Shown here in pieces: positions 1-64,000 of a stretch of 64,000 nucleotides of DNA (position 1 is its first letter; every line of letters starts with the position of its first letter). The position numbers and the translations under genes were made by a program. The notes beneath the pieces are model-generated. The model was not told the origin of the DNA. It worked only from the letters and a program-made list of their open reading frames with translations, and ran no database searches. Origin of the DNA: an uncultured bacterium (lineage in GTDB: Bacteria; Bacillota; Clostridia; Oscillospirales; Oscillospiraceae); the NCBI GenBank assembly GCA_947073515.1, contig CAMTMC010000002.1, positions 1 through 64,000 of the forward strand, given 5' to 3'.

Positions 1-3000
1 GTGGAGGATTTTAACGCGGCCGACATCCCCTTTACCGACGTGCCTGAGTGGGCCGTGCCCTTCGTGGCCGCCTGCTATGCCGACGGCATCACCAGCGGTA
101 TCAGCGATACCGCCTACGGCAGCAACAACAGCGTGACCGCTGTTCAGGCCGCCCTGATGATGATGAAGGCCCTTGGTTACTTCCAGTACCAGGAGGACTT
201 CGAGCAGGATTGGCAGCTGGCTACCCTGAAGAAGGCCAGCGAGATCGGCCTGCTCAACGGCATCACCGTGGACCGGACCAGCGCCCTGACCCGTAACGAC
301 GTGGCTCAGATGGCCCTGAACGCCCTGAAGTCCAACATGGTGAGCTTCACCGGCAACGTGGGCTCCACCTACCCCGTGAACGGCGAGACCGTCCGGGTGG
401 GCTACAAGCCTGAGTACACCCCCCAGACCAGCGCCGACGCCATCTACAACCGCATTGACGTGGGCACCACCAACATCGCCGAGGATGACCGCTACTACGT
501 CCAGCTGGGCGAGTACCTGTACGGCGGCGACCTGCGGCTCACCTCCGACATCGACGTGTTCGGCCGTCCCGCCCGCCACTGGGAGTTTGAGGGCACCGAC
601 ATCGGCACCTATGTCAAGGAGGAGCTGCTGCGGGAGCAGTACACCGCCGGCGTCACCGGCAAGACCATTTTTGACCTGCTGGGCCGCTCCATGATCCAGG
701 ACAGCGAGCTGTTTGTCTATGTGGACGGCGACGAGCGCCCCACCACCCTGGATCTGGCCGGCGAGATCGACAAGAACGATCTGGTCCGCTCCAACACCAA
801 GAGCCTGAGCCACACCAGCCGGGGCGTGCTGACCCAGGTGTTTGTTGATACCCAGAACATGGAGATCACCATCGCCATCATCAACACCTACCTGGCCCAG
901 GCTACCACCGCCTACAGCGAGAAGAACGAGTCCATCTCCCTGAAGGTCTACAACACCGGCGGCAGCACCGTCAAGACTGTCAGCCTGGCTGACGTGCCCG
1001 AGATCCAGGGCCTGGCCAACGGCGACTGGATGCTGGTGTACATGTCCAACATGGACACCGCCAACAACGTCTACCGGGTGGTCGAGGTTATGGACGTTGA
1101 GATCGTGGCTGATGTAGAGATCGACGAGTTCTCCACCAAGAAGGATGACAAGAACGACAACTACTACAACGATGGCGACGAGGATCATACGGACTATGTC
1201 AACACCATCGTTGTGGGCGAGGACACCTATAGCCGCGCTTACAAGCACTACTATGATCCCGACGTGCTGAAGGAGTACAACGACAGCGCCCTGGAGGACG
1301 CCAAGTACAACATCTATCTGGATCTGTACGGCAACTTCATCGGCGTGGACCTGTCCGAGGGCACCAAGAACTACGTGTTCATTGCTGGCTATGATCTGAA
1401 TGGCAGCAACATCACCAACCGCACCGCCAACGCCCTGGCCATCTTCCCCGACGGCACCATGGACGAGATCAAGGTTAATGTTCAGGCCACCAACAAGAAC
1501 ATTAACAACATGACCCCCAACAAGAACATCCACACTGACACTTACGCCGATGTGTACCATGAGTGGCAGTCTGGCCGGTACACCCACGCCTATGGCCAGA
1601 AGAACAACCCCACGGTCAACAACAATGAGGACGGCAACGTGGAGAACCTGTGGTACACCTACCGTGTCACCGACAAGGGCGTGTATACCCTGACTCCCGT
1701 CAGCAACTTCACCATTGACGGCTGGGACGGCAACGATGACGATACCACCCGCAACACCATCCGCACCGACAGCGTGTCTCTGTGGCACCAGAACAACGAG
1801 ACCCCCCGCAACAGCTGGGGCAACACCCGCTCCTACGGCAACACCGACTCCGTGTACATCGTGGGCTCCAACGACGACAACGACTTCAACAACCAGGTCG
1901 TGAGCAGCGTGGACGGCCTGTACACCTCCGTGGATAAGGTGAACATCACCTATCAGGAGCCCACCGGCAACAACCTCCTGACCGCCGGCTGGGCCAACGC
2001 CGTGGTGGACGGCGACGGCTACGTGGTCGCCGCTGTGATCCTGGGCGAGGCCGAGGGCGCTGTGGACAACTACGCCTACATCCTGAAGGGCGCTTACGCC
2101 GAGCGGTATGACCGCACCACCGGCACCACTTACCACAAGTTCGACGTGTACATGAACGGCGAGATCAAGACCCTGACCACCAAGGACACCTATGAGGACA
2201 CCGTCCCCAACATCAAGGTGAACCACGTGCAGGAGCTGGTCATGGACGCCGACGGCATGGTCACCCGGGTCCGGGACATCCCCAACGCCGGCTGTGGCAT
2301 CCTGTTCGGCGAGCCTTCTCAGTGGCAGTCCCACTTCCCCGAGGCTATGCTGCCTGGCTCCGGCCATGACGTGGCCTGCCTGGGTGAGAACGCCAACTAC
2401 AAGAACTTCTCCGAGGACAAGGTCTTTGACCACATGGAGGCCATTAACGGCACCCGCATCACCGACTACAGCGTGTACTACATGGACACCGACAAGGTGC
2501 TCAGCTCCACCACCGGTGAGGACAGCCTGGACCTGTACTTCAAGGGCGACACCCTGTACATGAAGGCCAACAGCGTTGTTGACCTGGACAAGGCCGGCCT
2601 GTTCGTGGCCAAGGACGCCCCCGCCCTGCTGATTGACGCCGACGGCGAGAAGACCGAGTTCGCCACCGCCAAGGACGCCTACAGCAACATTGTGGACGCC
2701 GACGACACCGCCGCCGGCCTGCAGTTCAACGGCCACGTGGCCGCCGCCCTGGACTCCACCGGCAAGGCCGTCTGGGTCGTGTTCTACGACGAGACCGAGA
2801 ACGCCAGCATCAACGACCGCTACGACCAGAAGGTGGACGCCAAGATCTCCTTCCCCGATAACGAGCAGGCCTTCAAGGACTACACCATCTGCCCCGATGG
2901 CCGTTACGCCGGCATCGACAAGAACGGCCGCCTGGGCTTTGAGTTCTACCTGCGTGACCACAGCCGGTGGGGCGCCCACGCCCGTTCCGCCGCCAGCGAG

Positions 3001-5433
3001 AATGGCTACAGCGGCCTGATCGTGCGCTACACCGTGTACAACAACGGCGTGCTCACCGGTGAGGGCAGCATCTACGGCGACTGGGACTACAGCGTCAAGC
3101 ACCCCAACGAGTGGCACTTCGCCGCTGTTGTGTCCGGCAACTACAAGGTTGACCGCAAGGACACTGTCACCGTCCGTATCCACGACGTGACCCCCATCTA
3201 CGACAACACTGAGCCCGAGCCCACCGGCGAGACCATGTTTGTCAACGTGACCTACACCGCTAGCAACACCGAGGTCTACAGCGAGTATGTGGAGTACAGC
3301 AAGGCTGACGCCACCGGCGGCTTCATCACCGTTACCGCCGACGCAATGGAGAAGCAGGCCGTGCTGGCTACCTACAACCTCATCAGCGGGACCAGCGGCA
3401 TCAAGGTTCCCTTCGTGAAGGGCAGCATCGCCACCGCCAACTTCAAGGTCGAGGCGAAGAGCCAGACCGAGCTGGACAAGGACGCCGTGGCCGAGGCCGG
3501 CAAGACCCCGGTGACGCCTAAGAGCAAGGAGGAGACGCAGAAGGCCGTCACCGACATGGTCAAGGGCACCAATCTGGGTGCCTCTGAGGTAACCGTGGAG
3601 ACCAAGGTGAACAAGGATGGCGTGAACGAGATCACCGTCACTGGCACCTTCAACAGCACCGGCGCAAACTGGGTGAGCAAGCTGGGGTACGGCTCTGGGT
3701 TCAACGATCAGGAGCAGTACCTGATCGCCTTTGATGTGAAGATTCCCGATGGCGCTGAGTTCGTGAAGATCACCCGCAGTGACGGACTCCTCACAGCGAA
3801 GAAGGTCAGCAAAGCGGATATCAATCCCTTGATCGTTGCCGTGGAGCACGGCGCCGGCCCCCTGACCCTGACCCTGGACTGGTACCGCACTGAGGAAGCC
3901 GCTAAGGCCGCTAAGGACGTGAAGATGGGTACTACCAAGTACATCATCATCGACAAGACCGGAAGCAACACCAGTGTGGATGTGGATACCAAGACCGAGA
4001 ACGGAACTACCACCGCCACTGTGGACCCCGAGGCTGGCGCCAACGCCGTAGTGGCCGCCAACCAGGAGGGCAAGCCCCTGACCCTGACTGTCGATGCTCC
4101 CGAGAGCGCTAAGACCGTTAAGACCGAGCTGCCTGGCAATGTTGTTGACGCTCTGAAACTGGGCAAGACCAAACAGCCTGTGGTTGTGGACATCCCCGGC
4201 GTGGCCACTGTTCAGGTGCCTGTGGAGGCCCTGGAGGAGGTTGCCGCCGATAGCGGCAAGTCCGTCACCATCGTGGTGGACGCCGTCGAGCCCATCAAGG
4301 ATCAGACCGACACCCTGCCCGGCGAGGCTGAGGTTGCCCTGAGCTTCAACGTCACCCTGGAGGACGCCAATGGCGAGGAGGTCGCTGTCTCCGGCCTGAA
4401 GGAGAGCATCAAGCTGACCTTCCCCATCCCCGAGGAGTACAAGGACGCCCCCGTCATCAAGCTGTTCTACTTCGACGAGGCGAACAAGAAGTACGAGCTT
4501 GTTGAGTCCGAGATCGTGGGTGGCAGCATCGTCGCCGACGTCAATCACCTGACCGAGTTCGCCGTTGTCTCCGTGATGCCCAAGATCCTGGAGTTTGTGT
4601 TCAAGGCTGCGCCTGATGAGGCAACAACGTTCAGAGCGGATATGGTCGAGAAGTACGGGGTTGACACCTGGTCTACCGATACCACTGAGGGTCCGAAGGA
4701 CGATCCTAACGTGTTGATCTGGGTCGCCGAGTGGGTCGAGGGCGCCAAGTTCCAGCTGGAGTACATCGCTCCTGACGGCACTGTCATTGGCAAGGCTGGA
4801 AACGCGAATGGCAACGTGATCACTGTTGGGAAGAAGCCCTACCTCCGTGCCTGGTCCTTCGAGAACTCCGAGCACAATCCCGGTCACGCGGCCAACCCCG
4901 TTGCGGGCACCTATACCATCAAGATGTACGACGAGAGCGGGAATACTGTTCTTGCTGAGAAGACGGTTGAGGTCAAGGATCCCCAGGCCATGCCCTCCCT
5001 CGTGAGCGTCGGCTACGCCCTGGACGCGGCGGACGCGAAGAAGGAGATCAACGGCCTCCAGAGCCAGGCCGAGCAGGACTGGAATATGGACGCTGGAAGC
5101 TGGGAAGCTATTAACGACGTGGCCGGTCAGACCATGTGGGTTCTGGTCTATGGTGTGGGCGGTGATCAGAAACACCCCATTAACATCACTGTGACCGATC
5201 CGAATGGGAAAGAGGTGGCCAGCAAGAGCGGCGAGGTCGGCAAGGCCTACATGTTCTACTTCACCTTCGACCAGAAAAACGGTGGTGCGGATCACGCCGA
5301 CGAGGCCGTGAAAGCTGGCGTGTACACCGTCACCGTGAGGGATAATTACCGGGTCGTCGGTGCCACTACGGTGGAGATTACCGAGGACCAGCTCCCCAAG
5401 GTGGAGGCTGGGGCTCCCGATACTGGGGCGTAA
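1..5433 (+). CDS. S-layer homology (SLH) domain surface protein, 5' end cut by window
   Basis: At least 1810 residues are open from the first base, so the true start, signal peptide and probably another SLH repeat lie upstream. Residues about 10-60 (FTDVPEWAVPFVAA, then ITSG) and 70-115 (a second SLH-like repeat ending near MALNAL) resemble SLH domains, which bind pyruvylated cell-wall polymer in other Firmicutes. The rest is a long secreted-type region rich in Asp, Asn, Thr and Gly, followed from about residue 1300 by beta-sandwich-like segments with the LTEF/VVS ending common in clostridial surface proteins. No LPxTG anchor and no C-terminal membrane helix are visible, so attachment would be through the SLH part. 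Codon use is strongly biased to AAC, ACC, CTG and GAC, as in highly expressed genes. S-layer or exoprotein identity is inference; no enzymatic domain was recognised. Confidence 0.85.
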   Translation: MEDFNAADIPFTDVPEWAVPFVAACYADGITSGISDTAYGSNNSVTAVQAALMMMKALGYFQYQEDFEQDWQLATLKKASEIGLLNGITVDRTSALTRNDVAQMALNALKSNMVSFTGNVGSTYPVNGETVRVGYKPEYTPQTSADAIYNRIDVGTTNIAEDDRYYVQLGEYLYGGDLRLTSDIDVFGRPARHWEFEGTDIGTYVKEELLREQYTAGVTGKTIFDLLGRSMIQDSELFVYVDGDERPTTLDLAGEIDKNDLVRSNTKSLSHTSRGVLTQVFVDTQNMEITIAIINTYLAQATTAYSEKNESISLKVYNTGGSTVKTVSLADVPEIQGLANGDWMLVYMSNMDTANNVYRVVEVMDVEIVADVEIDEFSTKKDDKNDNYYNDGDEDHTDYVNTIVVGEDTYSRAYKHYYDPDVLKEYNDSALEDAKYNIYLDLYGNFIGVDLSEGTKNYVFIAGYDLNGSNITNRTANALAIFPDGTMDEIKVNVQATNKNINNMTPNKNIHTDTYADVYHEWQSGRYTHAYGQKNNPTVNNNEDGNVENLWYTYRVTDKGVYTLTPVSNFTIDGWDGNDDDTTRNTIRTDSVSLWHQNNETPRNSWGNTRSYGNTDSVYIVGSNDDNDFNNQVVSSVDGLYTSVDKVNITYQEPTGNNLLTAGWANAVVDGDGYVVAAVILGEAEGAVDNYAYILKGAYAERYDRTTGTTYHKFDVYMNGEIKTLTTKDTYEDTVPNIKVNHVQELVMDADGMVTRVRDIPNAGCGILFGEPSQWQSHFPEAMLPGSGHDVACLGENANYKNFSEDKVFDHMEAINGTRITDYSVYYMDTDKVLSSTTGEDSLDLYFKGDTLYMKANSVVDLDKAGLFVAKDAPALLIDADGEKTEFATAKDAYSNIVDADDTAAGLQFNGHVAAALDSTGKAVWVVFYDETENASINDRYDQKVDAKISFPDNEQAFKDYTICPDGRYAGIDKNGRLGFEFYLRDHSRWGAHARSAASENGYSGLIVRYTVYNNGVLTGEGSIYGDWDYSVKHPNEWHFAAVVSGNYKVDRKDTVTVRIHDVTPIYDNTEPEPTGETMFVNVTYTASNTEVYSEYVEYSKADATGGFITVTADAMEKQAVLATYNLISGTSGIKVPFVKGSIATANFKVEAKSQTELDKDAVAEAGKTPVTPKSKEETQKAVTDMVKGTNLGASEVTVETKVNKDGVNEITVTGTFNSTGANWVSKLGYGSGFNDQEQYLIAFDVKIPDGAEFVKITRSDGLLTAKKVSKADINPLIVAVEHGAGPLTLTLDWYRTEEAAKAAKDVKMGTTKYIIIDKTGSNTSVDVDTKTENGTTTATVDPEAGANAVVAANQEGKPLTLTVDAPESAKTVKTELPGNVVDALKLGKTKQPVVVDIPGVATVQVPVEALEEVAADSGKSVTIVVDAVEPIKDQTDTLPGEAEVALSFNVTLEDANGEEVAVSGLKESIKLTFPIPEEYKDAPVIKLFYFDEANKKYELVESEIVGGSIVADVNHLTEFAVVSVMPKILEFVFKAAPDEATTFRADMVEKYGVDTWSTDTTEGPKDDPNVLIWVAEWVEGAKFQLEYIAPDGTVIGKAGNANGNVITVGKKPYLRAWSFENSEHNPGHAANPVAGTYTIKMYDESGNTVLAEKTVEVKDPQAMPSLVSVGYALDAADAKKEINGLQSQAEQDWNMDAGSWEAINDVAGQTMWVLVYGVGGDQKHPINITVTDPNGKEVASKSGEVGKAYMFYFTFDQKNGGADHADEAVKAGVYTVTVRDNYRVVGATTVEITEDQLPKVEAGAPDTGA

Positions 5434-5472
5434 GCCCTAGAACGGAACACTTCCAAAAGCGGGATGACAAAA

Positions 5473-5505
5473 CCCCCGGGCCATTGGCCCGGGGGTCCCC
5501 TTTTC
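5473..5505. terminator. Bidirectional intrinsic terminator
   Basis: A 10-bp perfect GC stem (5473-5482 with 5486-5495, loop ATT) is followed by TCCCCTTTT on the plus strand, and TTTTG follows it on the minus strand. It lies between the convergent surface-protein gene and the tail-like gene and can serve both. Confidence 0.85.
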
Positions 5506-5506
5506 C

Positions 5507-6034
5507 TCACTCCAGCATGTGCAGGCCCAGCGCCAGGTATCTGGCATTGGAGACGCACATCTGCGTTGACGGGTTGTCGGAGACCAGGGAGAGCTGGCTC
5601 CCCGACCAGCTGGCTTGGACCGTTTTGAACTGGGAGCCCATCGCCACGGCCGACTTGCTCCCCCTGGTTTCCATGACGAGGTAACCGCCGCCGAGAATAA
5701 TAAACCAGTCGGGCGGGCGGGTGAAGGGGATCCGGGTGGGGTTCCCAGCCCCGATGAGGCCGTTGCCGGTGTATGTGAGGATCTCCATCTGGCAGTTGCC
5801 CTTCAGGGCCAGCTGCTGGTTCAGGGCGGTGACGGCGCTTTTCCGGGCGTTGGCCTCGGCGGTGAGGGCGGTCTGCTCCGCCTTGCCCGCCACCTGCCCG
5901 GACAGGCGGGAGAGGCTGCCGGCGTGCTCCGCCAGGGCGGCGTCCAGCTTGGCGTTGTCGGCGTTGAAGTCGGTTCGCTGGACCTGGTCGCCGGGCTCGA
6001 ATTGACAAAGATTATAGTTGGCGGTACGGTTCAT
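5507..6034 (-). CDS. Phage tail-fibre/collar-like protein, orphan
   Basis: This is a 175-residue protein. The start at 6034 (MNRTANYNL) is chosen because AAGGAGG lies directly upstream; an in-frame ATG at 6100 lacks a ribosome site. The N-terminus (YNLCQFEPGDQVQRTDFNADN) resembles the opening of tail or base-plate appendage proteins of Clostridia prophages, typically YNLxQWxxxDxxxxxDFNxDN, followed by a short helical stretch (about residues 30-70) that could form a trimeric coiled coil. The C-terminal ~90 residues look like a small beta-rich head domain. No other phage gene is nearby, so this is either a relic, a tailocin-type leftover or a domesticated protein. Family resemblance is from memory of motifs; function is inference. 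Confidence 0.6.
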   Translation of the reverse strand: MNRTANYNLCQFEPGDQVQRTDFNADNAKLDAALAEHAGSLSRLSGQVAGKAEQTALTAEANARKSAVTALNQQLALKGNCQMEILTYTGNGLIGAGNPTRIPFTRPPDWFIILGGGYLVMETRGSKSAVAMGSQFKTVQASWSGSQLSLVSDNPSTQMCVSNARYLALGLHMLE

Positions 6035-6148
6035 AAAAAATTCCTCCTTGTTTTGGATTTCATATCTGGCGGGCAAAGGGGGAGAATTGTACGTTTCCAT
6101 ACATTTAATGGAAATCAGGCCGCACTATGCCCATTTGAGTATGGAAAA

Positions 6149-6180
6149 CGCCCGCCGTCCGGCGGGCGTTTCGCTCTTTA
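6149..6180. terminator. Hairpin with U-rich tail between divergent genes
   Basis: An 8-bp stem (6149-6156 with 6161-6168, loop GTCC) is followed by TTTCGCTCTTT on the plus strand and by TTTTCC on the minus strand. It sits just upstream of the hemW promoter, between divergent genes, where no transcript is expected to end. It may insulate hemW from read-through or belong to a short unannotated transcript. Confidence 0.5.
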
Positions 6181-6206
6181 CGGGACGGGGGGCTTTTTGG
6201 TATAAT
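6178..6206 (+). promoter_or_regulatory. Sigma-A type promoter of hemW
   Basis: TTTACG (6178-6183), a 17-bp spacer, then a consensus TATAAT (6201-6206). The expected transcription start (about 6213) lies almost on the ribosome site AAAGGAGA, so the leader would be only about 15 nt. Confidence 0.65.
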
Positions 6207-6227
6207 AGTGCCAAAGGAGAGATGGAC

Positions 6228-7451
6228 ATGGCGAGACAGGCCGCCCCGCTGGACAAGCTGGGCCTCTATATTCACATCCCGTTCTGCCGGAGCAAGTGCG
6301 ACTACTGCGACTTTTATTCCCTCGCCGGGGCGGAGGCCCGCATGGACGCCTATCAAAAGGCCCTGCTGGCCCACCTGCGGGAGACCGCCCCGCTGGTCCG
6401 GGATTTCCCGGTGGACACCGTGTACTTTGGCGGCGGCACCCCCAGCTTTTACGGGGAAAAACGCCTGCGGGAGCTGCTGTCCGCCATCCAGAAGGCCTTC
6501 CGGCTGGAGAAAAACCCGGAAATCACCCTGGAGGCCAACCCGGACAGCGTGGACCTGCCCGCCCTGCGGGCCCTGGCCCGGACGGGGTTCAACCGGCTGT
6601 CCCTGGGCATGCAGACCCTCGTCCCCCGGGAGCTGGCCGCCATCCACCGGCCCCACACCGTGGAGCAGGGGGCGGCGGCGGTGATGGCCGCCCGCCAGGC
6701 CGGGATCAAAAACCTGTCCCTGGACCTGATCTACGGCCTGCCCGGCCAGACCATGGGCACCTGGCAATACAGCCTGGAGCACGCCCTGGCCCTGGCGCCG
6801 GAGCACCTGTCCTGCTACGGCCTGAAGGTGGAGGAGGGCACCCCCCTTGCCGCCCGGGTGGCCGCCGGGGAGGCCCTGCCCGACGACGACACCCAGGCGG
6901 AACTGTACCTGTGGACGGTACGGCGGCTGAGGCAGGCGGGGTACGAGCAGTATGAGATCTCCAACTTCGCCAAGCCGGGGTTCCAGTCCCGGCACAACCT
7001 GCGCTACTGGGAGCTGCGGCCCTACCTGGGCTTTGGCCCCGGGGCCCACTCCGACTTCGGCGGCCGGCGGTACTCCTGGGTCCGGAACCTGGAGGGGTAC
7101 ATCCACGGCGTGCTGGAAGGGGGGGAGCTGCTGGACAGCGAGGACTTCATCCCCCAGCGGGAGCGGGGGAACGAGTATCTGATGCTCCGCCTGCGCACCG
7201 CCCGGGGCGTCCGGGAGTGGGAGTACCGGGGGGAGTACTTTATGGATTTCTCCCCCATCGAGGCCCGGCTGCGGGAGTTCGCCGCCCAGGGCTGGGCGGA
7301 ACCCACCGGCGACGGGGGCTGGCGGCTGACGCCCAGCGGCTTCCTGGTGTCCAACCAGCTCATCGGCGACCTGCTGGAGCGGCAGGAGCGCTCCCGCCTG
7401 TCCGACCTCCTCCCTCTGGCCCGGGAGCGCTTCGCCCCCCGCCCGGAGTGA
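6228..7451 (+). CDS. hemW: HemW-type radical SAM haem chaperone (coproporphyrinogen III oxidase-like)
   Basis: This protein of 407 residues has the start at 6228 chosen by spacing from AAAGGAGA at 6213; an ATG at 6222 is too close. Residues about 7-26 hold the family signature YIHIPFCRSKCDYCDF, with the CxxxCxxC cluster that binds the SAM-coordinating 4Fe-4S centre, followed by FGGGTPS and the YGLPGQT segment of the radical SAM barrel. The C-terminal HemW/HemN domain is complete. HemW homologues are thought to carry haem to target proteins and are often misnamed HemN; true HemN has additional residues. Cytoplasmic. It is transcribed alone, from its own promoter. Confidence 0.9.
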   Translation: MARQAAPLDKLGLYIHIPFCRSKCDYCDFYSLAGAEARMDAYQKALLAHLRETAPLVRDFPVDTVYFGGGTPSFYGEKRLRELLSAIQKAFRLEKNPEITLEANPDSVDLPALRALARTGFNRLSLGMQTLVPRELAAIHRPHTVEQGAAAVMAARQAGIKNLSLDLIYGLPGQTMGTWQYSLEHALALAPEHLSCYGLKVEEGTPLAARVAAGEALPDDDTQAELYLWTVRRLRQAGYEQYEISNFAKPGFQSRHNLRYWELRPYLGFGPGAHSDFGGRRYSWVRNLEGYIHGVLEGGELLDSEDFIPQRERGNEYLMLRLRTARGVREWEYRGEYFMDFSPIEARLREFAAQGWAEPTGDGGWRLTPSGFLVSNQLIGDLLERQERSRLSDLLPLARERFAPRPE

Positions 7452-7518
7452 CCCGGCGGGCCCCCTGACAGGTTCTGACTGGAAATTTCGCCCCTTCTGA
7501 CAGCCGGGGACTCAAATT

Positions 7519-7540
7519 CGGGCCCCGGCCCGTCTTTTTA
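7519..7540 (+). terminator. Weak intrinsic terminator after hemW
   Basis: A short GC inverted repeat (CGGGCC at 7519 with GGCCCG at 7527, effectively a 5-bp stem) is followed by TCTTTTTA. It lies about 70 bases after the hemW stop. Confidence 0.5.
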
Positions 7541-7570
7541 TACAATTCCGCCGATGAGACGTAAATTTTA

Positions 7571-7599
7571 TTGCCAGCTGGGTATAATAGTGCTATAAT
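7571..7599 (+). promoter_or_regulatory. Sigma-A type promoter of murA, extended -10
   Basis: TTGCCA (7571-7576), a 17-bp spacer ending in TGC, then TATAAT (7594-7599). The expected leader before the TTG start of murA is about 110 nt. A second TATAAT at 7583 has no -35 at the right distance. Confidence 0.8.
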
Positions 7600-7714
7600 A
7601 TATGCGGTTTGTTATGCCCTGGTTTAAATTGGGCGCAAATTTGTGGACATATATGGCCTTTTTCGCCATATTTTCATAGAGATTCCGATTTGTGAATCAG
7701 AGAGGGTGCATTCT

Positions 7715-9010
7715 TTGACCAAGTATCAGATCCACGGGGGCAGCCCGCTCCACGGCACGGTACAGATCAGCGGAGCCAAAAACGCGGCGGTGGCCATCAT
7801 CCCCGCCGCCTTGCTGGTAGACGGCGTATGCCGGATCGAGAATATCCCCCAGATCAGCGACGTGACTTTGATCCTCCAGATCCTCCGGGAGCTGGGGGCG
7901 GATGTGCGCGCCATCAACCGCACCACCGTGGAGGTGGACTGTTCCCATATCCGCAACCGCCAGGTCCCCTACGAGCTGGCCAGGAAAATCCGGGCCAGCT
8001 ACTACCTGGTGGGCGCCCTGCTGGGCCGCTTCGGCTGGGCGGAGGTCCCCCTGCCCGGGGGCTGCGACCTGGGCGGACGGCCCATTGACCAGCACATCAA
8101 GGGCTTTGTGTCCATGGGCGCTGAGGTGGATGTGCGCAACGGCCTGATCTACGCCCGGGTGCCCGACGGCGGCCGCCTGTCCGGAGGCCAGGTGTACCTG
8201 GACATGGTGTCCGTGGGCGCCACCATGAACATTATGCTGGCCGCCGCCCTGGCCCAGGGGATGACCATCCTGGAGAACGCCGCCAAGGAGCCCCACATTG
8301 TGGACCTGGCCAACTTCCTCAACTCCATGGGCGCTGACATCATGGGCGCCGGCACCGATGTGATTAAAATCCGGGGAGTGGAGCGCCTGCGGGGCGGCTC
8401 CTACTCCATCATCCCCGACCAGATTGAGGCGGGCACCTATATGGCCGCCGTGGCCGCCGCCGGCGGCGAGGTGCTGGTGAAGAACGTCATCCCCAAACAC
8501 CTGGACTGCATCACCGCCAAGCTGGTGGAGATGGGGGTGGACGTGGAGGAGCTGGACGACGCCGTCCTGGTCCGCCGTACCGGCCCTATGGGCCGGGTGA
8601 ACGTGAAGACCATGCCCTACCCCGGCTTCCCCACCGATATGCAGCCCCAGATCGCCGCCGCTCTGTGTCTGGCCCAGGGCACCAGCGTCCTTACCGAGGG
8701 CGTGTGGGACAACCGCTACCGCTATGTGGATGAGTTCCGCCGCATGGGGGCCCATATCCAGGTGGACGGCAAGGTGGCGGTCATTGAGGGGGTGGGCCAG
8801 CTCACCGGCGCCCCCGTCCACGCCTGCGACCTGCGGGCCGGGGCCGCCATGGTCATCGCCGGCCTGGCCGCCCAGGGGATCACGGAGATCGACGGCATCC
8901 AACACATCGAGCGGGGCTACGAAACCCTGGTGGAGAAGCTGGCCGCCCTGGGGGCGGACATCCGCACCATCTCCATCCCCGACGAGGAGACCCAGAGCCA
9001 AGTCAGCTGA
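7715..9010 (+). CDS. murA: UDP-N-acetylglucosamine 1-carboxyvinyltransferase
   Basis: Catalyses the first committed step of peptidoglycan synthesis, transfer of enolpyruvate from PEP to UDP-GlcNAc, in the cytoplasm. The protein has 431 residues, a normal family length. The TTG at 7715 is taken as start because AGAGAGG lies 9 bases upstream and the protein then begins TKYQIHGGSPLHG, as in homologues; the GTG at 7706 is too close to that site. SGAKNAA (about 19-25) holds the conserved Lys/Asn pair, and PLPGGCDLGGRPIDQH (about 112-127) places the catalytic Cys at 117, the residue alkylated by fosfomycin, so the enzyme should be fosfomycin-sensitive. Two murA paralogues are usual in Firmicutes; I cannot tell which one this is. 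Confidence 0.93.
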   Translation: MTKYQIHGGSPLHGTVQISGAKNAAVAIIPAALLVDGVCRIENIPQISDVTLILQILRELGADVRAINRTTVEVDCSHIRNRQVPYELARKIRASYYLVGALLGRFGWAEVPLPGGCDLGGRPIDQHIKGFVSMGAEVDVRNGLIYARVPDGGRLSGGQVYLDMVSVGATMNIMLAAALAQGMTILENAAKEPHIVDLANFLNSMGADIMGAGTDVIKIRGVERLRGGSYSIIPDQIEAGTYMAAVAAAGGEVLVKNVIPKHLDCITAKLVEMGVDVEELDDAVLVRRTGPMGRVNVKTMPYPGFPTDMQPQIAAALCLAQGTSVLTEGVWDNRYRYVDEFRRMGAHIQVDGKVAVIEGVGQLTGAPVHACDLRAGAAMVIAGLAAQGITEIDGIQHIERGYETLVEKLAALGADIRTISIPDEETQSQVS

Positions 9011-9023
9011 CACATGAGATTAC

Positions 9024-9053
9024 AACGGGCGGCCCGCCGGCCGCCCGTTTTTT
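9024..9053 (+). terminator. Intrinsic terminator of murA
   Basis: An 11-bp stem (9024-9034 with 9039-9049, loop CGCC) runs into six T. The ribosome site of the next gene (AGGAGGA, 9054-9060) follows immediately, so read-through past this hairpin, or a promoter inside murA, must supply the next genes. Confidence 0.85.
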
Positions 9054-9070
9054 AGGAGGATGAGGACATT

Positions 9071-9889
9071 TTGCTCACCTTTACCACCCTGGCCAGCGGC
9101 TCCAGCGGAAACGCCGCCCTGGTGTCCCAAGGGGACACCCATATCCTGCTGGACGCCGGCATCTCCGCCCGGCGGATCACCTCCGGGCTGGCCGCCCTGG
9201 GGGTGCGGCCGGAGCATTTATCCGCCATCCTCATCACCCATGAGCACAGCGACCACATCAGCGGCCTGGCGGTGCTCACCAAAAAGCTGCGGGCGCCCAT
9301 CTACGCCACCGGGCCCACCTGCCGCCAGCTGTGCTACAAGATACCCTTTGTGGACGATCTGGTGCGCCAGCAGGAGGCTGGGACGGGGGTCCAGATCGGC
9401 GCTTTGTGGGTGGAGTCCTTCCCAACCCCCCACGACGCGGCGGGGAGCGTGGGCTACTCCATCGCCGGCGAGGAGGCCCGGATGGTGCTGGCCACCGACC
9501 TGGGGTACCTCACCCCGGAGGTACGGCAGGCGGCGGAGGGCTGCCAGCTGCTGGTGTGCGAGGCCAACCACGACGAGGACTGGGTGCGCTCCGGCCCCTA
9601 CCCCTACTACTTAAAACAGCGGATTCTGGGCGATCGGGGCCACCTGTCCAACGAGGCCGGGGCGGAGCTGGCCGCCCTGGCCGCCCAGTCGGGAACCAGG
9701 AATATCGTGCTGGCCCACCTGTCCGCCGAGAACAACACCCCCGCCCGCGCCCGGGAGGTGGTCCGCCGCCGGCTGGCCGCCCTGGGCTGTGATCCGGAGC
9801 GGGATCTGTCCCTCACCGTGGCCCCCCGGGGCGAGCCGGGCCCCACCCTCCGCCTGGAGAGGGCCGGAAAGGAGGCCGCCCTGTGCTGA
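9071..9889 (+). CDS. YycJ/WalJ-like metallo-beta-lactamase-fold hydrolase
   Basis: This protein of 272 residues starts at a TTG (9071) with AGGAGGA ten bases upstream. The N-terminus (FTTLASGSSGNA) and THEHSDHISG (HxHxDH metal-binding motif, about residues 55-64) identify the YycJ/VicX branch of the MBL fold, whose members are metal-dependent nucleases or phosphodiesterases linked to DNA replication and repair or to the WalKR locus. In Bacilli this gene sits beside walKR and rlmH; here walKR is absent but the pairing with rlmH is kept, with a 7-base overlap. The exact substrate is not known from sequence. Confidence 0.85.
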   Translation: MLTFTTLASGSSGNAALVSQGDTHILLDAGISARRITSGLAALGVRPEHLSAILITHEHSDHISGLAVLTKKLRAPIYATGPTCRQLCYKIPFVDDLVRQQEAGTGVQIGALWVESFPTPHDAAGSVGYSIAGEEARMVLATDLGYLTPEVRQAAEGCQLLVCEANHDEDWVRSGPYPYYLKQRILGDRGHLSNEAGAELAALAAQSGTRNIVLAHLSAENNTPARAREVVRRRLAALGCDPERDLSLTVAPRGEPGPTLRLERAGKEAALC

Positions 9890-10365
9890 GCGTCTATCTG
9901 GTCTGTGTGGGCAAGCTGAAGGAGAAGTTCTATCAGGAGGCCTGCGCCGAGTACCTGAAACGGCTGACCCCCTACTGCAAGCTGACTTTGGTGGAGCTGG
10001 CCGAGGAAAAACTGCCCCAGAACCCCTCCCAGGCCCAGGTCAACGGGGCGTTGGAGAAAGAGGGCCAGGCCATCCGGGCCAAGCTGCCCCCCAACACCAG
10101 TCTGGTCTGCCTGTGCGTGGAGGGGCGGCTGAAGTCCAGCGAGGAGCTGGCCGCCCTGGTCCGTACCTGGGAGCACAGCTCCGCCAAGCACCTGGCCTTT
10201 GTCATTGGCGGCTCCTTCGGCCTGGCGGAGAGCCTGAAAAGCGGGGCCTGGACAAAGCTGTCCATGTCCCCCATGACCTTCCCCCACCACCTGGCCCGGG
10301 TGATGGTGCTGGAGCAGCTCTACCGGGCCTTTAAGATCAACGAGGGCTCCAGCTACCACAAATAA
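9883..10365 (+). CDS. rlmH: 23S rRNA (pseudouridine1915-N3) methyltransferase
   Basis: This SPOUT-family methyltransferase modifies helix 69 of 23S rRNA on the assembled ribosome. It has 160 residues, exactly family size. The GTG start at 9883 overlaps the preceding stop and has GGAGG seven bases upstream. The C-terminal SAM-binding trefoil knot shows FVIGGSFGL (about 106-114), LSMSPMTFPHHLARVMLxEQLYRA-type sequence (about 125-150) and the invariant ending SSYHK. Co-translation with the upstream MBL hydrolase is likely from the overlap. Confidence 0.95.
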   Translation: MLSVYLVCVGKLKEKFYQEACAEYLKRLTPYCKLTLVELAEEKLPQNPSQAQVNGALEKEGQAIRAKLPPNTSLVCLCVEGRLKSSEELAALVRTWEHSSAKHLAFVIGGSFGLAESLKSGAWTKLSMSPMTFPHHLARVMVLEQLYRAFKINEGSSYHK

Positions 10366-10393
10366 AAACCGCTCACCGGAGGGTGAGCGGTTT
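10366..10393. terminator. Bidirectional intrinsic terminator
   Basis: A 12-bp stem (10366-10377 with 10382-10393, loop GGAG) begins with AAA and ends with TTT. It overlaps the rlmH stop and also lies just past the stop of the convergent gene at 10403. Confidence 0.88.
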
Positions 10394-10402
10394 CTTCTAT
10401 CC

Positions 10403-11626
10403 TTAGGGGAGCTTCAGGGTCTGGCCGGTGTAGATGTGGTTGGGGTTGTCCAGAAGATCCCGGTTCAGCTCGTAGATCTCCTGCCAGCGTGTACCGGCGC
10501 CCAGCTCCCGGGCGGCGATACGCCACAGGGAATCACCGGCCTGGACGGTGTAGATCCGGCCCTCGGGGGCGGGGGCGGGGTCGGGCTGGGGCTCGGGCTC
10601 AGGGGCGGGCTCCGGCTGGGGCTCGGGCTCGGGGGCGGGCTCCGGCTGGGGCTCGGGCTCGGGGGCGGGCTCAGTCTCCGGCTGGCCGGTGATGTGACGG
10701 ATGTAGCCCAGGGCGTCCTCGTCCACAGGGACGTTCTCCCCCGTCAGAGGGAGCAGCTGGGCGCTCACCTCGCCGGTGGCGGGGTTCAGGGTGACCATGC
10801 CCAGGCTCTCCAGGCCGCTGCCGGCCTGGACCAGGGGGATCATCTCTCCCTCCTTGTTAGGGGCCTGCCGCTGATAGGCCTCCTGGGAGCGGCCGTCGAT
10901 GACCACGTCAATGCCGGTGGTGTTGGCGATCATGGCCTCGGACGTCCAGTACGGGGCGGCGCCGTCCATGCCCAGATTGGACACGGCCACCACGTAGCCG
11001 GCGCCATTCTCCCGGGCGGCGTCCACCGCGCTCTGCACGGCGGCGTACAGGGCCTGTCCCTCGCCGCCCTCAGAGAAAGAGTAGGACTTGCCGTTCCCGT
11101 CCTGGAAGCGGGCGGCGGCGTAGCTGGTCAGGGTGGCAGGGGTGGTCACCCCCACATAGCCCACTTTGATATCGCCGTAGTCGTAGACCACGCCCCGATA
11201 GAGGGCGGGCTTGCCGTCCGGCCCCATGAAGGTGCTGGACAGATAGTCGAAGCGGGTCTCGTTCTGGGCCAGGTTCAGGAACTCAGCCACGCCGTGGCTA
11301 AAGTCGCCGACGCCGGGGTTGGCCACGTTATAGCCCAGGAAGTTCATAATGTCCACCACCTGCCCCGCCTGGGCCAGGCCGCCGCTGGGGAGGGCGTCGC
11401 CGGCGTCCACCAGCATCACCCGGTCCCGGCCATACCGCTGGGCGTGCTCCTCCCAGTAGGCGGACACGCTGGCGTACCGCTCCAGATTCTGGCCGTGGGC
11501 ATCGTTGGTGTGGAGGATGGTGATGGGGGCGGTCGCGGCGCTCTTGGCGGGCTCCGCCGCCAGGGCGGGAGTGGCCAGCCCCAACATCAGGGCGGCGGCC
11601 AGCAGGATTTTCAGTGCTTTTTTCAT
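10403..11626 (-). CDS. Secreted LysM protein with a degenerate 5'-nucleotidase/metallophosphatase domain
   Basis: This 407-residue protein has a signal peptide (about 1-24, ending ALAA), a 5'-nucleotidase-like domain (about 34-300), a Pro/Glu linker of three 10-residue [10 protein letters not shown] repeats (about 320-352) and a C-terminal LysM domain (about 357-407) for peptidoglycan binding. The first metal motifs are kept: HTNDAHG (D42, H44) and DAGD (D77). The other ligands are changed: the GNHEFDYG site reads GVGDFSHG (105-112), the SHLG site reads SNLG (216-219) and the DGHSH site reads DGRSQ (244-248). It is therefore probably not an active nucleotidase and may bind a ligand instead. 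The start overlaps the upstream stop (ATGA), so it is translationally coupled. The non-catalytic state is inference from motif loss. Confidence 0.85.
10586..10675. repeat. 30-bp tandem repeat, three copies
   Basis: Units at 10586-10615, 10616-10645 and 10646-10675 are near-identical and encode the [10 protein letters not shown] linker of the LysM protein. Such repeats can vary in copy number between strains. Confidence 0.85.
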
Positions 11627-12549
11627 TGGGAAGTCTCCTTTCCATGTTTAGACGGGATGCTCAAAACGCCTGTCAGGTCGAAGGGTGGGGTGTACTCCTC
11701 CCGGGCGGATGTCCGCTCCTGGGTGAAGCCGGCCAGCCCCAGGTTTTCCATGTACTCCCGGGCCGCCCGGATCTCCGAGGGGCGCAGGCGGCGGTTGATC
11801 TCCGGACAATTTTTCAAGTCCCCCCAGGGGGTGTACTGGCTCATGAGGGAGAACAGCACGGTCCTGGCTGGAAACTCCTGAGAAACCCAGTCCATCACCG
11901 CCTTGGCCTGTCCCACCTGGCCGGGGAGGACAAGGTGGCGTATCACCGTCCCCTTTAATAACAGTCCGTTATCATCAAACTGGCAGGGGCCGGTCTGGCG
12001 GACCATCTCCCGGATGGCGGCTTGGGCGGTTTCCGGGTAGTCGGGGGCCTTGGAGTACCGCCCGGCGGTCTCCCCATCCAGATACTTCAGGTCGGGCAGG
12101 TAGATGTCTACCTTGCCCTCCAGCGTCCGGAGGGTATCCACCTTGTCATATCCACCGGTGTTGAATACAACGGGGACTGTCGGGCGGCAGCGCTCCAGCA
12201 GCTCCCCCAGTATATGGGCGTAGTGGGTAGGGTTGACGAAGTTCAAATTGTGGGCCCCCTGGGAGATCAATTCCCCGCAGATTTCCCGCAGGCGCTCCAG
12301 GGTAATCCCCTCTCCGAAGTCCTGCTGGCTGATTTTCCGGTTCTGGCAGAACACGCAGCCCAGAGAACAGCCGGAGAAGAAGATGGCGCCCGAACCACGG
12401 GAACCGGAGATGGGGGGCTCCTCCCAGTGGTGGAGGGCGGCCCGGGCCGCCACCGGGGCGGCGGGCATCCGGCAGGCCCCCAGGCCCCGGGTGTCCGTCC
12501 GGAGGGCACGGCAGTTCCGAGGGCACAGGGAACAGGTCATCTCCTCCAT
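11623..12549 (-). CDS. PflX-like (COG1313) radical SAM protein
   Basis: This protein of 308 residues starts at 12549 ([13 protein letters not shown]), with GGAGG seven bases upstream and one base after the mutY stop. Residues about 5-24 carry an extra cysteine set (CSLCPRNC...GAC), and [12 protein letters not shown] (about 60-71) is the CxxxCxxC radical SAM motif; GSGAIFFSG and FVNPTHY are family blocks. Members are annotated as pyruvate formate-lyase activating enzyme-like, but the true substrate is unknown. No glycyl radical enzyme lies next to it. Its coupled neighbour is the degenerate LysM nucleotidase; whether they cooperate is unknown. Confidence 0.85.
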
Positions 12550-12550
12550 C

Positions 12551-13597
12551 TCAAAACCTCCCCAACCGGCCGGACACGGGCCCCTCAAAGCTCTGGAAGG
12601 CGTTGGGGAGGGCGTAAGTATCCCGCAGGGTCCTTCGATTTGCCCACACCCAGCCGGCCGGCAGGGCGGGGCTGTCCAGCTCCGCCGCAAAGGCGGTCAT
12701 GCGCCACTCGATATGGGTGAAAATATGCCTGCCCGTCCCGGCCTTTTCCAGCGCCTTTGGGGCCAGGCCCCAGCGGGCGGGCCAGTCCTCCCCGCCGGAC
12801 AGCTCGTTGGGGTACTCCCACAGTCCGGCCAGCAGGCCCCGCTCCGGCCGGCGGCGCAGGGCCACGGCCTGCCCGTGAAAAAACAGGTAGACCGCCCGCT
12901 CCTCCACCCGCCGGGCCTTTTTTGGGGCCTTCACCGGCAGCTCCCCGGTGCGGCCCTCCTGAAACGCCCGGCAAAGATAGGCGGCGGGGCACTTCTCACA
13001 CAGGGGGGCGCCGTTGGGCAGACAGACGGTGGCCCCCAGCTCCATCATAGCCTGGTTAAAGTCCCCTGGGGCGTCCAGGGGGATGATCTCCGCCAGGGCG
13101 GCGGTGACTTTCTTCTTCATAGCGGGGGTGGAGATGTCCCCCCCGTCCCCGGTGATCCGGGCTGTCACCCGCAGGACGTTGCCGTCCACCGCCGGTACCG
13201 GCAGGCGGAAGGCGATGGAGGCGATCGCCCCGGCGGTGTAGTCCCCCACCCCGGCCAGGGCCCGGATCCCCTCATAGGTATTTGGGAATAACCCGCCCCG
13301 CTCCTCCATGATCTGGCGGGCCGCTTTGTGGAGGTTCCGGGCCCGGCTGTAGTAGCCCAGGCCCTGCCACAGCTTCATCAGCCGCTCCTCCGGCAGGGCG
13401 GCCAGACCGGCCACTGTGGGAGCGGCGTCCAAAAACCGGCGGTAGTAGTCCAGCACCGCCGCCACCCGGGTCTGCTGGAGCATGATCTCTGACACCCACA
13501 CGTGGTAGGGGGTGGGATCGCTCCGCCAGGGCAGCGTCCGGGCGTGCTCCCGGTACCACAGAAGCAGCGGAATGGGCAGTTGGGACAGCTGATCCAA
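12551..13597 (-). CDS. mutY: Adenine DNA glycosylase
   Basis: Removes adenine mispaired with 8-oxoguanine (base excision repair). 348 residues from a TTG at 13597, chosen because AGGAGG lies six bases upstream; the longer in-frame extension to 13699 is low-complexity. SEIMLQQT holds catalytic Glu37, the helix-hairpin-helix is LAGVGDYTAGAI (about 114-125), and the catalytic Asp138 is in VDGN. Cys192, 200, 203 and 209 form the 4Fe-4S site, with one residue more in the first spacing than the usual C-x6-C. The C-terminal Nudix-like domain (about 225-340) recognises 8-oxoG. It is the first gene of an operon with the radical SAM and LysM genes. Confidence 0.92.
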   Translation of the reverse strand: MDQLSQLPIPLLLWYREHARTLPWRSDPTPYHVWVSEIMLQQTRVAAVLDYYRRFLDAAPTVAGLAALPEERLMKLWQGLGYYSRARNLHKAARQIMEERGGLFPNTYEGIRALAGVGDYTAGAIASIAFRLPVPAVDGNVLRVTARITGDGGDISTPAMKKKVTAALAEIIPLDAPGDFNQAMMELGATVCLPNGAPLCEKCPAAYLCRAFQEGRTGELPVKAPKKARRVEERAVYLFFHGQAVALRRRPERGLLAGLWEYPNELSGGEDWPARWGLAPKALEKAGTGRHIFTHIEWRMTAFAAELDSPALPAGWVWANRRTLRDTYALPNAFQSFEGPVSGRLGRF

Positions 13598-13716
13598 GGG
13601 CGGCCTCCTCTCTGTATCTCCCCGGGCCCTCCATTCCCCTCGGGGCGGAGGGCTGGCCTGCCCGGCTCCCCCGACAGTCCCCGCCAGGGGGCGAAACACA
13701 ACTTTCGTTCCCTGTT

Positions 13717-13745
13717 ATCATACACCCTTTTCCCGGGAATCGCAA
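13717..13745 (-). promoter_or_regulatory. Sigma-A type promoter of the mutY operon
   Basis: On the minus strand, TTGCGA (13740-13745), a 17-bp spacer, then TATGAT (13717-13722), about 120 bases before the TTG start. Confidence 0.7.
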
Positions 13746-14069
13746 CCAATTTTCTATAATTAAAAAGCAATGCCGGCCATAATGTATTTGGGGATAGTAT
13801 TTCCTAGGCGGCCGTGGTAAAGTACTGCCTAGGGCAAGGGTTAAAAATTTAACGATATCTTGACTGCCGCTCTTGTCAAGCTGTCGAGAAGTACCGCCCT
13901 TGTCTTCATTCCTTTTTCATCCATCCTTCCAGATCAAACCAGAGGCAGGCGCCCACAGGGCGCCTGCCTCTGGTTTACTGCCGGTATAGCCGGCACGCTT
14001 GAGAAGAGATCAAAAGGAGGCGGGAAAAAAGGTATCCTTCCGCGCGGCGGTACCGCTTCTTACCGATTT
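13746..14069. other. 324-bp intergenic region with several inverted and direct repeats
   Basis: No credible gene is seen. Contents: two direct repeats resembling AGTAYTKCCTAGG (13796-13809 and 13821-13834), which lie just upstream of the mutY promoter and could be regulator sites; a small inverted repeat CTTGAC/GTCAAG (13859/13875); a 19-bp perfect hairpin (13936-13976); and the left arm of a 17-bp inverted repeat whose right arm overlaps the 3' end of the next gene. A long plus-strand reading frame through this area and into recG is a GC-rich shadow. Confidence 0.6.
13936..13976. terminator. 19-bp perfect hairpin, probable terminator of the recG operon
   Basis: Arms 13936-13954 and 13958-13976 pair perfectly around a 3-nt loop. 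The U-tract is short on both strands (GGTTTGATC on the minus strand), so termination is plausible but a structured RNA or repeat element is an alternative. Confidence 0.5.
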
Positions 14070-14087
14070 TCAAGTGTGCCGGCTATC
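13984..14087. repeat. Inverted repeat pair ATAGCCGGCAC(A/G)CTTGA
   Basis: The left arm at about 13985-14001 and the right arm at about 14071-14087 match over 17 positions with one mismatch, separated by about 70 bp with smaller internal palindromes (for example GGTACC). The right arm encodes the last residues and stop (SRHT) of the upstream gene, so the element either copied or invaded that 3' end. Confidence 0.6.
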
Positions 14088-14459
14088 AAGCTCCGCCAGG
14101 GCGGCCACCATCTCATAGACCAGGCCGTCACAGAAGGGCTTGTGATCCGTCCCCTCCCCCTGGAAGGGCTGGAGCAGGGCGGCGCAGGCGGTGGAGCCAT
14201 GGTCCCGGGTGAACCGTTCCAGAAAAGCCCGGGCCTCCTCCTCCCCAAAGCCCAGGCCGCCCAGCACCATCAGGGCGCCGGACAGGGCACCGCAGGCGGA
14301 GCCGTGGCGCATGCCGCCGCCAAAGTGGGCCCCCAGGGCATAGGCCCGCTCCTCGGCCAGCCCCAGCTCTCCGGCGAAGGGGAGGAGCACCGATTGGAAG
14401 CAGTTGTAGTGTCTGTCCTCGCTGGCCCGGAGGGCCCGGGCTTTTTCCATATAGTCCAT
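14070..14459 (-). CDS. C_GCAxxG_C_C family (putative redox) protein
   Basis: This 129-residue cytoplasmic protein has the spaced cysteines of this family: YNCFQSVL (C20), GSACGALSGALMVLG (C56, GxxCGAxxGA), STACAALL and the late PFCDGLV cysteine. Family members are small helical proteins thought to bind a metal cluster or act in redox chemistry; no reaction is established. The start is 12 bases after the recG stop, and its ribosome site AGGAGAG overlaps that stop, so the two genes are translationally coupled. The 3' end overlaps an inverted repeat. Confidence 0.75.
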   Translation of the reverse strand: MDYMEKARALRASEDRHYNCFQSVLLPFAGELGLAEERAYALGAHFGGGMRHGSACGALSGALMVLGGLGFGEEEARAFLERFTRDHGSTACAALLQPFQGEGTDHKPFCDGLVYEMVAALAELDSRHT

Positions 14460-14471
14460 TTGCCATCTCTC

Positions 14472-16604
14472 CTAGTTAAAAATATCCGGGGTGTCGGCAA
14501 AGAGCCGGCGCACCCGCTGGAGTACCGGGCGGTTCTCCGCCTTGGACAGGTCGGGGTCGTCCTCCAGCAGCTCCCGGGCCGCCTCCTGGGCCTCGCTGAG
14601 CAGGCGCATGTCCCCGGCCAGGTCGGCCAGCTTCAGCTGGGGCAGGCCGTGCTGGCGGCTGCCGAAGAAGTCGCCCGGGCCCCGGAGCTTCAGATCCTCC
14701 TCAGAGATTTTGAACCCGTCGGTGGTGGAGGCCAGGGTACGCAGCCGGGCCATGGAATCCGGGTTCCGGGTGGCGGTGATGAGGACGCAGTAGGACTGGT
14801 GCTTCCCCCGGCCCACCCGGCCCCGCAGCTGGTGGAGCTGGGACAGGCCGAAGCGGTCGGCGTTCTCGATGACGATCAAAGAGGCGTTGGGCACGTCCAC
14901 CCCCACCTCCACCACGGTGGTGGCCACCAGCACCTGGATCTCCCCCTTGGCGAAGGCGGCCATGGCGGCCTCCTTCTCTTTGGGCTTCATCTTGCCGTGG
15001 AGAATCCCCAGACGCAGGTCGGGGAACACGTTTATTTGCAGGTTCTCGGCGTAGGATTTTACCGCTTTCAAGTCCATGGCCGGGGAATCCCCCTCCGGGC
15101 CGTCCAGTCCGGCGCCGTCCTCCACCGCCGGGCAGATGATGTAGACCTGCCGGCCCGCCTCCACCTGCTTGCGGACAAAGCCGTACATCCGGGCCCGCTT
15201 GTCCTCCCCCACCACGTAGGTCTCCACCGGCGTCCGCCCCGGGGGGAGCTGGTCGATGACGGACACGTCCAGGTCGCCGTAGATGATGAGGGCCAGGGTG
15301 CGGGGGATGGGGGTGGCGGACATTACCAACACATGGGGGGCGGCGCTCGCTCCGCCCTTCGCCGCTAGCCCCGCCTGTGGCGGGGTCCCCGGCGTGGCCC
15401 CTTTGGCGGCTAACGCCGCCCGCTGGGCCACGCCGAACCGGTGCTGCTCGTCAGCCACCATCAGGGACAGGCGGTGGAACTCCACCCCGTCGGAGATGAG
15501 GGCGTGGGTACCTGCCACAAAGTCGATCTCCCCCTCGGCCAGGGCCTTCCTGACCCGCTTTTTCTCCGCCGCCCCCAGCGACCCGGTGAGCAGGCCCACC
15601 CGCACCCCCGCCGGGGCCAGGAGGGCGGACAGGGAGCGGTAGTGCTGCTCCGCCAGCACCTCGGTGGGGGCCATGAGGGCGGCCTGGCCGCCGCTCTTGG
15701 CGCACAGCCAGCCGGCAAAGGCGGCCACCGCCGTCTTGCCTGAGCCCACGTCCCCCTGAATTAACCGGTTCATGGGCCGGGGGGCGGACAGATCCCGGGC
15801 CACCTCCTCCATCACCCGGCGCTGGGCGCCGGTGGGGGCGAAGGGGAGGAGGGCGAGAAACTCCTCCATGGGCCGGGAGGGCAGGGGGACGCCCTCCTCC
15901 CCGGCCCTGCGGCTTTTCAGGCGGGTGAGCCCCACGGACAGATAAAACAGCTCCTCGAAGGTGAGGCGGCGGCGGGCCAGGCTCAGGGCCTCCTCGTCCT
16001 CCGGGAAGTGGATATTTTTGATGGAGAACTCCAGCGCCGCAAGGCTGTGGCCCTGTCGGATCTGCTGGGGCAGGGTCTCGGGCAGGCCGGCGGCGCAGGG
16101 CAGGGCCTGGCGGGTGAGGGAGGCCATCAGGTGGTTGGAGATCCCCGCCGTCAGGGGGTAGACGGGCATGATCCGGCCGGTGACCGTCCCCTGGCCCACC
16201 CGCTCGAAGATGGGATTGGCCATGGTCCGGCGGCGGCCCTGCTCCTCCACCGTGCCATAAAAGACGTACTCCTCCCCCGCCCGGATGGCCCGGTCCACAT
16301 AGCCCTGGTTGAAAAAGGTGAGGTGGAGGGCCCCGGTGTTGTCCACCACCTTCACCTGCACCAGCTCCAGCCCCTTGCGGATCCGGGCCCGCCGGGGGTG
16401 CTCCGCAGCGGTGGCGGAGATACACACCCGCTGGCCCAGGGGGGCGTCCCGCGCCGTGTAGACCTGCCGGCGGTCCTCGTAGTCCCGGGGGTAGTGGAAC
16501 AGCAGGCTGGACACCCGCTCCAGGCCCAGCTTGGCCAGCTTTTTGGCCCGCTCCTCCCCGACGCCGGAGCATTCGGTGAGGGGGGCGTCAGGGGTGATGG
16601 GCAT
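14472..16604 (-). CDS. recG: ATP-dependent DNA helicase RecG, with an in-frame repeat insertion
   Basis: This branch-migration helicase rescues stalled replication forks. It has 710 residues from 16604, chosen because AAGGAGC lies just upstream; an ATG six codons earlier has no site. Order: N-terminal wedge/OB domain (about 60-160), helicase motifs with Walker A GDVGSGKT (about 283-290), DEQHRFG box II, SATPIPRTL motif III, TTVVEVGVDV and QLRGRVGR. Between motifs II and III about 25 residues (AKGATPGTPPQAGLAAKGG) are extra and encoded by a palindromic repeat (15345-15432). The frame is intact, so the protein is probably functional. Confidence 0.93.
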   Translation of the reverse strand: MPITPDAPLTECSGVGEERAKKLAKLGLERVSSLLFHYPRDYEDRRQVYTARDAPLGQRVCISATAAEHPRRARIRKGLELVQVKVVDNTGALHLTFFNQGYVDRAIRAGEEYVFYGTVEEQGRRRTMANPIFERVGQGTVTGRIMPVYPLTAGISNHLMASLTRQALPCAAGLPETLPQQIRQGHSLAALEFSIKNIHFPEDEEALSLARRRLTFEELFYLSVGLTRLKSRRAGEEGVPLPSRPMEEFLALLPFAPTGAQRRVMEEVARDLSAPRPMNRLIQGDVGSGKTAVAAFAGWLCAKSGGQAALMAPTEVLAEQHYRSLSALLAPAGVRVGLLTGSLGAAEKKRVRKALAEGEIDFVAGTHALISDGVEFHRLSLMVADEQHRFGVAQRAALAAKGATPGTPPQAGLAAKGGASAAPHVLVMSATPIPRTLALIIYGDLDVSVIDQLPPGRTPVETYVVGEDKRARMYGFVRKQVEAGRQVYIICPAVEDGAGLDGPEGDSPAMDLKAVKSYAENLQINVFPDLRLGILHGKMKPKEKEAAMAAFAKGEIQVLVATTVVEVGVDVPNASLIVIENADRFGLSQLHQLRGRVGRGKHQSYCVLITATRNPDSMARLRTLASTTDGFKISEEDLKLRGPGDFFGSRQHGLPQLKLADLAGDMRLLSEAQEAARELLEDDPDLSKAENRPVLQRVRRLFADTPDIFN
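15345..15432. repeat. Palindromic repeat inserted in frame within recG
   Basis: Two near-identical short units encoding LAAKG flank a GC hairpin (CCCCGCC 15370-15376, loop TGT, GGCGGGG 15380-15386). Length and frame are compatible with translation through it. It resembles REP-type extragenic repeats that have landed in a coding region. Confidence 0.6.
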
Positions 16605-16636
16605 GGGGAAGCTCCTTTCCAACAGTTGGTTTTCTC

Positions 16637-16665
16637 ATTTTAGCACAAGCTCCCCCGGGAGTAAA
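16637..16665 (-). promoter_or_regulatory. Promoter of the recG operon
   Basis: On the minus strand, TTTACT (16660-16665), a 17-bp spacer ending TGC, then TAAAAT (16637-16642); an extended -10. It is divergent from the promoter at 16681. Confidence 0.6.
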
Positions 16666-16680
16666 GGCGAAAGAGCGCCC

Positions 16681-16709
16681 TTGCCAGACGCAGGCCCGCC
16701 CGGTATAAT
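16681..16709 (+). promoter_or_regulatory. Sigma-A type promoter of the 2-hydroxyacid dehydrogenase gene
   Basis: TTGCCA (16681-16686), a 17-bp spacer and TATAAT (16704-16709), followed by AAGGAGG at 16724-16730. Confidence 0.8.
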
Positions 16710-16738
16710 GGGGAAAACGGTCCAAGGAGGATATTTCT

Positions 16739-17671
16739 ATGGCGGAGTATATTTTGAACCTCCTCCCCCTGAAGGATGGGGAGCGGGAGGAGTTTGAATC
16801 CATTGCCCCGGACGCCATCCACGGATACGCCGGACGGCGGACACTCACCCCGGAACAGCTGGCCCGGGCCACCGTCATCCTGGGCTGGCCAAGGCCAAAG
16901 GATTTGAGCGCCGCCCGGAGCCTCAAATGGTTCCAGACCATGTGGGCGGGGACGGAGGAGTATGACGGGGCGGTTCCGGAGGGGGCGCTGTTCACCTCCT
17001 CCGCCGGGAGCAACAGCCGGTCAGTGGCGGAGCACATGTTCAGCTCCATGCTGGCCCTGTGCCGCCGGCTGCCCGCCTACCGGGACTGCCAGCGGGCCCG
17101 CCAATGGAGGGACCTGGGGGAGATGAAGACCATCCTGGGAGGCACGGTGCTGGTGCTGGGGGCGGGCCATGTGGGCTCCGGCTTCGCCCGGATGTGCCAG
17201 GACTTCGGCGCCCGGACGGTCGGCCTCAAGCGGAGGGTGGACGGCCCCATCCCCGGCTTTGACCAGGTACGCCCCATGGGGGAGCTGGACGCCCTTCTTC
17301 CCACAGCCGATGTGGTTGCCATGGCCCTGCCCCACTCCCCCGCCACCGTGGGGATTATGGACGGCCGGCGGCTGCGGCTGATGAAGGAGGACGCCATTCT
17401 CATCAACGCCGGCCGGGGCTCCGCCGTGGACCAGGACGCCCTGGTGAAGGTGATGGGGGAGGGCCGGCTGTGGGGGGCGGCGCTGGACGTCACCACTCCA
17501 GAGCCCTTGCCCCAGGACAGCCCCCTGTGGGATATCCCGAATCTGCTCCTCACCCCCCACGTGGCGGGAGGGATACGGCTGGAGATCACCCGCCGCAAGT
17601 GCGTCCAGATGGCCCAGGACAACCTGCGGCGGTATCTGGCGGGGGAGAAGCTGGTCAACCTGGTGAACTAA
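16739..17671 (+). CDS. D-isomer-specific 2-hydroxyacid dehydrogenase family protein
   Basis: 310 residues; ATG with AAGGAGG eight bases upstream. The NAD-binding Rossmann motif is LVLGAGHVGSGFA (about 139-151), after a catalytic-domain block SNSRSVAEHMF. The catalytic Arg is in INAGRGSAVD, the Asp/Glu region in LDVTTPEPLP and the catalytic His in TPHVAGG (about 278-284). The family reduces 2-keto acids to D-2-hydroxy acids, or the reverse, with NAD(P)H. The substrate cannot be read from sequence, and there is no pathway partner next to it. It is a single-gene unit closed by a structured repeat element. Confidence 0.88.
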   Translation: MAEYILNLLPLKDGEREEFESIAPDAIHGYAGRRTLTPEQLARATVILGWPRPKDLSAARSLKWFQTMWAGTEEYDGAVPEGALFTSSAGSNSRSVAEHMFSSMLALCRRLPAYRDCQRARQWRDLGEMKTILGGTVLVLGAGHVGSGFARMCQDFGARTVGLKRRVDGPIPGFDQVRPMGELDALLPTADVVAMALPHSPATVGIMDGRRLRLMKEDAILINAGRGSAVDQDALVKVMGEGRLWGAALDVTTPEPLPQDSPLWDIPNLLLTPHVAGGIRLEITRRKCVQMAQDNLRRYLAGEKLVNLVN

Positions 17672-17673
17672 AA

Positions 17674-17799
17674 AACAGCCTGCCAAAAGGGGCGTTGAGA
17701 TAAGAATACGTCTGTAGGGGCGCATATGATGCGCCCGCAGGCGGCTGATAGCCGCCCCTACAGGGTTTCTTAAAGCAACGCCCCCAATGGCAGGCTGTT
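17674..17799. repeat. Nested inverted-repeat element (MITE/REP-like), also acting as terminator
   Basis: The outer arms AACAGCCTGCCA/TGGCAGGCTGTT (17674-17685 and 17788-17799) enclose GGGGCGTTG/CAACGCCCC (17689-17697 and 17776-17784), then CTGTAGGGGCG/CGCCCCTACAG (17712-17722 and 17753-17763). Two alternative inner hairpins lie at 17718-17736 and 17740-17756. The whole can fold as a branched cruciform. Positioned between convergent genes and followed by TTTATAAA, it could stop transcription in both directions. Confidence 0.75.
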
Positions 17800-17801
17800 C
17801 T

Positions 17802-18044
17802 TTATAAAAGCGAATCGGCGGGGACGTTTAATACCCTCGCCAGGACCTTTAGCTCGATGTCTGTGACAAACCGCTGGCCGCTCTCAATGCGCTGAACCGC
17901 GTTTTTATCAAGGTCCAGCCCGGCCAGCTGAAGCAAATCGGCCAGCCCCCGCTGGGACAGCTTGGGCTCCCGGGCCTTCCTCAATTCCGCCACCTTACCA
18001 CCGCAGAGATTATAGCGGCCATCCGGCCCATGATTTTTATACAT
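17802..18044 (-). CDS. Small XRE-family HTH regulator
   Basis: 80 residues. A helix-turn-helix of the Cro/CI type spans about residues 17-70 (VAELRKAREPKLSQRGLADLL, then NAVQRIESGQRFVTDIELKVLARVL). There is no second domain, so it probably acts as a DNA-binding dimer. The ribosome site before the ATG at 18044 is weak (GGAATGATGGG). It follows another small XRE gene by 22 bases on the same strand and may be co-transcribed with it from the divergent region at 18300-18350. Confidence 0.78.
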   Translation of the reverse strand: MYKNHGPDGRYNLCGGKVAELRKAREPKLSQRGLADLLQLAGLDLDKNAVQRIESGQRFVTDIELKVLARVLNVPADSLL

Positions 18045-18065
18045 CCCATCATTCCTGACATCACG

Positions 18066-18275
18066 TTATGATTGAGTTTCTGGAATAAATTCTAATACAT
18101 CTTCCACACGGCAGTCCAGAATTTTACAAATATCGTCCAGAGTAGCCGTTGAGATGTTGCGGCCCTGCTTTAGGGAGTCCAGAGTCCCCCTGCTGAACTT
18201 GTAGTCCTGAATGAGATTATAGGTCGTGATATTCTTCCTCCTCATCGTCTCCCACATCGGCGCGTATGAAATCAC
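18066..18275 (-). CDS. YozG-like small XRE-family HTH regulator
   Basis: 69 residues from the GTG at 18275, chosen because GGGAGG lies eight bases upstream and the protein then starts ISYAPMWETM, as in relatives; the GTG at 18284 abuts the ribosome site. The sequence TTYNLIQ, RGTLDSLKQGRNISTATLDDICKILDCRVEDVLEFIP is the compact HTH of the YozG group. It faces a small unknown gene across a promoter region with two perfect palindromes, which are its likely operators. Confidence 0.8.
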   Translation of the reverse strand: MISYAPMWETMRRKNITTYNLIQDYKFSRGTLDSLKQGRNISTATLDDICKILDCRVEDVLEFIPETQS

Positions 18276-18298
18276 AAGAGGCACCTCCCTGTGATTTC

Positions 18299-18304
18299 AT
18301 TATA
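18299..18304 (-). promoter_or_regulatory. Possible -10 of the XRE pair
   Basis: TATAAT on the minus strand, 24 bases before the GTG start at 18275. No good -35 is present at 16-18 bp; the best match, TATTCA, overlaps the opposing promoter's -35. Confidence 0.4.
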
Positions 18305-18312
18305 TTTTCTCT

Positions 18313-18349
18313 AAGATATCTTGAATATTCCCGATATATCGGGTATAAT
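18313..18349 (+). promoter_or_regulatory. Promoter with two overlapping palindromic operators
   Basis: TTGAAT (18321-18326), a 17-bp spacer and TATAAT (18344-18349) drive the small gene at 18368. The perfect palindrome AAGATATCTT (18313-18322) overlaps the -35, and the perfect 14-bp palindrome CCCGATATATCGGG (18330-18343) fills the spacer. A repressor bound at either would block RNA polymerase. Confidence 0.75.
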
Positions 18350-18367
18350 CACTCATGAGGTGATACG

Positions 18368-18619
18368 ATGGAATTTTCGATACACGATGAGCTGTACGCC
18401 CGGGCCATCGGCTGGCAGGTGCTGGAGTATCTCAGGCGGGAGCATCCGGGGGAGGCGGCGAAGGAAATCGAGGGGGACGCCCTCCGGGTTTTGGAAAAAA
18501 TCCGCACCATACTCAATGACCATACCCTGGACGACCCGGACTGTTTTCAACGGATCGATTTGATTGTACAGACCTTCTACGCCAACGGCATCCGTACAGA
18601 CCGGCACGATTTTCTATAA
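18368..18619 (+). CDS. Small protein of unknown function
   Basis: 83 residues, acidic and predicted helical (repeated Leu/Glu/Arg patterns such as LEYLRREHPGEAAKEIEG and RVLEKIRTIL), with no signal peptide or membrane segment. GAGGTGA lies five bases before the ATG. I do not recognise a family. It is expressed from a promoter filled with palindromes and lies opposite two XRE regulators, so it may be controlled by them. Confidence 0.65.
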   Translation: MEFSIHDELYARAIGWQVLEYLRREHPGEAAKEIEGDALRVLEKIRTILNDHTLDDPDCFQRIDLIVQTFYANGIRTDRHDFL

Positions 18620-18624
18620 AGCGA

Positions 18625-18655
18625 GGCCCCGGCGCAGCCGCCGGGGCCCCTTTTA
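18625..18655. terminator. Intrinsic terminator
   Basis: A 10-bp stem (18625-18634 with 18639-18648, loop CAGC) is followed by CCTTTTA. It lies between the convergent small gene and the Cdd1-like gene. Confidence 0.75.
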
Positions 18656-18904
18656 TCAATCTTTCCAGTCCCACCAGTTCTGTTTGTCCGGCGGGCACTG
18701 GCCGTGCCCGGCGTAGTGGACGGCCAGGCGGTAGACATAGAGCACGCACCGGTCCACCGGCCCGCCCTGAGCCAGGCAGTCCAGCCGGTAGAGCTCCTCC
18801 GGGTCCTGTCCCCGCAGGCTGTCCAGGGTGGGACAGCCGATCCGCTCCAGGCGCCGGGCCATAGCCGCCCCCACGCCGGGGATTTTCTCTAATTCGGACT
18901 TCAT
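18656..18904 (-). CDS. Cdd1-like helix-hairpin-helix protein
   Basis: 82 residues from the ATG at 18904, which shares a base with the asnS stop (TGATG). An N-terminal helix-hairpin-helix (LEKIPGVGAAMARRLERIG, about 4-22) is followed by PEELYRLDCLAQGGPVDRCVLYVYRLAVHYA and a WWDWKD ending, the pattern of the Cdd1/'pathogenicity locus' family (PF11731). Function is unknown; the HhH suggests binding to nucleic acid. It is co-transcribed with asnS. Confidence 0.78.
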   Translation of the reverse strand: MKSELEKIPGVGAAMARRLERIGCPTLDSLRGQDPEELYRLDCLAQGGPVDRCVLYVYRLAVHYAGHGQCPPDKQNWWDWKD

Positions 18905-20298
18905 CAAAACTCCGCGTTGCCCACGGTGCGGGGGTGGGGCAGGGTATCCCGGATGTTGTTGATGCCAGTGAGGTACATCACCATCCGCTCAAAGCCCAGG
19001 CCGTACCCGGCGTGGCGGCAGGAGCCGTACCGCCGCAGGTCGCAGTACCACCAGTAGTCCTTGGGGTCCATACCCAGCTCCTTGACGCGGCCCTCCAGCA
19101 GCTCCAGCCGCTCCTCCCTCTGGGAGCCGCCGATGAGCTCGCCGATGCCGGGCACCAGGCAGTCGGCGGCGGCCACGGTCTTTCCGTCCTCATTGAGACG
19201 CATATAGAAGGCCTTGATCTCCTTGGGGTAGTCGGTGACAAACACCGGGCGCTTGAACACCTCCTCAGTGAGGTAGCGCTCGTGCTCGGTCTGCAAGTCA
19301 CAGCCCCAGTAGACCTTGAAGTCAAAGCGGTCGTTGGCCTTCTCCAGGATCTCCACCGCCTCGGTGTAGCTCACCCGGCCAAAGTCGGAGCTGGCCACGT
19401 GCTCCAGCCGCTCCTTCAGGCCCTTGTCCACGAAGGAGTTGAAGAACGCGATCTCGTCGGGGCATTTCTCCAGCACAATATTGATCACATACTTAATCAT
19501 GGCCTCGGCATTGTCCATATAGTCGCCCAGGTCGGCGAAGGCCATCTCCGGCTCGATCATCCAGAACTCGGCGGCGTGGCGCTGGGTGTTGGAGTTCTCC
19601 GCCCGGAAGGTTGGGCCGAAGGTGTACACGTTGCCGAAGGCCATGGCGAAGTTCTCGGCGTTGAGCTGGCCGGAGACCGTGAGGCTGGTCTGCTTGCCGA
19701 AGAAGTCCTTGCTGTAGTCAATCTCTCCGTCGGGGGTGCGGGGCGGGTTGTTCAGGTCCAAGGTGGTCACCTGGAACATCTCGCCGGCCCCCTCGCAGTC
19801 GCTGCCGGTGATGATGGGGGTGTGGACATAGACAAAGCCCCGGTCCTGGAAGAAGCAGTGGATGGCGTGGGCGGCCACGCTCCGCACCCGTAAGGCGGCG
19901 GAGAACAGGTTTGTCCTAGGCCGCAGGTGCTGGATGGTCCGCAGGAACTCCACGCTGTGGCGCTTCTTTTGCAGGGGGTAATCGGGGGCGGAGGGGCCCT
20001 CCACGGCGATGGAGGACGCCTTGACCTCCAGGGGCTGCTTGGCCCCGGGGGTGAGCACCACCTCGCCCTTGACGATCAGGGCGGCGCCCACGTTCTGGCC
20101 GGCAATCTCCTTAAAATTGTCCAGGACGTTGGCGTCCATCACAACCTGAAGATTCTTAAAGCAGGAGCCGTCGTTGAGCTCAATAAACCCGAAGGTCTTC
20201 ATGTCCCGGATGGTGCGGGCCCAGCCCATAACAGTAACGTTGCTCCCACCCAGACGTTCCTGGTCGGCAAAAATAGCGGCGATGGTGGCGCGTTCCAT
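18904..20298 (-). CDS. asnS: Asparaginyl-tRNA synthetase
   Basis: Charges tRNA-Asn with asparagine using ATP. 464 residues, normal for bacterial AsnRS. The start at 20298 ([12 protein letters not shown]) has GGAG eight bases upstream; the in-frame extension to 20322 lacks a ribosome site. An N-terminal OB fold (about 15-110) binds the anticodon. The class II core has motif 1 near [21 protein letters not shown], motif 2 [21 protein letters not shown] and motif 3 [13 protein letters not shown]. No T-box leader is present; the leader from its promoter is about 55 nt. Confidence 0.95.
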
Positions 20299-20360
20299 AA
20301 AATCATCTCCATAATCGTGCAAAATCGTTTGGCGCCCCGCTCCCGGGGCAGGGTTTCCCT

Positions 20361-20389
20361 ATTATAATACCTTTTATTCCCCTTGGCAA
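20361..20389 (-). promoter_or_regulatory. Sigma-A type promoter of asnS
   Basis: On the minus strand, TTGCCA (20384-20389), a 17-bp spacer and consensus TATAAT (20361-20366). Confidence 0.82.
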
Positions 20390-20430
20390 GTGGTTGCGCC
20401 AAGTATTTGCCGGAGACAGGCAAGGGACGC

Positions 20431-20459
20431 TTTACAGTCCGTTTAAAATATGTTATCAT
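20431..20459 (+). promoter_or_regulatory. Sigma-A type promoter of the phosphorelay operon
   Basis: TTTACA (20431-20436), a 17-bp spacer and TATCAT (20454-20459), about 65 bases before the start of the kinase. Confidence 0.75.
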
Positions 20460-20523
20460 ATATTCTGAATCTGTTTTGACCGCCGCTGGCCGGCCAATTT
20501 CTGCCTATATCAGAGGTGAGAAT

Positions 20524-23070
20524 ATGCAACCTGACAACAGACAACGTTTTTTTACAAAGTGGAGCAGCTGGCGGCTTCTCTGGCCTCTGGTCCTGTTTTT
20601 GGTCGTTGCCGCCGCCGGGCTGATGTCCAGCCAGAGACTGCTGCTGGATAACGCGCGGCTCATGGGGAAAAACCTGGTCACCAGCTATGCCAACGATGAG
20701 AACAGCCAGCTCAACGAGTACAACCGCACCCTCACCATGGCTATGAACTATTTGGAAGATATGTACAGCGAGGGCGCCAGCGCGGAGGAGTTTGAGGCGT
20801 GGCTTGTTGACTTTTTTGAGAAAAGCGTCTCCCTGCTGGACACCAAGCACACGGATATCTACGCCGTATGGGACGGCCAGGTGATCTCCGCCAACGGGAC
20901 AAAGCCCCGGGATTATGACTACCTGGACCGGGAGTGGTACCAGCAGGCGATGGCCGCGGAGGGGAAGGTGATCTTCACCGACGCCCAGGTCTGCGGCGTC
21001 TGCGGAAACGAGCAGGTCATCACCATCGCCGCCTCCGCGGCGGGCAGCGACAACGCCGTCGCCTTTAACGTTCCGCTGAAGCATTTTGTCCTGAACCACA
21101 CCATCCAGGAGATGCCTCTGGGCGGCGCCTACTATGTGCTGGACAACAACGGCACCCTTCTGTACTACAACATCCCCTTTGAGTCCACCGTGGAGGAGCT
21201 TCAGGTCTATACCAAAGACCTGTTTGGCCGGATCAGGCAGGGGGAGCTGGACGGCAAGAACAACGAGATCATCGGGATGCAGGGGGCCTCCCGGGGCCTG
21301 TACTACCAATACGCCGACAACGGCTGGCTGTGCATCCTCACCGTCCCCTACTCCACCCTGCTCCAGGGCGTGCAGGATATCCTGGTGTATTACAGCATAG
21401 GCCTGTTTGTCTTCCTGGTGATCGCGATTGGTATGCTGCTGTGGTCCCGGAAGCTGGGCAAGGACGCCCAGCGCGCCGCCCAGACGGTACAGATGCTGGG
21501 CAATATGTACTACGCCCTGTACCGGATCAATATTGTCAACGGCACTTATGAGATGACTAAAGGCTCGGATCTCATCGCCAGCCAGCTGAAAGCCACCAAG
21601 GGCGAGTACAGCGAGCTACTGGAGGCCATTGTCGCCAGCCTGGACAAGTGGACCAGGGAAGAGTTCGCCGAGAGCTTCTCCCTGGAAAATATCCGGGACC
21701 TGGTGAGGCGGGAGGTAGATGATTTCGGCGGCGAGTTCCTGCGCCAGTTCGGCGAGGAACAGCGCTGGATCAGCGTGCGGCTGCTCATCGACGCCAAAGA
21801 GCTGCCTAACGAGGTGGTGATCTGCTTCCGGGACATTGAGAAGGAGAAAGAGGAACAGCAGCAGCAGGTCTATCTGCTGAAGGGCGCCCTGGCCGCCGCA
21901 GAACAGAGCGAGCGCTCCCAGAAGCAGTTTTTTTCCATCATGAGCCACGATATGCGTACCCCGCTGAATATCATCATCGGCATGACCAATCTGGCGCTCC
22001 AGTCCGGAGGCGACCTGGCGAAAATCCGGGATTACTTAAACAAAATCGGCGGCGCCAGCCAGCAGCTGCTGGCCCTGATCAACGATATTTTGGAGATCTC
22101 CCGCCTGGAACAGGGCAAGATCTCCATGGAGGTCAAATCCTTCAACCTGTTAGAGGCCATGCAGGCCTGGACCTCCCCCTTCCAGGCCCAGGCCCAGGAC
22201 GCGGGGAAAACTTTTGTCCTGAACACTGACATCAAGGACTGCATCATCAAGGGCGACCCGGCCCGGCTGGGACAGATCCTCAACAATCTGGTGTCTAACG
22301 CCATGAAGTTTACCCACCAGGGGGAGCGGGTATCCGTCACCCTGCGGCAGATGGACGAGGGCCGGCGCAACAACTACCTGTTTGTTGTGGAGGACACGGG
22401 CTCCGGCATGTCGGAGGAATTCCTGCCCAAGCTCTTCGACCCCTACGAGCGTGAGGTCCGTTTCGGCGCCAAAAACGTCATGGGCACCGGCCTGGGCATG
22501 CCCATTGTGAAGAACCTGGTCAACCGCATGGGCGGGCAGATCGCCGTCACCAGCGCGCTGGGCAAGGGTACCACTTTCTCCGTCACCCTGCCTTTCGACG
22601 TGGGCGAGGCCCCCCAGATCTCTCAGGCGGAGGAGCCCCCCTCCCCTGTACAGCTGGAAAACCGGCACATCCTGCTGGCGGAGGACAACTTCCTCAACAT
22701 GGAGCTGGCCACGGAGCTGCTCCAGATGCGGGGCGCCCAGGTCACCCCGGCGGAAAACGGCCTGGAGGCGGTGGAGGCCTTCCAGAACTCCCAGCCTCAT
22801 TTCTTCGACGCCATCCTCATGGATATGCAGATGCCGGAGATGGACGGCTGCGAGGCCGCCAAGGAGATCCGGGCCCTGGACCGGCCGGACGCCCGTTCCG
22901 TGCCCATCATCGCCCTGACCGCCAACGCCTTCGCGGAGGACATCAGCCGCACCGCCCAGGCGGGGATGGACGCCCATCTGTCTAAGCCTATCAATATCAA
23001 TCTGCTGTGCGACACCCTGACAAAATTGATCCCGGCCGGCCGGCCCCAGGGTGAGCCCGGAGAGGAGTGA
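20524..23070 (+). CDS. Membrane hybrid histidine kinase (Cache-like sensor, HisKA, HATPase, REC)
   Basis: 848 residues from the ATG at 20524, with GAGGTGAG upstream. Transmembrane helices at about 18-36 and 285-305 bracket an extracytoplasmic sensor of the dCache type. A cytoplasmic linker with a coiled coil leads to HisKA (SHDMRTPLN, phospho-His475), HATPase_c (N-box NNLVSNAMKF, G1 DTGSGMS, G2 GTGLGMPI) and a C-terminal receiver (AEDN acidic pair, MDMQMPEMDG with Asp767). Such kinases pass phosphate His to Asp internally and then need an HPt protein, which is encoded two genes downstream. The ligand is unknown. Confidence 0.92.
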   Translation: MQPDNRQRFFTKWSSWRLLWPLVLFLVVAAAGLMSSQRLLLDNARLMGKNLVTSYANDENSQLNEYNRTLTMAMNYLEDMYSEGASAEEFEAWLVDFFEKSVSLLDTKHTDIYAVWDGQVISANGTKPRDYDYLDREWYQQAMAAEGKVIFTDAQVCGVCGNEQVITIAASAAGSDNAVAFNVPLKHFVLNHTIQEMPLGGAYYVLDNNGTLLYYNIPFESTVEELQVYTKDLFGRIRQGELDGKNNEIIGMQGASRGLYYQYADNGWLCILTVPYSTLLQGVQDILVYYSIGLFVFLVIAIGMLLWSRKLGKDAQRAAQTVQMLGNMYYALYRINIVNGTYEMTKGSDLIASQLKATKGEYSELLEAIVASLDKWTREEFAESFSLENIRDLVRREVDDFGGEFLRQFGEEQRWISVRLLIDAKELPNEVVICFRDIEKEKEEQQQQVYLLKGALAAAEQSERSQKQFFSIMSHDMRTPLNIIIGMTNLALQSGGDLAKIRDYLNKIGGASQQLLALINDILEISRLEQGKISMEVKSFNLLEAMQAWTSPFQAQAQDAGKTFVLNTDIKDCIIKGDPARLGQILNNLVSNAMKFTHQGERVSVTLRQMDEGRRNNYLFVVEDTGSGMSEEFLPKLFDPYEREVRFGAKNVMGTGLGMPIVKNLVNRMGGQIAVTSALGKGTTFSVTLPFDVGEAPQISQAEEPPSPVQLENRHILLAEDNFLNMELATELLQMRGAQVTPAENGLEAVEAFQNSQPHFFDAILMDMQMPEMDGCEAAKEIRALDRPDARSVPIIALTANAFAEDISRTAQAGMDAHLSKPININLLCDTLTKLIPAGRPQGEPGEE

Positions 23071-23079
23071 GCTGAGCCC

Positions 23080-25164
23080 TTGGAACAGAAAAAATTAGAG
23101 CACCGGCACAAAATTCTGGTGGCGGACGACTCTGAGATGAACCGCTTCATGCTGAGAAATATGCTGGAGGAGTCCTATGAGATCATCGAGGCGGAGGACG
23201 GCCTCCAGGCCGTGGCCGTGCTGAACAAGATGGGGCCGGAAATCTCCCTGGTGCTGCTGGACATTGTGATGCCCAACATGGACGGCTTTGGCGTGCTGGC
23301 CGCCATGAACAAGTACCACTGGATCGAGGACGTGCCCGTCATCATGATCTCCGCGGAGAACACCAAGGTGTATATCGAGCGGGCCTACGACCTGGGCGTC
23401 ACCGACTACATCAGCCGCCCCTTTGACATCATGGTGGTCCGCCGGCGGGTCATCAACACCATCATGCTCTACGCCAAGCAGAAGCGGCTGGTGGGCATGG
23501 TGGCCGACCAGATCTATGAGCGGGAGAAGGGCAACAACCTGATGGTGGCGATCCTCAGCCACATCGTGGAATTCCGCAACGGGGAGAGCGGCCTGCACGT
23601 GCTGCACATCCACGTGATCACCGAGATGCTTTTGAAGCACCTGGCCCATAAGACGGACAAATATCCCCTCAGCCAGGCGGAAATCAACCTGATCAGCACC
23701 GCTTCCGCCCTCCACGATATCGGCAAGATCGGCGTGCCCGAGGCGGTGCTGAACAAGCCCGGCAGGTTTACCGATGAGGAGTTCGCCATTATGAAGAGCC
23801 ACTCCAAAATGGGCGCCGATATGCTGGCCGACCTGCCCATCAAGGACGAGCCCCTGGTGAAGTACGCCTATGACATCTGCCGCTGGCACCACGAGCGGTA
23901 TGACGGCAGGGGCTATCCCGACGGCCTGGCGGGGGAGGACATCCCCATCTCCGCCCAGGTGGTGGCCCTGGCCGACGTGTACGACGCCCTGACCAGCGAG
24001 CGGTGCTACAAGAAGGCCTTCTCCCACGAAAAGGCCCTGGAGATGATTGCCAACGGGGAATGCGGCGCTTTCCAGCCCCTGCTGCTAGAGTGCCTGATGG
24101 AGATCTCTGACAGCCTGAGAGAGGAGCTGGCGGTGCGCTCTGTGGCCATGGACGACTATCAGGCCATGGAGAACGTAGCGGCGGAGATGCTGCAAAGCAA
24201 GGACCTGTCCAGCACCGACCGCACCCTGCGGATGCTGGAGCATGAGCGGATGAAGTACCAGTTCTTCGCCTCTATGTCCCAGGAAATCCAGTTTGAGTTC
24301 AGCCTGATCCCCCCCATGCTCACCATCTCGGAGTGGGGCGCCCAGCGGCTGGGATTGGACGAGAACATCGTTGACCCCTACGGGAACGCCCGGGTGCTGG
24401 AGCTGACCGGCTCTGAACGCCTGGAGCATCTGTCCCGGATCGTGCGTCAGACCACGCCGGAGAAACCCGACTCTGAGTATGAGTGCCAGATTACCATCAA
24501 CGGCGAGCCCCGCTGGCACCGGATTATTTTCCGCTCCATGTGGACCTCGGAGCGGCCCATCCAGTACATTGGCGTCATCGGCAAGGTGCTGGACATCCAC
24601 GAGGAGCGCTCCCGCCTGATGGAGCTGGAGCACCAGGCCACCCACGACGGCCTCACCGGCCTTCTCAACCACAGGGCCGCGAAAGAGGTCATCTCCGCCA
24701 GGCTGGGACAGGACTCCAGCCAGGAATTTGCCCTGGTTATGCTGGACCTGGACTACTTCAAGCAGGCCAATGACCAGCGGGGCCACCAGTTCGGGGACGG
24801 GGTGCTCCAGCACACCGCCCAGAGGCTGTGCCAGAGCATCCGCCGGAACGACGTAGCCGCCCGGGTAGGCGGGGACGAGTTCCTGGTGCTCCTGGAGTGC
24901 AACGGGGATCCGGAGTCCGTTGTGGACCGTATCTTCCAGACAGTCCGGGGAGAATACGAGGGCTTCCCCATCTCCCTGAGCATGGGGGTGGCGGAGACCC
25001 AGTCCGGCGGGCGGAGCTATGAGCAGCTGCTCCACCGGGCGGACCAGGCGCTGTACGCCGTGAAGCGAAATGGCCGGGGGCATTACCGGTTCTATGACAA
25101 CTCCATGGAGGAGATGCTGTCTGTCCTCTCCCCCATTGATAACGCCGGGGAGGAATCACAATGA
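23080..25164 (+). CDS. Response regulator with REC, HD-GYP, PAS and GGDEF domains
   Basis: 694 residues from a TTG at 23080, nine bases after the kinase stop. REC (about 10-130, LLDIVMPNMDG, Asp61); HD-GYP phosphodiesterase (about 150-350) with HDIGKIG (His212) and DGRGYPDG (GYP 278-280), though the usual FDP reads FQP; a PAS-like segment (about 410-510); and GGDEF (about 530-680) with VGGDEF (597-601) and an inhibitory site RRND five residues before it. It should both make and break c-di-GMP under control of phosphorylation at Asp61. Its phosphate donor is probably the adjacent hybrid kinase via the HPt protein. Confidence 0.9.
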   Translation: MEQKKLEHRHKILVADDSEMNRFMLRNMLEESYEIIEAEDGLQAVAVLNKMGPEISLVLLDIVMPNMDGFGVLAAMNKYHWIEDVPVIMISAENTKVYIERAYDLGVTDYISRPFDIMVVRRRVINTIMLYAKQKRLVGMVADQIYEREKGNNLMVAILSHIVEFRNGESGLHVLHIHVITEMLLKHLAHKTDKYPLSQAEINLISTASALHDIGKIGVPEAVLNKPGRFTDEEFAIMKSHSKMGADMLADLPIKDEPLVKYAYDICRWHHERYDGRGYPDGLAGEDIPISAQVVALADVYDALTSERCYKKAFSHEKALEMIANGECGAFQPLLLECLMEISDSLREELAVRSVAMDDYQAMENVAAEMLQSKDLSSTDRTLRMLEHERMKYQFFASMSQEIQFEFSLIPPMLTISEWGAQRLGLDENIVDPYGNARVLELTGSERLEHLSRIVRQTTPEKPDSEYECQITINGEPRWHRIIFRSMWTSERPIQYIGVIGKVLDIHEERSRLMELEHQATHDGLTGLLNHRAAKEVISARLGQDSSQEFALVMLDLDYFKQANDQRGHQFGDGVLQHTAQRLCQSIRRNDVAARVGGDEFLVLLECNGDPESVVDRIFQTVRGEYEGFPISLSMGVAETQSGGRSYEQLLHRADQALYAVKRNGRGHYRFYDNSMEEMLSVLSPIDNAGEESQ

Positions 25165-25511
25165 CAATTCAAGAGTGCTATGACATGCTGGGCGGCAGCT
25201 ACGAGGAAGTTTTGGGCCGGCTGTACAGCCAGGCGCTGGTGGAGAAGTTCGTGGGCAAATTTTTGGCCGACCAGTCCTTCCAGCGGCTGGACGCCACGCT
25301 GGCGGAAGGGAACTTTGAGGAGGCTTTCCGGGCCGGCCATACCCTGAAGGGCGTGGCGGACAACCTCAGCTTCACCAAGCTGAAGGACTCCAGCTCCGCC
25401 ATCACCGAGGCCCTCCGGGCCCAGAACCACGACCAGGCCCTACAGCTCCTGCCCCAGGTGCGGCAGGACTATGAACGGACGGTGGGGGCCATCCGGGCCT
25501 ATCAGGGCTGA
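25161..25511 (+). CDS. HPt phosphotransfer protein
   Basis: 116 residues, all one HPt helical bundle. AGHTLKG places the phospho-accepting His at 60. It overlaps the preceding gene by ATGA, so it is translationally coupled. It is expected to carry phosphate from the REC domain of the hybrid kinase to the REC domain of the HD-GYP/GGDEF protein. As the only free HPt in the window it might also serve the two hybrid kinases at 40703-45939, which lack one. Confidence 0.88.
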   Translation: MTIQECYDMLGGSYEEVLGRLYSQALVEKFVGKFLADQSFQRLDATLAEGNFEEAFRAGHTLKGVADNLSFTKLKDSSSAITEALRAQNHDQALQLLPQVRQDYERTVGAIRAYQG

Positions 25512-25530
25512 GCCGGTTTTTACAAAATGT

Positions 25531-25577
25531 GATCCCCCTTTGGAGACTGATTTCTCAGACTCCAAGGGGGGATTTTC
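25531..25577. terminator. Intrinsic terminator after the phosphorelay operon
   Basis: A long imperfect stem (about 25531-25549 with 25556-25574) runs into TTTTCT on the plus strand. Confidence 0.78.
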
Positions 25578-25668
25578 TATGGGGCCCCGTACAAGACTCC
25601 ACAGGGGACAAGAAAGGCCCAACCTATTGAATTTGGAGCAGGGCGCTTTAACGGTCTTCAAACAGACT

Positions 25669-26808
25669 CTAGATCCGCTCCAGAAAGTCCACAATAAAGT
25701 GGAGGGCCACCCCCAGGGGGACGGTATGCCGGCGCAGGGTGCTCAGCTGGAGATAGCCGGTGTCGTCCTCAAAGGGGGTGATCCCGGCCACATACTCCTT
25801 CAGGCGGGGCAGGTAGGGCGCCAGGAACTCGCTTAAAAAGCCCCCCAGCACCACGTCGCAGTCCAGGGCCATCCGGATGTTGCACACCCCAATGGCCAGG
25901 TGGCGCAGCATGTTGTCCCACAGTTCCTCATATTCCACATGCTCGGGCCCCCGCCGCTCCATTTTGGGGAAAAACTCCTCCAGGGGAATCCCGAAGGCCG
26001 TCCGAATCCGCCGGGGGGAACAGTAGGCCTCCAGGCAGCCCAGCCGGCCGCAGGTACACCGCAGGCCCCCCGGCTCCACGCACATGTGGCCGAACTCGCC
26101 GCTGCGGCGGTTGTCCCCCACGTAGGGGGCCCCGGCAAAGAGGATGGCCCCGCCTACGCCGTTCTCCAGGGAGAGATAGGCCATGTTCTGGCGGCTCCCC
26201 CGGACAAAGAGCTCCGCGTGGCCGCCGCTGGTGGCGTCGTTCTCCACGTAGGTGGGGTAGGGAATCGACTCAGTGAGGCCCTCCAGGGAGGTGTCTTTCA
26301 GGCGCAGGGTGGGGGCGGCAGTGATATACCGGCTGTCCGGGGCCATGACGGCGGGCAGGGCAATGCCCACCCCCAGCAGCTTGCTCCGGTCGATGGAAAA
26401 GCGGTCTAAAAACTCCTCCAGAGTCTGGGCCAGCCGCTCCCCCATGTCGGCGAAGCTGGCGATGGGCAGATTGTCCACCTCCTGGTAGGCCAGCTCATTA
26501 AGCGACAGGTCAGCGGCCACCAGGCGCAGGCGGTGCTCCGTCACTGAGACCCCCACCGCCACCCGGGCCCCAGCCACAATGGACAGGCCGCTGGCCTTCC
26601 GCCCGCCAGTAGGCTGCTGCTCACCGGAGTCTTGTACCAGCCCGGCGGACATCAGGTCGGACAGGTTCTGATACACCGTGGGCAGGCTGAGGCCCAGCTC
26701 CCGGGCCAGGCTCTGACGGGAGCAGAACCCCTTGGCGTCGTAAATATACCGGTAGACATTGTTGCGGGTCTGGCGGCGGCGGTCAGTCAGACCGGAATCC
26801 ATGTCCAT
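25669..26808 (-). CDS. ROK family transcriptional repressor
   Basis: 379 residues. N-terminal winged helix (about 10-70, SRQSLARELGLSLPTVYQNLSDLM), then a ROK sugar-kinase-like effector domain with GVGIALPA, a GEFGHM block and the zinc motif CTCGRLGC (about 249-256). It is a XylR/NagC-type sugar-responsive repressor. It faces the ChvE/GguAB transporter operon across 320 bp. A palindrome resembling TAAAGTnACTTwA occurs both at its own promoter and inside the transporter promoter, so it probably represses both. The effector sugar is unknown. The start has GGGGGA five bases upstream. Confidence 0.9.
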   Translation of the reverse strand: MDMDSGLTDRRRQTRNNVYRYIYDAKGFCSRQSLARELGLSLPTVYQNLSDLMSAGLVQDSGEQQPTGGRKASGLSIVAGARVAVGVSVTEHRLRLVAADLSLNELAYQEVDNLPIASFADMGERLAQTLEEFLDRFSIDRSKLLGVGIALPAVMAPDSRYITAAPTLRLKDTSLEGLTESIPYPTYVENDATSGGHAELFVRGSRQNMAYLSLENGVGGAILFAGAPYVGDNRRSGEFGHMCVEPGGLRCTCGRLGCLEAYCSPRRIRTAFGIPLEEFFPKMERRGPEHVEYEELWDNMLRHLAIGVCNIRMALDCDVVLGGFLSEFLAPYLPRLKEYVAGITPFEDDTGYLQLSTLRRHTVPLGVALHFIVDFLERI

Positions 26809-26826
26809 ATTGATCCCCCACTTTTA

Positions 26827-26869
26827 TTAAGTCACTTTACCATTGTATCATGAAGCTGAGAACAGTCAA
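26827..26869 (-). promoter_or_regulatory. ROK gene promoter with operator
   Basis: On the minus strand, TTGACT (26864-26869), a 16-bp spacer ending TGA, then TACAAT (26842-26847). The operator-like TAAAGTGACTTAA (26827-26839) lies at the transcription start. Confidence 0.7.
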
Positions 26870-27024
26870 TTCAATTTCTGATTATTATTCCCTTTTTTTA
26901 TTTTTCCCCCCTCTTGTGGCACGTCTTTTGATTTTCCTGAAAAAGCGGTTCGTCTATTTATCCAATTTTCTGCCGTCGTATTCGTATAGTAATGACAAAA
27001 TTGCTATTACCATCCAATAAAGTA

Positions 27025-27053
27025 TTGACATAAGTAAAGTAACTTTATAGAAT
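27025..27053 (+). promoter_or_regulatory. Promoter of the ChvE/GguAB operon with operator in the spacer
   Basis: TTGACA (27025-27030), a 17-bp spacer and TAGAAT (27048-27053). The palindrome TAAAGTAACTTTA (27035-27047) fills the spacer and matches the site at the ROK promoter, the arrangement expected for repression by the adjacent regulator. Confidence 0.8.
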
Positions 27054-27060
27054 TAACATA

Positions 27061-27080
27061 ACAGAAGCGGCCGCTTCTGT
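27061..27080. promoter_or_regulatory. 20-bp perfect palindrome at the expected transcript start
   Basis: ACAGAAGCGGCCGCTTCTGT is a perfect palindrome beginning about 8 bases after the -10. In RNA it would form a stem at the very 5' end of the operon mRNA; as DNA it could bind a second regulator. Confidence 0.6.
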
Positions 27081-27128
27081 TCTTCCCCCTGGACTGGGAG
27101 AAGAAGAATCAATTAGGAGGAAATGAAT

Positions 27129-28340
27129 ATGAAAAAGACCTTGGCCCTGATTCTCGCGGCTTGCATGTCACTCTCCCTGGTCGCCTGCGGCGGCGGCGGC
27201 GGCAGTGACAACAAGGGCTCCGCTTCCAGCACTGGCGGCAGCCAGCCCGCCGGCGGCAGCCAGGGCAGCAGCGCCAGCGAGCCCGCCGGCAACGGCGAGA
27301 CCAAGACCGTCGGCATCGCTATGCCCACCCAGTCCCTGGAGCGGTGGAACCGTGACGGCGCCTATCTGGACGAGCAGTTCAAGGCCGCCGGCTACAACAC
27401 CATCGTCACCTACTCCGACAACAAGAACGAGCAGCAGGTCAACGACATCCAGAACATGCTGTCTCAGGGCGTGGATCTGCTGATCATCGCCGCCATCGAC
27501 GGCAACGGCCTGAACACCGTGATGAACGATGCCGGCGCCGCCGGTATCCCCGTCATCGCCTATGACCGTCTGATCATGAACGACAACAGCAGCTACTACG
27601 TCTCCTTCGACAACTACACTGTGGGCACCCTCCAGGGCACCTACGTGAAGGACGCCCTGGACCTGGACAACGCCGCCGGCCCCTTCAACATTGAGTTCAC
27701 CGCCGGCGACCCCGCCGACAACAACGCCCCCTTCTTCTATAACGGCGCTTTCGACGTGCTGAAGCCCTACATCGACAGCGGCAAGCTGGTGGTGCCCTCC
27801 GGCCAGACCGCCTTTGACGCCGTGGCCACCGACCAGTGGCAGACCGACGTGGCCCTGGACCGGGCCCAGAACGTGCTGGCCTCCTTCTACTCTGACGGCA
27901 CCAAGCTGGACGCTTGGGTCTGCTCCAACGACTCCACCTCCATGGGCGTGACCCAGGCTGTTGTTCAGGACTACGCCGGCGGCAACACCGTCATCATCAC
28001 CGGCCAGGACGGCGACGTGGCCAACCTGCGCAACATCAAGGACGGCAAGCAGTCCATGACCGTGTACAAGGCCGTGGCCAACGAGGCCGTTGTCACCCTG
28101 GATCTGGCCAAGGCCATCCTGGACGGCAAGACTGCCGACGCCTCCCTGATCTCCGCCTCCGGCTGGGACTTCGACTGCGCTTTCGACACCGAGTCCTATG
28201 AGACCACCCCCGGCAACAAGTGCCCCTCCTTCCTGCTGGTGCCCGACGTGGTCACCGCCGACAACATGGAAGAGAAGCTGGTCACCCCCGGCTACTACAA
28301 GGTGGGCGCTGACGGCTATCTGGAGGCCACCAACGGCTAA
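27129..28340 (+). CDS. ChvE-like multiple-sugar-binding lipoprotein
   Basis: 403 residues. The ATG at 27129 is preferred over that at 27123 because AGGAGG (27115-27120) is then eight bases away. Lipoprotein signal with lipobox SLVAC (Cys20), then a Gly/Ser linker to about residue 60, then a periplasmic-binding-protein fold of the CUT2/ribose type (VGIAMPTQSLERW, IIAAIDGN, VSFDNYTVG, ITGQDGD). Closest in style to ChvE, which binds several aldoses. In this Gram-positive it would be lipid-anchored outside the membrane and feed the GguAB-type transporter encoded next. Confidence 0.9.
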   Translation: MKKTLALILAACMSLSLVACGGGGGSDNKGSASSTGGSQPAGGSQGSSASEPAGNGETKTVGIAMPTQSLERWNRDGAYLDEQFKAAGYNTIVTYSDNKNEQQVNDIQNMLSQGVDLLIIAAIDGNGLNTVMNDAGAAGIPVIAYDRLIMNDNSSYYVSFDNYTVGTLQGTYVKDALDLDNAAGPFNIEFTAGDPADNNAPFFYNGAFDVLKPYIDSGKLVVPSGQTAFDAVATDQWQTDVALDRAQNVLASFYSDGTKLDAWVCSNDSTSMGVTQAVVQDYAGGNTVIITGQDGDVANLRNIKDGKQSMTVYKAVANEAVVTLDLAKAILDGKTADASLISASGWDFDCAFDTESYETTPGNKCPSFLLVPDVVTADNMEEKLVTPGYYKVGADGYLEATNG

Positions 28341-28370
28341 TTCCATACCCCCCAAACAATCAGGACCGGT

Positions 28371-28402
28371 GGGCGGGGCAGACGCCCCGCCCGCCTTATT
28401 TT
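28371..28402 (+). terminator. Intra-operon hairpin, likely attenuator
   Basis: A 9-bp stem (28371-28379 with 28384-28392, loop AGAC) is followed by GCCTTATTTT. Placed between the binding-protein and ATPase genes, it could lower transcription of the later genes and stabilise the upstream mRNA. Confidence 0.6.
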
Positions 28403-28431
28403 CAGCAGACCATAGAGAGGAGGAACACCGC

Positions 28432-29973
28432 TTGGCTGACATTATTTTGGAAATGAAGTCCATCACCAAGGAATTTCCCGGCGTCAAAGCCCTGGACAAC
28501 GTGAATCTAAAGGTGGAGGCCGGGGAGATCCACGCCCTGATCGGGGAGAACGGGGCGGGCAAGTCCACCCTGATGAACGTGCTGTCGGGCACCTACCCCA
28601 TTGGCAGCTACGAGGGCGAGATCTACTACGAGGGCAAGCTGTGCCAGTTTAAAACCCAGAAGGACAGCGAGGCCCAGGGCATTGTCATCATCCACCAGGA
28701 GCTGGCCCTGATCCCCCTGCTGTCCATCGGGGAGAACATGTTCCTGGGCAACGAGATCAAAAACCGCATGGGCTACATCGACTGGGACAAGACCTACAGC
28801 GAGTCGGAGCGCCATATGCGCCAGGTGGGCCTGAACGAGTCCGCCCAGACCCTGGTGAAAGACATCGGCACCGGCAAACAGCAGCTGGTGGAGATCGCCA
28901 AGGCCTTCTCCAAAAAGGTGAAGCTGCTCATCCTGGATGAGCCCACCTCCTCCCTCAACGACGAGGACGCCAAAATGCTGCTGGATCTGCTCATTGAGTT
29001 TAAAAAGGAGGGCCTCACCTCCATCATCATTACCCATAAGCTCAACGAGATCATCTACTGCGCCGACAAGGCCACCATCATCCGGGATGGCTCCACCATT
29101 GAGACCCTGGTCAAGGGGGTGGACGAGTTCAGCGAGGACCGGATCATCAAGGGCATGGTGGGCCGGTCCATGGAGGACCGCTACCCCACCCGGGACCACA
29201 ACGTCCAGGACGAGGTCAACCTGGAGGTCAGGAACTGGACGGTCCATCACCCCCTGTACCCCGAGCGGGTGGTGGACGACAACATCTCCTTCCACATCCG
29301 CAAGGGCGAGGTGGTGGGCTTCTCCGGCCTGCAGGGCGCGGGGCGCACCGAGCTGGCCATGTCCATCTTCGGCCGCAGCTACGGCACCGGCATTACCGGC
29401 GAGCTGTACATCGGGGGCCAGAAGGTGGATCTGAAGTCCCCCCAGGAGGCTATCCGCCACAAAATCGCCTATGTCACCGAGGACCGGAAGACCAACGGCC
29501 TGATCCTGGACGAGTCCATCCGCTTCAACACCACCCTGGCCCGGCTGGACAAGGTGTGCAGGGGCGGCGTCATCGACACTGACCAGGAGGTCGGGGTGGC
29601 CGAACAGATGACCAAAGACATGGGCACCAAAACCCCCACCATCGAGCAGAACGTGGGCAACCTGTCCGGCGGCAACCAGCAGAAGGCCCTGCTGGGCAAG
29701 TGGATGTTCACCGAGCCGGACATCCTCATCATGGATGAGCCCACCCGGGGCATCGACGTGGGCGCCAAATACGAAATTTACTGCCTCATCAACCAGATGG
29801 TGGCTCAGGGCAAATCGGTGATGATGATCTCCTCCGAGCTGCCCGAGCTGCTGGGCATGTGCGACCGCATCTACGTAATGAACGAGGGCCGCCTGCTGGC
29901 CCAGCTGGACGCCAAGGACGCCACCCAGGAGGGCATCATGGGCTACATCATCCGGGACACCGCCAAGGCGTAA
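28432..29973 (+). CDS. Multiple monosaccharide ABC transporter ATP-binding protein (GguA-like)
   Basis: 513 residues from a TTG at 28432, with GAGAGGAGG eight bases upstream. Two fused nucleotide-binding domains of the CUT2 class: NBD1 has Walker A GENGAGKS, a signature-like GTGKQQ block and Walker B LLILDEPTS; NBD2 has the usual altered Walker A (GLQGAGRTE), LSGGNQQK and LIMDEPTRG. It energises sugar import with the permease encoded downstream. The long in-frame extension toward 28198 overlaps the previous gene in another frame and is not coding. Confidence 0.92.
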   Translation: MADIILEMKSITKEFPGVKALDNVNLKVEAGEIHALIGENGAGKSTLMNVLSGTYPIGSYEGEIYYEGKLCQFKTQKDSEAQGIVIIHQELALIPLLSIGENMFLGNEIKNRMGYIDWDKTYSESERHMRQVGLNESAQTLVKDIGTGKQQLVEIAKAFSKKVKLLILDEPTSSLNDEDAKMLLDLLIEFKKEGLTSIIITHKLNEIIYCADKATIIRDGSTIETLVKGVDEFSEDRIIKGMVGRSMEDRYPTRDHNVQDEVNLEVRNWTVHHPLYPERVVDDNISFHIRKGEVVGFSGLQGAGRTELAMSIFGRSYGTGITGELYIGGQKVDLKSPQEAIRHKIAYVTEDRKTNGLILDESIRFNTTLARLDKVCRGGVIDTDQEVGVAEQMTKDMGTKTPTIEQNVGNLSGGNQQKALLGKWMFTEPDILIMDEPTRGIDVGAKYEIYCLINQMVAQGKSVMMISSELPELLGMCDRIYVMNEGRLLAQLDAKDATQEGIMGYIIRDTAKA

Positions 29974-29990
29974 TAGGGAGGGTAAACGAT

Positions 29991-31169
29991 ATGACCGCAA
30001 AAAAAGAATTCGACCTGGTAAAATTTTTGACCAAATACGCCATGGTAATCGCCCTGGTGGTGGTCTTTGTCCTGTTCTCCGCGCTCACTGACGGCCGGCT
30101 GCTCCAGCCTCAGAATATGACCAACCTGATGCTGCAAAACGGCTACGTGCTGGTCATGGCCTGCGGCATGCTGCTGTGTATCCTGACGGGCGGCAACATC
30201 GACCTGTCCGTGGGCTCCGTGGTCTGTCTGGTGGGCGGCATCGCCGCCGTGATGGTGACCAACATGCACCTGCCCGCCATCCCCGTCATCCTGCTGTGCC
30301 TGCTGGTGGGCCTGCTGGTGGGCGTGTGGCAGGGCTACTGGATCGGCTATGTCCGCATCCCCCCCTTCATCACCACCCTGGGCGGCATGTTCATCTTCCG
30401 CGGCATCGGCCGCCTGATCCTGGACAGCAAGACCGTGGCCATCCAGGACCCCACTTTCCTGAACATCTTCACCGCTTACATCAAGATCCCCGGCCTGGAC
30501 GATGGGGACATCAAGCTCTCCCCCATCATTGTGGGGGTGGCCGCCGCGGCCTACATCATCCTCAACACCGTGAAGAGCCGCCGGGACCGGGCCAAGAAAG
30601 GCTACCGCCAAAACAGCGCCTTTGGTGATTTCACCAAGGCCGGCCTCATCGCCGCCCTGGCCCTGTGGTACTGCTGGCAGCTCAGCCAGTACCGGGGCAT
30701 CTCTGTGATGCTGGTGTGGGTGCTGGCCGTGTGCCTGATCTACAACTTCGTCACCGCCAAGACCGCCTTTGGCCGGTACTTCTACGCTGTGGGCGGCAAT
30801 GAGAAGGCCACCAAGCTGTCCGGCATCAACACCAATAAGATCTACTTCACCGCCTACGCCAACATGGGCCTGCTGGCCGGCCTGTGCGGCCTGCTGTGCG
30901 CCGCCCGGGTGGGCTCTGTCAACGGCTCCACCGGCACCTCCTTCGAGATGGACGCCATCGGCTCCTGCTTCATCGGCGGCGCCTCCGCCTACGGCGGCAG
31001 CGGCACTGTGGGCGGCGTGGTCATCGGCGCCCTGCTGCTGGGCGTCATCAACATGGGCATGTCCATCATGGGCCTGGGCGACGCCTACCAGTACGTCATC
31101 AAGGGCGGCGTGCTGCTGCTGGCCGTCATCTTCGACGTGGTCACCAGCCGCAAGTCCGGCTCCAAGTAA
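29991..31169 (+). CDS. Multiple monosaccharide ABC transporter permease (GguB-like)
   Basis: 392 residues with about ten membrane helices; GGGAGGG eight bases before the ATG. CUT2 permease landmarks: TGGNIDLSVGS, IPPFITTLGGMFIFRG, KLSGINTN and a Gly-rich late segment (ASAYGGSGTVGG). It is longer than RbsC because of the central insert (about 165-230, KSRRDRAKKGY), as in GguB/XylH relatives. It forms the membrane pore for the ChvE-like lipoprotein. Confidence 0.92.
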   Translation: MTAKKEFDLVKFLTKYAMVIALVVVFVLFSALTDGRLLQPQNMTNLMLQNGYVLVMACGMLLCILTGGNIDLSVGSVVCLVGGIAAVMVTNMHLPAIPVILLCLLVGLLVGVWQGYWIGYVRIPPFITTLGGMFIFRGIGRLILDSKTVAIQDPTFLNIFTAYIKIPGLDDGDIKLSPIIVGVAAAAYIILNTVKSRRDRAKKGYRQNSAFGDFTKAGLIAALALWYCWQLSQYRGISVMLVWVLAVCLIYNFVTAKTAFGRYFYAVGGNEKATKLSGINTNKIYFTAYANMGLLAGLCGLLCAARVGSVNGSTGTSFEMDAIGSCFIGGASAYGGSGTVGGVVIGALLLGVINMGMSIMGLGDAYQYVIKGGVLLLAVIFDVVTSRKSGSK

Positions 31170-31241
31170 TCCTCCCGCCCTCCCCTCTCCGCCTCTGAAG
31201 GGCGGGGAGTCCCCAAAAAATTGTTTTGCGAGGATTTTACT

Positions 31242-32720
31242 ATGCTTTATATCGGAATCGACCTGGGAACCTCCGCCGTCAAGCTGCTGCTGATGGACGG
31301 GGAGGGGACCATCCAAAATATCGTGTCCAGGGAGTACCCCCTGGAGTTCCCCCAGCCCGGCTGGAGCCAGCAGAACCCGGAGGACTGGCGCCAGGCCGTT
31401 CTGGAGGGAATCCCAGAGCTGCTCCGGGGCTTCGACGCCAGCCAGGTGGCGGGCATCGGCGCCGGCGGACAGATGCACGGCCTGGTGGTGCTGGATGAGA
31501 ATGACAACGTCATCCGCCCCGCCATCCTGTGGAACGACGGCCGCACCGCCAAACAGGTGGACTACCTCAACGACACGGTGGGGAAGGAGAAGCTGTCCCG
31601 GCTCACCGCCAACATCGCCTTCGCCGGGTTCACCGCCCCAAAGCTGCTGTGGATGCGGGAAAACGAGCCTGAGAACTTCTCTAAAATCTCCAAAATCATG
31701 CTCCCCAAGGACTACATCAACTTCTGTCTCACCGGCGTCCACTGCACCGACTACTCCGACGCCAGCGGCATGCTGCTGCTGGATGTGGAACACAAGCGCT
31801 GGTCAAAGGAAATGCTGGAGATCTGCGGCGTCTCCGAATCCCAGATGCCCAAGCTCTTTGAAAGCTACGAGAAGGTTGGGACGCTGAGGCCTGAAATCGC
31901 CAAGGCCCTGGGCCTGCCTGAACAGGTCATTGTCTGCGCCGGCGCCGGGGACAACGCCGCCGCCGCCGTGGGCACCGGCACCGTAGGGGAGGGCTCCTGC
32001 AACATCTCCCTGGGCACCTCGGGCACCATCTTCATCTCCAGCGAGAAGTTCGGCGTGGACGCCAGCAACTCCCTCCACGCCTTCGCCCACGCCGACGGCC
32101 GCTACCACCTGATGGGCTGTATGCTCTCCGCCGCCAGCTGCAACAAGTGGCTGATGGAGGATATTTTTAAGACCTCTGATTACGCCGGGGAGCAGCAGGA
32201 CATCACCCCCGACCGGCTGGGCAATAACCATGTCTTCTTCCTGCCCTACCTGATGGGGGAGCGCTCCCCCATCAACGACACCAACGCCCGGGGCACCTTT
32301 GTGGGCATGACCATGGACACCTCCCGCTCCGACCTGACCCAGGCGGTGCTGGAGGGGGTGGCCTTCGCCATCCGGGACAGCTTTGAGGTGGCCAAGGCCC
32401 TGGGGATCCCCATCCAGCGCAGCAAGATCTGCGGCGGCGGGGCCAAGAGCCCCCTGTGGAAGACCATCATGGCCAACGTGCTGAACATCCAGCTGGACCT
32501 CCCGGAGTCGGAACAGGGCCCGGGCATGGGCGGGGCCATGCTGGCCATGGTGGCCTGCGGGCAGTACCCTGCTGTGGCGGACGCCTGCGCCAAGCTGGTC
32601 CGCACCGTGGAGACCGTCTCCCCCGAGCCGGCCCTGGCCGCCCGGTATGAGGCCCGCTACCAGCAGTTCCGGCAGATCTACCCCGCTCTGAAGCCCGTGT
32701 TCGCCGGGCTGAATGGGTAA
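31242..32720 (+). CDS. xylB: Xylulokinase (FGGY family)
   Basis: 492 residues from the ATG at 31242 (MLYIGIDLGTSAVK), with GCGAGGA upstream. FGGY sugar-kinase fold: N-terminal phosphate loop GIDLGTS, GGQMHGLVVLD (XylB-type substrate block), ILWNDGR, then LGTSGTIF and GGGAKSPLW in the ATP domain. XylB phosphorylates D-xylulose to D-xylulose-5-phosphate. It follows the transporter on the same strand. No xylA is present in the window; an L-fucose/L-arabinose-isomerase-family gene four genes downstream may supply the ketose. Confidence 0.9.
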   Translation: MLYIGIDLGTSAVKLLLMDGEGTIQNIVSREYPLEFPQPGWSQQNPEDWRQAVLEGIPELLRGFDASQVAGIGAGGQMHGLVVLDENDNVIRPAILWNDGRTAKQVDYLNDTVGKEKLSRLTANIAFAGFTAPKLLWMRENEPENFSKISKIMLPKDYINFCLTGVHCTDYSDASGMLLLDVEHKRWSKEMLEICGVSESQMPKLFESYEKVGTLRPEIAKALGLPEQVIVCAGAGDNAAAAVGTGTVGEGSCNISLGTSGTIFISSEKFGVDASNSLHAFAHADGRYHLMGCMLSAASCNKWLMEDIFKTSDYAGEQQDITPDRLGNNHVFFLPYLMGERSPINDTNARGTFVGMTMDTSRSDLTQAVLEGVAFAIRDSFEVAKALGIPIQRSKICGGGAKSPLWKTIMANVLNIQLDLPESEQGPGMGGAMLAMVACGQYPAVADACAKLVRTVETVSPEPALAARYEARYQQFRQIYPALKPVFAGLNG

Positions 32721-32724
32721 TTTT

Positions 32725-33018
32725 ATGGAGAAAAAACGCTACCACGTGGTTCGGAAGCAGCAGGCCGACCTGCGGGCGCTGCTGCGGGGGCTGGTGTCGG
32801 CCTACCTGCTCTACCTGGGCTGGAAGCTGCTCTTCCAGGCGGGGAGTGACCCCGCCTTTCCCCCCGCAGCCCGGCTTGGATTCGGCGGGCTGTTCGCCGC
32901 CGCCGCCCTGGCCTTCGGGTGGTACACCTGGAAACAGTACCGCTCCAGCCTGCGGGAGGCGGAGCTGACCAGCCAGGAGCTGGAGGAGCTGCGCCAGGAG
33001 CGGGAGGAGGAGCCATGA
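32725..33018 (+). CDS. Small membrane protein of unknown function
   Basis: 97 residues from the ATG at 32725; an ATG at 32713 overlapping the xylB stop is possible. Two predicted membrane helices (about 21-40 and 50-67) are followed by a charged helical tail rich in Glu (LTSQELEELRQE). No family recognised. It overlaps the next gene by ATGA, so it is translated together with the YczE-like protein. Confidence 0.7.
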   Translation: MEKKRYHVVRKQQADLRALLRGLVSAYLLYLGWKLLFQAGSDPAFPPAARLGFGGLFAAAALAFGWYTWKQYRSSLREAELTSQELEELRQEREEEP

Positions 33019-33677
33019 GGCGGATGGGCAAACCCGAGCTGGCCATCCGGCTGCTCCTGCTGCTGGCGGGACTGGCCATCGCCCACCTGGGCGTCGCCCT
33101 GTTCCTGGAGTCCAACCTGGGCCCCGACCCCTTCAACGTGCTGGTGCAGGGGCTGTACCGCTCCCTCCCCTGGCCGGAGTGGATGAGCCACGGCCGGGTC
33201 CATCTGCTGGTCTCCCTGCTGATTGTGCTGGCGCTGCTGGCCGTTGGCCGGAGCTATATCCACATGGGCACCCTGGTCTGCATGGCCCTGGGCGGACCCA
33301 TCATCGACCTGTGGACTGTCCCCCTGGCCCCCCTGTTCCCCGACTCCCTGGCCCTGCCCTGGCGGCTGCTGGCCCTGGTGCTGGGCTGTGTGATCCTGGC
33401 CTTCGGCATGACCATTGTCATCCAGTCCGACCTGGGGGCCGGCCCCAACGACCTGGTGGCCGTGGTCCTCAGCGGCAAGTCCGGGAAACCCTTCGGCCCC
33501 GTGCGGGTGGGGGTTGACCTGTGCTTCGCCCTGGCCGGATGGCTGATGGGGGGCGTGGCCGGCCTGGGCACCCTGGTGTGCGCCGGGCTGGTGGGGCCCT
33601 GCGCTCAGGTGTTCCTGCCCGTCAGCGGACGTCTGCGGGACCTCTGCCTGAACAAAATACGAGGTGATACGCCATGA
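33015..33677 (+). CDS. YczE/YitT-type integral membrane protein
   Basis: 220 residues from the ATG at 33015 (overlap ATGA), with GGGAGGAGG upstream. About five to six membrane helices, with the family blocks LESNLGPDPFNVLVQGL and QSDLGAGPNDLVAVVL, a repeated SxLGxxPxN element. YczE-like proteins are of unknown function; transport of a small metabolite is often guessed. Position inside a sugar operon suggests a role as exporter or secondary transporter for a pathway intermediate, but this is inference. Confidence 0.78.
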   Translation: MRRMGKPELAIRLLLLLAGLAIAHLGVALFLESNLGPDPFNVLVQGLYRSLPWPEWMSHGRVHLLVSLLIVLALLAVGRSYIHMGTLVCMALGGPIIDLWTVPLAPLFPDSLALPWRLLALVLGCVILAFGMTIVIQSDLGAGPNDLVAVVLSGKSGKPFGPVRVGVDLCFALAGWLMGGVAGLGTLVCAGLVGPCAQVFLPVSGRLRDLCLNKIRGDTP

Positions 33678-34309
33678 AAATCTATTCCATCCACGACCCG
33701 GAGTTTATCCCCTATGGCAGGGCGCTGGAGGGCTACGACACCAGCTGCCTGCTCAACGCCATGAACACCATCCCCCTGCCGGAAGCGGGGGTAGCCTACG
33801 AGCCCAGCATCCCCGCCCTGGAGGCCACCTGCATGTACGGCCAGTTCCAGAACAACGCCTACGGCGGGATGCCCGTCCAGCTGGGCATGTGCTGGGGCCG
33901 CAACACCAGGCTTAACTGCCTGGAGTACCACCGGGACAGCGAGATCAACGTGGGGACCGGCGAGTTCATCCTGCTGCTGGCCAAGCAGGAGGAGATTGTA
34001 GACGGTACTCTGGACACCGCCAAGATTAAGGCCTTCCGGGTGCCCGCCGGCACGCCGGTGGAGGTCTACGCCACTACCCTGCATTACGCCCCCTGCCACG
34101 TGAACGAGACCGAGGGCTTCCGTGTGGCGGTGGTCCTGCCCCGGGGCACCAATACGGCCGCCCCCGGCGCCCAGCCCAAGAACGAGGAGGACAAGTGGCT
34201 CACCGCCCGGAACAAGTGGCTGCTGGCCCACCCGGACAGCTCTGAGGCCAAGCAGGGCGCCCACATCGGCCTGAAGGGCATCAACATCGACATCGCTAGT
34301 GACATCTGA
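33674..34309 (+). CDS. DUF4867 family protein
   Basis: 211 residues, overlapping the previous gene by ATGA. No signal peptide. The sequence (YEPSIPALEATCMYGQF, MPVQLGMCWGRN, LEYHRDSEINVGTGEFILLL, RVPAGTPVEVYATTLHYAPC) fits the DUF4867 family, a beta-rich, cupin/ureidoglycolate-lyase-like fold. I recall such genes next to L-fucose/L-arabinose-isomerase-family genes in gut Clostridia, as here, which suggests a step in the same sugar pathway, for example a lyase or epimerase. The reaction is unknown. Confidence 0.75.
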   Translation: MKIYSIHDPEFIPYGRALEGYDTSCLLNAMNTIPLPEAGVAYEPSIPALEATCMYGQFQNNAYGGMPVQLGMCWGRNTRLNCLEYHRDSEINVGTGEFILLLAKQEEIVDGTLDTAKIKAFRVPAGTPVEVYATTLHYAPCHVNETEGFRVAVVLPRGTNTAAPGAQPKNEEDKWLTARNKWLLAHPDSSEAKQGAHIGLKGINIDIASDI

Positions 34310-34341
34310 TCCCCGCCCCCCCGGCTGGGATCCCAAGTAAA

Positions 34342-34500
34342 AACCTGTATTCATAACCGGGGATGCTGGATCAGCGAGGGATTTCCTTGTCAGGCAAGGA
34401 AATTTTTCGTGGGAATCCTGACGGATTTCAAGAAAAATTGACGAAGTCCTGGCAGGGAAAGACCCGCTCAGACAGCGGTCAACGGTTGTGAATACAGGTT
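34342..34500. mobile_element. MITE-like element A
   Basis: 159 bp with 18-bp terminal inverted repeats (AACCTGTATTCAYAACCG, 17 of 18 matching; 34342-34359 and 34483-34500). Internal hairpin ATTTCCTTG/CAAGGAAAT at 34381-34403. Two internal blocks (34412-34432 and 34458-34473) recur exactly in the element at 48772-49097. It lies inside the sugar operon between the DUF4867 gene and the isomerase gene. Confidence 0.75.
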
Positions 34501-34521
34501 CTAAAACAAGGAGGAATTGTT

Positions 34522-36009
34522 ATGCTGACCAACATCCCCCAGGTAAAACTGGGCATCATCGCCGTCTCCCGGGACTGCTTTATCATCGACCTGTCTGAGC
34601 GCCGCCGCTCCGCCATCGTGTCCGCCTGCGCCGGAAACGGCCTGGACGTGTACGAGTGCAAGACCACTGTTGAGAACGAGAAGGACATGCTCCAGGCTGT
34701 GGACGAGGTGAAGGCCGCTGGCTGCAACGCCCTGGTGGTTTTCCTGGGTAATTTCGGCCCCGAGACCCCCGAGACCCTCATCGCCAAGCACTTCGACGGC
34801 CCCTGCATGTACGTGGCCGCCGCCGAGGGGGACGGCGACCTGATCAACGGCCGGGGCGACGCCTACTGCGGGATGCTCAACTGCTCCTACAACCTGGGGA
34901 TGCGCCACCTGAAGGCCTTCATCCCCGAGTACCCCGTGGGCACCGCCGCCGACATTGCTAAGATGATCGGCGAGTTTAAGCCCATCGCCTGCGCCCTCAT
35001 CGGCCTGAGCCAGCTGAAGATTATCACCTTTGGCCCCCGGCCCCAGGATTTCTTCGCCTGCAACGCCCCCATCAAGGGCCTGTATGAGATCGGCGTGGAG
35101 ATTGAGGAGAACTCCGAGCTGGACCTGCTGGTGGCCTACAAGGCCCACGCCAACGACCCCCGCATCCCCGAGGTGTGCGCCGACATGGCCAAGGAGATGG
35201 GCGAGGGCTGCTACTACGCCGACATGAACGAGCGCATGGCCCAGCTGGAACTCACCCTGCTGGACTGGGCCGAGGCCCACAAGGGCGCCCGGCAGTACGT
35301 GGCCTTCGCGGACAAGTGCTGGCCCGCCTTCCCTGAGGCCTTCGGCTTTGAGCCCTGCTACGTTAACTCCCGCCTGGTGAGCCGGGGCATCCCCGTCTCC
35401 TGCGAGGTGGACATCTACGGCGCCCTGTCCGAGTACATCGGTATGTGCGTGTCCGGCGACACCGTCACCCTGCTGGACATCAACAACTCCGTCCCCGCCT
35501 CCCTCTACGAGGAGGACATCAAGGGCAAGTTCGACTACCAGCTCACCGATACCTTCATGGGCTTCCACTGCGGCAACACCCCCAGCTGCAAGCTGTGCGC
35601 CGACCGGGCGGTGAAGTACCAGCTCATCCAGCACCGGCTGCTGGAGCCCAAGGACTCCGAGCCCGACTTCACCCGGGGCACCCTGGAGGGTGACATCGCC
35701 CCCAGCGACATCACCTTCTACCGCCTCCAGTGCGACAGCGAGGGCGTCCTCCGGGCCTACATCGCCCAGGGCGAGGTGCTGCCCGTCAAGACCCGCTCCT
35801 TCGGCGGCATCGGCGTGTTCGCCATCCCCGAGATGGGCCGGTTCTACCGCCACGTCCTCATCCAGAAGCGCTACCCCCACCACGGGGCGGTAGCCTTCGG
35901 CCATTACGGCAAGGCCCTGTTCGAGGTCTTCAAGTTCCTGGGGATTGAGGACATCGCCTACAACCAGCCCAAGTCCCTGCCCTACCCCACCGAGAACCCC
36001 TTCGCCTGA
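34522..36009 (+). CDS. L-fucose/L-arabinose isomerase family protein
   Basis: 495 residues with AAGGAGG before the ATG. Three-domain fucose/arabinose isomerase style: N-terminal LGIIAVSRDCFI, a middle ALIGLSQLKIITFGPRPQDFF block, and a C-terminal region with putative metal residues around CEVDIYGALSEY, GFHCGNTPSCKLC and YPHHGAVAFGHYG. Such enzymes interconvert an aldose and a ketose with Mn or Co. With xylB upstream it may isomerise a pentose to D-xylulose or to a related ketose. It is not a close XylA or AraA, so the substrate is open. Confidence 0.8.
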   Translation: MLTNIPQVKLGIIAVSRDCFIIDLSERRRSAIVSACAGNGLDVYECKTTVENEKDMLQAVDEVKAAGCNALVVFLGNFGPETPETLIAKHFDGPCMYVAAAEGDGDLINGRGDAYCGMLNCSYNLGMRHLKAFIPEYPVGTAADIAKMIGEFKPIACALIGLSQLKIITFGPRPQDFFACNAPIKGLYEIGVEIEENSELDLLVAYKAHANDPRIPEVCADMAKEMGEGCYYADMNERMAQLELTLLDWAEAHKGARQYVAFADKCWPAFPEAFGFEPCYVNSRLVSRGIPVSCEVDIYGALSEYIGMCVSGDTVTLLDINNSVPASLYEEDIKGKFDYQLTDTFMGFHCGNTPSCKLCADRAVKYQLIQHRLLEPKDSEPDFTRGTLEGDIAPSDITFYRLQCDSEGVLRAYIAQGEVLPVKTRSFGGIGVFAIPEMGRFYRHVLIQKRYPHHGAVAFGHYGKALFEVFKFLGIEDIAYNQPKSLPYPTENPFA

Positions 36010-36443
36010 TGCTGGCGGAGGTTGAGGCCCTCTATCAATCCTATCTTGACGAGTTCCACCGGCTGGAGCGCAAGCGCAATCCCATGGAGGGGGCCCTGGG
36101 CTTTGGCGTCGGCCCCAGGAACTACCCCTGTCACGAGAAATTTGCGGAGGACTTGGAGGAGCTGTTGACCCGGTTCGAAGCCCAGTCCCCCGCCTCGGAG
36201 GAGGTGGGGCAGGTGCTGAACTACATCTATTTCACCGCCCCCGCCCGCTGGAACTCTGTCCCCGCCGTGGACTCCATGCTGATCGGGGTACACGGCCTCA
36301 CCCTGGGGCTGATCCCCCTGCTCAGCCCCTCCGACGCCAGGCCGCTGTATGACGCCTACCAGGCGGCCTACCCCCGCCGCCACCGCCTCCCCGTCCAGAA
36401 AAAGCTGCTGGCGGAGCTGGAACGGCGTTACCAGGGCCGGTAA
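36009..36443 (+). CDS. Hypothetical protein, last gene of the sugar operon
   Basis: 144 residues, coupled to the isomerase gene by TGATG. Soluble, mostly helical (YQSYLDEFHRLERKRNP, EDLEELLTRFEAQ), with a PRNYPCHEKF segment near residue 37. I do not recognise a family. Tight coupling suggests a partner or accessory of the isomerase. Confidence 0.65.
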   Translation: MLAEVEALYQSYLDEFHRLERKRNPMEGALGFGVGPRNYPCHEKFAEDLEELLTRFEAQSPASEEVGQVLNYIYFTAPARWNSVPAVDSMLIGVHGLTLGLIPLLSPSDARPLYDAYQAAYPRRHRLPVQKKLLAELERRYQGR

Positions 36444-36470
36444 ACGGCTTCCCTGGGGTTATCACAAAGA

Positions 36471-36503
36471 ATGCCCCGGACGATTTGAAATCGTCCGGGG
36501 CAT
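36471..36503. terminator. Long hairpin between convergent operons
   Basis: A 16-bp near-perfect palindrome (36471-36486 with 36488-36503). U-rich sequence follows only on the minus strand (TCTTTG), so efficiency on the plus strand is uncertain. Confidence 0.65.
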
Positions 36504-36525
36504 GTTCATGTTGCTTCCGGGGGGA

Positions 36526-36849
36526 TTACGCCTCCTGGTACAGCTCCAGGATGGCCCCGTCCTTCCAGACGAAGGCCAGCCGGTCTCCCTTGTCGTTGGC
36601 CTCCATGGGGCCGCAGATGACGCTGTCCGCGTCGGCGATGTACTTTTCCAGGTCGTCCACCTTGTAAGCCACATGGGGGTGGCGGTGGATCTCCTCGGGG
36701 AAGGGGGTGCCCTCCTCAAACTTCAGGTACTCGATCTTGTAGTCGTAGTCGTCCACGTTGCTGACCCAGAACTTGGCCCCCTCGTTATAGACCATGTTGG
36801 GCTTGCGGTTGGTGACAGGGATCCCAATGTGCATATACTCAGCGGACAT
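36526..36849 (-). CDS. VOC superfamily (glyoxalase/bleomycin-resistance fold) protein
   Basis: 107 residues, one VOC unit. The opening YMHIGIPV and closing LELYQEA are the usual beta strands that carry the first and last metal ligands (His7 and Glu104 region); RHPHVAYKVDDLEKYI marks the middle strand. VOC proteins act as isomerases, epimerases or lyases on small oxo-compounds. It is the last gene of the DhaL-DhaK-LsrF operon, with TAGGAGG before its ATG, so it may isomerise the phosphorylated intermediate, as LsrG (a different fold) does for phospho-AI-2. That role is a guess. Confidence 0.78.
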   Translation of the reverse strand: MSAEYMHIGIPVTNRKPNMVYNEGAKFWVSNVDDYDYKIEYLKFEEGTPFPEEIHRHPHVAYKVDDLEKYIADADSVICGPMEANDKGDRLAFVWKDGAILELYQEA

Positions 36850-36889
36850 TTTCCTTCCTCCTATACAATTTGTTTTGAATGGCGGGGGA

Positions 36890-37771
36890 TCAGCCGTTCT
36901 TCACCGCCTCATACACCTCGTAGGCCTGCTTGGGGGTATACCCCTCGTGGACCACCTTGCCGATGGCCTGGGCCATGCCGGCGGGGCTGTCAGACTGGAA
37001 GATATTCCGGCCCATATCCACCCCCCGGGCCCCCTCCTGGATGGCCTTGTAAGCCATCTCCAGGGCCTCCAGCTCGGGCAGCTTCTTGCCCCCGGCGATG
37101 ACGATGGGCACGGGGCAGGCGGCGGCCACCCGCTCAAAGCCCTCGCAGTAGTAACTCTTGACAATGTTAGCCCCGTTCTCCGCCAGCACCCGGGTGGCCA
37201 GCAGGAAAAACTTCTCCGTGCGCTCCATCTCTTTGCCCACGGCCACCACCCCCAGGGTGGGCATGCCGTACCGGGCCCCGGCGTCGGCCGTCCGGCACAG
37301 CAGCTCCAGGGAGCGGCTCTCCCCGGCGGCTCCGATGAAGGTCTGTACCGCCACGCAGTCGGCGCCCATCCCCAGGGCGTTCTCCATGTCGCTGGCGAAG
37401 CCGCCGCCGTTGGACATATCGTCGTACAGGACGGTGGAGTCGTAGGTCACCCGCAGGCACCGGCCCACCCGGGCGGCGGGAGAAATACAGGAGCGGAATA
37501 TGCCCCGGGTTCCCATGAGAACATCCACATAGGGGATCAGGGGCGGGATCACCAGGTCGATCCGCTCCAGCCCGGCGGTGGGGCCCATGATGTAGCCGTG
37601 GTCGAAGGCCAGCATCACCGTGTTGCCGGACTGGGGGTGGAACATCCGGGCCAGCCGGGACTTCATGCCCCAATCGCAGTGGGCCGCGCCCTTGACGTAG
37701 AAGCCCTCCTGGGCGGCGGGGACATCCAGGTGGTAGTCGTGGGCGGCCTTGTTTCCAATGTTGTCCGCCAT
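36890..37771 (-). CDS. LsrF-like class I aldolase/thiolase
   Basis: 293 residues, strongly LsrF-like along its length: DWGMKSRLARMFHP, TVMLAFDHGYIMGPTAGLERID, MGTRGI, GMPTLGVVAVGK, VPIVIAGGKKLPELEALEM and GARGVDMGRNIFQS. Lys205 in IVKSYY matches the catalytic lysine of LsrF (Lys203 in E. coli), which cleaves phosphorylated 3-hydroxypentane-2,4-dione with CoA in AI-2 degradation. Related DeoC/LacD-type enzymes cleave other phospho-ketoses, so the substrate here is not fixed. It starts three bases after the dhaK-like stop. Confidence 0.88.
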   Translation of the reverse strand: MADNIGNKAAHDYHLDVPAAQEGFYVKGAAHCDWGMKSRLARMFHPQSGNTVMLAFDHGYIMGPTAGLERIDLVIPPLIPYVDVLMGTRGIFRSCISPAARVGRCLRVTYDSTVLYDDMSNGGGFASDMENALGMGADCVAVQTFIGAAGESRSLELLCRTADAGARYGMPTLGVVAVGKEMERTEKFFLLATRVLAENGANIVKSYYCEGFERVAAACPVPIVIAGGKKLPELEALEMAYKAIQEGARGVDMGRNIFQSDSPAGMAQAIGKVVHEGYTPKQAYEVYEAVKNG

Positions 37772-37774
37772 GGT

Positions 37775-38773
37775 TTACTCCTTGCTGTAGGCCGGGGTGT
37801 GGCAGGGGGTGTTCCACAGGCGGATGAACTCCTCGTCCCACTTGGCGATGTTCATCTGGAAGCCGCCGGCTTCCTGGACGGTGAGGATCTCCCCCACCAT
37901 GCTGGCCACAACCTCCACGTCCATAGCCTTGAGATACTCCACGGTGTCCTTGAACAGCACCAGCATCTCCATCATGGTGGTGGCGCCGCAGCCGTTAATC
38001 ATGACAAAGGCCTTGTCCCCGGCCTTCAGCCCCAGGTTTTTGCACAGGGCCCCGGCCACGGTGTTCACCGTGTCCTTGGAGGACATCATGGGCACCCGGA
38101 CGCCGCCGCCCTCGCCGTGCTGGCCAGCACCGATCTCCATCAGGTCGGTCTCCCCCAGGTCACCGAAGGAGGAACCGTTCTGGGGATGGGTGGCGTCGGT
38201 GGACTTGACGGTGACGGAGGCCATGCTGTCGGCGTACCGCTGGGCGATCTCCGCCACCTCGTCCAGGCTCTTGCCCTCCCGGGCGGCGGCGGCGGCGATG
38301 TGGTACAGGGCCACAGCTCCAGCCAGGCCCCGCTTGTTGTCCTCGCCGTTGGGGTCGTACTGGATCTCCTCGCCAGTGACCACCTGGCGCACGTTCAGCC
38401 CGGCCTTCTGGGCCAGCTTCATGGCCTGCTTCCCCGCCAGCTGGTCGCCGGCGTAGTTCAGGGTGAGCAGCAGCACGCCGTGGCCCTTGTCGGCCAGCTT
38501 CATGGCGTCGAACACCAGCTGTCCGTTGGGGGCGGCGAAGATGTCGCCCACCGCCTGGACATCCAGCATGCCCTTGCCCACAAAGCCCGCCTGGGCGGGC
38601 TCGTGGCCGGAGCCGCCGTAGGTGACGATGGTCACCCGGTCGGCGCTGGCCAGGTCCTTACTGATGACCAGGTGGCCCTCCACATCCAGGATATCGGGGT
38701 AAGCCAGGCCCAGGCCCGCCAGCTCCTCATCGGTGATGGTCTCGGGGGCGTTGATAAACTTCTTCATTTTCAT
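37775..38773 (-). CDS. DhaK-like ketose kinase subunit
   Basis: 332 residues. TYGGSGHEPAQAGFVGKGMLD (about 51-71) is the DhaK substrate-binding signature, and His219 in GAGQHGEGG matches the histidine that forms a hemiaminal with the ketone of dihydroxyacetone. In PTS systems DhaK works with DhaL and DhaM; no dhaM is present, and homologues with altered specificity phosphorylate erythrulose or other C4/C5 ketoses. The pairing with LsrF-like and VOC genes suggests a substrate longer than dihydroxyacetone. GAGGTAA lies before the ATG. Confidence 0.88.
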   Translation of the reverse strand: MKMKKFINAPETITDEELAGLGLAYPDILDVEGHLVISKDLASADRVTIVTYGGSGHEPAQAGFVGKGMLDVQAVGDIFAAPNGQLVFDAMKLADKGHGVLLLTLNYAGDQLAGKQAMKLAQKAGLNVRQVVTGEEIQYDPNGEDNKRGLAGAVALYHIAAAAAREGKSLDEVAEIAQRYADSMASVTVKSTDATHPQNGSSFGDLGETDLMEIGAGQHGEGGGVRVPMMSSKDTVNTVAGALCKNLGLKAGDKAFVMINGCGATTMMEMLVLFKDTVEYLKAMDVEVVASMVGEILTVQEAGGFQMNIAKWDEEFIRLWNTPCHTPAYSKE

Positions 38774-38800
38774 GGGATTACCTCCTCAAAGTCGATGGTC

Positions 38801-39409
38801 TCAGGGCCGCGCCAGCCCCTGGAAAAAGCGGGACATGGACATGGCCCCGGCGTCCGGGGTGCCGATGGTCTTCTCCCCGTAGCTCTTGGCCCGCCCGAAT
38901 TTAGAGACGAAATTCTTGCTGGCCTCGGCCCCGGCGGCGGCGGCCTGGGCGGCGGCGGCGAAGAGCTCATCCTCATTGCCGCCGGAGTAGGCGGCGATAG
39001 CCTGGCTGGCGGGGATCAGGGCATCCATCATAGTCTTGTCCCCCACTTTGGCCCCGGACATGTCGTCCAATTCCTCCAGCCCCTTGGCGAACACGGCCTG
39101 GAGGCCTGGGATGTCGATCTCCTCCCCCTCCGGGGCGGCCTCCTGCATCCCATCCAGCCAGGTGTTCCACAGGGGGACGGCGCTGCCGCCGTTGAGGCCC
39201 ATCACGGCCATGGCCGCTTCATCCAGCATCGCCTGGACGCCCCCCTCCGACCGGTCCACCGCTTCCGAAATAGCCTTGGCGATCTTGGTCATGGTCAGGC
39301 CGTGGTCGGCGTCGCCGAAGCGGGAGTCGATCTCGGTCAGCTCCGCCTCCGCCGCCTGGACGCTGGCGCAGGCGTTTTTCAGCCGCGCGGCAAATTCCGC
39401 TTTTGTCAT
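38801..39409 (-). CDS. DhaL-like nucleotide-binding kinase subunit
   Basis: 202 residues, all helical DhaL fold. EIDSRFGDADHG (about 26-37) carries the Mg-binding aspartates (Asp28, Asp33, Asp35), and GDKTMMDAL and GRAKSYGEKTIGTPDAGA are the nucleotide-site blocks. It supplies the ADP/ATP half of the kinase whose ketone-binding half is the next gene. First gene of the operon; GGAGGTGA before the ATG and a consensus promoter upstream. Confidence 0.88.
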   Translation of the reverse strand: MTKAEFAARLKNACASVQAAEAELTEIDSRFGDADHGLTMTKIAKAISEAVDRSEGGVQAMLDEAAMAVMGLNGGSAVPLWNTWLDGMQEAAPEGEEIDIPGLQAVFAKGLEELDDMSGAKVGDKTMMDALIPASQAIAAYSGGNEDELFAAAAQAAAAGAEASKNFVSKFGRAKSYGEKTIGTPDAGAMSMSRFFQGLARP

Positions 39410-39448
39410 GGTGTCACCTCCCCTCCGAAGCCGTTACATCTGTTCATA

Positions 39449-39479
39449 ATTATATTTTATCTAGTTACATATGTCAACT
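39449..39479 (-). promoter_or_regulatory. Consensus promoter of the DhaL-DhaK-LsrF-VOC operon with operator
   Basis: On the minus strand, TTGACA (39472-39477), a 17-bp spacer and TATAAT (39449-39454): a perfect consensus. The near-palindrome GTTACATATGTCAAC (39465-39479) overlaps the -35 and resembles the site at the SorC promoter. A promoter this strong must be repressed to be regulated. Confidence 0.85.
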
Positions 39480-39535
39480 CAAAAAGCATTTTCCACATAG
39501 TAACCATAATTTTTCTTCTCTGCTTGTGAAAAATA

Positions 39536-39577
39536 TATAAAAAACAGGCCCCCAGCCGCCGTTGCGGCTGGGGGCCT
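39536..39577 (-). terminator. Strong intrinsic terminator of the SorC regulator gene
   Basis: A 14-bp stem (39546-39559 with 39564-39577, loop CGTT) is followed on the minus strand by GTTTTTTATATATTTTTC. Confidence 0.9.
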
Positions 39578-39589
39578 CCTCTTTGGTTT

Positions 39590-40522
39590 TTACTGCTCCA
39601 GCAGGCTTTTCACCAGCTCCGCCCGGGCCACGATATGGGTAAAAAAGCCCGACCTGAGCGCCCCCCGCAGGGCCTTGGCGCTGGCGTTGGCGGAGCACAC
39701 CCCGATGATATTGGGGCACCGCTTCAAGGTGTCAATGGGGATCTGAATGGCGAAATCCTGTTCCGACTGAATGACCCGCCCCTCCTCATTGAAGTAGTAG
39801 ATCAGCATCCGGCCACAGGCATGCTCCCGCTGGAGCAGGCTGCCATACCGGACCAGGGAGGCGAAGTCGGGGCTGGAGGGATAGTCGCCGATGTTCACCA
39901 GGGCGGTGTCCAGCCGCTCCCACTGATGGTGGATCTGGCGGTAGACCTCGGTGGAGCACAGCACCTGCTTCTCCTCCAGGCTGTCCGGCAGGGCCGGGAG
40001 ATACAGAAAGTGGGGGGCGGCCCCCATCTGCTGGGACATCAGCCGGACATTCTCGTTGGACTGGTAATTGCGGGCGGGGATGCTGGCGTTGCCCACCAGG
40101 GGGCAGATATCGGTCACGGCGCTGTCGGGCTGGGGGTTCTCCTCCAGCCAGGACACCAGCTGCCCGATCAGATAGCCCCAGCCCACCCCCAGCCGGCGGG
40201 CCCCCAGCTGGCGCAGCAGCTCCACCGCCCCCTGGGACAGCAGGCGGTTGGTGGCGTCGTCGTTGGGGCCCTCCTCCACCAGGGCGCCCCCACGGATGGA
40301 GCTGGACAGCTGGAGCCGCTCCAGCAGCCTGGCCTCCCGGGCGCCCGGCTCATGTATGGTGATCTCCACAATGCCCCGCTCCCGGGCCTCTGACAGCATC
40401 CGGCTGATCAGCGGGCGGGACACCCCCAGGTCCCGGGCAATATCGCTCTGCTTCTGGTCCTCCAGATAGTACTTCCGGGCCACATAGGCCAGCTTTTTCT
40501 CTCTCTCCTGGTTCGTGTCCAC
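39590..40522 (-). CDS. SorC/DeoR-type sugar-binding transcriptional regulator (LsrR-like family)
   Basis: 310 residues from a GTG at 40522. N-terminal HTH (about 13-55, QKQSDIARDLGVSRPLISRMLSEARERGIVEITI), then the SorC effector domain (about 60-305) with LGVGWGYLIGQL and GVCSANASAKALRGALRSG, where a phosphosugar usually binds. LsrR, which controls AI-2 uptake, belongs to this family. It is separated from the catabolic operon by its own terminator, but both promoters share a GTTACA-xATGT site, so it likely represses itself and the operon. Confidence 0.88.
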   Translation of the reverse strand: MDTNQEREKKLAYVARKYYLEDQKQSDIARDLGVSRPLISRMLSEARERGIVEITIHEPGAREARLLERLQLSSSIRGGALVEEGPNDDATNRLLSQGAVELLRQLGARRLGVGWGYLIGQLVSWLEENPQPDSAVTDICPLVGNASIPARNYQSNENVRLMSQQMGAAPHFLYLPALPDSLEEKQVLCSTEVYRQIHHQWERLDTALVNIGDYPSSPDFASLVRYGSLLQREHACGRMLIYYFNEEGRVIQSEQDFAIQIPIDTLKRCPNIIGVCSANASAKALRGALRSGFFTHIVARAELVKSLLEQ

Positions 40523-40548
40523 AAAATGTTCCCCCGTATTCCCAGCGT

Positions 40549-40597
40549 GTTACAAATGTTACTCCCCATTTATATCACAAATGCCGGAGGGAGGCAA
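40549..40597 (-). promoter_or_regulatory. SorC gene promoter with operator
   Basis: On the minus strand, TTGCCT (40592-40597), a 17-bp spacer ending TGA and TATAAA (40569-40574). The palindrome-like GTTACAAATGTTAC (40549-40562) sits at the transcription start and matches the site at 39465-39479. Confidence 0.72.
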
Positions 40598-40652
40598 GTA
40601 AATTGAACCGGGAGGCCCCCCCGCAGGGGCGGCCTCCCGGCTGAAACCTTAA

Positions 40653-40701
40653 AACCTGTATTCACAAGCTCATCCGGCATTTTCACTTATGAATACCGGT
40701 T
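40653..40701. mobile_element. Short MITE-like element C (49 bp)
   Basis: Arms AACCTGTATTCACAAG (40653-40668) and, inverted, AACCGGTATTCATAAG (40686-40701) match the terminal repeats of the element at 34342-34500 and leave only about 17 bp between them. It abuts the stop codon of the kinase gene at 40703, where its hairpin may end transcription. Confidence 0.65.
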
Positions 40702-40702
40702 C

Positions 40703-43291
40703 TTATTTCAGATACTTTTTCAGCTTATGGGCCACAGCCTGGATGTCGATGGGCTTCGCCAGGTGGTCGTCCATGCCGCACTCCAGACACCTTTGGATAT
40801 CCTCAGAAAAAGCGTCGGCGGTCATGGCGATGATGGGCAGCCCGGCGTCCTCCCGCTCCAGCTTCCGGATCGCCGCCGTCGCCTCGTAGCCGTCCATCAC
40901 GGGCATCCGCACGTCCATGATGATTGCGTCATAGCGCCCCACAGGGGAGCGCTCAAATTTCTCCACGCAGATCTGCCCGTTCTCAGCCCAATCCAAGTCC
41001 AGCTCCAGGATGGACAGCAGCTCCCGGGCCACCTCCCAGTTGAGCTCGTTGTCCTCCGCCAGCAGAACGTGTTTCCCCCGGAGCACCGGGTCCGCCAGGG
41101 GCTTACCGCCATCCTCTTCCTCAACCCCGGCGCCGGCAAAGGCTCTCAGCCCGTCCAGCAGGGTGGACTGGAACAGCGGCCTGGGGATCAGCCCGGCAAT
41201 CCCTTCCTCCCTGGCCTCCTCCTCCAGCCCGCTCAAGTCGCAGGCCGAGAGCAGCAGGGCCGGGGCGCTTCTCCCATAGTTCATATGGATCTCCCGGGCA
41301 GTCTCAATCCCGCTCATGCCCGGCAGGTCCAAGCCCAGCAGCACCAGCTGATAGGCGTCATGCTCCCGGCGGCGCAGGGCGATCTGTTTCAGCGCCTGCC
41401 CAGCGTCCAGGCACCACTCGGCCCGCATCCCGGCGGCCTGCAGCATACGGACTGTATTGACGCACAGCCGCTCGTCCTGGTCCACCACCAGCATATTCCA
41501 GCTGGGGAGGTCCCCGCTGTCCATCTCCTGCCCCGGCAGCTTCTCCAGCTCCAGCGAGACGTGGAACTGTGTGCCCTTGCCCTGCTCGCTGCGGACGGAA
41601 ATAGAGCCGCCCATGGCGTCCACAATGTATTTGGTAATCGCCATACCCAGGCCGGAGCCCTCTGTCTTCCGGACCCGGGTGTTGTCCTCTCTGCTGAAGG
41701 ACTCAAACAGCACCTTTTGATACTCCTTGGACATGCCGATCCCGGTATCGCTCACCAGGAAATGGGTGCGGACCCGGGACGTGTCCCCCGGCAGCTCCTC
41801 CTGATACACGGCCACCTCAATACTGCCCCCCTCCGGGGTGAATTTGACCGCGTTGCCCAGCAGGTTGATGAGCACCTGGTTCAGCCGCACGCCGTCGCAG
41901 CGCACATCCTCCGCCAGGATCTCATAGGCGGCGGCGTTGAACCGCTGTTTTTTCTCCTTCACCTGGGGCTGCATGATGTTGACGATGCTGTCCATCACCT
42001 CCCGCAGGGACACGGTCTCCATGTTCAGCGTCATCTTGCCGCTCTCAATCTTGGAGATATCCAGCACATCGTTAATCAGGCCCAGCAGATGCTTGCTGGA
42101 CAGGGCGATTTTGCCCAGGTAGCCCCGGACTTGCTCCGGGTTCCCGGTGTTGTCCAGGGCCAGCGAGGTCATGCCGATGATGGCGTTCATGGGGGTGCGG
42201 ATATCGTGGCTCATGCTGGACAGGAAGTCCTGCTTCGCCGCGTTGGCGTACTCCGCCTCCCTCCGGGCCTGTTCCGCCGCCTTCCGGGCGGCGTCCATCT
42301 CCGTGTTGGCCCGCCTCAGCTCGGCCACCTGGTTCCGGAACAGCTTCAAATACCGGAAGAATATGTAGAGGAGCATGGCCACCACCGCAAAGGTGGCAGC
42401 ATAGACCAGGGCGAGCCAGGATCTGCCCATCCCTGAAATCGCCTGGTCCAGCCCGTCAAAGGGCAGCAGCGTCACCAGATACCACTCGCAATAGGGCAGG
42501 CTGGTGCAGTACAGGTGCCGCCGGGACGAGCCGCTCCGCAGGATGACGGAATAGTCCTCCCCCGTGTCCATGGCCCCCTTGATCCGCTCCGCATAGGCGG
42601 CCGCCTCCCCGCTCTGCCTATCAAAGAAGCTGTAAAGCCGGTCAAAATAGTTGCCGCTCTCTTCCCCCGGGTTCCCTACCACGTAGCTGCCGTCCTCCCG
42701 TATGACAAAGGAGTAGCTCAGGGACTTGTCGGAGTCCAGGAAGAGCACCTCACCCATATACTTGGTGGACAGACCCACCACGATGGCCAGGCTGTCCCTC
42801 CCGTCGGACATGGGATACTGGCAGGGGATGCCGAACAAAATCACCCCGTCCCCGCCGGCGTCCACGGCGGAGGCCACCTTCCGCTCCCCCCTCCGCAGGC
42901 TGTCCAAAAAGGGCTCCGGGCGGCCCAGCTCCACCGGGTCGCCAAAAATCATCTCAATCCCGCCCTCAGCCGAGTACAGGGCGGCGCAGAGGAAATGCCT
43001 CGCCCGGGCGGCGTACTCGATCTCCTCCCTGGTGCCGAAGCCGGACGCCCCATCCCCCTCGGCGATGCCCGCTATGGACTGCGCCATCGTCAGGCGCAGC
43101 TCAATAATCGTCTCAAAATGCAGCGACACCTGCTCGTTCATGCCGGCCATATAGGCGGTGCCGATCTCCTCTATGGTGTTTTCACTCATCCTGTGGATGG
43201 AGATCCCCAGGATGGAAAACACAAATACCGTCAAACAGATGACCACCGCTATACTGATTTTCAGGGGGAGCGGCAAAGCCTTGTTTTGCAT
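40703..43291 (-). CDS. Membrane hybrid histidine kinase with a pseudo-receiver and a true receiver
   Basis: 862 residues. Membrane helices at about 10-30 and 293-313 bracket a Cache-like extracytoplasmic sensor; then a coiled coil, HisKA (MSHDIRTPMN, phospho-His362), HATPase_c (LINLLGNAVKF, SDTGIGMS, GSGLGMAI) and two receivers. The first (about 605-720) has Gly653 in place of the phospho-Asp (LLGLDLPGMSG) and is probably inactive; the second (about 740-862) is intact (MDVRMPVMDG, Asp793). It lies 62 bases after the other hybrid kinase on the same strand. No HPt or output regulator is encoded with it. Confidence 0.9.
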   Translation of the reverse strand: MQNKALPLPLKISIAVVICLTVFVFSILGISIHRMSENTIEEIGTAYMAGMNEQVSLHFETIIELRLTMAQSIAGIAEGDGASGFGTREEIEYAARARHFLCAALYSAEGGIEMIFGDPVELGRPEPFLDSLRRGERKVASAVDAGGDGVILFGIPCQYPMSDGRDSLAIVVGLSTKYMGEVLFLDSDKSLSYSFVIREDGSYVVGNPGEESGNYFDRLYSFFDRQSGEAAAYAERIKGAMDTGEDYSVILRSGSSRRHLYCTSLPYCEWYLVTLLPFDGLDQAISGMGRSWLALVYAATFAVVAMLLYIFFRYLKLFRNQVAELRRANTEMDAARKAAEQARREAEYANAAKQDFLSSMSHDIRTPMNAIIGMTSLALDNTGNPEQVRGYLGKIALSSKHLLGLINDVLDISKIESGKMTLNMETVSLREVMDSIVNIMQPQVKEKKQRFNAAAYEILAEDVRCDGVRLNQVLINLLGNAVKFTPEGGSIEVAVYQEELPGDTSRVRTHFLVSDTGIGMSKEYQKVLFESFSREDNTRVRKTEGSGLGMAITKYIVDAMGGSISVRSEQGKGTQFHVSLELEKLPGQEMDSGDLPSWNMLVVDQDERLCVNTVRMLQAAGMRAEWCLDAGQALKQIALRRREHDAYQLVLLGLDLPGMSGIETAREIHMNYGRSAPALLLSACDLSGLEEEAREEGIAGLIPRPLFQSTLLDGLRAFAGAGVEEEDGGKPLADPVLRGKHVLLAEDNELNWEVARELLSILELDLDWAENGQICVEKFERSPVGRYDAIIMDVRMPVMDGYEATAAIRKLEREDAGLPIIAMTADAFSEDIQRCLECGMDDHLAKPIDIQAVAHKLKKYLK

Positions 43292-43353
43292 ACCTTTTCC
43301 ATCTCCACAGCTGTGATATTGGGACGCCCGGCCGCCGGCGCCCGCCTTCCTCT

Positions 43354-45939
43354 CTAACGGCCTCTCAGCCGGCTCATAATCTGGAACATCTTGCGGATAT
43401 CCACCGGCTTGGCCAGATGCTCATCCATCCCGGCGTCCTTGGCCAGCGCCACGTCCTCCTCAAAGGCGTTGGCCGACAGGGCGATGATAGGCACCGTCTT
43501 TGCGTCCGGCCGCCCCAGGCCCCGGATGACATGGGCCGCCTCATACCCGCTCATCACCGGCATCATCAGATCCATCAGCACGCAGTCAAAGGACCCGGGG
43601 ACGGACGCTGTAAACACATCCACGGCGGCCTTACCGTCCCGGGCGGACACCACCCGGGCGCCCGCCGTCTTGAGGATGTACTCCATAATCTCGCAGTTGA
43701 TCTCGTTGTCCTCCACCAGCAGCACCCGCATCCCGGCCACGCTGCTGTGCTCCTCCGGCTCCTCCACGGCGGGCTGGCCGCTCCAGGCCTCGTCCACCCG
43801 GATGGGCAGGGTGATCTTGACCACGCTCCCCTCGCCGGGCTGGCTGTCAACCTCCACCGCGCCCTTCATCTGGTCTACCAGCTTCTTCACAATGGACATG
43901 CCCAGGCCCACGCCGTTGTAGTTGGTCCGGGCGCCCTGGTGCTCCTGGGTAAAGGGCTCAAAAATGTGCTCCTTGAAGTCCGCCCCCATGCCGATCCCTG
44001 TGTCCTCCACCACAAACCGGCAGCTGGCGACGCCGCCCTGGAAGGCGGTCTCCTCCGCCCGGACAAAGACCGAGCCGTGGGGCCGGTTATACCGCAGGGC
44101 GTTGTCGATGACGTTCATCAGGATCTGCTTCAGGTACAGGGGGTTGCCAATCACCCTTCCGTGGCGCAGGCCGGACTGCTCCAGCTCCAGGCTGATGTTC
44201 CGCTCCTCCGCCATGGGGGAGAGAATGTCAACGCAGTCCTCCAGCGTGCCGGGCAGGTCAAAGGGCTCCTCCACCGCCGCCGGCCGGCCGCTCTCCAGCT
44301 TGCTCACCTGGAGCACATCGTTCACCAGGGAGAGCAGATGCTCTGTTGACACCCGGATCTTCCGCTGGCAGTCCAGCTGGCGTTCCAGGTCGTCCTGGCT
44401 CTTTTCCAGGATGGCCAGCATGCCCAGGATCCCGTTGATGGGGGTGCGCAGGTCGTGGGACATGTGGGAGAGGAATTCGCTCTTGGCCGAGTTGGCCTGC
44501 CTCACCCGTTCCAGCAGTTCCATGATGGACTGCTCCTGCTTCCTCCTTGTCACCATGGTCTCGGTGATATCCTGGTGGTATCCGTTCAGGCAGACCCCCG
44601 GCTTTTTGAAGGTGTGATCCGGCACGCCGCCGCAGCGGACATAAATTTTTCCCAGCTCCGGATGGTTCCAGGGGTAAATCACCTCGGCCCGACCGTTTTC
44701 CAGGATCTCCCGCACCGCCTCCTGGACCATGACCACATAGTCCGGCTCGATGCGGGCGAACCAGTGCCGGTAGCACTCCTCCGGCCCGATCTCACCCGGC
44801 AGCCCCATCAGGATCCGCATGGTGCGGTCCGCATACATCCTGGGCGGGCAGCCCTCCTCCATCTCAATGGTCCAAATGCCCGTCCGGGCCCCTTCCAGTA
44901 TATCCTCCAGGCTCTGCCTGGCCTCCAGCTTGTATTTCTCCTCCTGCTCCACCACGGCGTTCACGTCCCGCTGGGCAAAGATCGCGGTGTTCTCTGTCCC
45001 CGTCTTCTCCCCGGCGGAAAAATGCATCTCCAGATATTTCAGCCCCGAGGCGTTGTCCTTCACCTGGTAGCGGACAGAGCATTTCCGCTCTGTCCTGAGC
45101 TGGGCCAGCACATAGTCCTTCCGGGTCATAATCCGCAGCCGCTCCTGGTCCTGGGGGGCCACGCACTGGGAGATGTACCGCTCCATCGCCGCCTGATAGC
45201 CGTCTTTAAACTGCTCCGCCCAATCCAGGCCCATCTGCTTGCTGCTCCGGTAGGTCTCGCATTCGCCGGTGTCCAGGTCCACCTGGTAGATGCCCAGGTA
45301 GTCCACGCTGAGGGCGTGGAGCACATTGTAGCTGCGCTTGCGCAGCTCCCGGAACAGGTTGCGCCGCTTCAGGGAAGACACGATAAAGTACGCCGCCGTC
45401 TGGAGCATGTTGGAGGCGTATTCCATCGACTTCACCGGGGGGTTGTCCACCCCGTAAAAGCCGATGATCCGCTGGCCGTCGTAGAGAGGGACCACCACCA
45501 GCGAGTGGATGCCCTGGCGCTTCAGGTTGTCATATTGAAGGGGGTCCGTCTCCCGGATGTCCTCCAGGCTCTCAATGACAATATGCCTGCCGATCCGGAA
45601 GTTCCGGTACCAGCTGGCGCACACCTCCGGGGGCACGTTTTGCAGATTATCCTTTTCCGGCTCCACCCCGTCAGCCACCCATTCATAGGTGTTGTCGTCG
45701 CCGCCCAGCTCATTCTGCTCAAAAATATAGGTCCGCTCCCCGTTCAGGGCCTTTCCCATATGCTTCAGCAGCACATCCAGGGAATCATCCGGAGTTTCCT
45801 CCAGCAGGGCGGCGCGCAGGCCCTCATTGATGACAGCCTCCAGGTTCTGAACGCTGCGCATCCCGCTGTGCTGCCCCTGGGTCTCAATGGCCGCGCTTTC
45901 CTCTCCAGCCCGACCAAGCAGTCCCCCTGAATAATCCAT
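43354..45939 (-). CDS. Soluble hybrid histidine kinase (GAF, PAS, HisKA, HATPase, REC)
   Basis: 861 residues from the ATG at 45939, chosen because GGAGG lies eight bases upstream; a GTG at 45960 has no site. No membrane helix. A GAF-like domain (about 40-190, SLVVVPLYDGQRIIGFYGVDNPP) and two PAS-like segments (about 200-330 and 340-470) precede HisKA (MSHDLRTPIN, His495), HATPase_c (VIDNALRYN, EDTGIGMG, GVGLGMSIVKKL) and REC (VEDNEIN, LMDLMMPVMSG, Asp790). It senses a cytoplasmic signal. It is the first gene of a two-kinase unit. Confidence 0.9.
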   Translation of the reverse strand: MDYSGGLLGRAGEESAAIETQGQHSGMRSVQNLEAVINEGLRAALLEETPDDSLDVLLKHMGKALNGERTYIFEQNELGGDDNTYEWVADGVEPEKDNLQNVPPEVCASWYRNFRIGRHIVIESLEDIRETDPLQYDNLKRQGIHSLVVVPLYDGQRIIGFYGVDNPPVKSMEYASNMLQTAAYFIVSSLKRRNLFRELRKRSYNVLHALSVDYLGIYQVDLDTGECETYRSSKQMGLDWAEQFKDGYQAAMERYISQCVAPQDQERLRIMTRKDYVLAQLRTERKCSVRYQVKDNASGLKYLEMHFSAGEKTGTENTAIFAQRDVNAVVEQEEKYKLEARQSLEDILEGARTGIWTIEMEEGCPPRMYADRTMRILMGLPGEIGPEECYRHWFARIEPDYVVMVQEAVREILENGRAEVIYPWNHPELGKIYVRCGGVPDHTFKKPGVCLNGYHQDITETMVTRRKQEQSIMELLERVRQANSAKSEFLSHMSHDLRTPINGILGMLAILEKSQDDLERQLDCQRKIRVSTEHLLSLVNDVLQVSKLESGRPAAVEEPFDLPGTLEDCVDILSPMAEERNISLELEQSGLRHGRVIGNPLYLKQILMNVIDNALRYNRPHGSVFVRAEETAFQGGVASCRFVVEDTGIGMGADFKEHIFEPFTQEHQGARTNYNGVGLGMSIVKKLVDQMKGAVEVDSQPGEGSVVKITLPIRVDEAWSGQPAVEEPEEHSSVAGMRVLLVEDNEINCEIMEYILKTAGARVVSARDGKAAVDVFTASVPGSFDCVLMDLMMPVMSGYEAAHVIRGLGRPDAKTVPIIALSANAFEEDVALAKDAGMDEHLAKPVDIRKMFQIMSRLRGR

Positions 45940-46070
45940 ATGCTTGTCCTCCATACTCACCGTTTTTCAGGGATACCCGCCGCCAAAGCCCGGCCCCCGC
46001 CGGCCCTTTGGGCGGCATCCTCCCGGGGCGTTTCCGCCGCTTCCCTGAAAAAGGTCTGAAAATCCCTGTC

Positions 46071-46099
46071 ATAATACCATACGCCCCTGACCACGTCAA
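46071..46099 (-). promoter_or_regulatory. Promoter of the two-kinase operon
   Basis: On the minus strand, TTGACG (46094-46099), a 17-bp spacer and TATTAT (46071-46076), about 130 bases before the ATG at 45939. Confidence 0.7.
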
Positions 46100-46156
46100 T
46101 GATATGTGGCAGAAAACTATACATAGTGGCATAGTGGCGGGAACGGCAAAAAAGTA

Positions 46157-46185
46157 TTGCCAACTGTGGCGGGTTAGTATATAAT
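46157..46185 (+). promoter_or_regulatory. Promoter of the TetR-type regulator gene
   Basis: TTGCCA (46157-46162), a 17-bp spacer and consensus TATAAT (46180-46185). A direct repeat of CATAGTGG lies just upstream (about 46123-46138). Confidence 0.8.
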
Positions 46186-46235
46186 TTGTTTTATCTGCGA
46201 ATAGGCATGGGCGGGGCGCCTGTGACAGGGAAGTG

Positions 46236-46844
46236 ATGACACTGGACGATACCAAAACAAGGATTCTCTCCGCTGCCATGAAGGCCGTTCGCCAGTACGG
46301 TTTGGAAGGCGTGCGGATTCAAAACGTCAGCGAGATCGCGGGGATCTCCCCCGGGGCGATCTACCGGCACTTCGACAGCAAGGAGCAGCTGCTGACGGCC
46401 TGCTTTACCGATGTGGACCAACAGGCCGCGGCCATTTTTGAGCACTTGCAGTTTGATCCCCAGGCCATGCTTGCCGATCCTATGGCGGCGGTGAAGGGGC
46501 TGTGGCTGCCCTACTTCCGCTTTTGGACATCCCGCCCGGATGAGACAGTCTTTTATCACCGGTTCCGGGACAGCATGTTTTTCCCAAAATACGATAAAAT
46601 CCGGGAGGTGGACTATTTCACCGCCTTTGTGGAGATAGTCCGGGCCTTTCGGGGCGCTTTCCCCAGCCTGAAGCGCATCAATCAGGATCTGCTGTGGCTC
46701 CACGTCCTCACATCTACCGTGATGTACGCCAAATATGTGGTAGAGGGCATCCTCCCCAACAACCAGGAGACAGAGGAGACGGTGTTCCAGCTGTTGGCCA
46801 CCGGACTGAGCGGCTATTTGAGGCCGGCCCCCCCTCCGGCATAG
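46236..46844 (+). CDS. TetR/AcrR family transcriptional regulator
   Basis: 202 residues from the ATG at 46236 (an adjacent GTG at 46233 is possible). N-terminal HTH (about 8-52, TKTRILSAAMKAVRQYGLEGVRIQNVSEIAGISPGAIYRHFDSKEQLL-type, classic TetR), then a helical ligand-binding domain rich in aromatic residues (FRFWTSRPDETVFYHRFRD). It is divergent from the kinase operon. A TetR-like palindrome lies just downstream (46915-46932), ahead of the diguanylate cyclase gene. The ligand is unknown. Confidence 0.88.
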   Translation: MTLDDTKTRILSAAMKAVRQYGLEGVRIQNVSEIAGISPGAIYRHFDSKEQLLTACFTDVDQQAAAIFEHLQFDPQAMLADPMAAVKGLWLPYFRFWTSRPDETVFYHRFRDSMFFPKYDKIREVDYFTAFVEIVRAFRGAFPSLKRINQDLLWLHVLTSTVMYAKYVVEGILPNNQETEETVFQLLATGLSGYLRPAPPPA

Positions 46845-46872
46845 CATCCCGGGGATTCCCCATATCCCACGG

Positions 46873-46903
46873 CGGCCCCCGCTCCTTTGCGGGCGGTTTT
46901 TAT
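46873..46903 (+). terminator. Intrinsic terminator after the tetR-type gene
   Basis: CCCGC/GCGGG stem around TCCTTT followed by CGGTTTTTA. Confidence 0.65.
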
Positions 46904-46914
46904 GCCGTTTTAAA

Positions 46915-46932
46915 AGTAAATGTTCACTTACT
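46915..46932. promoter_or_regulatory. TetR-type operator-like palindrome
   Basis: AGTAAATGTTCACTTACT has the form AGTAAxTGxxCAxTTACT, a shape common among TetR-family sites. It lies 70 bases after the tetR-type gene and 174 bases before the diguanylate cyclase gene. Downstream (46981-47016) is a nested hairpin (GGCAATT/AATTGCC inside ACAG/CTGT). Confidence 0.5.
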
Positions 46933-47105
46933 TCGGGATGCTCCCTGATCCGGCAGATCACCAGCGTCTTATACAGCGGGACAGTTTAGGGCAATTCCCA
47001 AAATTGCCGGTCCTGTATCCACCTCCTCTGGGGGCGGATCCCAAAAGAGGCCTTATTTAGGAGAATCGCCATCAGCCAATATTGTGAATCGTGAGGAGTA
47101 CGGTT

Positions 47106-48026
47106 ATGGAAAAAATTCTGATTGTGGATGACAGCCTTGTACAATCATCCCAATTGAAGTCCATCCTGGAAGATGAGTATGACATCACCGTCGCCCAGCG
47201 CCCCGAGGACGGGCTGCGCTGGGCCAGCGAGGGGGGCTTCTCTCTCATCCTGCTGGACGTGGTCATGCCGGGGATGGACGGGTTCACCCTGCTGAAGAAG
47301 CTCCAGGAGGAGATCATTACCCAGAACGTCCCGGTCATCCTGATTACCAGCCTGTCCAATGTGGCAAACGAGCAGCGGGGGCTTATTTTGGGGGCTGTGG
47401 ACTACATCACCAAGCCTTTTAAGCCCCTGATCGTCAAAGCCAGGGTCAACACCCACATCCGCCTCTACCAGTACCGCAAGCTGGCCGAGCAGCAGTCAAT
47501 GACCGACCAGCTGACAGGCGTGGCCAACCGGCGCAGGTATGAGCAGTACAGCGAGACGAAGTGGAGCGAGGCCATCCGCCTCCATGTTCCCCTGTCCATC
47601 TGTATGTTTGACATCGACCACTTCAAGATGTATAACGACACCTTCGGCCACCCCGCCGGGGACAAAGTGATCGCCGCCGTGGCCCAGACGGCCTCCTCCC
47701 ACCTGAAGCGCAACACGGATTTTCTGGCCCGCTACGGGGGCGAGGAGTTTGTGGCCCTGTCCTTGGGTGAACCCGCGGAGCAGATGTTCCAGCATTTGAT
47801 GAAAATCCGGCAGGCCATCGAGGGCCTCCACATCCCCCACAACCCCTCCGTGTCGGAGTGGGTCACGGTCAGCGTCGGCGGGGTCACGGTCATCCCGGAA
47901 AAAGGACAGGACTACGGCTTTTACTTAAAAATCGCGGACGCTATGCTGTACGACGCCAAGAAAAATGGCCGGAACCAGGTCATCCTGGCCGATGAGAAGT
48001 TGAAACCGCTGCGGGAGCGAGGGTAG
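47106..48026 (+). CDS. Response regulator diguanylate cyclase (REC-GGDEF)
   Basis: 306 residues from the ATG at 47106, with GAGGAGT seven bases upstream. REC (about 1-120, LLDVVMPGMDG, Asp51; KPF switch region) and GGDEF (about 135-295) with YGGEEF (GGEEF 211-215) and an inhibitory I-site RNTD (202-205) exactly five residues before it. It makes c-di-GMP when phosphorylated, a PleD/WspR-like layout with one receiver. The donor kinase could be one of the nearby hybrid kinases. The PilZ protein encoded next is a likely reader of its product. Confidence 0.93.
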   Translation: MEKILIVDDSLVQSSQLKSILEDEYDITVAQRPEDGLRWASEGGFSLILLDVVMPGMDGFTLLKKLQEEIITQNVPVILITSLSNVANEQRGLILGAVDYITKPFKPLIVKARVNTHIRLYQYRKLAEQQSMTDQLTGVANRRRYEQYSETKWSEAIRLHVPLSICMFDIDHFKMYNDTFGHPAGDKVIAAVAQTASSHLKRNTDFLARYGGEEFVALSLGEPAEQMFQHLMKIRQAIEGLHIPHNPSVSEWVTVSVGGVTVIPEKGQDYGFYLKIADAMLYDAKKNGRNQVILADEKLKPLRERG

Positions 48027-48077
48027 CTCCGCCAGCGTTGAAAAAACGGAATAACAGCTTGATATAGGAGGTGCGAC

Positions 48078-48773
48078 ATGGGCTTATTTGATTTATTCGG
48101 GAAAAAAGGGAAGGAACAGCCGTCCACGGAGAGCCGTGAGGAACCCAAGGAGGAGGATCTTGAGATCTATTCCGGCATGCGGGTGGAGGTGACCACAGAT
48201 GCGGGGCAGATCCTGTTTGTGGCCAAAATCCAAGGGCTGCACGGGAAACAGGCGGAGCTGCACCAGTATTCAGAATCTGAGCTGGTCCAGGACGTGGAGT
48301 CCATCCATGTAAAAATCCGGGGGTACAGCTACAACACACGGACCGCGGTCTATATGGAGGGCGTGATCATCCCCGGCCCCCAGCACATCTGGCAGGTGGA
48401 GGAGCTGACCGTTGTCCGGGTGGGCAACGACCGGGCCTTTTTCCGGCTGGAGACCAACCTGGACGCCACCGCCGCCATGTTCAGCGGGCTGAACATGGGG
48501 GAAAAACCCTGCAAGCTGCTGAACATCAGCGTGGGCGGGGCCTGCATCAGCTCGGAGACGCCCTACCAAACCGGCGACAAATTTATGCTAAAGGTGAGGC
48601 TGATGGAGGACCGGCCGGAGTCCATCATGTACTGCCAGGTACTGCGTGTCATCCAGCAGGAGGGGAAGCGCACCCAATACGGCTGCCGCTTTTTGGAGCT
48701 GACCCAGGAGGATCAGGAAAAAATCACCCAGAACATCTTCGCCGTCCAGCGGCAACAGCGCAGCCGCTCTTAG
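48078..48773 (+). CDS. PilZ domain c-di-GMP receptor protein
   Basis: 231 residues; AGGAGGTG before the ATG. An N-terminal YcgR-type beta domain (about 28-110) is followed by a PilZ domain (about 112-225). The c-di-GMP-binding residues are present: RAFFR (119-123, RxxxR) and NISVGG (149-154, [D/N]xSxxG). No output domain is attached, so it acts by protein-protein contact, as YcgR does on the flagellar motor. The gene order cyclase-receptor suggests a local signalling pair. No flagellar gene is in the window. Confidence 0.9.
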   Translation: MGLFDLFGKKGKEQPSTESREEPKEEDLEIYSGMRVEVTTDAGQILFVAKIQGLHGKQAELHQYSESELVQDVESIHVKIRGYSYNTRTAVYMEGVIIPGPQHIWQVEELTVVRVGNDRAFFRLETNLDATAAMFSGLNMGEKPCKLLNISVGGACISSETPYQTGDKFMLKVRLMEDRPESIMYCQVLRVIQQEGKRTQYGCRFLELTQEDQEKITQNIFAVQRQQRSRS

Positions 48774-49097
48774 AGCCTGTTTCATATCTCCGGGCGTGCC
48801 GGATGGGCGTGGATTTTTTTGCTGGTCAAGGCAAATTTTCCCGGGCGGGCTGACGCCCGGCAAGAAAATTTAAGGAAGTACTGATTCAATCAACGTGTAT
48901 AGATTTGCGTCAGAAATCTCCGCTGTCAAGGAAGAAAAGCGCAGGAATCCTGACGGATTTCAAGGTTTTCTGACGCAGATCAGCGGGAATTTTCTGGCGT
49001 GAAGATGCGCGCGGGGATTGAATCAGTGGTTCCTTAACGCGGAGCGGCGGAAAAAGACCCGCTCAGACGGTGTGCCTGAAGATTTTAAACAGGCTCT
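48772..49097. mobile_element. MITE-like element B (about 326 bp)
   Basis: Terminal repeats AGAGCCTGTTT/AAACAGGCTCT (48772-48782 and 49087-49097), extendable to about 19 positions with two mismatches. Inside are further nested arms: GGAAnnACTGATTCAATC/GATTGAATCAGTnnTTCC and GCGTCAGAAA/TTTCTGACGC. Blocks 48944-48964 and 49053-49068 are identical to parts of element A. The left end overlaps the PilZ stop region. No transposase gene is inside; a short reading frame there is not credible. Confidence 0.75.
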
Positions 49098-49357
49098 TAA
49101 CGCCCGCCCCAGCGGCGGGAATGAAACAGCGCCCCGTAACATAGGAATCGAAAGGCAGTTGGTATTGACCAGCTGCCTTTTCCTATCCGCCGGGGCGGTT
49201 TCAGAAAAGTGGATAAGAAACCCCCTCTAAGTCAAAAGACTCCCCCCTTGGAATCCTAGGCCCCCTTTGATAGACTGTCATTATCAATAAAAATTCCAAA
49301 TCAAATTGGTCAATTTTCATCGAAGCGCAAAACAAAAAGGAAGCCGGTGATTGAGGA
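49098..49357. other. Intergenic region before the second sugar transporter
   Basis: Together with element B this makes a 584-bp gene-free stretch. It holds a long hairpin (49151-49163 with 49168-49180, extendable through ATAGGAA/TTCCTAT) followed by TTTTCC, which looks like the original terminator of the PilZ gene, now separated from it by element B. Only a weak promoter candidate is seen for the next operon (TTGGAA 49248-49253, 17 bp, TAGACT 49271-49276). Confidence 0.55.
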
Positions 49358-50863
49358 ATGTGTGAAACCATCGTATCCATGCGGGGAATCTGCAAGAGCT
49401 TCCCCGGCGTCAAGGCCCTGGATCATGTGGACTTTGACCTCCGCTCCGGCGAGGTCATGGCCCTGCTGGGAGAGAACGGAGCGGGCAAAAGCACCCTGAT
49501 GAAAGTGCTCAGCGGCGTGTACCAGCGGGACGAGGGGACCCTGGAGATCTTCGGGAAACAGTACGGGGACCTGAACCCCAAGCTGGCCCAGGAGGTGGGC
49601 GTGGCGATTATCCACCAGGAGCTGAATATGTGCAGGCACCTGTCCGTAGCGGAAAATATGTTCCTGGGCAGGGAGAAGCGCAAGGGCATCCGGCTGGACA
49701 ACGCCAGCATGGAGGCCGAGGCCAAGGGCATCCTGGACGAGCTGAAAATCGACCTGGACCCCCGGCAGGTGGTGGGCGAACTGCCGGTTTCCAAGCAGCA
49801 GATGGTGGAGATCGCCAAAGCCCTGTCCACCCAGGCCAAGGTGCTGATTATGGATGAGCCCACCTCCGCCCTCACCGCCCGGGAGATCGATGACCTGTTC
49901 CGCATCATCCGGGAGCTGAAAGCCAAGGGCTGCGGCATTGTGTATATCTCCCACCGGCTGGAGGAGCTGCAGCACATCGTGGACCGGGTGACCATCATGC
50001 GGGACGGCCAGTACATCACCAGCATGGACTTCCAGCAGGTGTCCCTGGACGAGATCATCGCCTACATGGTGGGCCGGGAGATCAAGGAGAAGTTCCCCCG
50101 GGTCAGCTGCGAGAAGGGGAAGAAGGTCTTTGAGGTCAAGGGCCTCAACGCCGGGCGCATGGTGCGGGACATCGACTTCGCCCTGTACGAGGGGGAGATC
50201 GTGGGCTTCGCCGGGCTGATGGGCGCCGGACGGACCGAGACCACCCGGGCCATCTTTGGGGTGGACCCCAAGGACAGCGGCCAGATCATCCTGGACGGAC
50301 AGGAGGTCACCATCAAAAGCCCCAGGGACGCCATCCAGGCGGGCATCGTCCTGGCCCCGGAGGACCGGAAGAAGGACGGCCTGTGTACCAAGCTGTCTAT
50401 CCGGCACAACATCGCCCTGCCCAACCTGGACTTCCTGTGCGATAAATTCGGCGTGATCCAGTGGGGCAAAGAGGCCGAGACCTGCGCCAAAGCGGTGCGG
50501 GACCTGAAGATCAAGACCCCCACCGTGGAGGTCAACGCGGCCAACCTGTCCGGCGGCAACCAGCAGAAGGTGGTGGTGGGCAAGTGGCTGGCCCGGAACT
50601 CCCGGGTGGTCATCTTCGACGAGCCCACCCGGGGCATCGACGTGGCAGCCAAGGTGGAGATCTACCACCTGATGAACCAGCTGAAGCAGCAGGGCATCGC
50701 CGTCATGTTCGTCTCCTCCGAAATGCCCGAGGTCATGGGCATCGCCGACCGGATCATCGTCATGTGTGACGGGCGGATCACCGGCGAGCTGATGGCGGAG
50801 GACGCCACCCAGGAGAAGATCCTCTCCCTGGCCACCCAGTTTGAGAAGAAAATCGCCATCTAA
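49358..50863 (+). CDS. CUT2 sugar ABC transporter ATP-binding protein (RbsA-like)
   Basis: 501 residues. Tandem NBDs: NBD1 with Walker A GENGAGKST, signature-region LPVSKQQMVEIAKAL and Walker B LIMDEPTSAL; NBD2 with GLMGAGRTE in place of Walker A, LSGGNQQKVVVGKWL and VVIFDEPTRG. This is the normal state of active RbsA-type proteins. It drives sugar import with the permease and binding protein encoded next. The ribosome site before 49358 is poor (GAGG directly adjacent, GGAAG 13 bases away). Confidence 0.92.
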   Translation: MCETIVSMRGICKSFPGVKALDHVDFDLRSGEVMALLGENGAGKSTLMKVLSGVYQRDEGTLEIFGKQYGDLNPKLAQEVGVAIIHQELNMCRHLSVAENMFLGREKRKGIRLDNASMEAEAKGILDELKIDLDPRQVVGELPVSKQQMVEIAKALSTQAKVLIMDEPTSALTAREIDDLFRIIRELKAKGCGIVYISHRLEELQHIVDRVTIMRDGQYITSMDFQQVSLDEIIAYMVGREIKEKFPRVSCEKGKKVFEVKGLNAGRMVRDIDFALYEGEIVGFAGLMGAGRTETTRAIFGVDPKDSGQIILDGQEVTIKSPRDAIQAGIVLAPEDRKKDGLCTKLSIRHNIALPNLDFLCDKFGVIQWGKEAETCAKAVRDLKIKTPTVEVNAANLSGGNQQKVVVGKWLARNSRVVIFDEPTRGIDVAAKVEIYHLMNQLKQQGIAVMFVSSEMPEVMGIADRIIVMCDGRITGELMAEDATQEKILSLATQFEKKIAI

Positions 50864-50877
50864 GGAGGGCTGAAAGA

Positions 50878-51897
50878 ATGAATACCACAAAACCAAATCC
50901 CTTAAAGCGGGTTTTAAGCACCCGGGGCATGGGCGGGGCGCTGACGGCGTTCGCCGGGCTGATCGTGATCTACATTGCCTTCGGCATCATCAACCCCACC
51001 GTGTTCTCCGGGCAGAACATCATGAACCTGCTGCGCTCCATGTCCAAATACCTGCTCATCGGCATCGGCCAGAGCTACATTTTGATCACCGGCAACATTG
51101 ACCTGTCCATCGGCTCGGTGGCGGGCATGAGCGCCATGGTCTCCGCCACCCTGATGACCATGGGGGTCCACCCCATCGCCGCCATCCTGGTCACCCTGAT
51201 CTGCTGCCTGTGCATCGGCGCGCTCAACGGCCTGCTGGTGGGCAAGTGGAAGTTGCCCCCCTTCATCGCCACCCTGGGCACCATGTTCGTGGCCCGGGGC
51301 GTGGCCTACATCGTCAACGGCAACCGGAATACCGACGCCATCGCCTCCGGCATCGGCAAGGAGGCGGCGGACACCTTCGGCAACTTCTTCTACTACGGCT
51401 CCACCCTGGGCATCTACAACACCTTCTGGATCGCCATAGCCCTGTTTGTGGTATTTTTCTTCCTGCTGTCCGGCACCCGGACGGGCCGCCACATCTACGC
51501 CATCGGCTCCAATGTGGACGCGGCCAAGCTGTCCGGCGTCAGCGTGCTGGCCACCACCACCAAGGCCTATCTGGTCAGCGCCTTCTGCTCCTGCGTGGTG
51601 GGCCTGATCTTGTGCGGGCAGGCCGGCATGGGCAACATGGAGGCCGGCAACATGTATGAGATGTACGGCGTGGCCGCCGGCGTCATCGGCGGCGTGTCCC
51701 CCCTGGGCGGCACCGGCATCCTGCTGGGCACCCTGGCCGGCGCGGCCGTGTGGCAGACCCTGGAGAACGGCCTGAACATGATCGGCGCCCAGGTGGGCAT
51801 CCAGCGGCTGGTCATCGGCATCATCGTGGTAGGGGCCGTGTTCCTGGACGTGGTGGTCCGCAACGGCGCCCGGAAGAAGCCCGCCAAGGCCGCCTGA
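50878..51897 (+). CDS. CUT2 sugar ABC transporter permease (RbsC-like)
   Basis: 339 residues, about eight to ten membrane helices; AAGGAGG eight bases before the ATG. RbsC landmarks: LITGNIDLSIGSVAGMSAM, KLPPFIATLGTMFVARGVAYIVN, AIGSNVDAAKLSGVSV and GVSPLGGTGILLGTLAGA. Fourteen bases after the ATPase gene, so co-transcribed. Confidence 0.92.
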   Translation: MNTTKPNPLKRVLSTRGMGGALTAFAGLIVIYIAFGIINPTVFSGQNIMNLLRSMSKYLLIGIGQSYILITGNIDLSIGSVAGMSAMVSATLMTMGVHPIAAILVTLICCLCIGALNGLLVGKWKLPPFIATLGTMFVARGVAYIVNGNRNTDAIASGIGKEAADTFGNFFYYGSTLGIYNTFWIAIALFVVFFFLLSGTRTGRHIYAIGSNVDAAKLSGVSVLATTTKAYLVSAFCSCVVGLILCGQAGMGNMEAGNMYEMYGVAAGVIGGVSPLGGTGILLGTLAGAAVWQTLENGLNMIGAQVGIQRLVIGIIVVGAVFLDVVVRNGARKKPAKAA

Positions 51898-51955
51898 ACC
51901 AACGGGAATTAGACACCGCCAGGTGCTAATTATAAAAAAACTAGGAGGATTTGAA

Positions 51956-52876
51956 ATGAAGAAGCTCACAGCGATTCTGTGCGCCGCCTGTCTGATGCTC
52001 ACCGCCATGACCGGCTGCGCCAAGCAGGGCAATCCCAGCCAGAGCGGCGGCTCTGACGGCATGATCGCCCTGATCACCATGGACTCCATCGACCAGCACT
52101 GGATCACCCTGAACGAGGGCGCCCAGAAGGCGGCCGGCGAGCTGGGCGTCACGGTCCAGTTCATGTCCCCCAACACCAAGGACGACGCCCAGCAGATTGA
52201 GTGCGTCAACAACGCCGTCAGCGCGGGCGCCAAGGCCATCATCGTGGCCGCCAACGGCCCGGACGCCATCTCCTCCGCCCTGAAAGAGGCCAAGGACAAG
52301 GGCGTGAAAATCGTCTACGTGGACTCCCCCGCCAACGTGGAGGCCGAGGCCACCTTCTCCACCGACAACAAGGCCGCCGGCAAGACCGCCGGCGAGGAAA
52401 TGCTCAAGGCCCTGGAGGCCAAGGGCGTCACCTCCGGCAAGATCGGCATCATCAACGTCAACGCCGCCACCGACTCCTGCGTCATGCGGGAGGAGGGCTT
52501 CCGCTCCGCCTTTGAGGGCAGCGGCTTCGAGCTGCTGGAGACCCAGTATGGCGAGGGCGACGCCGCCAAATCCCAGTCCATCGCCGAGAACTACATCACC
52601 CAGGGCGTTGTGGGCATCTTCGGCTGTAACGAGGGCTCCACCACCGGCGCCGGCAACGCCATCAAGGCCAACGGCAGCGCTGACATCATCGGCGTGGGCT
52701 TCGACAAGTCTGACGCCATCCTGGGCCTCATTGACGACGGCTATCTGCTGGCCACCATGGCCCAGAACCCCGACGTGATGGGCTATGAGGGCGTGAAGGC
52801 CGCCGTGAAGGCCATCAACGGCGAGAGCCTGGGCGGCGCTGTCACCGACACCGGCGTGTCCGTGCTCACCAAATAA
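51956..52876 (+). CDS. CUT2 sugar-binding lipoprotein (RbsB-like)
   Basis: 306 residues from the ATG at 51956, with AGGAGG upstream. Lipobox AMTGC (Cys21). Ribose-type binding fold: ALITMDSIDQHWITLNEGA, VNNAVSAGAKAIIVAANGPDAI, VDSPANVEAEATFSTDNKAAGK, GCNEGSTTGAGNAI and GVGFDKSDAI. It captures the sugar for the ATPase and permease encoded upstream. Unusually for this family the gene is last, and it is followed by its own structured terminator before the signalling genes. Confidence 0.92.
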   Translation: MKKLTAILCAACLMLTAMTGCAKQGNPSQSGGSDGMIALITMDSIDQHWITLNEGAQKAAGELGVTVQFMSPNTKDDAQQIECVNNAVSAGAKAIIVAANGPDAISSALKEAKDKGVKIVYVDSPANVEAEATFSTDNKAAGKTAGEEMLKALEAKGVTSGKIGIINVNAATDSCVMREEGFRSAFEGSGFELLETQYGEGDAAKSQSIAENYITQGVVGIFGCNEGSTTGAGNAIKANGSADIIGVGFDKSDAILGLIDDGYLLATMAQNPDVMGYEGVKAAVKAINGESLGGAVTDTGVSVLTK

Positions 52877-52892
52877 AACTCCATAAACCCCG

Positions 52893-53020
52893 ACAGGAAC
52901 GCCGGTTTTCCGGGGGAGTGTCCAGACAGCGAAGTTTTTATTGGGGTTTCCCCCGCCTCCGGCGGGGGAAACCCAGGAATAAATCTTCTCAGTGGGCACT
53001 CCCTTTTCCGGCGTTCCTGT
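52893..53020. repeat. Nested inverted-repeat element / compound terminator
   Basis: Outer arms ACAGGAACGCCGG/CCGGCGTTCCTGT (52893-52905 and 53008-53020) enclose GGAGTG/CACTCC and a 14-bp central hairpin (52944-52957 with 52961-52974). The order and shape resemble the element at 17674-17799. It separates the transporter genes from the YesN gene. Confidence 0.7.
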
Positions 53021-53048
53021 TGAAATTGCTAACATATGATGGTAAAGT
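53020..53048 (+). promoter_or_regulatory. Possible promoter of the YesN operon
   Basis: TTGAAA (53020-53025), a 17-bp spacer and TAAAGT (53043-53048), a moderate match, starting at the edge of the nested repeat. Confidence 0.5.
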
Positions 53049-53120
53049 AGACTTATTGCCTCCATCCAGACCACGATCACGGATCACTCCGGCACATATC
53101 AAAGGGAAAAGAGGACGCCT

Positions 53121-54695
53121 ATGTGGAAGGTTATTATCGCGGATGACGAGAAGCTGATCTGCCGGCTGATCGAGGCGCTGGTGGATTGGGACGCTCTTGG
53201 CATGGAGATCGTGGGCAAGGCGGAGAACGGGCTGGAAGCCCTGGATATGGTGCGGGATCTGCGGCCCCACCTGCTCATCACTGACATCCGTATGCCCGGC
53301 TGCGACGGGTTGGACCTGATCCGCCAGGCCCGGGAGCTCAGTCCGGAAATCGAGATCGTCATCATCAGCGGATACGCCCATTTTGAGTACGCCCAGACCG
53401 CCATCGCCTACGGGGTGGGCAACTACATCCTCAAGCCGGTCAACCAGGCCGAGCTGAACAAGACCCTGCAAAAGATCATCCTCCGCCTGGAGGAACGAGG
53501 CCATCGGGAGCGCCAGGCCGGCGGGGACGGCGGCCAGAGCGCCCCCCAACGCCTCCGGGAGGAGCTGATCCGGGATCTGCTGGACGGGAAGCGGGAATTC
53601 ACCCCGGCGGAGCTGGCCCAGGCCTACCAGTTCCATACCCAGGGCCGTCAGCTCCAGACCTTCCTCCTGAAGCTGGACCTGGAGGGAGACGAGCTGTCCA
53701 GCCCGGCCCGGGCCATCATCCGGCAGAAGGCGGAGGAGATGTTCCAGGCCGCCGTGCTGCCCGCCTGCGAGGAAGGGGCGCTGTATCTCTGGAACTTCGC
53801 GGGGTACGGCCTGCTCGCCTATCCCCCCGGGGAGGAGGACCGGGTCCGCCGGAGCCTGCGGGAGCTGCTCAATCAGCTGCAGGCCAACAAAAGCCTGTTC
53901 GGCCCGGTGGAATTTACCATCGGCCTGGGCCCCGCCATCCAGGAGATCCGGGAGCTGGCGGACTCTATGGATTCCGCCCAGCTGGCGGCGGCGGAACGGC
54001 TGATCGAGGGCCGGGGCCGGATGCTGGAGGGGGTTCCCCCCGGCTCCGACCTGCCCCGCCAGGCGATTTTGACCCGGTATACCAAGCTGGTGGACCATGG
54101 GATCGAGCTTCTGGACCGGGAGACCCTGCGCCTGGCCCGGGAGGGCCTGCGGGCCGGGCTGCTGGCCGTGCCCAAAGTGCGGGGCCGGGAGATCTTTGAG
54201 CTGGTGCTGGACGCGGGGAAGGTCTTTGCCCTGCGGGCGGGGGCCGGCGACGGGGCGGCCCAGGTATTCCAGCGGCAGTGCCGCCAGCGGGGACGGATGG
54301 AGCTGCTGTTCCAGGCCCTGGAAGAGCTCCACACCCAGACCCTCCAGGAGCTGAGGGAGCGGCAGGAGAGCGAGACCGCCCGGCCCATCCGCATGGCCAA
54401 GCAGTTTATCCAGGAGAACTACGGGCGCAACATCACACTGGAGGATGTATGCGGGGCGGCGGGCTTCAGCCCCGCCTATTTCAGCGCTCTGTTTAAGAAG
54501 GAGACTGGGGAGGGCTTTTCCAAGTACCTGACCCAGGTGCGGATCAACCGGGCCAAGGAGCTGCTGCGGGAGACCGGCCTGTCTGTGGCGCAGGTGTGCG
54601 AGGCGGTGGGGTACAGTGACCGGAAGCACTTTACCCAGACCTTCCACAAGATGACCGGCGTGAATCCCGCGGAATTCCGCCGGCTCTACGGCTGA
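53121..54695 (+). CDS. YesN-type response regulator (REC-linker-AraC)
   Basis: 524 residues. REC (about 1-125, IIADDEKLI, TDIRMPGCDG, Asp55, KPV), a long central linker (about 130-410) and a C-terminal AraC double HTH (about 425-524, FIQENYGRNITLEDVCGAAGFSPAYFSALFKKETGEGFSKYL and VCEAVGYSDRKHFTQTFHKMTGVNP). It partners with the YesM kinase encoded next (TGATG overlap). In this family the regulator activates nearby sugar-uptake genes, so the target is probably the RbsABC-type operon upstream or the isomerase/kinase genes downstream. Confidence 0.92.
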   Translation: MWKVIIADDEKLICRLIEALVDWDALGMEIVGKAENGLEALDMVRDLRPHLLITDIRMPGCDGLDLIRQARELSPEIEIVIISGYAHFEYAQTAIAYGVGNYILKPVNQAELNKTLQKIILRLEERGHRERQAGGDGGQSAPQRLREELIRDLLDGKREFTPAELAQAYQFHTQGRQLQTFLLKLDLEGDELSSPARAIIRQKAEEMFQAAVLPACEEGALYLWNFAGYGLLAYPPGEEDRVRRSLRELLNQLQANKSLFGPVEFTIGLGPAIQEIRELADSMDSAQLAAAERLIEGRGRMLEGVPPGSDLPRQAILTRYTKLVDHGIELLDRETLRLAREGLRAGLLAVPKVRGREIFELVLDAGKVFALRAGAGDGAAQVFQRQCRQRGRMELLFQALEELHTQTLQELRERQESETARPIRMAKQFIQENYGRNITLEDVCGAAGFSPAYFSALFKKETGEGFSKYLTQVRINRAKELLRETGLSVAQVCEAVGYSDRKHFTQTFHKMTGVNPAEFRRLYG

Positions 54696-55765
54696 TGGGG
54701 GCGGATATGAGGCGCGGCAAGTTTAAATACCTGTCCAAGCGGCTGCTGGCGGCGGGGGCGGCGGCCCTCCTTCTCAACACCGGGTCGCTGGTCCTGCTCT
54801 GCGGGGCGGCGGCCAGGCTGGGGATCCGCTGGTGGTACTGGGTCTCGGCGGGGGCGGCGGCGCTGCTCCTGCTGCTGTGGGGGACGGCCCGCTGGATTGT
54901 CCGCCCCTTCCTCCACCTGGAACGGGAAAGCCAGCTGTTTTTGAAGGGCTACGCCCCCAACCGTCCCCCGGAGGAGGAGAGCGTCTTTTTCTCCCCCTCC
55001 AGCCGCCAGGTATGGGAGTATCTGCGGGGGATGCTGAATTCCTCCAAGCTGATGGAGCTGAACAAGCGGCAGGCCCAGTATCTGGCCTTGCAAAATCAGA
55101 TCAACCCCCACTTCCTCTACAACACCCTGGAGAGTATCCGCAGCGAGGCCCTGGTGGCCGGGCTGACGGCGCTGGCGGAGATGACCGAGGCCCTGGCCAG
55201 CTTCTTCCGCTACACCATCAGCAAGGTGGAAAACCTGGTGTCGGTGGAGGAGGAGCTGCAAAACTGCGAGACCTACTTTAAAATCCAGCGCTACCGCTTT
55301 GCCGAGCGCCTCCAGCTCACCATTGAGTATGACAGCGAGGAGCGGGAGGAGATTTTCCTCTGCCGCCTGCCCAAGCTGACCATGCAGCCCATTTTAGAGA
55401 ACAGCATCATCCACGGCACAGAGTGCAAAATCGGCACCGGGCACTTGAAAATCCATCTGGAGCGGACGGGCAAGCTGCTGCTCATCCGGATCTCCGACGA
55501 CGGGGTGGGGATGGACGAGCAAACCCTGGCCCGGATGAACAGTCAGCTGCAGCAAAGCGCCCGGGCCATCCCCTCCCAGAACGCCCAGGCCGAGGGGGGC
55601 ATCGCCCTGCGCAACGTCAACAACCGGATCCATCTGCTGTTTGGGGAGGAGTACGGCCTGCGGGTGTTCTCCATGCCGGGGGTGGGCACCGACGTGGAGA
55701 TCCTTTTGCCGGCCATCACCAGCGACAGGGACGTCCCCAACAAGGAGGCGCTACGCTCCCTGTAG
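54695..55765 (+). CDS. YesM-type sensor histidine kinase lacking an extracellular domain
   Basis: 356 residues; usual YesM proteins have 550-600. Two membrane helices (about 17-38 and 46-69) are joined by only about seven residues (around RLGIR), so no Cache sensor is present. The catalytic part is normal: NQINPHFLYNTLESIR with phospho-His139, LQPILENSIIHG-type N-box (MQPILENSIIHG), SDDGVGMD and GGIALRNVNNRI. Start at 54695 shares a base with the YesN stop; an ATG at 54707 is possible. It must receive its signal from a membrane partner, plausibly the transporter or the degenerate ABC protein encoded next. Confidence 0.9.
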   Translation: MGADMRRGKFKYLSKRLLAAGAAALLLNTGSLVLLCGAAARLGIRWWYWVSAGAAALLLLLWGTARWIVRPFLHLERESQLFLKGYAPNRPPEEESVFFSPSSRQVWEYLRGMLNSSKLMELNKRQAQYLALQNQINPHFLYNTLESIRSEALVAGLTALAEMTEALASFFRYTISKVENLVSVEEELQNCETYFKIQRYRFAERLQLTIEYDSEEREEIFLCRLPKLTMQPILENSIIHGTECKIGTGHLKIHLERTGKLLLIRISDDGVGMDEQTLARMNSQLQQSARAIPSQNAQAEGGIALRNVNNRIHLLFGEEYGLRVFSMPGVGTDVEILLPAITSDRDVPNKEALRSL

Positions 55766-55774
55766 GAGGGATAT

Positions 55775-57262
55775 ATGCGAAACGAGATACTGCGCATGGA
55801 TCAGGTGACCTACGACAGCCAGGGGGTGGCCCAGCTGGACAACTTCAGCCTGTCCATGTGGGAGGGGGAAATCCTGGGCCTGGTGCCCGTCAACAACTAC
55901 GGGGTGGAGGCCCTGTTCTCCCTGCTGACCCAGAACCTCCCCCTGCGGGGCGGCTATGTCTACTACCGGGAGAAGCTGGTGAACGACTGGCACAGCCCCT
56001 GCCGGGGGAGCAACCGAGTCAGCGTGATCCGGAATGAGAGCTGCCTGGCCAAGGACCTGACGGTGGCCGACAACATCTTTGTCCTGCGGCCGGGCTTCCG
56101 GAAGTGGAGGATCCGGCCCCGGATCCTCCGGGAACAGCTGATCCCCTTTATCCAGGAGATCGGCGTGCCCATCCGGGCGGACGCCTACATCGACGAGCTC
56201 ACCCCCTTCCAGCGGTTTGTGGTGGAGCTGCTGAAGGCGATTGTGGCGGGCAGCCGGCTGATCGTGCTGGAAAATGTGGACGCCTTTATCAGTGAGAGCG
56301 AGCTGGCCAAGCTCCAGGAGATCCTCCTCCACTACGCGGAGAAGGGCACCGCCTTTCTCTACCTCTCCGCCCATTTTGAGGAGACCCTGCGCTTCTGCCA
56401 CCGGACGGCGCTGATGTCCAACGGCCGCATTTTGAAATATTTTGACCTGAAGGGCGGCAGCCGGGACATGCTCTGCCTGCCCTGTGTGGAGGACTACGAC
56501 CGCTGGGTCCGGGCCCGGCTGGAGGAGCCCGGCCGGAAGCGGCGGGACACAGCCGTGCTGGAGCTGCGCTCCCTGTGCCGGGGCTCCCTTCGGGATGTGA
56601 GCCTGCTGGTACAGGCCGGGGAGTGCGTGGTGATCCAGGACATGGACAACTGCGCCCTGCGGGATCTTCTCGCCGTTGTACGGACCGGCCGGCGCTCCGC
56701 CGGGGAGATCCTGGTGGGCGGGCGGCCCCTGCGCTCCGGCCTGGACCGGAGCGTCGCCGTTGTCCAAGAGCGGCCCATGGAGACCATGCTCTTTCCCAGC
56801 ATGAGCTATATGGACAACCTCTGTTTCAATATGGACCACCGCTTCCCCCACATCTGGACATCCCGGGGGATGCGCCGGAGCATCCGGGAGGAGTATGGCC
56901 CCCGCCTGGGGGAGGAGGTCTTTGACAAGCGGATCAGCGAGCTGACCAACCGGCAGAAATATGACCTGGTGTTCACCCGCCTGCTGCTGCAGCGGCCCAA
57001 GGTGGTGTTCTGTGTCCACCCCTTCAAGAAGGCAGATGTCTCCATCCGCAGCCACCTGTGGAAGCTGATGGAACAGCTTTTGGAGAAGGACATCGCCGTG
57101 GTGATCCTGGCGGTCAACCTGGCGGACTCCCTGGCCCTGGCGGACCGGCTGATCCGGCTGCGGCAGGGGACGGTCCACGAGGCCTACCAGCGGGAGGACT
57201 TCGCCAAGCTGCCCGCCAGCACGCCGTGGCTGTACCTCTACCAGGAAAAATATCCACAATAG
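55775..57262 (+). CDS. Tandem ABC protein of the RbsA type with lost ATPase motifs (pseudo-ATPase)
   Basis: 495 residues, RbsA length and tandem layout, but the motifs are gone. NBD1: the Walker A position reads VPVNNYGVEAL (about 37-47) with no GxGKS/T, the signature LTPFQRF (142-148) and Walker B LIVLENVDAF (162-171); only the H-loop His200 persists. NBD2: IQDMDNCALRDLL (287-299), LTNRQKYD (390-397), VVFCVHPFKKAD (410-421) and Asn448 at the H-loop. The frame is intact over its whole length, arguing for a selected role. It lies nine bases after the YesM gene. I infer a regulatory subunit that docks on a permease or on the kinase. Confidence 0.85.
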   Translation: MRNEILRMDQVTYDSQGVAQLDNFSLSMWEGEILGLVPVNNYGVEALFSLLTQNLPLRGGYVYYREKLVNDWHSPCRGSNRVSVIRNESCLAKDLTVADNIFVLRPGFRKWRIRPRILREQLIPFIQEIGVPIRADAYIDELTPFQRFVVELLKAIVAGSRLIVLENVDAFISESELAKLQEILLHYAEKGTAFLYLSAHFEETLRFCHRTALMSNGRILKYFDLKGGSRDMLCLPCVEDYDRWVRARLEEPGRKRRDTAVLELRSLCRGSLRDVSLLVQAGECVVIQDMDNCALRDLLAVVRTGRRSAGEILVGGRPLRSGLDRSVAVVQERPMETMLFPSMSYMDNLCFNMDHRFPHIWTSRGMRRSIREEYGPRLGEEVFDKRISELTNRQKYDLVFTRLLLQRPKVVFCVHPFKKADVSIRSHLWKLMEQLLEKDIAVVILAVNLADSLALADRLIRLRQGTVHEAYQREDFAKLPASTPWLYLYQEKYPQ

Positions 57263-57293
57263 ACCTGTGAAAATCATAAGGAGGACGATTGTT

Positions 57294-57980
57294 ATGAGAC
57301 GTTCAGAGATCAACAAGGCCCTGCGGGAGCTGGAGGGGATGTGCGCCAAGCACTGCTTCGCCCTGCCCCCCTTCTGCCACTTCACCCCGGAGCGGTGGCA
57401 GGCCCTGGGCCACGAGTATGACGAGGTCCGGGACTGCATGCTGGGCTGGGACATCACCGACTATGGCAAGGGGGATTTTGACCGCTTCGGCTTCTCCCTC
57501 ATCACCATCCGCAACGGCAACCGGGCCATGGCGGACAAATACCCCAAGGTGTACGCCGAAAAGCTGCTGTATCTGAAGGAGGGGCAGTACGCCCCCAACC
57601 ACTTCCACTGGTACAAGACCGAGGACATCATCAACCGGGGGGGCGGCAATGTCCTCATCCGGGTGTATAACTCCCTGCCCGACGAGGAGATCGACCGGGT
57701 CAGCGACGTGACCGTCCACACCGACGGCCGTACCTACACCGTACCCGCCGGCGCCCAGGTCCGCCTCACCCCCGGGGAGAGCATCCACATCCAGCAGCGG
57801 CTCTACCACGACTTCTCCGTGGAGGAGGGCACCGGCCCCGTGCTGCTGGGCGAGGTGAGCCAGTGCAACGACGACAACACGGACAACCGGTTTAACCCCC
57901 CAGTAGGCCGCTTCCCGGAGATTGAGGAGGACGAGCCCCCCTACCGGCTGCTGTGCAACGAGTACCCGGCGGCAAAGTGA
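57294..57980 (+). CDS. D-lyxose/D-mannose-type sugar isomerase
   Basis: 228 residues from the ATG at 57294, with AAGGAGG upstream. Cupin fold with the metal site HFHWYKTEDI (about 103-112, HxHxxKxE) and a later His in SIHIQQRLYHDF. D-lyxose isomerases of this family interconvert D-lyxose with D-xylulose and D-mannose with D-fructose. LLGEVSQCNDDNTDNRF is a family block. Followed nine bases later by a PfkB kinase, so the ketose is probably phosphorylated next. Confidence 0.87.
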   Translation: MRRSEINKALRELEGMCAKHCFALPPFCHFTPERWQALGHEYDEVRDCMLGWDITDYGKGDFDRFGFSLITIRNGNRAMADKYPKVYAEKLLYLKEGQYAPNHFHWYKTEDIINRGGGNVLIRVYNSLPDEEIDRVSDVTVHTDGRTYTVPAGAQVRLTPGESIHIQQRLYHDFSVEEGTGPVLLGEVSQCNDDNTDNRFNPPVGRFPEIEEDEPPYRLLCNEYPAAK

Positions 57981-57989
57981 GGCGGCGAG

Positions 57990-58961
57990 ATGTTGGATGT
58001 TGTCGCTTGGGGCGAACTGCTCATTGATTTTACCACCCAGAGCACCGATGAATCGGGCTATCCCACCATGGCCGCCCACCCCGGCGGGGCCCCCGCCAAT
58101 TTCCTGGCGGCCCTGGCCAAGTTCGGTGCCAAGACGGCCCTGGCGGGCAAGGTAGGCGCCGATACCTTCGGGAGGATGCTCACCGGCACCCTCCAGAGCC
58201 TGGGGATTGAGACCCGGGGGATCGTGGCCAGCCCGGAGGTGTTTACAACCCTGGCCTTTGTCACCCTGGACCAGCATGGCGACCGGGAGTTCGCCTTCGC
58301 CCGGAAGCCCGGGGCGGACACCCAGATCACCTTTGCGGAATTGGACCTCAGCCTGATCGACGAGACCCGGATCTTCCACTTCGGCACCCTCTCCCTGACG
58401 GACGAGCCGGCCCGGTCCGCCACCCGCCAGGCCGTGGCCTACGCCAAGGAGCGCGGGAAGCTGATCACCTATGACCCCAACCTGCGCAAACCCCTGTGGC
58501 GTGACCTGGACGATGCCAGGGAGCAGTTGCTGTGGGGCCTGGGCCAGGCCGATGTGGTGAAGATCAGCGACGAGGAGGTGGAGTTCCTGTTCGGCCTGTC
58601 CCCGGAGGAGGGGGCGGAGCGGATTTTGAGGGAGTACGGCGTCAAGCTGGTGTTCGTCACCTGCGGGCCGGAGGGCTGTGTGTTCCGGAATCCCAGGGCC
58701 TGGGGACGTGTCCCCGGGCTGTCCGGCCTCCAGGTGGTGGATACCACCGGGGCGGGGGATATCTTCGGGGGCAGCGCCGTGTGGCGGCTCCTGTCCAGCG
58801 GCAAAGCCCCGGAGGAGCTGGACGGGGCGGAGCTGCGGGAGATCACCTCCTTCGCCTGTGCCAGCGCCGGCCTGTCCACCACCCGTCCCGGCGGGATCTC
58901 CAGCGTGCCCGCCTATGAGGAGATCATGGAGCGGCTTTCCGCTCCCCAGAAAATGGAATAG
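57990..58961 (+). CDS. PfkB-family sugar kinase, fructokinase-like
   Basis: 323 residues; GAGGCGGCGAG before the ATG. Ribokinase/fructokinase fold: VVAWGELLIDF, HPGGAPANFLAALAKFG (substrate block typical of fructokinases), YDPNLRKPLW, and the ATP/catalytic signature DTTGAGDIFGG (about 252-262) with the base Asp in GAGD. Likely phosphorylates D-fructose, or a related ketose, made by the isomerase. Cytoplasmic. Confidence 0.88.
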   Translation: MLDVVAWGELLIDFTTQSTDESGYPTMAAHPGGAPANFLAALAKFGAKTALAGKVGADTFGRMLTGTLQSLGIETRGIVASPEVFTTLAFVTLDQHGDREFAFARKPGADTQITFAELDLSLIDETRIFHFGTLSLTDEPARSATRQAVAYAKERGKLITYDPNLRKPLWRDLDDAREQLLWGLGQADVVKISDEEVEFLFGLSPEEGAERILREYGVKLVFVTCGPEGCVFRNPRAWGRVPGLSGLQVVDTTGAGDIFGGSAVWRLLSSGKAPEELDGAELREITSFACASAGLSTTRPGGISSVPAYEEIMERLSAPQKME

Positions 58962-58980
58962 CCCGGATACAGCTTACATC

Positions 58981-59022
58981 GCCCGATAATAGGCATCCAC
59001 GCCCGTTATCGGGCCTTATTTT
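58981..59022 (+). terminator. Intrinsic terminator after the PfkB kinase
   Basis: A 9-bp stem GCCCGATAA/TTATCGGGC (58981-58989 and 59006-59014) is followed by CTTATTTT. Confidence 0.75.
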
Positions 59023-59319
59023 GCCCAAAAACGGGCGCATGCGTGTAAAAGGGTGGCCCGCCTGGCCACACCGGGGCGCCCGCAAAAAATCACGGAATTT
59101 TTCTGAAAATCATTCCCTTGAAAATAATGTGAAAAATTCCCGTAAATAAATAAAATCCAGCCGTTTTTCCTTCAATTTTTAGAATCCTTCCGCTAATCGC
59201 CCACGGGCACCGCCAGCTGGCGCCTTTTGGGGCCCGATGATAGCACAATAATTGCTTTATATATTCCCAAGTGGATACAAAAGCCCATTCCTTGATCCAA
59301 AATGTAGGAGGAGAACAGT
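59023..59319 (+). promoter_or_regulatory. Regulatory region of the ald-gltS operon
   Basis: No gene. An AT-rich stretch holds the inverted repeat GGAATTTTTC/GAAAAATTCC (59094-59103 and 59131-59140) around direct repeats TGAAAATCAT (59104) and TGAAAATAAT (59119), 15 bases apart, which could be enhancer sites. A 12-bp perfect palindrome CGCCAGCTGGCG is at 59211-59222. A sigma-54-like promoter follows at 59241. Confidence 0.6.
59241..59256 (+). promoter_or_regulatory. Sigma-54 (-24/-12) type promoter
   Basis: TAGCAC, five bases, TTGCT: matches TGGCAC-N5-TTGCW except for one G in the -24 box, with the required spacing. The expected start is near 59268, about 50 bases before the ATG. A sigma-54 activator is encoded at the end of the same cluster. 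Confidence 0.65.
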
Positions 59320-60483
59320 ATGAAATTCGGCTTATTGAAAGACATCAAAGACGGAGAATACCGCACCATTGTCACCCCCGCTGAGGTCAACGCCATCACG
59401 GCGGACGGGCACGAGGTCTATGTCCAGAAGGGCGCCGGCCTGGGCGCCGGCTTCTCGGACGAGGCCTACGCCGCCGAGGGCGCCAAGCTGCTGGACACCA
59501 TGGAGGACATCTACAGCACCTGTGACTTCGTGACCAAGGTGAAGGAGCTGGAGCCCTGTGAGTTCGGCCTGCTGCGGGAGAACCAGATTGTGCTCACCTG
59601 CATCCACCCCGCCGCCCATCCCCAGGAGGTGCAGGCCCTGCTGGACAGCAAATGTATCGCCTTTACCGCCGAGGACTCCCACCGCTACGGCTCCCCCAAC
59701 TGCGAGGCCGCCGGCAAGCAGGGCGCCCTGATGGGCCTGGAGTCCCTGCTGTCCATCAACGGCGGCAAGGGCAAGTTTGTCAGCGGCCTGGGCGGCGCCC
59801 CCGGCATCAAGGCCCTGGTTCTGGGCGGCGGCGGCGTGGGCCGGGCCGTGGCCTCCGTCCTCCACGCCCTGGGCGCCTGGGTCACCGTCATGGATATCAA
59901 CATCGGCACCCTGCGGGACATCGGCCGGCAGTTTAATGAGGAGGTCAACACGCAGATCTCCAACCGCTACAACATTAAAAAGCTCCTTCCTGAGATCGAC
60001 GTGGTCTACAACTGCGTCAAGTGGCCCAAAGACGCCACCGAGTACATGATTGACCGGGAGATGGTCCGCTCTATGGAGAAGGGCTCCGTCATTGTGGACA
60101 TCAGCAACGACGTGGGCGCCATCGAGACCTTCCACGAGACCACCCACGCCGAGCCCCGCTACATTGAGGAGGGCGTGGTCCACTACTGCGTCAGCAACAT
60201 CCCCGGCGCCATCGCCCAGTCCACCTCCATCGCCTATGCCGCCTCCATGCTGCCCCACTTCCGCAGCATCCTGAACGGCGGCGTGGCCGCCGCCTGCGTG
60301 AAGGACGGCTTCCTGCGCCGGAGCCTGACCACTTACCAGGGCTACCTGACCCACGAGGAGACCAGCGCGATCCAGAACCGTCCCTGGGTCCGCCCCGAGG
60401 ACATCCTCCACATCGCCGGTCAGAGGCTGGATCCCGCTCCCCCCGCCACCGGCACCCGGTCTGACAACTTCATCCAGCTGTAA
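59320..60483 (+). CDS. Alanine dehydrogenase family protein
   Basis: 387 residues; TAGGAGGAG before the ATG. Two Rossmann-like halves as in Ald/PntA: substrate residues around EYRTIVTP and TKVKE, His in CIHPAAHP, NAD-binding LVLGGGGVGRAVASVLHALGA (about 168-188) and the late block HYCVSNIPGAIAQSTS. Ald converts L-alanine and NAD to pyruvate, ammonia and NADH, or the reverse. It is somewhat diverged from standard Ald, so another amino acid is possible. Paired with a glutamate symporter and a sigma-54 activator. Confidence 0.83.
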   Translation: MKFGLLKDIKDGEYRTIVTPAEVNAITADGHEVYVQKGAGLGAGFSDEAYAAEGAKLLDTMEDIYSTCDFVTKVKELEPCEFGLLRENQIVLTCIHPAAHPQEVQALLDSKCIAFTAEDSHRYGSPNCEAAGKQGALMGLESLLSINGGKGKFVSGLGGAPGIKALVLGGGGVGRAVASVLHALGAWVTVMDINIGTLRDIGRQFNEEVNTQISNRYNIKKLLPEIDVVYNCVKWPKDATEYMIDREMVRSMEKGSVIVDISNDVGAIETFHETTHAEPRYIEEGVVHYCVSNIPGAIAQSTSIAYAASMLPHFRSILNGGVAAACVKDGFLRRSLTTYQGYLTHEETSAIQNRPWVRPEDILHIAGQRLDPAPPATGTRSDNFIQL

Positions 60484-60547
60484 CCTCCGCATGCGAAACA
60501 ATCCTCACGGCTTAGGCCCCGGATCCAGAAAGAAGGAGTGATACTCT

Positions 60548-61909
60548 ATGACAGTGACCGACTTCCTGCTTGACTTCTCCATCGCCTCCGTGTTTATTCT
60601 CATCGGCCAGCTCATCCGCGCCAAGGTCCCTCTGGTGCAGAAGTTCTTTATCCCCGCCAGCATGATCGCCGGCTTTCTCGCCCTGCTCCTGGGCTCTCAG
60701 GCGCTCAATGTGCTGCCCTTCTCCGACTCCATCAGCAGCTACGCCAGCTCCCTGATTATCCTGATTTTCGCCGGCGTGGGCATCAACGGCTTCACCTTCA
60801 ACAAGAAGGCCTTTAAGGCCGAGATCACCCGCATCGGCTCCTACTTCTCCTATAAAGTGCTGGCCCAGGCCATCCAGTTCAGCCTGGTCCCCCTGTTCTC
60901 CATCGTGGTCATCTCCCAGCTGTTCCCGGAGATCAACTACGGTTTCGGCCTGCTGCTGGCCGCCGGCTTCTCCGGCGGGCACGGCACCGCCGCCGCTGTG
61001 GGCGATTCCTTTTCCCGGGTGGGCTTTATGGACGCCACTGACATCGGCATGACCTGCGCCACGGTAGGCATCCTGGCCGGCATCTTCGGCGGGCTGTTCT
61101 TCATCAAGCTGGGCACCAAGTTCGGCTGGACCAAGTATATCAAAGGGTTCCAGTACATCTCCGGCGACCTGAAAACCGGCCTGATCCCCAAGGAGAACCG
61201 CTCCTCCATGGGGGACGAGACCACCTCCTCCATGGTGCTGGACAGCCTGGCCTTCCATCTGGCCATCATGCTGGTGGCCTCCGGCGCTGGCGTGGGTCTG
61301 TACCGGCTGATCCTCAATGTCACCGGCCTGGACCTGCCCTCCTATCTGCTGGCCTTCCTGGTGGCCATCGCCATGTTCCTGTTCTTTAAGAAGGTGGGTG
61401 TGGGCGATTACATTGAGGAAAATGTGGTCAGCCGCATCTCCGGCACAGCCACCGACTATCTGGTATTCTTCGGCATCGCCTCCATCAAGATCGATGTGGT
61501 GGTCAAGTACGCCGCCCCCCTGGCCCTCCTCCTTCTGTTCGGCACCTTCATCGTGGTGCTCACCCTGATGTTCTTTGGCCCGGCCATGAACAAGGGCAGC
61601 TGGTTCGAGCGCTCCCTGTTTGTGTTCGGCTACTCCACCGGCGTGTTCGCCATCGGCTTTGTGCTGCTGCGGATTGTGGACCCGGAGAACAAGTCCAAGA
61701 CCCTGAACGACACCGCCTTCGCCGCCCCCTTCACCACTCCGGCGGAGCTGTTTGCCTGGAGCATGGGCCCCAAAATGCTGATCACCGGCCAGCACTGGCA
61801 ATTTGTCGGGCTGTATCTGGCCATTCTGCTGGCCTGTATCCTGCTGAACCTGGTGTGCAAGTGGTGGTGGCTCAAGCTGCCCCTGGACCGCCCCGCCGCG
61901 GAGGAATGA
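60548..61909 (+). CDS. gltS: Sodium/glutamate symporter
   Basis: 453 residues, about twelve membrane helices; AAGGAG before the ATG. GltS family blocks: FFIPASMIAGFLALLLG, LIILIFAGVGING-type re-entrant region, and GFSGGHGTAAAVGDSF (about 140-155), the Gly/Ser-rich re-entrant loop that binds substrate and sodium, with a second half ending in KWWWLKLP. Imports glutamate with sodium. Follows the ald-type gene on the same strand, probably co-transcribed from the sigma-54 promoter. Confidence 0.92.
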   Translation: MTVTDFLLDFSIASVFILIGQLIRAKVPLVQKFFIPASMIAGFLALLLGSQALNVLPFSDSISSYASSLIILIFAGVGINGFTFNKKAFKAEITRIGSYFSYKVLAQAIQFSLVPLFSIVVISQLFPEINYGFGLLLAAGFSGGHGTAAAVGDSFSRVGFMDATDIGMTCATVGILAGIFGGLFFIKLGTKFGWTKYIKGFQYISGDLKTGLIPKENRSSMGDETTSSMVLDSLAFHLAIMLVASGAGVGLYRLILNVTGLDLPSYLLAFLVAIAMFLFFKKVGVGDYIEENVVSRISGTATDYLVFFGIASIKIDVVVKYAAPLALLLLFGTFIVVLTLMFFGPAMNKGSWFERSLFVFGYSTGVFAIGFVLLRIVDPENKSKTLNDTAFAAPFTTPAELFAWSMGPKMLITGQHWQFVGLYLAILLACILLNLVCKWWWLKLPLDRPAAEE

Positions 61910-61914
61910 CCCGG

Positions 61915-61943
61915 TTGCCGATCCCCCTGTTTTCTGTTATAAT
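61915..61943 (+). promoter_or_regulatory. Sigma-A type promoter of the activator gene
   Basis: TTGCCG (61915-61920), a 17-bp spacer and TATAAT (61938-61943). The leader of about 70 nt contains a 13-bp hairpin. Confidence 0.75.
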
Positions 61944-61957
61944 TTCATCAGCAAAGC

Positions 61958-61989
61958 CTGTTCCCGCCCTCTTTTCAGGGCGGGAACAG
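61958..61989 (+). terminator. Hairpin in the activator leader / possible gltS terminator
   Basis: A 13-bp stem (61958-61970 with 61977-61989, loop CTTTTC). No U-tract follows, so termination is doubtful; as a leader hairpin it could affect translation or mRNA stability. Confidence 0.5.
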
Positions 61990-62020
61990 CGGTATCAAGC
62001 CAGAGAGGGGCGGGAGAGGG

Positions 62021-63469
62021 ATGGATATACTCCAGCAGCTGTTCAACGGAAAGGGCTATATCGACGGCATCACCATCATCAACCTGGAGGGCGAGATTTT
62101 GTTTACCGCCAAGCTCAACGGAAAGCTGTCCAACCAGGAGGACAGCCAGCAGCTGGTGGGGCAGAAATTTTTCGACATCTATGAGAATTTAGACCCGCTC
62201 AGCAGCAGCACCTACCGGGCCATGGAGCTGGGCGTCCCCCTCTATGTGGAAAACCAGCTGCTGCGGACCCGGGGGCAGGAGAACATCCACATCGACTCCC
62301 TGTCCATCCCCATCAAAAGCGGGGGCCGGGTGGTGGGGGCCATCGACCTGTCCACCCAGGTATCCTCCGACGAGCCGGTGGAGCGGAAAGAGCCGGACTC
62401 CCTGGACTCCGGGGGCCTGCCTGTCAACTGGACCCAGAAGCTGGCCAGCCGGGACCTGGCCAGCGGCGGGATGGACGACATCATCGCCGTGGACGAGGGC
62501 ATGCGCCAGGCCAAGGACTACATCCCCGTGGTCGCCTCCTGCGATCTGCCTGTGATGATCTATGGCGAGACCGGCACCGGCAAGGAGCTCTTTGCCCAGG
62601 CCATCCACAACGCCAGCGCCCGCCGGGGCGGCCCCTTCATCACCCAAAACTGCGCCGCCCTGCCTGACACCCTGCTGGAGAGCATCCTTTTCGGCACCGC
62701 CAAGGGGGCCTTCACCGGGGCGGTGGACAGCAAGGGTCTGTTTGAGCTGGCGGACGGGGGGACCCTATTTTTGGACGAGATCAACTCCATGCCCCTGCAC
62801 CTCCAGTCTAAGCTGCTCCGGGTGCTCCAGGACGGCAGCTTCCGCAGCCTGGGCGCCCGGCAGGTCAAGACGGTGGACGTGAAGATTATCGCCGCCATCA
62901 ACGTGGAGCCCCTCCAGGCCATCCGGGACCGGCAGCTGCGCCAGGACATCTATTACCGGCTGAGCATGATGTCCATCCGGATCCCTCCCTTGCGGGAACG
63001 GAAAAAGGATATCGCCAGCTTTGTCAGCCGCTACGTCTCCAAGCATAACGCCACCTTTCACAAGCAGGTCAACCGGATCTCCGAGGAGGTGATCCAGTGC
63101 CTGGAGCGGTACGACTGGCCCGGCAATGTGCGCCAGCTGGAGCAGGTGGTCGTCTACGGCATGAGCTGTGTGGAGCCAAATCAGCACAGCCTGGAGCCGC
63201 GCCACATCAGGGACAAGCTCCAGGAGATGGGCCAGGCCCCGGGCCCGCCCGATCCGGCCCGGAACGCCGCCGCCCCCGCCGGCCACCCCCCCCGCCCGCT
63301 GCGTGACTCGGTACGGGACTATGAGCGGGAGCTGATCTGTCAGGCGCTGAACGCCTCCGGCGGCAAGCTGGTCCAAGCCGCAAAGCTGCTGGACATCCCC
63401 AGACAGACCCTCCAGCGTAAAATCCAGCAATATGAGATTACACTGAATCCCGCTCTGGGCTGGCGGTAG
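62021..63469 (+). CDS. Sigma-54-dependent enhancer-binding protein (RocR-like layout)
   Basis: 482 residues. N-terminal PAS-like sensor (about 1-125, ITIINLEGEILF), AAA+ domain (about 150-385) with Walker A GETGTGKE (182-189), GAFTGA (229-234), the sigma-54 contact, Walker B TLFLDEI and the arginine-finger region RQDIYYRLS, and a C-terminal Fis-type HTH (about 440-480, ASGGKLVQAAKLLDIPRQTLQRKI). It hydrolyses ATP to open sigma-54 promoters; the nearest candidate is at 59241. The signal is probably an amino acid or a metabolite of the ald-gltS pathway (inference). Confidence 0.92.
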   Translation: MDILQQLFNGKGYIDGITIINLEGEILFTAKLNGKLSNQEDSQQLVGQKFFDIYENLDPLSSSTYRAMELGVPLYVENQLLRTRGQENIHIDSLSIPIKSGGRVVGAIDLSTQVSSDEPVERKEPDSLDSGGLPVNWTQKLASRDLASGGMDDIIAVDEGMRQAKDYIPVVASCDLPVMIYGETGTGKELFAQAIHNASARRGGPFITQNCAALPDTLLESILFGTAKGAFTGAVDSKGLFELADGGTLFLDEINSMPLHLQSKLLRVLQDGSFRSLGARQVKTVDVKIIAAINVEPLQAIRDRQLRQDIYYRLSMMSIRIPPLRERKKDIASFVSRYVSKHNATFHKQVNRISEEVIQCLERYDWPGNVRQLEQVVVYGMSCVEPNQHSLEPRHIRDKLQEMGQAPGPPDPARNAAAPAGHPPRPLRDSVRDYERELICQALNASGGKLVQAAKLLDIPRQTLQRKIQQYEITLNPALGWR

Positions 63470-63503
63470 TCCCCCCGTCAGCCGCCAGTGAAGAAAAACG
63501 AAA

Positions 63504-63545
63504 GAGAACCCCCTCTGAACTTCAACCGTTTCAGAGGGGGTTCTC
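63504..63545. terminator. Bidirectional intrinsic terminator
   Basis: A 16-bp perfect stem (63504-63519 with 63530-63545, 10-nt loop), followed by TCTTTCGTTTTTC on the minus strand. Lies between the convergent activator gene and araD. Confidence 0.82.
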
Positions 63546-63568
63546 CTATGCCGTGGCGTGTTCAGGCT

Positions 63569-64000
63569 CTATTCCCCACGGCCCTGCCCGTAGTAGGCCC
63601 CGGGCCCGTGCTTGCGGAAATAGTGCTTGTCCTGGTAGCGCTGGGGGGCGGGGCCGGCGGAGGGCCGGACCTGGCGGGTCAGGATGGCCATTTTGGCCAC
63701 CTCCTCCAGCACCACCCCGTGGTACACCGCCTGGGCGGCATCCTTGCCCCAGGTGAAGGGGCCGTGGCTGGCGCAGATCACCCCGGGGACGGCGGTGGGC
63801 TCGACGCACCGCTCCCGGAAGGTCTCCACAATGATTTTGCCTGTGTTCCGCTCATAGTCCTCCTCCAGCTCCCCCTGGGTCAGGTGGCGGGCGCAGGGGA
63901 CGGAGCCGTAGAAGTAGTCGGCGTGGGTGGTGCCGAAACAGGGGATGTCCTCCCCGGCCTGGGCCCAGGCCACGGCGTGGGGGCTGTGGGTGTGGACGAT
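63569..64000 (-). CDS. araD: L-ribulose-5-phosphate 4-epimerase, 5' part beyond window
   Basis: 144 residues are visible; the reading frame continues past the window edge. Class II aldolase fold: HTHSPHAVAWAQ (two metal-binding His), FGTTHADYFYGSVPC, and ASHGPFTWGKDA with the third His. AraD converts L-ribulose-5-phosphate to D-xylulose-5-phosphate, the last step of L-arabinose use and of some L-ascorbate routes (UlaF, SgaE). Those paralogues cannot be told apart from this fragment; the C-terminal YFRKHGPGAYYGQ favours AraD. Confidence 0.85.
   Translation of the reverse strand: MVHTHSPHAVAWAQAGEDIPCFGTTHADYFYGSVPCARHLTQGELEEDYERNTGKIIVETFRERCVEPTAVPGVICASHGPFTWGKDAAQAVYHGVVLEEVAKMAILTRQVRPSAGPAPQRYQDKHYFRKHGPGAYYGQGRGE

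Follow-up and report, generated by a model that had tools for sequence, protein, structure and literature searches.

A full-length RbsA paralogue without ATPase motifs is linked to a YesM-type kinase without an outside sensor, beside CUT2 importer genes

Background

The kinase BceS depends on the ABC transporter BceAB in order to sense, and reporting from transporter to kinase is established in the part of PMC6978683 that treats this system. In Pst-PhoU-PhoR, a nutrient importer reports through a cytoplasmic adaptor, and the kinase at the receiving end has no canonical sensor on the outside (also PMC6978683). Two-component genes, among them those for XylFII-LytS and for CuaD-CuaS-CuaR, where CuaR is of the YesN/AraC type, control a sugar ABC importer and involve an extra binding protein, according to the relevant section of PMC10384115. 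Control of a CUT2 importer by a local two-component system has been proposed for GxgRS-GxgABC of Caldicellulosiruptor bescii in the corresponding passage of PMC8579813.

The stretch analysed here, referred to as the window, covers 64,000 nucleotides of contig CAMTMC010000002.1 from an uncultured bacterium of the Oscillospiraceae. It carries a YesN/YesM pair followed by an RbsA-like protein free of ATPase motifs (55775-57262), which together with its orthologues is called psABC in the following. A sequence-only reading of this region had suggested a signalling complex coupled to the neighbouring transporter.

Layout of the locus and its kinase

The operon is encoded entirely on the + strand and runs in the order RbsA, RbsC, RbsB, YesN, YesM-type kinase, psABC, D-lyxose isomerase family protein and PfkB sugar kinase.

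49358..50863, + strand: tandem ATPase (RbsA type) belonging to the CUT2 importer, with each of the six checked catalytic residues present
50878..51897, + strand: RbsC-type permease (BPD_transp_2)
51956..52876, + strand: RbsB-type sugar-binding protein, a single domain (a fused double domain in several relatives)
53121..54695, + strand: YesN-type response regulator, 524 aa, Response_reg and HTH_18 (AraC-type DNA-binding)
54695..55765, + strand: YesM-type histidine kinase, 356 aa, His_kinase PF06580 and HATPase_c; an alternative start at 54707 is possible
55775..57262, + strand: psABC, 495 aa, full-length tandem RbsA-like protein without ATPase motifs
57294..57980, + strand: D-lyxose isomerase family protein (PF07385), under the NCBIfam equivalog cut-off
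57990..58961, + strand: PfkB-family sugar kinase, fructokinase-like, under the NCBIfam cut-off

The frames of YesN, the kinase and psABC are all intact, and the psABC start has a good Shine-Dalgarno sequence. RbsA, RbsC and RbsB all lie directly upstream, so that the importer beside the trio is complete, as had been read from the sequence. No Bce-type permease was found among the eight window proteins scanned, which instead carry the domains of a CUT2 importer (BPD_transp_2, Peripla_BP_4 and ABC_tran). Judging by the isomerase and sugar kinase genes, the sugar handled in the window group may be lyxose, mannose or fructose. The response regulator has both the receiver and the AraC-type helix-turn-helix of the YesN type.

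The window kinase combines PF06580 with HATPase_c and has intact catalytic H, N and G boxes. Its hydrophobic cores lie at residues 17-35 and 50-68 and are followed by the H-box. Two helices with a minimal loop are thus borne out; the loop length of about seven residues given earlier is plausible and depends on where the helices are taken to end, the 19-residue hydropathy cores being 14 residues apart. This gap is 2-15 residues in all 31 kinases of the psABC family, compared to 260-274 in three ordinary YesM examples (L160, L162 and L165). Judged by hydropathy cores, the large extracellular domain of the YesM type is absent from the window kinase and from the 30 others of the family. In a kinase tree the window-family kinases form one clade (19 rows, support 97/99).

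Loss of the ATPase motifs in psABC

psABC has the layout of the RbsA family, two ABC domains in about 500 aa, and aligns with RbsA over 469 columns spanning both halves (hhalign, probability 100%, E 1.2e-45). The Pfam ABC_tran cut-off is passed in one stretch only. Among curated models, psABC scores best with XylG, AraG and RbsA (104-116 bits, against 569-598 bits for the neighbouring true RbsA), with all of these under the equivalog cut-offs. At the places of Walker A, signature and Walker B, half 1 of psABC reads PVNNYGVEA, LTPFQRF and LIVLENVD (GENGAGKST, LPVSKQQ and VLIMDEPT in the neighbouring RbsA), and half 2 reads DMDNCALRD, LTNRQKY and VVFCVHPF (GLMGAGRTE, LSGGNQQ and VVIFDEPT). The Walker A Lys, the Walker B Asp-Glu, the Q-loop and the NBD2 signature are all substituted in the window copy, which therefore lacks the Walker A/B and signature combination that defines CUT2 ATPases.

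Motif residues were counted in 28 full-length psABC and 86 ordinary RbsA proteins out of 122 ORFs, the remainder being seven diverged kinase-linked proteins and one duplicate that did not enter the counts. Neither the NBD2 signature nor the Walker B Asp-Glu pair is kept in any of the 28 psABC. Walker B Asp occurs once and Glu five times, never together; Walker A Lys is found in nine members, not including the window copy, and the Q-loop Gln in four. No psABC retains more than two of the six checked residues. All six are kept by 85 of the 86 ordinary RbsA, the odd one out being a shortened frame in L023. With the NBD2 signature gone in 28 of 28 members, against 85 of 86 RbsA holding all six residues, the loss goes beyond chance, and the earlier description of a dead tandem ABC protein in an intact frame is confirmed.

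The H-loop needs separate treatment. At the aligned place, His is found in 0 of 28 psABC; one residue further on, however, the ten rows of alignment A1 show a His conserved to at least 90%. Calling the H-loop destroyed therefore depends on the alignment. The motif may have shifted rather than been lost, and with a near-invariant His beside its place some nucleotide-related role of psABC would still be conceivable from sequence alone.

In the second Walker A of ordinary CUT2 ATPases, most rows (94%) have Arg for Lys, so NBD1 together with the signature of NBD2 probably makes up the working ATP site. Neither side of that putative site survives in psABC. None of the 24 psABC rows keeps the Phe of the 'KSFPG' segment of RbsA, which we take to be the adenine-stacking residue.

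Selection and new conservation

Pairwise dN/dS of psABC was 0.04-0.23 in eight pairs, a ninth being saturated. Values for the kinase were 0.02-0.24 in three pairs (a fourth saturated) and for RbsA 0.04-0.09 in three. Columns conserved to at least 90% in 85 RbsA rows were examined in 24 psABC rows; psABC kept on average 21% at the 43 catalytic-motif columns versus 54% at the 51 columns elsewhere (Mann-Whitney p 0.0003). In both halves, 24 of 24 psABC rows have the Asn directly behind the Q-loop. Within the dead motifs, new residues have become conserved: Walker A 2 has an Asp (88%), Q-loop 2 a Pro (96%), signature 2 a Tyr (92%) and Walker B 2 a Phe (96%). Purifying selection and these new residues make psABC look like a re-purposed protein. 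A pseudogene or chance motif loss is ruled out by the 28 full-length frames, the dN/dS values and the motif counts, and an assembly error by the agreement of independent genomes.

Distribution and gene linkage

The psABC family comprises 31 loci (the window, L016-L023, L041-L043, L120-L137 and L156), all but L156 located by psABC searches. The frame of psABC is broken in two of them (L022 and L023), where YesN is broken too. The kinase gene adjoins psABC in 30 of the 31. CUT2 genes, at least one per locus, are visible in 27, with the importer only partly covered by the available stretch in L041, L042, L123 and L126. Those without visible CUT2 genes are two loci at contig ends (L131 and L156), L022 with its stretch of 17 kb, and L127. 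The importer lies upstream of the trio in the window group and downstream elsewhere, in the order YesN-YesM-psABC-RbsA-RbsC-RbsB (with extra genes in L043); its presence on either side indicates that the linkage has outlived rearrangement. Kinase, dead ABC protein and CUT2 genes thus stay together across many family codes, the conserved linkage on which the earlier proposal had been made to depend, and the kinase-linked pseudo-ATPase is well supported by it.

In the one genome where kinase and psABC are not adjacent (G927), both genes are present on different contigs. psABC follows an ileS-like gene on contig 6, and YesN-YesM-RbsA-RbsC-RbsB stand on contig 30. For each of G927 psABC, YesN and YesM, the nearest of 20 other loci is the same one, L133. 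This may reflect a relocation of psABC with retention of the gene, or else a misjoined bin.

With the A1 profile, members of the psABC family in the order and class samples score at least 357 bits and ordinary RbsA at most 270. Matches were found in 4 of 394 genomes of the order sample, 13 of 391 of the class sample and 7 of 398 of the phylum sample; these samples overlap, and with only the best few candidates per genome scored, misses are possible. A single-sequence search of 250 genomes of the window's family gave four clear members and a diverged fifth (G047). The family codes with psABC include f1, f5, f23, f32, f46, f49, f62, f66, f127, f194 and f199, of which f127, f194 and f199 belong to the same phylum outside the window's class. 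The titles of named loci give Lachnospiraceae, Oscillospiraceae, Lawsonibacter or just Firmicutes.

In the class sample, each of the 13 genomes with psABC also has the kinase. Searching in the other direction, a kinase profile run against 245 genomes gave nine orthologues (at least 436 bits), each with psABC beside it, one of them newly found in this way (G624). Six of the nine are rows of the search profile itself, so the independent weight of this search lies in the finding of no such kinase without psABC.

A tblastn search of 72,556 plasmid records matched 327, none at 60% identity or above; the matches among the 15 listed were 25-27% identical, the level of ordinary RbsA. In the PDB, 91 sequences match psABC at E <=0.001, and those among the 60 listed are single ABC domains of other systems. 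The PDB gave no match for RbsA at the strict limit of 1e-60 and none for RbsC at 1e-5, and holds one solved PF06580 kinase domain.

A wider set of kinase-linked RbsA-like proteins

Further RbsA-like proteins with a similar N-terminus were found near related kinases. Of the six motif residues, they keep none (L163), one (L157), two (L044), three (L158), four (L161 and L164) or all six (L159, as L110). In trees, the window family and these wider linked proteins stand on one side of a branch, opposite ordinary RbsA. Its support is SH-aLRT 98 in a quick tree of 68 rows and 96/85, with 98% of bootstraps, in a careful tree of 55 rows. With two outgroup rows added, which fall among ordinary RbsA, support is 96; it falls to 89 when L110 is taken with six window-family members and to 53 with L110 and L161 only. 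By identity, L110 is closest to an ordinary RbsA (47%), and several members of the linked clade are very long branches. Allowing for these, the trees support one origin of the kinase-linked ABC proteins. On the kinase side, the deeper linked loci intermix with L160, L162 and L165, long kinases without a neighbouring tandem ABC gene in the stretch covered, so the kinases of the wider family are not one exclusive clade.

The least diverged member, L159/L110, keeps all motifs, and its kinase has an outside part (core gap 133). The ABC protein linked in L161 stands next to the two-component genes with a binding protein and a permease of its own, and on the opposite side of the two-component genes there is another set of importer genes. 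Both arrangements would fit an origin as a sensory transporter whose ATPase died later. Kinases with an outside part and a linked ABC protein occur in L158, L159 and L161, where gaps of 104, 133 and 260 go with three, six and four of the six motif residues. The short gaps of 2-15 residues (also seen in L044, L157, L163 and L164) go with none to two, except in L164, with four. The correlation of loop loss and ATPase loss is a suggestive lead only, given that just two independent pairs exist, one of them without difference.

A somewhat speculative reading, to which we give a little less than even odds, is that two-component systems have captured importer ATPases, giving a whole family of 'signalling RbsA' proteins seen at several stages, in which the captured ATPase would have replaced the outside domain of the kinase. 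The first stage would be represented by the ATPase-intact L159, whose kinase has an outside sensing part, and middle stages by L161 (Walker-intact, signature lost) and L164 (Walker-intact, signatures and Q-loop lost). Fully dead proteins with sensor-less kinases, as in the window family, L044, L157 and L163, would be the end stage. Under this reading the kinase would now sense the inner face of a sugar importer.

Proposed role of psABC

The genome comparisons give good support to a partnership between the ATPase-dead RbsA paralogue and the kinase that lacks an outside sensor. We further propose, with a probability of roughly 60%, that psABC is a dedicated ATPase-dead input subunit of YesM/YesN, derived from the CUT2 ATPase RbsA, that docks on the RbsC permease and signals its state. 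An RbsA of a CUT2 importer would first have become linked to the kinase and then have lost ATP hydrolysis, retaining the RbsA fold and part of the permease-facing segments. psABC would dock on the cytoplasmic side of RbsC, competing or alternating with the real RbsA; a point against this is that the two would share one RbsC, so that docking would have to be competitive. psABC would relay the state of the permease, idle or else loaded with substrate and cycling, and by docking or letting go would set the activity of the sensor-less kinase. The kinase in turn would set YesN phosphorylation and with it expression of the importer and sugar-isomerase/kinase operon. The contacts of psABC with kinase and permease, the signal, its direction and the regulon are inferred from sequence. 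Of the signalling complex first suggested, the kinase-linked pseudo-ATPase thus stands by its conserved linkage, and permease contact and state reporting are carried forward as a proposal.

Co-variation was analysed in 21 loci. Distances of psABC correlate with those of YesN (0.94), YesM (0.92), RbsA (0.84) and RbsC (0.80). The partial correlations (YesN 0.53, RbsA 0.28, YesM 0.07, RbsC 0.05) single out neither permease nor kinase as the direct partner. Mean distances of 1.08 for psABC, 1.09 for YesN, 0.80 for YesM and 0.36 for RbsA place psABC with the regulators in its rate of divergence.

That the tree distances bind psABC to YesN and YesM more than to RbsC would also be expected if psABC controlled the kinase directly, with no permease contact, by sensing a ligand in the cytoplasm (a sugar or its phosphate, or a nucleotide bound in an altered pocket). 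The new conserved residues at the former ATP sites and the survival of the Walker Lys in 9 of 28 members agree with this. However, such a sensor would leave unexplained the company of CUT2 genes in 27 of 31 loci, the origin from an importer ATPase and the persistence of the Asn behind each Q-loop, and we regard it as unlikely, at about one chance in five in everyday terms.

Less probable again is that psABC regulates transport, as a block of RbsC or a factor in assembly, and shares only a transcript with the two-component genes. Its likeness to RbsA over the whole length and its place beside the importer would suit such a role, yet psABC follows the kinase, adjoining YesM in 30 of 31 loci with the importer on either side, it diverges like the regulators and not like RbsA, and none of the 31 kinases has an outside sensor. 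Sensing through the membrane helices alone, with psABC merely stabilising the kinase, appears improbable. Two helices with a minimal loop, as found here, are the layout of intramembrane-sensing kinases; the steady retention of an RbsA relative of 460-500 aa, apparently even after relocation in G927, would then be unexplained. A functionless, decaying or misassembled RbsA paralogue would account for the complete loss of the ATPase motifs and for the broken psABC and YesN frames in two of 31 loci, but is scarcely credible in view of 28 full-length intact frames, dN/dS of 0.04-0.23 and the new conserved residues.

If the input-subunit reading is true, evolution has made a signalling subunit without catalytic activity out of the ATPase of an ABC importer, and the system would offer a direct route to ask how a cell measures sugar import as opposed to sugar concentration. 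With the intermediates that survive, the steps leading from motor to sensor could be tested. Names such as 'sugar ABC transporter ATP-binding protein', given by similarity, can cover proteins unable to power transport.

Comparison with known systems

A dead ATPase is not mentioned for the comparison systems in the parts of PMC8579813, PMC6978683 and PMC10384115 that describe them. Among the matches listed from open PMC full texts, no description of an RbsA-like pseudo-ATPase with a kinase was found. As a proposal of mechanism, the psABC system would be a variant of transporter-coupled two-component signalling that is absent from those matches.

BceS has a minimal outside loop. The window kinase resembles BceS in this respect and in its proposed dependence on a transporter. 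In the Bce type, however, a working exporter is the sensor, whereas the eight window proteins scanned include no such exporter; the partner here is a separate ATPase-dead paralogue, the transporter a CUT2 importer and the kinase of PF06580. The phrase 'loosely like BceS-BceAB' used earlier is fair as an analogy, with kinase family and transporter family both differing.

PstSCAB-PhoU-PhoR likewise joins a nutrient importer, a kinase without a canonical outside sensor and a cytoplasmic adaptor. Unlike psABC, the adaptor PhoU is not an ABC protein, and the contact there includes PstB, the transporter's own ATPase. XylFII-LytS and CuaDSR share with the window a spare transporter-derived component and two-component control of a sugar importer. 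There a binding protein is the spare component, and it contacts the kinase at a large outside domain; all 31 kinases of the psABC family lack such a domain, and psABC is a cytoplasmic relative of the ATPase.

The ATPases RbsA, XylG and AraG are equal to psABC in length and tandem layout and can be aligned with it over nearly the whole protein. psABC differs from them in having no ATPase motifs and in adjoining a kinase, beside an importer that has its own working-type RbsA.

Sugar-binding proteins and the adjoining intergenic repeat

The sugar-binding protein (RbsB) of the CUT2 importer differs in domain number between related loci. Several relatives (L016, L017, L041 and L128) encode it as a fused tandem of two domains of approximately 600 aa, with 89% DNA identity between the two halves in L016, whereas the proteins of the window and of locus L023 consist of one domain.

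L016 3235-5190, fused two-domain sugar-binding protein
L017 3410-5194, fused two-domain sugar-binding protein
L041 1293-3107, fused two-domain sugar-binding protein
L128 3565-5361, fused two-domain sugar-binding protein
window 51956-52876, one-domain sugar-binding protein

The one-domain form in the window and L023 may represent either a true loss or a repeat that was collapsed in assembly. Within the assemblies of L022 and L023, frame breaks split both psABC (the ATPase-dead RbsA-like protein) and YesN; these breaks may reflect either decay or sequencing error. A palindromic short interspersed repeat is located inside the rbsB-yesN gap (window 52893-53020), and 40 genome matches to it were listed, counting the query itself and both strands.

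Gene arrangement and other RbsA-like proteins

Genome G927 carries psABC apart from its kinase and importer, the sole such case among the 31 psABC loci. Two more RbsA-like tandem ATPases, besides RbsA and psABC, are found on the same contig as the window; these entered the trees as outgroup only.

L127 9114-10568 and L170 4333-10808, separation of psABC from kinase and importer in G927
window 28441-29898, further RbsA-like tandem ATPase
G000 C2:69700-71124, further RbsA-like tandem ATPase

Two loci of the wider family, in which an RbsA-like ABC protein is linked to a related kinase, were also observed. At L157 (8681-11153) the linked ABC gene is degenerate and convergent with the kinase gene, with a 56-base overlap between the two genes at the 3' end of each. 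At L161 (4931-12074) the linked ABC protein keeps its Walker motifs and has lost the NBD2 signature; it is accompanied by its own binding protein and permease, adjoined by YesN and a 600-aa YesM, and this set is possibly a dedicated sensory transporter.
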